Source: an uncultured Prevotellaceae bacterium (lineage in GTDB: Bacteria > Bacteroidota > Bacteroidia > Bacteroidales > Bacteroidaceae). From it: a stretch of 20,131 nt of DNA. The position numbers were made by a program, and so were the translations under genes. Below, one piece after another: positions 1 through 20,131 of this stretch. The notes beneath the pieces were generated by a model. It had not been told where the DNA came from. It ran no database searches and saw only the letters and a program-made list of their open reading frames with translations. The DNA lies in NCBI GenBank assembly GCA_947306845.1, contig CAMZHP010000018.1:1-20131 (forward strand). The letters run 5' to 3'. Position 1 is the first letter of the stretch. Every line of letters begins with the position of its first letter.

Positions 1-654
1 CTCGACCAATGGCATGTTGATGGTCTTAAATGAAAGAATGCCAATGGTGGCACATGAGTCAAACTCCAAAGCTTGCCTGATACCTACATCTTCCATGCTT
101 CCGAAAAGATAGCAAACATTCTCCTTTCCAAATCGTTCGATCAGATCATAAATGATCTGCTTGCGTTTGGCGTTGAAAGAGGTGAAACGGTCTAAATATA
201 GCCCTAAACTATATTTTTTGCAAGTATCCATTACTTCTTCCAATGTGGAAATGGTGGTTCCCATATAATTGAATCGCCTCAATTCCTCCAAAGTATAATC
301 CTTGATATGAATGGTGTTCTTGGTGGAATTGTCTTGGAAAAAGTCAAGGTGGCAACAGACAGGAACATCATCTTTGGTCCATTGCACATCTGTCTCACCA
401 TATTGAAACCCTGCCATTTTGGCATGCTTATAAGCTTCAGCTGTATTTTCAATCGCACCATCCCGGGTATAACCACGATGGGACACGCTAATGATGGACG
501 GGAAAAAGGGCGTCTTCTTCCTGTTTGACAGGACATCGTCAGAACATGACAATGACACCAATACAAACAAACAAATGAAAGTTGTATTGATTGGCTGAAC
601 TAAAAAAAACGGTGAGATATCGTTGGGAATGATGCGGCTAATTGGTAATCGCAC
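1..654 (-). CDS. Glycerophosphodiester phosphodiesterase family lipoprotein (3' end cut by window)
   Basis: Members of this family hydrolyse glycerophosphodiesters to glycerol-3-phosphate and an alcohol. The frame reads S-H-R-G-Y-T-R-D-G-A-I-E-N-T, then G-E-T-D-V-Q-W-T-K-D and C-C-H-L-D-F. These match the GDPD catalytic HRG...ENT block, the metal-binding ExD pair and the second catalytic His. A hydrophobic stretch ending S-L-S-C-S-D-D looks like a lipoprotein signal, so the enzyme is probably tethered in the periplasm or outer membrane. The start is unclear: no ATG exists in frame. The only standard start upstream is GTG at 654-652, directly after an in-frame TGA. It overlaps the upstream ligase gene by 17 bases and would give a long N-terminus before the hydrophobic core. 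A more typical lipoprotein N-terminus (x-N-T-T-F-I-C-L-F) would begin at codon ATC 591-589. The C-terminus lies beyond position 1. Family confidence is high; the start is uncertain. Confidence 0.82.
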   Translation of the reverse strand, partial: MRLPISRIIPNDISPFFLVQPINTTFICLFVLVSLSCSDDVLSNRKKTPFFPSIISVSHRGYTRDGAIENTAEAYKHAKMAGFQYGETDVQWTKDDVPVCCHLDFFQDNSTKNTIHIKDYTLEELRRFNYMGTTISTLEEVMDTCKKYSLGLYLDRFTSFNAKRKQIIYDLIERFGKENVCYLFGSMEDVGIRQALEFDSCATIGILSFKTINMPLVE

Positions 655-2068
655 TGCTGCTCAGCTGATTAATAGTTTGCTTTTCCCCATCTTGTTCTTG
701 TGGTGAGATTAAGGTATAGACATATAGCAAGAAAACAAAGGCTAGGTTTCCCTGGTCGGAGATGGTCGTTCCAGAAAAGCTGATCAGAAGGTTATTCAAA
801 ATGATTAGAAAGCCCAAAAATGAATAACTTGATTGTTTCCTATTTTTATAGAAATAGATTAAAAGATAAAAAACAATAAGTAGAAAGAGGATACTCCCTA
901 AATACCCATATTTTGATAACAAATTCCCGTAGGATATATCGGGAGTTGTTAACTGAGTGATATTTCCATCTTCATCTCGAATACCTAACGAAAAATCATA
1001 TAGTTTGTCTATTGTCTCAAACTGACTGTCACTGATCAAGCCAAGGCCAAATATTTTCTCTCCCAAAGGACGGTCCTGAAGATAAAGAGCCCTTTCATAG
1101 AACCATGCAAGGCGGTAGGTCATCGTTCCCACATCACGGGCGTTACCCGTCTTCACCGTCTCTTGAATACCTCCCGATATGATGGATTCAATCTCACTCT
1201 CTGTTGATTTGTCGAACTTGGCTTCGAAACGGGCACCGATAATCACATAAAACTGAGAAATGACAAACAGTCCGACAAGGACAGCTCCAATGGTTGATCT
1301 GATTCTGTTTTGCATGAGAACCCCAAGAACCAAAACACCTATTGTCATACCAATCTGGACTCGTCCCTGAGTGGCAACGAGAGCCGTAATGAACACAAAT
1401 GAGCAAAGGTAGGTAAAATGTGATTTTATAAGATTCGGGGTAAGGATAGAAACAAACAAATACCAATACAGCAGTGGAGGGTGATTATAATATCTGAGGA
1501 TGCCTGTATATTCATCACGCTTGACATTCTCTGTGTCGTAGGGCATGACGGGCATGTCGAAGAAGACTTGTAAAATATACAAGATGGAGGTAATCAGCGT
1601 AATGTAGAAAAAGACGGTGTTCAACCACAAGAAGTCACTTTTACTGATTTTCCTGAGGAAGAAATATGAGAGGACAAGGAAACACATTCGGCTGCCTTGA
1701 AGAACCTGGTAAGCAGTGAAATGATAGTGGACAAAGGAGTAGTTGACATCCAGTAAAACAAAAATGAAGAATATGAAAATCAATATCCTCAGTTTCTTGT
1801 CTTTCAATTCTGTCTTGTCATCATAGAAAATTTGTAATAAAAGGATGACAATGGTGTAGATGAATGCCAAGTCATAGTTCTTCACACCCAATACGGTGTT
1901 TGTGAGCATTGACCAACCATTGAGCATGAATGTCACAAATATGAACAGGCTGATGCGCCTCAGCTCAATAATGTATGTGATGATGGCAATGGCTAGTAAA
2001 ATATATCCAATCATATAATAGGATGGAAATAATTCTTGTTCGTTTTGATGGTTTGATGGCGGCCACAA
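638..2068 (-). CDS. O-antigen ligase/polymerase-like polytopic membrane protein
   Basis: This is a protein of about 476 residues made mostly of hydrophobic helices, with one long hydrophilic segment near residues 275-385. The order fits the O-antigen ligase/Wzy_C family, which joins or polymerises surface glycans on the outer face of the inner membrane. After the hydrophilic loop comes P-D-I-S-Y-G-N-L-L-S-K-Y-G-Y-L-G followed by a helix, resembling the family block H-N-x-x-L-x-x-L-x-E-x-G-x-x-G. Before it, R-L-A-W-F-Y-E-R-A-L and G-E-K-I-F-G-L-G fit the usual 'R..W..A...GxG' segment. Ligase and polymerase cannot be told apart by eye. The start is TTG at 2068, just after an in-frame TGA; the first ATG in frame is at 2014 (residue 19), right before helix 1, and is a real alternative. 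Its -7 element lies about 155 bases upstream, giving a long leader. The following phosphodiesterase gene overlaps its stop. Confidence 0.75.
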   Translation of the reverse strand: MWPPSNHQNEQELFPSYYMIGYILLAIAIITYIIELRRISLFIFVTFMLNGWSMLTNTVLGVKNYDLAFIYTIVILLLQIFYDDKTELKDKKLRILIFIFFIFVLLDVNYSFVHYHFTAYQVLQGSRMCFLVLSYFFLRKISKSDFLWLNTVFFYITLITSILYILQVFFDMPVMPYDTENVKRDEYTGILRYYNHPPLLYWYLFVSILTPNLIKSHFTYLCSFVFITALVATQGRVQIGMTIGVLVLGVLMQNRIRSTIGAVLVGLFVISQFYVIIGARFEAKFDKSTESEIESIISGGIQETVKTGNARDVGTMTYRLAWFYERALYLQDRPLGEKIFGLGLISDSQFETIDKLYDFSLGIRDEDGNITQLTTPDISYGNLLSKYGYLGSILFLLIVFYLLIYFYKNRKQSSYSFLGFLIILNNLLISFSGTTISDQGNLAFVFLLYVYTLISPQEQDGEKQTINQLSSSAITN

Positions 2069-2076
2069 TTGAAATC

Positions 2077-2097
2077 AATACAAATTCTCCTTGTATT
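2077..2097 (-). promoter_or_regulatory. Hairpin with Shine-Dalgarno-like loop in ligase leader
   Basis: Read on the minus strand, a perfect 7-bp stem (AATACAA / TTGTATT) encloses the loop GGAGAAT, so the only good Shine-Dalgarno-like GGAG sits in the loop. The TTG start at 2068 lies 8 bases past the stem. Two more short stems lie further up the leader: 2168-2173 with 2183-2188, and 2153-2157 with 2165-2169. The last two share bases, so they would be mutually exclusive. The pairing is seen directly; a regulatory role is inference. Confidence 0.4.
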
Positions 2098-2223
2098 TCA
2101 GTAAAAAACACAAGGTTGGTCTCTGAACTACTGTTGCATTGAAACTCAAAAGTGACCGCGTGGAGGTCAGCTCGTTGAAAAAGAGCTGCCCGCAGTAAAC
2201 ATGTTGAATGTCGTTTGCGACTG

Positions 2224-2231
2224 CAAAAGTA
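2224..2231 (-). promoter_or_regulatory. -7 promoter element of ligase gene
   Basis: On the minus strand this reads TACTTTTG, matching the Bacteroidota -7 consensus TAnnTTTG and followed by CAG. No clean TTTG lies at the right distance upstream; the nearest is CTTG at 2249-2252 with 17-base spacing. It implies a leader of about 150 bases. Confidence 0.55.
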
Positions 2232-2314
2232 CAAAAAAAAGAACCAATCAAGAAATAAACTGAATAAAAAGGGTGGCATCATTTAGAAATGTGCTCTTGC
2301 TCGGGAAAGAAAAC

Positions 2315-2364
2315 AAAAACTTCGTCTTTTGTTTTGCTTTCCCCTCGCTTATTCGTACCTTTGC
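2315..2364 (+). repeat. 50-bp promoter repeat, copy 1 (upstream of rfbC)
   Basis: This segment matches 7385-7434 at 48 of 50 positions; the differences are 2343 C versus 7413 T, and 2359 C versus 7429 T. It covers the whole promoter plus 18 bases upstream of the -33 box. The sequences flanking the two copies are not alike. Confidence 0.9.
2333..2363 (+). promoter_or_regulatory. Promoter of rfbC-ugd operon
   Basis: TTTG (2333-2336), 19 bases, then TACCTTTG (2356-2363): a full match to the Bacteroidota sigma promoter. Transcription should begin near 2367, leaving a leader of about 43 bases before the rfbC ATG. Confidence 0.85.
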
Positions 2365-2409
2365 AGGCGCATGTGCGTTTGCATGTAGTTTTTTATCAAA
2401 TAGGACGAT

Positions 2410-2982
2410 ATGGAAATAATCAAAACCGAAATAGAAGATGTATTTTTGCTGAAACCTAGGATTTTCGAGGATGCAAGAGGCTATTTTTTTGAGACCTACT
2501 CAAAAAGAGTGTTCGAAAAGGAGGTGAGGGCCATCGACTTCGTTCAGGATAACGAAAGCAAGTCCTCGTATGGTGTTCTTAGGGGACTGCATTACCAAAA
2601 ATGGCCTTTCTCACAAAGCAAATTGGTGAGGGTGATGAAGGGGTGTGTGCTCGATGTGGCAGTGGATATAAGGAAAGGATCGCCTACCTACGGTAAATGG
2701 GTGGCAGCCGAACTGTCGGGAGAGAACCGCTTGCAGTTCTTCATTCCCAGAGGCTTTGCCCATGGGTTTGCCGTTTTGTCTGATGAGGTGATATTCCAAT
2801 ACAAATGTGATGATTTCTATCATCCCGAGAGCGAGGGGGGCATTGCTTGGGACGACCCTGACCTCAATATCGATTGGAAATTGCCAGCTGACAAAATCAT
2901 CCTTTCGGAGAAGGACAAACACCATCCTCTGCTGCGGGAGCTGCACTCTCCGTATGATTACAATGTTGATCTCTATAAATAA
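2410..2982 (+). CDS. rfbC: dTDP-4-dehydrorhamnose 3,5-epimerase (RmlC/RfbC)
   Basis: The enzyme epimerises dTDP-4-keto-6-deoxyglucose at C3 and C5, the third step of dTDP-L-rhamnose synthesis, in the cytoplasm. The 190-residue length is normal for a single-cupin RmlC. Residues R-G-L-H61-Y-Q carry the catalytic base, Y131 in F-Q-Y-K is the expected catalytic acid, and P-R-G-F-A-H118-G-F and F-Y-H-P-E-S-E-G-G-I are family blocks. The ATG start is unambiguous and follows its own promoter. ugd begins 48 bases after the stop on the same strand, so the two probably form an operon. No rfbA, rfbB or rfbD lies in the window; they must be elsewhere, or the product feeds another 6-deoxyhexose such as a 3-amino sugar. 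A dTDP-4-keto-sugar 3,5-epimerase with another end product cannot be excluded. Confidence 0.95.
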   Translation: MEIIKTEIEDVFLLKPRIFEDARGYFFETYSKRVFEKEVRAIDFVQDNESKSSYGVLRGLHYQKWPFSQSKLVRVMKGCVLDVAVDIRKGSPTYGKWVAAELSGENRLQFFIPRGFAHGFAVLSDEVIFQYKCDDFYHPESEGGIAWDDPDLNIDWKLPADKIILSEKDKHHPLLRELHSPYDYNVDLYK

Positions 2983-3030
2983 TTGAAATATAGTGGGTTT
3001 GATGATTCCCACGTTTTTAATTCCTGAAAA

Positions 3031-4344
3031 ATGAATGTTGCAGTAGTGGGAACAGGCTATGTCGGTCTGGTTAGTGGAGCGTGCTTTGCAGAAATGGGTG
3101 TCCATGTTGCCTGCGTGGACATTGACGAGGAAAAGATTGAAAGCCTCAAAAACGGCAAAATCCCCATTTATGAGCCTGGACTGGATGAAATGGTGAGAAG
3201 AAATGCCAATGAAGGAAGATTGACTTTCACCACTAGTCTCAAGGATGTCATTGATGATGTAGCTCTGGTATTCAGCGCTGTGGGGACTCCTCCCGATGAG
3301 GATGGGTCCGCAGACCTCAAGTATGTGCTGAATGTGGCTAGAGAGTTTGGTCAGAATATCAAGAAATATACCGTGCTGGTGACCAAATCCACCGTTCCCG
3401 TAGGAACGGCCATGAAAGTGAAGGCTGCCATCGAGGAGGAATTGGAGAAACGAGGGGAGCAGATTCCTTTTGACGTGGCCTCCAATCCTGAGTTTCTCAA
3501 GGAGGGAGCTGCCATCAAGGACTTCATGAGTCCTGACCGCGTGATAGTAGGCGTGGGGTCGGAAAGAGCACGCTCTCTGATGATGAGGCTCTACAGACCG
3601 TTCATGCTCAATAATTTCCGCGTGATATTCACGGATATCCCTTCAGCTGAGATGATCAAGTATGCGGCCAACTCCATGCTGGCTACCCGCATCAGTTTCA
3701 TGAATGATATAGCCAACCTCTGCGAAATAGTGGGAGCTGACGTGGAGATGGTCAGAAGAGGCATCGGAGCGGACACTCGCATCGGGAGGAAATTCCTTTA
3801 TCCAGGATGCGGATATGGCGGCAGTTGCTTCCCGAAAGATGTCAAGGCACTCATCAAGACTGCTGAGAAGAATGGGTACGAGATGAAGGTGCTCAAGGCT
3901 GTCGAGGAGGTCAATGAGCATCAGAAAACCGTCGTCTTCTCCAAACTCAGCAAGTGCATGGATGGTCAGTTGGAGGGCAAGACCATTGCAGTATGGGGAT
4001 TGTCCTTCAAACCAGAAACCGACGATATGAGGGAGGCCACCTCGTTGGTAACCATAGACTTGCTTCTGAAAGCTGGTTGCAAGGTCAGGGTGTTTGACCC
4101 AGTTGCCATGGATGAGTGCAAGAGGCGCCTTGGCGATGTGGTTGAATATGCCAAGGACATGTATGATGCCGTACTCGATGCCGATGCCATGCTGATGCTG
4201 ACAGAGTGGAAGCAATTCAGACTTCCCAGTTGGGGCGTCATGAAAAAGACCATGCGCAACGCCCTCGTCATTGACGGACGCAACATTTATGATGCTGTGG
4301 AACTTGCCGAATATGGCTTTGAGTACCACTGCATCGGAAAATAG
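3031..4344 (+). CDS. ugd: UDP-glucose 6-dehydrogenase
   Basis: The enzyme oxidises UDP-glucose to UDP-glucuronate with two NAD+, in the cytoplasm, supplying uronic acid for capsule or LPS glycans. The 437 residues start with the Rossmann motif V-V-G-T-G-Y-V-G-L and include S-T-V-P-V-G-T, N-P-E-F-L-K-E-G and K210-Y-A-A-N-S. The catalytic cysteine is C266 in G-C-G-Y-G-G-S-C-F-P-K-D. The C-terminal domain begins with the second Rossmann-like strand I-A-V-W-G-L-S-F-K-P. Length and motifs are those of the bacterial UGD type; a GDP-mannose or UDP-ManNAc dehydrogenase is less likely given E-F-L-K-E-G and S-C-F-P-K-D. It is the second gene after rfbC. Its TAG stop (4342-4344) directly touches the stop codon of the convergent glmS, leaving no room for a terminator between them. 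Confidence 0.96.
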   Translation: MNVAVVGTGYVGLVSGACFAEMGVHVACVDIDEEKIESLKNGKIPIYEPGLDEMVRRNANEGRLTFTTSLKDVIDDVALVFSAVGTPPDEDGSADLKYVLNVAREFGQNIKKYTVLVTKSTVPVGTAMKVKAAIEEELEKRGEQIPFDVASNPEFLKEGAAIKDFMSPDRVIVGVGSERARSLMMRLYRPFMLNNFRVIFTDIPSAEMIKYAANSMLATRISFMNDIANLCEIVGADVEMVRRGIGADTRIGRKFLYPGCGYGGSCFPKDVKALIKTAEKNGYEMKVLKAVEEVNEHQKTVVFSKLSKCMDGQLEGKTIAVWGLSFKPETDDMREATSLVTIDLLLKAGCKVRVFDPVAMDECKRRLGDVVEYAKDMYDAVLDADAMLMLTEWKQFRLPSWGVMKKTMRNALVIDGRNIYDAVELAEYGFEYHCIGK

Positions 4345-6201
4345 TTACTCTACCGTCACGCTCTTGGCCAGATTGCGGGGCTGATCGACATTCAGCCCCT
4401 TGACCACCGCCACATGATAGGCAATCAGTTGCAGAGGGATGACGGAGAGAAGGGGAACCAAGGTCTCCAATGTCTCGGGAATCTCTATGACAAAGGAAGA
4501 GAGGGCTTTCACTTCCTTATCTCCCTCTGTGACAACGGCAATGATGCGCCCGTTTCGGGCAATCACTTCTTGGATATTGCTGATGATTTTCTTGTACAGA
4601 CGATGGTGGGTGGCCACAAACACCACTGGCATGTTTTCGTCAACCAGTGCGATGGGGCCGTGCTTCATCTCTGCTGCAGGATAACCCTCAGCATGGATAT
4701 AGCTGATTTCCTTCAGTTTGAGCGCCCCTTCCAAAGCAACGGGGTAGTTCATGCCCCGGCCCATATATAGGGTATTGCGGGCATACGTCAGTGTGCGGGC
4801 TATATCTCGGATGGAATCGTTCTGCTCAAGAATCTGTTTGATCTTATCGGGGATGTGGGCAAGTTCTTCTATATGCTGCTCATAAACATCCTGAGGGATT
4901 GCCCCACGCTCATGTCCCAGGGCGAGGGCGAAGAGGGTGAGGACAGTCACCTGCCCTGTAAATGCTTTGGTGGATGCCACGCCTATCTCTGGTCCCACGT
5001 GGATGTAGATGCCGGTGTCGGATGCTCTTGCTATGCTCGAACCGACAGAATTGACAATGCCGAAGCACAGCGCTCCTTTTTCTTTGGCCAGTGCAAAGGC
5101 TGCGAGGGTGTCGGCTGTCTCGCCACTTTGTGAGATGGCAATTACGATGTCATCGTTGCGAATGACGGGATTCCTGTACCTGAACTCACTCGCATATTCC
5201 ACCTCTACAGGCACTTGACAAAAGCGCTCAATCATCTGCTTTCCGATAAGTCCGGCATGCCAGGAGGTGCCGCATGCCACAATGATGAAACGCCCTGCAT
5301 TCAATAGCTGTTCGCGGTGCAAGTTGATGGCACTCAGCACAATCCTATGTTCTGACGGCATAAGGCGCCCTCGCATGCAGTCGGAAATGCAGCGTGGCTG
5401 CTCGAAGATTTCCTTGAGCATGTAATGGGGATAGCCACCTTTCTCCAATTTGTCAAGGTCGATGTCTACGTCGTGAACATTGGGCGCTACCTGGTCGCGT
5501 GAGTTGGCCAGATTCTTGACAGTGATATCCTCGCCACGGCGGATCACGGCCACCTCTTCATCGTTGAGATACACGATGTGCTTGGTGTAGCCTACGATGG
5601 GCAGCGCATCGGAAGCCAGAAAATACTCGGAGTTGTTCTCACCAATGCCCACAACCAGCGGACTGCTTTTTCTCGCGCAGATAATCTCGTCGGGATGCTC
5701 GCGGTCGAGAACGGCAATGGCGTAGGCACCTACCACGCGACGCAGGGCGTAAAGGACGGCCAAGCCCAGTTCTAGATGAAAGCGTTGCTGAACAAACTCG
5801 ATCAGTTGAACGAGCACTTCCGTGTCGGTGCTGCTCTTGAAATGGTATCCTTTCCCTATCAGGTATTCTTTGATATTACCGTAGTTCTCAATGATTCCGT
5901 TGTGAACCAAGGCAAGCCTGCCGCTCTCAGAGAGATGGGGGTGTGCATTGACGGAGGAAGGCTCACCGTGGGTTGCCCAACGGGTGTGGGCAATGCCTGT
6001 ACAACCGCTGGTGTCATGACCGGCTGCCCGTTCTTCCAAATTGGAAACCTTGCCTTTCTCTTTATATACACTTAGCTCACGTTGGCTGTTGATCAATGCA
6101 ACTCCAGCTGAGTCATATCCACGATATTCCAGTCGTTTAAGTCCTTCAATGAGAATGGGAAATGCTTCCCGTGTACCCATGTATCCTACAATTCCACACA
6201 T
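4345..6201 (-). CDS. glmS: Glutamine-fructose-6-phosphate aminotransferase (isomerizing)
   Basis: GlmS makes glucosamine-6-phosphate from fructose-6-phosphate and glutamine, the entry to UDP-GlcNAc for peptidoglycan and lipid A. The 618 residues start M-C2-G-I-V-G-Y, with Cys2 as the N-terminal nucleophile of the glutaminase domain (about residues 1-230, with R-G-Y-D-S-A-G and T-R-W-A-T-H-G). Two SIS domains follow: the first carries C-G-T-S-W-H-A-G and S-Q-S-G-E-T-A-D-T, the second G-R-G-M-N-Y-P-V-A-L-E-G-A-L-K-L-K-E. The end L-A-K-S-V-T-V-E holds the catalytic lysine of the isomerase site. Full length and unbroken. It has its own promoter with a leader of about 25 bases, in which I see no room for a glmS ribozyme. 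It is convergent with ugd with zero spacing. Confidence 0.98.
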   Translation of the reverse strand: MCGIVGYMGTREAFPILIEGLKRLEYRGYDSAGVALINSQRELSVYKEKGKVSNLEERAAGHDTSGCTGIAHTRWATHGEPSSVNAHPHLSESGRLALVHNGIIENYGNIKEYLIGKGYHFKSSTDTEVLVQLIEFVQQRFHLELGLAVLYALRRVVGAYAIAVLDREHPDEIICARKSSPLVVGIGENNSEYFLASDALPIVGYTKHIVYLNDEEVAVIRRGEDITVKNLANSRDQVAPNVHDVDIDLDKLEKGGYPHYMLKEIFEQPRCISDCMRGRLMPSEHRIVLSAINLHREQLLNAGRFIIVACGTSWHAGLIGKQMIERFCQVPVEVEYASEFRYRNPVIRNDDIVIAISQSGETADTLAAFALAKEKGALCFGIVNSVGSSIARASDTGIYIHVGPEIGVASTKAFTGQVTVLTLFALALGHERGAIPQDVYEQHIEELAHIPDKIKQILEQNDSIRDIARTLTYARNTLYMGRGMNYPVALEGALKLKEISYIHAEGYPAAEMKHGPIALVDENMPVVFVATHHRLYKKIISNIQEVIARNGRIIAVVTEGDKEVKALSSFVIEIPETLETLVPLLSVIPLQLIAYHVAVVKGLNVDQPRNLAKSVTVE

Positions 6202-6229
6202 GTTGACAATAATGTTGATTTATGACGTG

Positions 6230-6237
6230 CAAAAGTA
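6230..6237 (-). promoter_or_regulatory. -7 promoter element of glmS
   Basis: The minus strand reads TACTTTTG followed by CAC, a clean -7 box. The expected TTTG 19-21 bases upstream is absent, as the region is A/T-rich. The predicted start near 6226 gives a leader of about 25 bases. Confidence 0.6.
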
Positions 6238-6356
6238 CAAATATTATTTCAAAAAGAAAGATTTTTATCAAAAAATATGTCTTTTTGTCGTAAAAACAAT
6301 TATTTTCTAAAATTTGTGCTTTGTTTTGTGGCTTTGTGCTTTCAGTAATGATGGAT

Positions 6357-6397
6357 AAAAAACAACAAAGACGGGTGAAATCCCCGTCTTTGTTGTT
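6357..6397 (-). terminator. Rho-independent terminator of the outer-membrane protein gene
   Basis: A perfect 15-bp inverted repeat (6361-6375 with 6383-6397) has a 7-base loop. On the minus strand it is followed by a run of six T (6362-6357, partly inside the stem). It lies 23 bases past the stop of the 6420-7175 gene and separates it from the glmS promoter. On the plus strand no T tract follows, so it works in one direction. Confidence 0.85.
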
Positions 6398-6419
6398 ATG
6401 CAGGTGTATGCACATCGGT

Positions 6420-7175
6420 CTAATATAACTTGAATCTGTAACCCACGGTCAGCATGATGGTTTGCTCATGGGCATTGCGCAGTACTTTTTTGCCTTGGTC
6501 TGTACTGGCCAGTTTGGAAAACGGCAGGCCATAGTAGCACTCAAAGTTCAGGTTGTTCAACTCATATCCGATACCTCCAATGAAGTGGGCTGCCCTTTTG
6601 CGCAGATGCCCTTTGATGTCTCTATTGTCTCCATCCAAGTCGCACTTGGCACCTATGTGGACTCCGAACAGAAAACCAGCAAATACGTTAAAGTTGCGGA
6701 TAGGGTAGTAACGCATCTTATATAAGGTATTGATATAGTCGAAACGGTACTCATACGGTCCTCTTGCCCTGTTGCCGATGACATTTCCCTCGCTGTCTTT
6801 GATCTGGATATCTTCTTCTGACATGAAGTTGGCCCATGCGTCGCGGGCGCCCTGGCGGGTGTAGGCAAACTCAAGGCTCATTCCGAAATGATTGTTGAAA
6901 TAGGCCTGCAGAATTCCGCCTATATAAGGAGCAAAATAAAACTTGCTGTCATATTCTGTCAAGTTGGATGCCACCATACCTACCACGGGGCCAGCGTAGA
7001 TGTCAAATGGGTCGTGCCATCTGTTCTCATCACGCCATTCCTCGTTGTCATTCACCTTGTTGATCCATATCGTGGAGGGATCCTGGCGTCCATTGGAGTC
7101 ATACCTGACCTCTTGGGCATGGAGAGCCGGTTGGGAAAGGATGACCGAAATTACAAAGAATAATATTCTTTTCAT
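6420..7175 (-). CDS. Predicted outer-membrane beta-barrel protein, unknown function
   Basis: The product has 251 residues. M-K-R-I-L-F-F-V-I-S-V-I-L-S ending A-L-H-A-Q is a clear Sec signal peptide with cleavage expected around A20-Q21. The mature part alternates polar and hydrophobic residues with many aromatics: F-G-M-S-L-E-F-A-Y-T-R-Q-G, Y-E-Y-R-F-D-Y-I-N-T-L-Y-K-M-R-Y-Y-P, F-N-V-F-A-G-F-L-F-G-V-H-I-G. It ends T-V-G-Y-R-F-K-L-Y, the aromatic C-terminus of outer-membrane strands. This resembles the small 8-10 strand barrels (OmpA/PorT-like 'outer membrane protein beta-barrel') common in Bacteroidota. I do not recognise a more specific family. It is a single-gene unit, with a full promoter upstream and a strong terminator downstream. 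It lies among glycan genes, but nothing in it shows a glycan role. Confidence 0.75.
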   Translation of the reverse strand: MKRILFFVISVILSQPALHAQEVRYDSNGRQDPSTIWINKVNDNEEWRDENRWHDPFDIYAGPVVGMVASNLTEYDSKFYFAPYIGGILQAYFNNHFGMSLEFAYTRQGARDAWANFMSEEDIQIKDSEGNVIGNRARGPYEYRFDYINTLYKMRYYPIRNFNVFAGFLFGVHIGAKCDLDGDNRDIKGHLRKRAAHFIGGIGYELNNLNFECYYGLPFSKLASTDQGKKVLRNAHEQTIMLTVGYRFKLY

Positions 7176-7241
7176 ATCATCTGATTATCTGAATGCATGG
7201 CGGATGACAAGCGGAAAACATGCCTCCCGCGAATTTGACTG

Positions 7242-7272
7242 CAAAGATAATGCAAATCAAGCGCAGAACAAA
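7242..7272 (-). promoter_or_regulatory. Promoter of the outer-membrane beta-barrel gene
   Basis: On the minus strand TTTG (7272-7269), 19 bases, then TATCTTTG (7249-7242), followed by CAG. A full consensus match, with a leader of roughly 60 bases before the ATG at 7175. Confidence 0.8.
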
Positions 7273-7343
7273 ATGAATTCGTCCATTTTTTTGCCTTGAT
7301 GCTTCTTATCGGCGTTTTTCTTCGATTTTTAACACTCACTTTT

Positions 7344-7364
7344 GTCTTTTGTTGCTTATTCGTA
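7344..7364 (+). repeat. Internally deleted third copy of the promoter repeat
   Basis: These 21 bases equal 7394-7403 joined to 7417-7427, as if the 13 bases 7404-7416 were removed from the copy 50 bases downstream. It lacks a TTTG after its TA, so it is probably not an active promoter. Confidence 0.6.
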
Positions 7365-7384
7365 GATGTTCAAAAATCAAAATA

Positions 7385-7434
7385 AAAAACTTCGTCTTTT
7401 GTTTTGCTTTCCTCTCGCTTATTCGTACTTTTGC
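7385..7434 (+). repeat. 50-bp promoter repeat, copy 2 (upstream of aminotransferase)
   Basis: Near-identical to 2315-2364 (48 of 50). It ends one base before the first candidate ATG of the aminotransferase, whereas copy 1 lies 45 bases from its gene. Confidence 0.9.
7403..7433 (+). promoter_or_regulatory. Promoter of the sugar aminotransferase gene
   Basis: TTTG (7403-7406), 19 bases, TACTTTTG (7426-7433). The expected transcription start, 3-5 bases past the -7 box, falls on or beside the two ATG codons at 7435 and 7438. This implies a leaderless or nearly leaderless mRNA. Confidence 0.8.
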
Positions 7435-8541
7435 ATGATGATTCCGTATATCAGCTTGGCGAGACGCACACAGAGATTCCGCGAGGAGATATTGGAGGCG
7501 ACCAATCGGGTCGTTTCCTCGGGATGGTTCTTGCTGGGGCCTGAATTGCATCATTTTGAGCAGGAGTACGCAGACTACCTGAATACGCGATGTTGTGTGG
7601 GAGTTGGCAACGGACTGGATGCACTCACCTTGATATACAGGGCTTACATGGAGATGGGGCTATTGCAGCCCGGAGACGAGGTCATCGTTCCGGCAAACAC
7701 GTATATTGCCTCCATCCTAGCCATCACTGAAAATCACCTGACACCTGTGCTCGTTGAGCCAAAGGCTGAAACATTGCTGATGGATGAGGAATTGATCGAA
7801 CGGCATATCACGCCACGCACCAAATCGGTGATGATTGTCCATCTTTATGGCAGATGCGCATATACGGACAACATTGGCCACATATGCCGGGAGCATAGCC
7901 TACTGCTGGTAGAGGACAATGCCCAAGCCCATGGGTGTCGTTTCGGAAACAGAAGGACGGGTACATTGGGCCATGCCGCCGGACATAGTTTCTATCCAAC
8001 CAAGAATCTGGGCGCACTGGGTGATGCCGGTGCCGTGACGACAGATGACATGGATTTGGCGGAAATGGTCAGAACACTGAGAAACTATGGTTCATCCCAA
8101 AAATATGAATTCTCAAAGCTAGGACGCAATTCCCGGATGGATGAGATGCAGGCTGCCATCCTGCGTGTTCGGTTAAGGCATCTGGAGGAGGATAACCTCA
8201 GGCGCAGACACATAGCGAAACGTTATCACACTATCCTGAACAATCCCTCAGTGCAATTGCCTGCCTCCATGCCTGAGGAACAGAATGTGTGGCATATCTT
8301 TCCTGTGTTGGCTGATGACCGCGACAGCCTTCAGGCTCACCTTCGTCAGCAAGGGATAGAAACCCAGGTGCATTATCCCATTCCTCCTCACCGGCAAGCC
8401 TGCTACAGGCAATGGAACAATTTGCATTTGCCTGTTACAGAATATATTCACGCACATGAGCTAAGTCTGCCGATAGGCCCCGAACTGACGGATGAAGAGG
8501 TGGAGATTGTCGCTGAAGGCGCTAACAGATTTCATCATTGA
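7435..8541 (+). CDS. DegT/DnrJ/EryC1 family PLP-dependent sugar aminotransferase
   Basis: These enzymes transfer an amino group from glutamate to a keto group on a nucleotide-linked sugar, in the cytoplasm. Family blocks in order: I-P-Y-I-S-L near the start, G-N-G-L-D-A-L, G-D-E-V-I-V-P-A-N-T-Y-I-A-S, H-L-Y-G-R, V-E-D-N-A-Q-A-H-G, and S-F-Y-P-T-K190-N-L-G-A-L-G-D-A-G-A with the PLP lysine K190. N-S-R-M-D-E-M-Q-A-A and Q-V-H-Y-P-I-P-P-H follow. The wording is close to the FdtB/QdtB type acting on dTDP-3-keto-6-deoxyhexoses, which would fit a dTDP-sugar role beside rfbC, but this is inference. The frame is open upstream to 7366, but that extension is translated promoter sequence, so I start at ATG 7435 (ATG 7438 equally possible). 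The DUF3298 gene follows within 20 bases, possibly co-transcribed. Confidence 0.92.
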   Translation: MMIPYISLARRTQRFREEILEATNRVVSSGWFLLGPELHHFEQEYADYLNTRCCVGVGNGLDALTLIYRAYMEMGLLQPGDEVIVPANTYIASILAITENHLTPVLVEPKAETLLMDEELIERHITPRTKSVMIVHLYGRCAYTDNIGHICREHSLLLVEDNAQAHGCRFGNRRTGTLGHAAGHSFYPTKNLGALGDAGAVTTDDMDLAEMVRTLRNYGSSQKYEFSKLGRNSRMDEMQAAILRVRLRHLEEDNLRRRHIAKRYHTILNNPSVQLPASMPEEQNVWHIFPVLADDRDSLQAHLRQQGIETQVHYPIPPHRQACYRQWNNLHLPVTEYIHAHELSLPIGPELTDEEVEIVAEGANRFHH

Positions 8542-8560
8542 TTAATTGGAAAAAAACAGA

Positions 8561-9652
8561 TTGAAAAAATTACTGATTCTTCTCGTCTTTTTAGTACCAT
8601 CATTGGCAATGGCGCAACAATATGCCGGTTTCGTTGATGATGTGAGAAATGCTACGTCCGATTCCTTGATGAATATCGAGGGAGTGGAGTACTATCTGCT
8701 ATATGAGGATTACGAGAACGTGCATTTCCTTTCCATGACATCGGAAAAGAGGGAGACTTCGGTCATTGGCCCCGCCTTGCCGGCAGACACCCTGTATCAG
8801 AATGGGGAAATTTGCGGATATCTTGGTATTGAGCGAGTAACAAGACCTTTGGAGGAAATGGGCAACGACAGCATGCTGGTCACCAACAAATACCCCAGGC
8901 TGTTTACAAGGTGCGAGTCGGTTTCTCCCTGCAACTTCAAAGCATGCGACACCAACAACTTCGGTTATAAAATCCTTATTGATTTTCCTTCTGCTGAAGG
9001 AGAGAAATGGGATCATTTGAGATATTGGATCATCAATTTTGTGGATTCTTTCACCAATATGGATATGCTCTATTATGATGATGTCTATTTGGAAAAGAAC
9101 ATCCACAAGGAAATGTTGCCCACGGAAATGATACGCAAGGCTCACCCAGATGCTTTTGAAATAGAGGACATTTCCGACGGACAGGCCATTGTCGACCATT
9201 TCAGGGATATGTACATGCGGCAGGTATATTATCTCAAAAACCAGGATTTCTCTTTCCCGCTGAGTTACCTTCGCATATTCATGTCGCCCAGGTTCTTATC
9301 AGATAGGTATGTCACCTATTTCATCTCCACCAATTTCTATGCCTATGGAGCGCATGATTTCCCCATAGAGCGATATGTGACGTTTGACTTGGAAAAGATG
9401 GAGGTCTTAACCAACGATAATTTGTTTAATGCCAATTATGTCAATAAGATACGTGGCATTTTGGAGGAAAAACTGGGAGACAGGGGTTACGACATAAGCC
9501 ATTCCGACTTGCCCCAGGCTGCCATGATGGGAGATGCCTTGGTCTTCAGTTACCAGCCCTATCAGATAGGAACTTTTGCCGATGGCATCACGCATATATC
9601 CATCCCTAAGGAACAACTGCGTAAATACATCGTCCGCGACCATCTAAGGTAA
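8561..9652 (+). CDS. Exported DUF3298-domain protein
   Basis: A signal peptide L-L-I-L-L-V-F-L-V-P-S-L-A-M-A-Q opens a secreted protein of about 364 residues. The C-terminal third matches the DUF3298 (RsiV/PdaC C-terminal) pattern: Y-V-T-Y-F-I-S-T-N-F-Y-A-Y-G-A-H, then E-R-Y-V-T-F-D-L-E-K-M-E-V-L-T, then F-S-Y-Q-P-Y-Q-I-G-T-F-A-D-G and I-S-I-P-K-E-Q-L-R-K-Y-I. In characterised relatives this domain is extracytoplasmic (anti-sigma factor, peptidoglycan deacetylase), but no catalytic domain is attached here, so the role is unknown. There is no ATG start: TTG 8561 follows a GGA 10 bases upstream and gives the standard M-K-K signal start; TTG 8546 would add five residues. It lies just after the aminotransferase stop and converges on the DUF3828-like gene. 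Confidence 0.8.
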   Translation: MKKLLILLVFLVPSLAMAQQYAGFVDDVRNATSDSLMNIEGVEYYLLYEDYENVHFLSMTSEKRETSVIGPALPADTLYQNGEICGYLGIERVTRPLEEMGNDSMLVTNKYPRLFTRCESVSPCNFKACDTNNFGYKILIDFPSAEGEKWDHLRYWIINFVDSFTNMDMLYYDDVYLEKNIHKEMLPTEMIRKAHPDAFEIEDISDGQAIVDHFRDMYMRQVYYLKNQDFSFPLSYLRIFMSPRFLSDRYVTYFISTNFYAYGAHDFPIERYVTFDLEKMEVLTNDNLFNANYVNKIRGILEEKLGDRGYDISHSDLPQAAMMGDALVFSYQPYQIGTFADGITHISIPKEQLRKYIVRDHLR

Positions 9653-9654
9653 TC

Positions 9655-9689
9655 TCTCACCTCTTACATCCCACCTCTCACCTCTTATT
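9655..9689. repeat. Degenerate 7-bp tandem repeat (TCTCACC type)
   Basis: Five consecutive heptamers read TCTCACC, TCTTACA, TCCCACC, TCTCACC, TCTTATT. They fill the gap between the convergent stops of the DUF3298 and DUF3828-like genes, and the last unit runs over the latter's stop codon. A 13-bp exact direct repeat (9654-9666, 9675-9687) is part of it. Confidence 0.6.
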
Positions 9690-10260
9690 TCAAATACTCT
9701 TTCATATCCTTTTTCCAATCGTATTCGTGCTCGATATCATAGAAATCATCTATGAACCAGTCGCCACGCTCAAACTGCAGGTCGATGCGGATAGGGGCGA
9801 CATGTCCGAAGTTGTGCAGGTTGAATTCCACTTTGGCTTGGTTCCCCTCATGCTCCGTCACTTTTAAGTCGCTCACGGAAAGGTCGCCGAAATCCTGACC
9901 CATCACCCAATAGTCAGCATCGAAGAAACCTATCTCATCGGGGTTGTTTTGCTGGTCATACTCCGTTACTTCAAGAAGCGCTTTGTTCCAATCGTCACTG
10001 CAATATTTCTCATCGGGTGAATTCTGAGGAATGCTCTCGTCTTCAGCTGCCTTGTTGTATTCAGCAAACACATCATCATAGATGGCTTGAACACGAGAGA
10101 TGATATACTCGTCGCTCTTGCGGTCGGCATTTGAGGATGTCGCAGCTCCTTTTGTTTCTGTCGCAGCCTGACCATCCGTTGTTTCATCCACTTGTTTTTC
10201 GCTCTTGCCACAGCCTATCACCAATAATGCCATGGCTATCATTATCATTCCGTGTCTCAT
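9685..10260 (-). CDS. Lipoprotein, DUF3828-like
   Basis: The product has 191 residues. The start M-R-H-G-M-I-M-I-A-M-A-L-L-V-I-G-C-G-K-S is a lipoprotein signal with lipobox V-I-G-C at about residue 17, followed by a low-complexity acidic, Thr/Ala-rich linker (about 20-50). The folded part has Y-C-S-D-D-W, D-A-D-Y-W-V-M-G-Q-D, V-E-F-N-L-H-N-F and R-G-D-W-F-I-D-D-F-Y-D. This order (Y-C-S..W, D-x-D.., G-x-W-x-I-D-D-I/F) resembles DUF3828 NTF2-like periplasmic proteins; the assignment is by eye. It starts 23 bases after the stop of the upstream phosphatase gene and has no promoter of its own that I can see, so it is probably the second gene of that operon. Function unknown. Confidence 0.7.
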   Translation of the reverse strand: MRHGMIMIAMALLVIGCGKSEKQVDETTDGQAATETKGAATSSNADRKSDEYIISRVQAIYDDVFAEYNKAAEDESIPQNSPDEKYCSDDWNKALLEVTEYDQQNNPDEIGFFDADYWVMGQDFGDLSVSDLKVTEHEGNQAKVEFNLHNFGHVAPIRIDLQFERGDWFIDDFYDIEHEYDWKKDMKEYLK

Positions 10261-10283
10261 CTTCTGAATGTATTTTAAAAGTC

Positions 10284-11570
10284 TTAAATATTGAATTTGT
10301 CTAATTTTTGGAGGAAATAGGTCCGGAAATCACTCCACTTGTAATAGGGACCGGAAACTTCCTTCAGTGGAAGCCGTGCTTCATTTTCATTGAGTAGGAC
10401 CTTCATCAGAATGTCGCCTCCTGACCCTAGAGGACGGTAGAAGATCATTTGGACGTTGCAGGCCATGGGGAAGATTTTGTAACACAGCCAATCTTCGTCA
10501 TCCAATTGTTCAAGGTCGGAAATCTCTTTTCCGCAGTTGTTGAGCTCCAACAAGCAGGCGAGCGGCATCACGCACACCTCGTGACCATAGCGGAGGGTGG
10601 CACCGGGATGGGGGAGGCGAAGGCAACTGTCTGCTTCCTCAATCATCACACGGAGCAGATTGCGCTGAGAGTAGGGTGACACACCACCATTGAGCGGACA
10701 CGGTCCGTAATGGATGTACCACCATGCGTTGGTCTGAAGAAACATGTCATAGAGTTCTTGCTCGGTGAACAGGTCATACAGACTGATATCATGACGGAGG
10801 TCCGTGCTTTGGATGTTGGAACCCAATTTAAACAGATGATAGGCCAAGTCCTGTGCATCAACCTCTTTCTGCCAGTAGTTGTTGTCAGTGAACAGGGAAG
10901 ACATCAGACGGTCATGATGTTGATGGCGCTTGCTGAATGTTTCATAGGCCCCCTTCACACTGTCGGGTACCTTGAGCTTGACAAGTTTCTTGTCACTGAA
11001 ATTCATATACCACATGTCGTGCTCACTGGCATCGTGGCGGATATTGAGTTCCGGATTCTTCCTCAACAACGCATGAAGGGAGTTCTCCATCGACAGGATG
11101 CAGCGAATGACCACTGTGCTCTTGGCGTCGATGTTGGTCTTGCCCTTAAATACCTCAGGGAAACGGTTGTACATCCTTTCCCCGATAGCCTGATGCTGCT
11201 GTGCTCCCAGCAAGGTCAGTTCACCATGTCGTTTCTCCGCGTTGCTGCGTATCAGAGCCACCCTGTTCAGCACATCTTTGCCCAGCGGTGTGAGAATGCC
11301 CAGCGAGTCAGCGCATGAAAGGGCATCGTAGGCCATGTCGTAGTCACTATCGTTGATCAGATGACGGGAACCGTGGCGTCCGTAATGGGAAATATAGAAA
11401 GGCTCATAGCCTGCCGGACAAGGAGTGAGTTGTTCTTGTTCCGGACCAGGATAAGCAAAATAATTGCTGCCCATCAGGAAGATGTTTTGTTTGATTTCCT
11501 GACGCGACAACTGTGCTGAAATGGCCGTGACAGCCATGACGGCGGTGATCAAAAGGAGGATTCTCTTCAT
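10284..11570 (-). CDS. Histidine-type phosphatase, MINPP-like (exported)
   Basis: Branch-2 histidine phosphatases remove phosphate from phytate, other inositol phosphates or phosphomonoesters, using a phospho-histidine intermediate. The 428 residues open with a signal peptide (M-K-R-I-L-L-L-I-T-A-V-M-A-V-T-A-I-S-A-Q). The catalytic motif is Y-G-R65-H66-G-S-R-H, with H66 the nucleophile. The later motif is R-Y-G-H330-E331-V, where the family has HAE or HD; E331 is the likely proton donor. Length and the H-E form fit the multiple inositol-polyphosphate phosphatase type known from Bacteroides rather than AppA-like acid phosphatases. The substrate is inferred. The protein should be periplasmic or carried on the outer membrane. 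Its promoter lies 20-50 bases upstream; the DUF3828-like lipoprotein gene follows. Confidence 0.85.
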   Translation of the reverse strand: MKRILLLITAVMAVTAISAQLSRQEIKQNIFLMGSNYFAYPGPEQEQLTPCPAGYEPFYISHYGRHGSRHLINDSDYDMAYDALSCADSLGILTPLGKDVLNRVALIRSNAEKRHGELTLLGAQQHQAIGERMYNRFPEVFKGKTNIDAKSTVVIRCILSMENSLHALLRKNPELNIRHDASEHDMWYMNFSDKKLVKLKVPDSVKGAYETFSKRHQHHDRLMSSLFTDNNYWQKEVDAQDLAYHLFKLGSNIQSTDLRHDISLYDLFTEQELYDMFLQTNAWWYIHYGPCPLNGGVSPYSQRNLLRVMIEEADSCLRLPHPGATLRYGHEVCVMPLACLLELNNCGKEISDLEQLDDEDWLCYKIFPMACNVQMIFYRPLGSGGDILMKVLLNENEARLPLKEVSGPYYKWSDFRTYFLQKLDKFNI

Positions 11571-11590
11571 GTCGTTTAGTTATGGTGCGA

Positions 11591-11622
11591 CAAAAATAAG
11601 CCTTTTTGCCGAAATAAACAAT
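11591..11622 (-). promoter_or_regulatory. Probable promoter of the phosphatase-lipoprotein operon
   Basis: On the minus strand ATTG (11622-11619), 20 bases, then TATTTTTG (11598-11591). The -7 box fits; the -33 box is one base off. The leader would be about 17 bases. Confidence 0.5.
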
Positions 11623-11680
11623 TTTTGTCCCCACTAATGATTCATTTTCCTACAATTGAGAATTTTTAACGCAGGTTTGC

Positions 11681-11711
11681 CTTGCAGCATCACAGGGAAA
11701 TCGTAACTTTG
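11681..11711 (+). promoter_or_regulatory. Promoter of the TraB/GumN gene
   Basis: CTTG (11681-11684), 19 bases, TAACTTTG (11704-11711) followed by CG. It lies inside the longer open frame that begins at 11682, which rules out that start and supports ATG 11742. Confidence 0.7.
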
Positions 11712-11741
11712 CGTTGTTTTTTAACCAATGAACAGAACAAA

Positions 11742-12659
11742 ATGAAGAAAGAAAGGCTGGCAGTTGTCATTATGCTGCTGACAGTTTGGGCTTGTTCCGC
11801 AAACGCCCAATTGTTATACAAGATATCTGGAAATGGGCTTGACAAGCCTTCATATCTGATGGGCACCTACCATCTTGCCCCGTCAACATTCTCCGACTCC
11901 ATCCCTGGTTTCAGACAGGCTCTGGCGGAGGCCAGTCAGGTTTGTGGCGAATTGGACATGGAGAGTGTCAAAAGTCCAGAAAACACGATGAAGATGCTCA
12001 ATGCCATGACGCTTCCTGAGGGAAAAACGATACAAAGCATGCTGAGCGAGGAAGAGATGAAAAACCTCAATGAATTTGTCAAGTCATTGATGGGTGTCGA
12101 TTTTTCCAATCCCATGGTGGGCGAGCAACTGGGTAAGTTGACGCCGGCGGCTCTCACTACACAGTTCTCATTATTGATGTACATGAAAATGAACCCCAAT
12201 TTCAGCACAAATGACGGTATTGACACTTATGTGCAGACTCTTGGAAAGCAGCAGGGAAAAACAGTTCTCGGACTGGAGACTGTTGATGACCAAATCAAGG
12301 TACTCTTTGGCAGTCAATCCCTTGAGCGGCAATTGCAGCTCTTGATGTGCATGGTGCGCCACAAGGATCTTCAGATGCAACTCGCAGGAGATATTGTCAA
12401 CGCATACTATGCGCAGGACCTGAAACGATTAGGGGAGCTTACCGACATGAAATACAATGATGAATGTGACTCTTCACAGGAAGAGGAAGAAGTCCTCATT
12501 TACGGACGAAATGCCAACTGGGCAAAGGCCATGCCGGATATCATGAAAGCTCAGCCCACATTTTTCGCCGTTGGTGCAGCCCATCTCATCGGAGAGAAAG
12601 GGTTGATCACCCTCCTCAAGGAAAAAGGGTTCGCGGTCGAGGCTGTGAAGGCGCAATAA
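11742..12659 (+). CDS. TraB/GumN family exported protein
   Basis: The protein has about 305 residues. The N-terminus M-K-K-E-R-L-A-V-V-I-M-L-L-T-V-W-A-C-S-A is a signal peptide; A-C could serve as a weak lipobox, but Sec cleavage after A-N-A is more likely. The mature part opens L-Y-K-I-S-G, then Y-L-M-G41-T-Y-H44-L, the first conserved GTxH block. A helical middle follows, then A-V-G-A-A-H-L-I-G-E-K-G-L-I near the end, the second conserved G-x-x-H-L-x-G block. These paired blocks define the TraB/GumN (COG3735) family, for which a metal-dependent hydrolase-like fold has been proposed; bacterial roles are poorly known. Start chosen at ATG 11742 because upstream frame runs through the promoter. 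The FMN-binding gene follows after 66 bases, possibly as a second cistron. Confidence 0.85.
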   Translation: MKKERLAVVIMLLTVWACSANAQLLYKISGNGLDKPSYLMGTYHLAPSTFSDSIPGFRQALAEASQVCGELDMESVKSPENTMKMLNAMTLPEGKTIQSMLSEEEMKNLNEFVKSLMGVDFSNPMVGEQLGKLTPAALTTQFSLLMYMKMNPNFSTNDGIDTYVQTLGKQQGKTVLGLETVDDQIKVLFGSQSLERQLQLLMCMVRHKDLQMQLAGDIVNAYYAQDLKRLGELTDMKYNDECDSSQEEEEVLIYGRNANWAKAMPDIMKAQPTFFAVGAAHLIGEKGLITLLKEKGFAVEAVKAQ

Positions 12660-12725
12660 GCTTTATTTAGGAATTTTACTAATTCGTTATAAACAATAAG
12701 TTACGAATAAATATAAAAATTGAAC

Positions 12726-13127
12726 ATGAAACTGACAAACATCAAAATGGCAGCATTGGCCATGGTTTCCGCAATCGTGCTTACCAGTGCCATGGCGGGC
12801 GAGGAGCCCATTACCAAAAATGGAAAGCAGACAATCGTCAACACAACAACAATAGCCAGCGACGTTAAAGGTTATATTGGTACAACACCTGTGAAAATCT
12901 ATATCACCAACAACAAGATAGACAAAATAGAGGCATTGCCCAATGAGGAGACCCCCAAGTATTTCTTCAAGGTGAAGAAGCAAATGCTCGACAAATGGAA
13001 TGGCATGACAGTCAACAAAGCTATCAACGCCAAGGTTGACGGTGTGACAGGAGCCACTCTTTCATCCGATTGCCTGAGGGAAACCGTTAAGAAAGGCCTT
13101 CAGTATTACAAGAAGAACAAAAAGTAA
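12726..13127 (+). CDS. Small exported FMN-binding-domain protein
   Basis: The product has 133 residues. A signal peptide (M-K-L-T-N-I-K-M-A-A-L-A-M-V-S-A-I-V-L ending A-M-A) precedes a single FMN-binding domain. The motif D105-G-V-T-G-A-T111-L-S-S matches the flavinylation sequence (D-x-x-[ST]-G-A-T) in which ApbE attaches FMN to the last Thr. The tail D-C-L-R-E-T-V-K-K-G-L-Q-Y-Y-K-K-N-K-K is the usual helix after it. Related domains occur in NqrC, RnfG and stand-alone periplasmic electron carriers. Here there are no membrane helices beyond the signal, and no rnf/nqr or apbE gene in the window, so its redox partner is unknown. A TTG at 12720 would add two residues; ATG 12726 is preferred. It has no clear promoter and may be read through from the TraB/GumN gene. 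Confidence 0.85.
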   Translation: MKLTNIKMAALAMVSAIVLTSAMAGEEPITKNGKQTIVNTTTIASDVKGYIGTTPVKIYITNNKIDKIEALPNEETPKYFFKVKKQMLDKWNGMTVNKAINAKVDGVTGATLSSDCLRETVKKGLQYYKKNKK

Positions 13128-13141
13128 ATCCTACCGACGTC

Positions 13142-13765
13142 TTAACCTTTCTTGCGTTCATCGATGAACTTGTAGTCTTTGTATTTGGATGCAGGGAAGG
13201 TAAAGACGTTGTCATTGATATTGCCGCTCTGGAAACGGCTGATCTTCACCGTTGTCCAAAACCACAACAGTTTGATTTTCAAACTGATGGGGGCTTTTGT
13301 CTTTTTGTCTATAATGGCCTTGATGTGCTTGATGCCTTTGGTTCTCTTATGGGCATCCATGTTGATGACATACCCCTCCTTGCTGTCCTCCCAGGAATAG
13401 TCGTAGTCATTGGGATGAAATTCAAATTTGCTGGAATACTTGTCTTTCCTTTCCGAACCGGCATCAAACAAAGTCACGGTTTTCTTTTTCTGATCAACCC
13501 AATAATCCTTCACGCCGTCATTCCAACTCAGATAGCGTGATTCGACAAATCTGCTTTTCTTGCCCTTATACCAAATGGTACCGTCAACCTTCAGAATTCC
13601 TACAATATTGACATTGTAATGAAGGGTCGAACCCTGTTCGCCAAAAACCATATTGTAAGTGTTGTCAAACATCTTGCGTGCCTGAGAGGCATTAGCAATG
13701 TCCCTGCTGAAACCTGTCAGGGAGAACGTAAGAAAAAGAAGGATTGAAAAAAGTCTTGTTTTCAT
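13142..13765 (-). CDS. LolA-like exported protein
   Basis: The product has 207 residues. The signal peptide is M-K-T-R-L-F-S-I-L-L-F-L-T-F-S-L-T-G-F-S. After it come A-S-Q-A-R-K-M-F-D-N-T-Y-N-M-V-F-G, then T-L-H-Y-N-V-N-I, V-D-G-T-I-W-Y-K-G-K-K-S-R-F-V, and D-Y-W-V-D-Q-K-K-K-T-V-T-L-F-D. This helix followed by repeated amphipathic strands is the layout of the LolA/LolB-like fold, and Bacteroidota carry several such paralogues. Its end V-F-T-F-P-A-S-K-Y-K-D-Y-K-F-I-D-E-R also fits. It may bind lipid or lipoprotein, but nothing proves a chaperone role. The start ATG overlaps the stop TGA of the upstream PfkB kinase gene (ATGA), so the two are translationally coupled. It converges on the FMN-binding gene with a 14-base gap. 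Confidence 0.7.
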   Translation of the reverse strand: MKTRLFSILLFLTFSLTGFSRDIANASQARKMFDNTYNMVFGEQGSTLHYNVNIVGILKVDGTIWYKGKKSRFVESRYLSWNDGVKDYWVDQKKKTVTLFDAGSERKDKYSSKFEFHPNDYDYSWEDSKEGYVINMDAHKRTKGIKHIKAIIDKKTKAPISLKIKLLWFWTTVKISRFQSGNINDNVFTFPASKYKDYKFIDERKKG

Positions 13766-14652
13766 ACGATAAGTCTTCTGTGACAGGAAATAATTTCTTC
13801 TACTTCCTCTAATGTGCCGTCAAACGGACCATTGTGTGACAATTTCTGCGTACACATGGCAGCGGCGAAACGACCGCTGTCGCCATATCCCATCCCCAAT
13901 GCGCGACAATAGAGATACCCGGCAGAGTAGGTGTCTCCGCAACCGGTGGCATCGACAATCTGAGTGGGGGGATAGGCTGGAATCTCATAAAACCTCCCCT
14001 CGGCAAAGATGAGCGAGCCATAACTTCCTAAAGTGAGAAGCACCTCCTTCACTCCCCATGAGGCAATGCGCAACGCCACCTTCTTGGGGTCGCGAAGCCC
14101 GGTTACAGTGAACATCTCCTGCTCATTGAGCTTCAGAATGTCGATGTGGCGCATGACCTCGTCTTTGTCTTTCCAGTCGGTGGGATAGACACGCTCTCCG
14201 ATAACTTTGCGGAGGAATCCCTGAACATCTACCGATACAATGCCTCGCAAGGAAAGATCCTTGACGAGTTCTGGTGAGAAGTCATCGTCAAGCAATGACC
14301 CTAGATGGAAAAAACGGGCTTCAACATTTTTCAGTTGCTCAACGGTGAACGGGTCCGCTTTGGCCAATACACGTTGGGAGCGGTTGTCGCGGTTGTCACC
14401 ATACTTGTTCTCAAAATATACGGTATCCCTGGATGGGAAAAAAGTGACATCAATGCCTGCATCTATCATTTCATCCACTGCCTTTCGGTCCTTTTCTGCC
14501 ATAGAGGTGACAAGACTGAAACTGAGTTCATGTGGAAGATGGTTGATGGCGTGGACAAAATAATAAGATGTCCCTCCATTCATGTACACTACGTCTTCCG
14601 GAGTGATGATCTTATCAAGCGTGATATGGCCTATGCAACAGATATCTGTCAT
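13762..14652 (-). CDS. PfkB (ribokinase) family carbohydrate kinase
   Basis: An ATP-dependent small-molecule kinase of about 296 residues. It starts M-T-D-I-C-C-I-G-H-I-T-L-D-K, the usual first strand, then M-N-G-G-T-S-Y-Y-F substitutes for the family's G-G-x-x-x-N-x-A block. The C-terminal signature D234-A-T-G-C-G-D240-T-Y-S-A-G is intact, with D240 the catalytic base and the G-x-G-D anion hole. The substrate cannot be told; the family covers ribose, fructose, adenosine and other sugars. The open frame extends to 14718, but that part contains the promoter, so ATG 14652 is the start. It overlaps the LolA-like gene by four bases. A sugar kinase coupled to an envelope protein is an odd pairing with no evident functional link. 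Confidence 0.88.
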   Translation of the reverse strand: MTDICCIGHITLDKIITPEDVVYMNGGTSYYFVHAINHLPHELSFSLVTSMAEKDRKAVDEMIDAGIDVTFFPSRDTVYFENKYGDNRDNRSQRVLAKADPFTVEQLKNVEARFFHLGSLLDDDFSPELVKDLSLRGIVSVDVQGFLRKVIGERVYPTDWKDKDEVMRHIDILKLNEQEMFTVTGLRDPKKVALRIASWGVKEVLLTLGSYGSLIFAEGRFYEIPAYPPTQIVDATGCGDTYSAGYLYCRALGMGYGDSGRFAAAMCTQKLSHNGPFDGTLEEVEEIISCHRRLIV

Positions 14653-14675
14653 ACTGCGATATTTGAAATTTTTTG

Positions 14676-14706
14676 CAAAGGTAGTGCAAAACAAATGCAA
14701 AGCAAA
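14676..14706 (-). promoter_or_regulatory. Promoter of the PfkB kinase operon
   Basis: On the minus strand TTTG (14706-14703), 19 bases, TACCTTTG (14683-14676), followed by CAA. A full consensus match; transcription would begin about 20 bases before ATG 14652. Confidence 0.85.
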
Positions 14707-14819
14707 GCAAAAAAACAAAGTTTTTGCTTTTTAAATAATTTTGATATAATTCTATTTAAAAAACCGGGAGCAATTTCACATTTATTTCGTATTTTCGCGA
14801 CGAAAAAACAAATATTGGT

Positions 14820-15242
14820 ATGGATGACAGCAAACTGACGGAACTGATGGAGGGCCATGGTGTCAAGGTAACGGCCAACCGGCTTATCGTGGCGCGCGCC
14901 TTGCATGCCTCTCTGATGCCCATGTCGCTTCCTGAACTCGAAAGGCGTATCGTCACGCTTGACAAGTCGAGCATTTTTCGTGTGCTCAGCTTATTCAGAG
15001 AAAACCATCTGGTGCACGTTATTGAAGATGGGGGAGGGGGCGTCAAGTATGAGTTGTGTCATAGCCATAGTTCTCTTGCTGACGAGGACGCCCATGCCCA
15101 TTTCCATTGTGAGGTATGCGGCCGGACATTATGCCTTGACCATGTGCCGGTTCCGATGATAAAGCTACCTGAGGGCTATGAGGCACATGCAGTCAATTAT
15201 TTGGTCAAGGGGGTGTGTCCGGAGTGCAGGCTCCGGTGTTGA
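14820..15242 (+). CDS. Fur-family transcriptional regulator
   Basis: A 140-residue metal-responsive DNA-binding repressor. The N-terminal winged helix has V-K-V-T-A-N-R-L-I-V-A-R-A-L and S-S-I-F-R-V-L-S-L-F-R-E-N-H-L, the recognition-helix region of Fur proteins, followed by K-Y-E-L-C-H. The C-terminal dimer domain has A-H-A-H-F-H-C97-E-V-C100-G and V-C133-P-E-C136-R, the structural Zn(Cys)4 site. The S-I-F-R in place of T-V-Y-R and the extra His/Cys near C80 and H81-H83 leave the sensed metal (Fur, Zur, PerR) open; Zur is plausible but unproved. A possible weak -7 box (TATTTTCG, 14790-14797) lies upstream without a -33 partner. Its stop is three bases from the stop of convergent radA. Confidence 0.9.
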   Translation: MDDSKLTELMEGHGVKVTANRLIVARALHASLMPMSLPELERRIVTLDKSSIFRVLSLFRENHLVHVIEDGGGGVKYELCHSHSSLADEDAHAHFHCEVCGRTLCLDHVPVPMIKLPEGYEAHAVNYLVKGVCPECRLRC

Positions 15243-15245
15243 CGG

Positions 15246-16634
15246 TTAGCCGAACAACTCGCGGAGAGCTTCTTCCACTTTCCTGACCGGATGCAGTTGG
15301 ATCCCGTATTTGCGGGCATCGATTCCGGTGATATTGTATTTGGGAAGGATGAAGTGTTTGAATCCCAATTTCTCTGCTTCACTGATCCTTTGCTCAATTC
15401 TGCTGACAGGGCGCACCTCACCGCTGAGCCCCACTTCGCCAGCCATGCACCATCCTGACTCGATGGCGGTATCCACATTGCTTGATAGGACGGCGGCGAT
15501 AATGCTCAGGTCCATGGCCATGTCGGTGACACGCAGGCCACCGGCAATGTTGACAAAGACATCCTTCTGCATGAGTTTGAAGCCAACCCGCTTTTCCAGC
15601 ACGGCGAGTAGCATATTCAGACGACGGTGGTCAAAACCTGTCGCTGAGCGCTGAGGCGTGCCGTAGGCTGCCGTCGAGACCAATGCTTGCGTCTCAAGCA
15701 GAAATGGGCGCATTCCCTCGATGGCGGCAGTGATGGCGATGCCCGACAGTCCTTCATGGTCTTGTGTGAGAAGCAGTTCGGATGGGTTGCTGACCGCGCG
15801 CAAACCATTCTGCTGCATCTCGTAAATACCCAGTTCACTGGTGCTGCCAAAACGATTCTTGATGGACCGGAGGATGCGGTACATATAGTGCTGGTCGCCC
15901 TCAAACTGTATCACGGTATCCACAATATGCTCAAGGATTTTGGGGCCGGCAAGCGTGCCTTCCTTGGTGATGTGTCCGATGAGAATGACGGGTATGCCGC
16001 TTGATTTTGAGAAACGGAGAAGTGAGGCCGCACATTCCCGCACCTGAGAGAGACTGCCGGGTGAGCTCTCCACTTCCTCGGTGGCAATGGTTTGTATGGA
16101 ATCGATGATGACCAGTTCGGGGCGCATGTCCTTGATCTGTGCGAAAATGTTCTCCAGCGAAGTCTCGCAGAGAATCATCAGGTGCTCACTGTCGCCCTGA
16201 CCGATACGCTCAGCCCGCATTTTTAGCTGATGAAGGCTTTCCTCACCGCTGACATAGAGAATGCGGCGCTCGGTCATGTTGAGGATGGTCTGCAATGTAA
16301 GCGTGCTTTTGCCGATACCAGGCTCTCCTCCCAGCAGGACAATAGACCCTGGCACCAACCCGCCTCCCAACACCCTGTTGAGCTCATTGTCGTGCATGTC
16401 AATCCGGGGTGACTCTTTGGAGGAGATATCCCGGAGATACACCGGACGGGCCTTGCCCTCCAATGAGGAGCGAAGCGAACTGGCTGCCGAGCGCGCTGCC
16501 TGGCTGCCCGTCTCGTTGCTGATGCGGATTTCCTTGAACGTGTTCCATTGCCCGCACGCTGGGCATTTGCCAATCCATTTCGCAGACTCTTGTCCGCAGT
16601 TGGAACACACGTATGCTATTTTGTCTTTTGCCAT
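15246..16634 (-). CDS. radA: DNA repair protein RadA (Sms)
   Basis: RadA is a RecA-like hexameric ATPase that drives branch migration of recombination intermediates. The 462 residues contain in order: an N-terminal zinc finger (C10-S-N-C13, C24-P-A-C27), Walker A G-G-E-P-G-I-G-K-S-T (102-111), Walker B L-V-I-I-D-S-I (174-180), the RadA-specific K-N-R-F-G (259-263), and a C-terminal Lon-like (S16) domain with A-G-G-L-R-V-T-D and A-G-E-V-G-L-S-G-E-V-R-P-V. Length and motifs are complete. It is the last gene of a minus-strand run after hemW and a small membrane protein (24-base gap), and no promoter is visible directly upstream, so it is probably transcribed from the hemW promoter. Confidence 0.97.
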   Translation of the reverse strand: MAKDKIAYVCSNCGQESAKWIGKCPACGQWNTFKEIRISNETGSQAARSAASSLRSSLEGKARPVYLRDISSKESPRIDMHDNELNRVLGGGLVPGSIVLLGGEPGIGKSTLTLQTILNMTERRILYVSGEESLHQLKMRAERIGQGDSEHLMILCETSLENIFAQIKDMRPELVIIDSIQTIATEEVESSPGSLSQVRECAASLLRFSKSSGIPVILIGHITKEGTLAGPKILEHIVDTVIQFEGDQHYMYRILRSIKNRFGSTSELGIYEMQQNGLRAVSNPSELLLTQDHEGLSGIAITAAIEGMRPFLLETQALVSTAAYGTPQRSATGFDHRRLNMLLAVLEKRVGFKLMQKDVFVNIAGGLRVTDMAMDLSIIAAVLSSNVDTAIESGWCMAGEVGLSGEVRPVSRIEQRISEAEKLGFKHFILPKYNITGIDARKYGIQLHPVRKVEEALRELFG

Positions 16635-16658
16635 TTTTCCTGTAGTAATGTTATTTTG

Positions 16659-17021
16659 TTATTCCAATTCCATCTTCCCTGTTTTCAGGTATTGCTCATG
16701 ACATCTTTTCTTCACATCCTTTTCTATGTCTTCTATGGCCCTGTGGGGATTGGAGAGCGATTTGATCCATACACAGATGGCAAACACCACGATGGTGATG
16801 GCCACGCTGACTATCCATCGCAGAACCTCGCTGCTGAGGGGAAGCATTTCCACGCAGATGATGCCGGTAGCCACAGGGATTCCAAACAGCAGCCAGTCGG
16901 CTCCGGAGGACATCCCGTAGGTAGCTATCGCATCCCTATATTCACGGTCCTCATTCAGCAACCGCTTTTTGTTTTCCAACCATAGCCGTTCAAATTCTTT
17001 CTCTTTGTTTTCCATATTCAT
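16659..17021 (-). CDS. Small membrane protein with two predicted helices, unknown function
   Basis: The product has 120 residues: a charged N-terminal helix (K-E-K-E-F-E-R-L-W-L-E-N-K-K-R-L-L), then two hydrophobic segments (about 42-58, W-L-L-F-G-I-P-V-A-T-G-I-I, and about 69-86, W-I-V-S-V-A-I-T-I-V-V-F-A-I-C-V-W-I), then a charged tail (H-R-A-I-E-D-I-E-K-D-V-K-K-R). No family recognised. Its ATG overlaps the hemW stop (ATGA at 17021-17018), giving translational coupling; a second ATG two codons on is possible. radA starts 24 bases after its stop. The layout suggests both ends face the cytoplasm. The position between hemW and radA is the only clue to its role. Confidence 0.75.
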   Translation of the reverse strand: MNMENKEKEFERLWLENKKRLLNEDREYRDAIATYGMSSGADWLLFGIPVATGIICVEMLPLSSEVLRWIVSVAITIVVFAICVWIKSLSNPHRAIEDIEKDVKKRCHEQYLKTGKMELE

Positions 17022-18136
17022 TCTATTTTTATCAAATCGCTCATCACCGTATCACTCATCATGATGCCCTCGTGGGTAAGGTGAAGATGGCCGTTCTCCA
17101 AAACAAGCCACTTGTTGGCAAGATGGGGGGTGGCGTTGTCAAGAACATATTGAGCCATATCCTCTCCGAACATAGATCTCACATCGTCTATAAAGATGCC
17201 TTGTGAGGTTCGCATCCTTGTGGTCACCATGTCGTTGTAACGGTCGGTCGTGCTGAGCACTTCCCTTTGGGATGGCAGAACCTCGTCGTTGATGCTGCTG
17301 ATGTATTGTGTCAGGTCCGGCACATTGCTGGTGCGGCTCGTGGTGTCGTAGGAATGGGCGGCGGCACCGATGCCAATGTAAGGGGTGCCGTCCCAGTAGC
17401 TACTGTTGTGACGGGACCGATATCCGGGACGGGCAAAGTTGCTGATCTCATAATGCTCGTAACCGGCTTCCCTCATTTGGGCGACCAGTGCGTTATACAT
17501 TATAATATATGTTTCATCATCCGTCGCGCTCACCTGATGCCGGTCGAGCATCTCTTTGAGAGGTGTGTTCTCCTCAAACATCAGGCTGTAGGCGGAGATA
17601 TGTTCTACTTGCAGGCGGAGGGCCTGAGTGATGTCATTTCGCCATTGTTCCAATGTCTCCTCGGGAAAACCAAACATCAGGTCGATGCTGATATTGCCAA
17701 TGCCGGCTTGTCGCAGCCTTTCTACTGCCTGGCGTCCTTGCTCTGCGGTATGGCGCCGGTGAAGGAACCGCAACCTTCTGTCGTCGAAGGATTGGATGCC
17801 CATGCTCACCCGGTTGACAGGCAATGTTCGAAGCATTTCCGCAAAGTTTTTGCTCACGTCATCAGGATTGCATTCCATGGTTATTTCTGCTGCTTCGCTT
17901 ACCTCGTAAACCTCCTCAATGGTGTCGAACAACTGATGAATCATGGATTCAGACAACAGTGATGGTGTGCCACCGCCTATGTATATGGTGCCAATGGTGG
18001 CGCCGCCTCTCATCCGCATCTCTTTGCACAGGGCATCTGTGTAGCTCTGTCGCATTTCCAGCATCGTCGTGGAATAGAAGCCGCAGTATATACACCTGGA
18101 ACGGCAAAAGGGAATATGGATATATAGGCCTGCCAT
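17018..18136 (-). CDS. hemW: Radical SAM heme chaperone HemW (coproporphyrinogen III oxidase-like)
   Basis: The protein has 372 residues. H-I-P-F-C11-R-S-R-C15-I-Y-C18-G-F holds the C-x3-C-x2-C radical-SAM cluster motif, followed by Y-I-G-G-G-T-P-S-L-L and S-M-G-I-Q-S-F-D-D-R-R-L-R-F-L-H-R-R-H, then the HemW C-terminal domain (Y-E-I-S-N-F-A-R-P-G, H-N-S-S-Y-W, G-I-G-A-A-A-H-S). The length near 375 and the absence of an N-terminal extension point to HemW, which binds heme and delivers it to respiratory enzymes, rather than the oxidase HemN. ATG 18136 lies only a few bases past a TACCTTTG box, so the mRNA leader is nearly absent. It heads the hemW - membrane protein - radA run. Confidence 0.92.
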   Translation of the reverse strand: MAGLYIHIPFCRSRCIYCGFYSTTMLEMRQSYTDALCKEMRMRGGATIGTIYIGGGTPSLLSESMIHQLFDTIEEVYEVSEAAEITMECNPDDVSKNFAEMLRTLPVNRVSMGIQSFDDRRLRFLHRRHTAEQGRQAVERLRQAGIGNISIDLMFGFPEETLEQWRNDITQALRLQVEHISAYSLMFEENTPLKEMLDRHQVSATDDETYIIMYNALVAQMREAGYEHYEISNFARPGYRSRHNSSYWDGTPYIGIGAAAHSYDTTSRTSNVPDLTQYISSINDEVLPSQREVLSTTDRYNDMVTTRMRTSQGIFIDDVRSMFGEDMAQYVLDNATPHLANKWLVLENGHLHLTHEGIMMSDTVMSDLIKIE

Positions 18137-18141
18137 GCTTG

Positions 18142-18149
18142 CAAAGGTA
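18142..18149 (-). promoter_or_regulatory. -7 promoter element of the hemW operon
   Basis: The minus strand reads TACCTTTG followed by CAA. No TTTG stands 19-21 bases upstream. The predicted transcription start, near 18138, is only about two bases before the ATG. Confidence 0.6.
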
Positions 18150-18209
18150 GTGAAAAAATGTTTGCTTTTACTGTAGGCGTTGCTTCTTTTTTTTAAATGT
18201 ATTTAAAGA

Positions 18210-18279
18210 TTTGCGAATTTGTGGCAAATGTTTTGGCTGTTTGCCAAAAAATCAGTACTTTAGTCGGCAATTTCGCAAA
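18210..18279 (+). repeat. Nested inverted repeats around the EF-G2-like promoter
   Basis: Outer arms 18210-18221 and 18268-18279 pair at 11 of 12 positions. Inner arms 18222-18228 (TGGCAAA) and 18240-18246 (TTTGCCA) pair perfectly around the -33 box. A third pairing, TTGCC 18241-18245 with GGCAA 18266-18270, competes with the inner one. The left arms also form an interrupted 19-bp palindrome (18210-18228, TTTGC...GCAAA). A regulator-binding site is a plausible reading. Confidence 0.45.
18232..18263 (+). promoter_or_regulatory. Promoter of the EF-G2-like gene
   Basis: TTTG (18232-18235), 20 bases, TACTTTAG (18256-18263). The -7 box differs from TAnnTTTG at one base, and unlike most others here it is not followed by C. 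This fits a promoter that may need an activator. The leader would be about 48 bases. Confidence 0.65.
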
Positions 18280-18314
18280 AAGCGATTATTTTCACTTAAA
18301 ATCTATCATAATTT

Positions 18315-20131
18315 ATGAAAGTCTATCAGACAAACGAAATCAAAAACATCGCACTCATTGGCAGTGCGGGAAGCGGCAAGACTACTCTTGCCGAGGCCAT
18401 GCTTTATGAGGCTGGCATTATCAAACGTCGTGGAACCGTCGAGGGCAAGAACACTGTCAGTGACTACTTCCCTGTAGAGCAGGAGTATGGCTATTCCGTG
18501 TTTCCTACGGTATTCCATGTCGAATGGAACAACAAAAAGCTTAATTTTATTGATTGCCCGGGTTCAGATGACTTCGTCGGTGGAGCCATCACTGCACTCA
18601 ATGTGACCGACCAGGCTGTCATCGTCGTCAATGGTCAGTATGGACCGGAAGTCGGCACCATGAACAGTTTCCGTGTGACGGAGAAGATTGGCAAGCCTGT
18701 CATCTTCCTCATCAACCAGCTTGACCGTGAGCACTGCGACTTCGAGGCCGTCATGAACAATATGCGTGAGACATTTGGCAGCAAATGTGTGGAAGTGCAG
18801 TATCCTATTGCAACAGGCCCGGGTTTCAATGCCGTCATCGATGTCCTTCTCATGAAGAAATATTCCTGGAAGCCAGAGGGTGGCGCTCCCATCATCGAGG
18901 ATATTCCCGCCGAGGAAATGGACAAGGCCGAGGAACTGCATGCCGCTCTTATCGAGGCTGCTGCTGAGAACGATGAGGCTCTGATGGAGAAATTCTTTGA
19001 GGAGGAGACACTTTCTGAGGATGAGATTCGCGAGGGTATCCGCAAAGGTCTGATCTCACGTTCTATCTTCCCCATCTTCTGTGTTTGCGCTACCAAGGAC
19101 ATGGGTGTGCGCCGCCTGATGGAATTCCTGGGCAACGTCGTACCGTTCCCCACAGATATGCCGAAGGTTTGCGACACCAATGGTGACGAGATTGCTGTTG
19201 ACAGCGAAGGCCCCGAGAGCCTCTTCTTCTTCAAGACTGGTATGGAGCCTCATATCGGTGAGGTGAGCTACTTCAAGGTGATGAGCGGAACCGTCCGTCA
19301 GGGCGATGACCTCACCAATGCCGACCGTGGCTCAAAAGAGCGTATGGGACAGATCTTCACCTGTGCTGGCGCCAACCGCATCGCTGTGGATGAGCTGAAA
19401 GCTGGTGATATCGGCTGTACTGTCAAACTGAAGGATGTGAAGACGGGCAACACCTTGAACGCCAAGGATGTGGACATCCGCTTCGACTTCATCAAATATC
19501 CCAACTCCAAGTATTCACGCGCCATCAAGGCTGTCAGCGAGAGCGACACAGAGAAACTGATGGCTGCTGTGCTCAAGATGCGTCAGGAAGACCCGACATG
19601 GGTGGTGGAGCAGAGCAAGGAACTGAAGCAGACCATTATCCATGGTCAGGGTGAGTTCCACCTGCGTACACTGAAGTGGCGTCTGGAGAACAACGAGAAA
19701 ATCCCTGTGATCTACGAGGAGCCGAAAATCCCGTACCGCGAGACCATCACCAAGGTCAACCGTGCCGATTACAGACATAAGAAGCAGTCGGGTGGTGCAG
19801 GTCAGTTCGGTGAGGTTCACCTGATTGTAGAGCCTTACACAGACGGCATGCCCGATCCCACCGTCTATAAGTTCGGTGGCCAGGAGTTCAAGATGAACAT
19901 CAAGAGCCGTGAGGAAATCGATCTTGAGTGGGGTGGAAAACTGGTCTTCCTCAACTCTGTTGTTGGTGGTGCCATCGACACTCGCTTTATGCCGGCCATC
20001 CTCAAGGGTGTGATGGAGCGCATGGAGCAAGGCCCGCTCACCGGCAGTTATGCCCGTGACGTGCGTGTCATCGTTTATGATGGCAAGATGCACCCGGTGG
20101 ACTCCAACGAGCTTTCCTTCATGCTGGCAGC
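18315..20131 (+). CDS. fusA2: EF-G-like translation factor with degenerate GTPase site (EF-G2 type), 3' end cut
   Basis: 605 complete codons are visible; an EF-G near 700-720 residues is expected, so domain V is mostly missing beyond the window. The fold order is EF-G: G domain with P-loop G16-S-A-G-S-G-K22-T-T, domain II, domain III, and domain IV (S492-G-G-A-G-Q-F-G-E-V). The GTPase motifs are altered. The usual D-x-P-G-H-x-D-F reads D80-C-P-G-S84-D-D-F, losing the catalytic His. N-K-x-D reads N134-Q-L-D137. The switch I block R-G-I-T-I is replaced by E-Y-G-Y-S-V. The domain IV tip loop M-H593-P-V-D-S597, which enters the decoding site, is conserved. This matches the Bacteroides EF-G paralogue (EF-G2), reported to support translation without GTP hydrolysis during carbon starvation under the regulator Cur; equating this gene with it is inference. 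No other translation gene is adjacent. Confidence 0.88.
   Translation, partial: MKVYQTNEIKNIALIGSAGSGKTTLAEAMLYEAGIIKRRGTVEGKNTVSDYFPVEQEYGYSVFPTVFHVEWNNKKLNFIDCPGSDDFVGGAITALNVTDQAVIVVNGQYGPEVGTMNSFRVTEKIGKPVIFLINQLDREHCDFEAVMNNMRETFGSKCVEVQYPIATGPGFNAVIDVLLMKKYSWKPEGGAPIIEDIPAEEMDKAEELHAALIEAAAENDEALMEKFFEEETLSEDEIREGIRKGLISRSIFPIFCVCATKDMGVRRLMEFLGNVVPFPTDMPKVCDTNGDEIAVDSEGPESLFFFKTGMEPHIGEVSYFKVMSGTVRQGDDLTNADRGSKERMGQIFTCAGANRIAVDELKAGDIGCTVKLKDVKTGNTLNAKDVDIRFDFIKYPNSKYSRAIKAVSESDTEKLMAAVLKMRQEDPTWVVEQSKELKQTIIHGQGEFHLRTLKWRLENNEKIPVIYEEPKIPYRETITKVNRADYRHKKQSGGAGQFGEVHLIVEPYTDGMPDPTVYKFGGQEFKMNIKSREEIDLEWGGKLVFLNSVVGGAIDTRFMPAILKGVMERMEQGPLTGSYARDVRVIVYDGKMHPVDSNELSFMLA

Follow-up and report, generated by a model that had tools for sequence, protein, structure and literature searches.

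The closest described system to the locus studied here is EF-G2 of Bacteroides thetaiotaomicron, a second elongation factor G which, in the accessible part of each source, is reported to carry out translocation without GTP hydrolysis (PMC12775393) and is associated with 'GTP-independent translation' (PMC10294740). Its gene, fusA2, is described in partly accessible literature as induced on starvation by Cur (BT4338) and as needed in gut colonisation, and under carbon limitation the fusA2 mRNA goes up 238-fold and fusA goes down 10-fold, according to the available portion of PMC6989115.

Second EF-Gs of other bacteria have also been characterized. In the text available from PMC3150367, Thermus thermophilus EF-G-2 is reported to bind and hydrolyse GTP and to make poly(Phe), and M. 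smegmatis EF-G-2 is reported to bind nucleotide, with ribosome-dependent GTPase activity absent. The same source parts the subfamily EFG II from EFG I by six type I positions (Gly16, Leu25, Ser61, Thr291, Gly333 and Lys352 in 1WDT numbering), lists seven type II positions where conservation is strengthened in EFG II without being absolute, describes the RGITI motif as relaxed in EFG II to xxxSx, with Ser instead of the Mg-ligand Thr, and describes NKxD as conserved in EFG II. Regarding the catalytic His of switch II, the E. coli EF-G variant H91A displays ~sevenfold slower ribosome-stimulated hydrolysis and unchanged intrinsic hydrolysis in the accessible part of PMC4532990, which also states that earlier groups claimed complete impairment by a His-to-Ala change.

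In this work, we analysed a stretch of 20,131 nucleotides (the window) from an uncultured Prevotellaceae bacterium, at whose end an earlier note, made from the letters alone, had recognized an EF-G paralogue. Our results indicate that this gene, fusA2, is an ordinary orthologue of an already described protein type and no new kind of gene. What is new, although minor, is that this type extends to rumen Prevotella, that a clade sharing the domain IV insertion is present in 74 of 198 Bacteroidota genomes, that hemW and fusA2 keep a divergent arrangement accompanied by a weak Cur-like element, and that the loss of the switch II His appears older than the insertion. No report of a Prevotella fusA2 and no assay of a Prevotella protein was found in the literature searched, which leaves out most subscription papers.

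Materials and methods

G domain motifs were compared in an alignment of the window protein plus 80 Prevotella-type orthologues (n=81, the window group) against 17 canonical EF-Gs. The other EFG II-type rows (n=82) consist of 73 insertion-bearing and nine insertion-less proteins. Partial or duplicate sequences (L091, L093, L096-L105, L107 and L108) were omitted from the alignment, and second copies (L106 and L109-L111) stand outside the counts of 81 and 82. L082 and L094/L095 were under the first BLAST threshold; L094/L095 were added for the tree. Domain conservation was expressed as mean pairwise identity of EF-G2 and of canonical EF-G from the same 10 genomes.

The tree of 82 rows was built by a quick method without bootstrap, its support being given as SH-aLRT, and included 13 of the 81 window-group rows, 12 of the 17 canonical EF-Gs, 53 of the 82 other EFG II-type rows (29 near-duplicates were dropped), two Tet(Q) proteins and two typed references. 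It contains no EFG II from other phyla, Thermus EF-G-2 being compared by motif only; long branches lead to six of its rows, and a very long one to Tet(Q).

Results

The window gene is a Prevotella orthologue of EF-G2

From the ATG at 18315, the forward strand can be read for 605 codons with no stop before the window end (Table 1). Four database proteins (P0001-P0004), listed at 100% identity over the window's part, are 719 aa long, so 114 residues of EF-G2 fall outside the window; on direct reading of P0001 and P0003, the latter differs from the window protein at two residues.

Table 1. Positions of the fusA2 motifs and of the adjoining features in the window.
Feature	Position	Strand	Remarks
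hemW (radical SAM haem chaperone)	17018..18136	-	divergent; 178 bp between coding regions
Degenerate Cur-like element AATGTATTTAAAGATT	18196..18211	+	5 mismatches to published consensus; lead only
Bacteroidota-type promoter-like pattern	18232..18263	+	TTTG (18232-18235), 20-bp spacer, TACTTTAG (18256-18263)
fusA2 (EF-G2, residues 1-605 of 719)	18315..20131	+	ORF from ATG 18315; gene continues past window end
P-loop GSAGSGKTT, residues 16-24	18360..18386	+	K22 and T23 invariant; Gly16 and Leu25 are EFG II markers
Switch I Y-G-Y-S-V, residues 58-62	18486..18500	+	stands where canonical EF-G has R-G-I-T-I
G3 D-C-P-G-S, residues 80-84	18552..18566	+	Ser84 at the switch II His position
G4 N-Q-L-D, residues 134-137	18714..18725	+	from alignment
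S-G-G-A-G-Q-F-G, residues 492-499	19788..19811	+	domain IV; from alignment
29-residue insertion, residues 508-536	19836..19922	+	missing in canonical EF-G and in insertion-less EFG II-type proteins
Tip loop M-H-P-V-D-S, residues 592-597	20088..20105	+	domain IV

The identity proposed in the earlier note, Bacteroides EF-G2, was corroborated by family model, solved structure and tree. Against the NCBIfam model NF058620 (EFG2_Bacteroid, cut-off 1000), the window protein scores 1121 bits over residues 1-605. It scores 392 bits against the canonical EF-G model TIGR00484 (cut-off 659.4), which together with Ser84 leaves it outside the canonical type, and 86 bits against the Tet(Q) model NF012154 (cut-off 1425). 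The best solved-structure match is 7uvp chain A, which aligns over 605 residues at 77.4% identity and is identical in sequence to 8dmf, an entry titled as ribosome-bound B. thetaiotaomicron EF-G2. When the full-length homologue P0001 was modelled with AlphaFold (mean pLDDT 89.9), 8dmf was the top Foldseek match, with a TM of 0.93 and 76% identity over 717 columns. The VIA-align Z order differs, canonical or mitochondrial ribosome-bound EF-Gs standing at 54-51 and 8dmf at 51.4, and different rankings are expected because one fold occurs in several states. Judged by these matches and by the clade described below, the window gene is the Prevotella orthologue of B. thetaiotaomicron EF-G2. The entry 7uvp contains an EF-G2 sequence under the PDB molecule name 'Tetracycline resistance protein TetQ', which makes it a source of misannotation.

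In the tree with EF-G and tetracycline-protection proteins that the earlier note had proposed, the window stands apart from both canonical EF-G and Tet(Q). Together with 12 Prevotella-type proteins and 7uvp it forms a 14-row clade (SH-aLRT 100), nested within a 58-row insertion-bearing clade (SH-aLRT 98), which in turn lies within a 67-row EFG II-type clade (SH-aLRT 100), with Tet(Q) and canonical EF-G outside; no single branch sets canonical EF-G apart, as Thermus EF-G is placed across the root. All six EFG II type I residues are found in the window (G16, L25, S61, T308, G352 and K371), and the type I positions are all EFG II-like in 82 of 82 clade rows, 7uvp included, and in none of the 17 canonical EF-Gs. 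Six of the seven type II positions lie inside the window; four of these agree (D220, L268, K489 and K490), the mismatches being I254 instead of V and L563 instead of E. By its markers and clade, the window protein belongs to the EFG II type and represents a second elongation factor G.

The G domain is altered in all EFG II-type proteins examined and conserved in fusA2

The motif readings of the earlier note (P-loop at residues 16-24, Ser84, NQLD and the absence of RGITI) all hold and are not due to chance. While canonical EF-Gs invariably display the His, NKMD and RGITI (17/17 for each), the switch II His column of the window group (n=81) holds S in 76, A in 4 and K in 1, its G4 Lys column holds Q in 80 and R in 1, and YGYSV is present in all 81 rows. 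Both the His and RGITI are missing from all 163 EFG II-type rows (81 of the window group and 82 others), which rules out a recent loss of GTPase residues in the Prevotella lineage. As every EFG II-type protein in the comparison has these losses, they do not reflect selection in fusA2 to discard the residues. The switch I hydroxyl is kept, because Ser61 takes the place of the Mg-coordinating Thr of RGITI; this Mg-ligand place is occupied by Ser (164) or Thr (3) in 167/167 EFG II-type rows, four of which are second copies. The G4 Lys is replaced in 31 of the 73 insertion-bearing relatives (Q 15, H 13, A 3) and kept in 42. In this alignment, NQLD is the G-domain change that departs from the published description of EFG II, the protein having no NKxD; this motif is, however, not diagnostic for EFG II, because EFG I has it too.

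Residues K22, T23, D80, G83, N134 and D137 are invariant in 81/81 orthologues, and mean identity of the G domain is close in EF-G2 (0.860) and canonical EF-G (0.868). In EF-G2 no domain is as well conserved as domain IV (0.895 vs 0.789 in canonical EF-G), whereas domains II (0.815 vs 0.914) and III (0.847 vs 0.950) are less conserved than their canonical counterparts. Further, dN is low relative to dS in the 18 of 80 loci compared, where many dS values exceed 1 and three are undefined. Decay of the G domain, or relaxed selection on it, is ruled out by the canonical-like identity and the low dN. EF-G2 thus appears, from its conserved residues, to be under selection for GTP-Mg binding, and the motif losses, being common to the EFG II-type proteins compared, do not bear out the proposal of the earlier note that selection had discarded GTP hydrolysis; the G domain is under strong purifying selection.

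Domain IV carries an insertion

The earlier note had described the domain IV tip as intact, which is correct in that SGGAGQFG and MHPVDS are present (each in 79/81 of the window group), but the 29 extra residues of domain IV had been missed. The interval between SGGAGQFG and VVGG is 29 residues longer in the window than in insertion-less EFG II-type proteins; in canonical EF-Gs it exceeds that of the same group by 3 to 13 residues. In the alignment, the insertion was found in 81/81 window-group orthologues and also in 7uvp. Among the other insertion-bearing proteins (n=73) there are 20 extra residues in 72 and 22 in one, the window group having nine residues beyond the 20-residue insertion (VYKFGGQEF in the window). 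Compared with the remainder of domain IV, the insertion varies more among the 81 orthologues (the commonest residue has a mean frequency of 0.859 vs 0.96), and in the model of P0001 it is predicted to fold as a hairpin (517-520/523-526) plus a strand (531-536), with block pLDDT of 86-93.

EF-G2 reportedly has a region of 26 residues found in no other EF-G, on which its activity depends and which accounts for its lack of GTPase (EMBO J, 2023); we presume this region to be the insertion at residues 508-536 of the window protein. On the present alignments, the insertion would be a stronger correlate of hydrolysis-free behaviour than the motifs cited in the earlier note.

Distribution in Bacteroidota

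Full-length matches to NF058620 of at least 739 bits were found in 74 of 198 Bacteroidota genomes, nine of them above the cut-off. The insertion is present in all 74 matching loci and was not seen in nine sampled lower-scoring proteins matching as 'residues 1-510'; the His is missing from all 73 insertion-bearing members outside the window's group. These comparisons provide evidence that the loss of the His predates the gain of the insertion.

A second, insertion-less EFG II-type group also occurs in Bacteroidota (L185-L190 and L195-L197), likewise without the switch II His; L195-L197 have T instead of N in G4.

Canonical EF-G and other paralogues in related genomes

A canonical EF-G domain IV was detected besides EF-G2 in 12 of 13 relatives' genomes, in two of them as a short open frame at a contig end. 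The exception, G001, whose EF-G2 is 97% identical, also lacks rpsL (S12), so the absence of fusA is most likely an assembly gap. Among 15 draft genomes (G001 being in both sets), seven have an EF-G above the cut-off and one more has a fragment at 611 bits. In the three genomes where both were found, S12 is encoded on the same strand as the EF-G domain IV match and ~2.1 kb upstream of it, an arrangement that fits the str operon.

Two Prevotella drafts contain a further full-length EF-G-like frame of 730 codons with ~495 bits to TIGR00484 (G212:C32:35373-37493 and G217:C53:3324-5447), representing either a third paralogue or contamination. Hoylesella pleuritidis and Prevotella communis carry a Tet(Q) gene (L094, L095) besides EF-G and EF-G2.

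Neighbourhood and upstream region of fusA2

The earlier note had placed the gene beside hemW and radA, and only the former proved a conserved neighbour. Of the 76 Prevotella-type loci whose upstream sequence exceeds 1.3 kb, 69 have a divergent hemW, at 118-316 bp by tblastn ends; in the remaining seven, no hemW above 150 bits was found within the stretch examined. By contrast, radA was near fusA2 in 0/66 loci with more than 3.5 kb upstream and in no other locus searched, nor is it there in the nearest relative L001, which rules it out as a conserved neighbour. Neither gene was found beside the deeper insertion-bearing genes (0/44 loci with flanks of up to 4 kb).

The promoter-like pattern is present upstream of 40 of the 81 genes, where shuffled sequences would give 1.25. 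Using the Cur consensus and the B. thetaiotaomicron fusA2 site from the accessible part of PMC6989115, the mean mismatch to the consensus falls to 6.68 at 36 bp upstream of TTTG (mean over 100 offsets 9.74, sd 0.69), and 19 of the 40 anchored promoters match it with 4 mismatches or fewer within the preceding 80 bp, compared with a mean of 6.5 and a maximum of 13 promoters in 200 mononucleotide shuffles. Near the window fusA2 there is no match within 3 mismatches, and no strong Cur site was found in the window, whose degenerate copy lies at the offset where orthologous promoters fit better. The element is treated only as a lead, because scanning was used to locate the offset and the hemW promoter probably lies in this region as well.

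Two conserved features, an A/T-rich element and a TTTTGGC block, are seen in the hemW-fusA2 intergenic region (18160-18235 in the window) of the orthologous loci (75 anchored), possibly corresponding to two divergent promoters with a common control region. In L001, the stem-loop that follows the gene is terminator-like on the opposite strand only. Elsewhere in the window, a 120-residue ORF between hemW and radA (16659-17021) has no NCBIfam match, although tblastn detected a relative in 16 of the 66 loci. Another ORF, at 638-2068 and close to a gene for a dTDP-sugar epimerase, encodes 476 largely hydrophobic residues with no Pfam match, and by eye resembles a polysaccharide polymerase.

Discussion

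The statement of the earlier note that translocation was kept and hydrolysis discarded agrees with what is published for the B. thetaiotaomicron orthologue, but the motifs that it cited are no proof of this. Thermus EF-G-2 (1WDT) displays DAPGYGDF, with Tyr at the His site, and HRTTV in place of RGITI, and reportedly hydrolyses GTP; because of this, motifs are insufficient to show a loss of GTPase, and it is unsafe to conclude from sequence that a protein without the His, RGITI and NKxD has no such activity. The missing His is indicated as a subfamily trait and not as a recent loss of GTPase, which alters the residues that merit testing.

Taking all the evidence together, we consider it likely that fusA2 of rumen-type Prevotella encodes a GTP-Mg-binding EF-G2 that performs slow, hydrolysis-free translocation, and that it is made on sugar depletion. 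That the Prevotella protein would act like B. thetaiotaomicron EF-G2 we infer from 77% identity and shared motifs; the way in which the insertion would act is likewise an extrapolation. An EFG II factor that still hydrolyses GTP slowly on the ribosome, the loss of the His merely slowing it, would be in line with the reported GTP hydrolysis and poly(Phe) synthesis of Thermus EF-G-2 despite its Tyr and lack of RGITI (PMC3150367), with the ~sevenfold effect of H91A in E. coli (PMC4532990), each as far as the accessible text goes, and with the invariant GTP-binding residues of the orthologues. We regard this as unlikely, since the 77% identical B. thetaiotaomicron protein is published, in the portions available, as having no GTPase activity, and the window shares with it NQLD and the 29-residue insertion, which insertion-less EFG II-type proteins do not have.

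Still less probable is a ribosome binder that does not translocate, that is, an idle-ribosome or hibernation factor, as M. smegmatis EF-G2 may be. That protein has been seen bound to the ribosome (9k0z) and, in the accessible part of PMC3150367, binds nucleotide without ribosome-dependent GTPase activity, and starvation expression would fit such a role; however, across the 10 genomes conservation of EF-G2 is highest in domain IV, whose tip is kept, and the B. thetaiotaomicron orthologue is reported, in what is available of the sources, to support translation. As for a tetracycline ribosomal protection protein, the depositor's name of 7uvp would speak for it, but the Tet(Q) proteins encoded in two of the relatives' genomes reach 1518 and 1507 bits against NF012154 and occupy a separate branch, and 8dmf, of the same sequence as 7uvp, is titled EF-G2; at the level of sequence, the NF012154 score of the window and the tree rule out this identity, to which we give hardly any credence.

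According to the preferred reading of hydrolysis-free translocation, GTP-Mg would be held in the intact P-loop pocket of EF-G2, and the GTP-bound protein would dock in the ribosomal EF-G site, where the domain IV tip would displace the A-site tRNA and drive slow tRNA-mRNA translocation. EF-G2 would then leave the ribosome without hydrolysis, the domain IV insertion being responsible; the insertion, and not the missing His alone, probably accounts for both the absent hydrolysis and the release. With EF-G2 made when sugars run out and canonical EF-G falling, slow GTP-free elongation would take place under carbon shortage. If the insertion abolishes hydrolysis, the whole clade could be GTP-sparing, the order of events being loss of the His, gain of the 20-residue insertion, and then the nine-residue extension and NQLD in Prevotella-Bacteroides, a scenario that we propose tentatively and hold to be rather doubtful. 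If true, hydrolysis-free translocation would not be peculiar to gut Bacteroides. The insertion-bearing relatives offer natural intermediates with which to ask at what step hydrolysis was removed.

Regarding the known systems, Tet(Q) shares with the window protein the EF-G-like ribosome-binding fold, but has its own NCBIfam model, a separate branch and ~20% identity. Canonical EF-G (EFG I, fusA) has the same five-domain fold and domain IV tip, and differs in its catalytic His, RGITI, NKxD and the S12 gene ~2.1 kb upstream, with 31-33% identity. M. smegmatis EF-G2 (9k0z) is likewise an EF-G paralogue, in which Tyr takes the place of the switch II His and which is cited as lacking ribosome-dependent GTPase; it shows 28% identity in structural alignment and lies outside the tree rows. 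Thermus EF-G-2 (1WDT) agrees in six of six type I residues and in the absence of the His and RGITI, while being a protein of 665 residues with reported GTP hydrolysis, and EFG II has NKxD where NQLD is found here. The likeness is closest to B. thetaiotaomicron EF-G2 (fusA2, BT2167; 8dmf, 7uvp), which matches the window in motif states, insertion, length (718-719) and clade, and in the separate canonical fusA of the window's relatives; the differences are the 77% identity, the divergent hemW upstream in Prevotella and the weaker Cur-like site of Prevotella. A published starvation translation factor of Bacteroides is thereby extended to rumen Prevotella.
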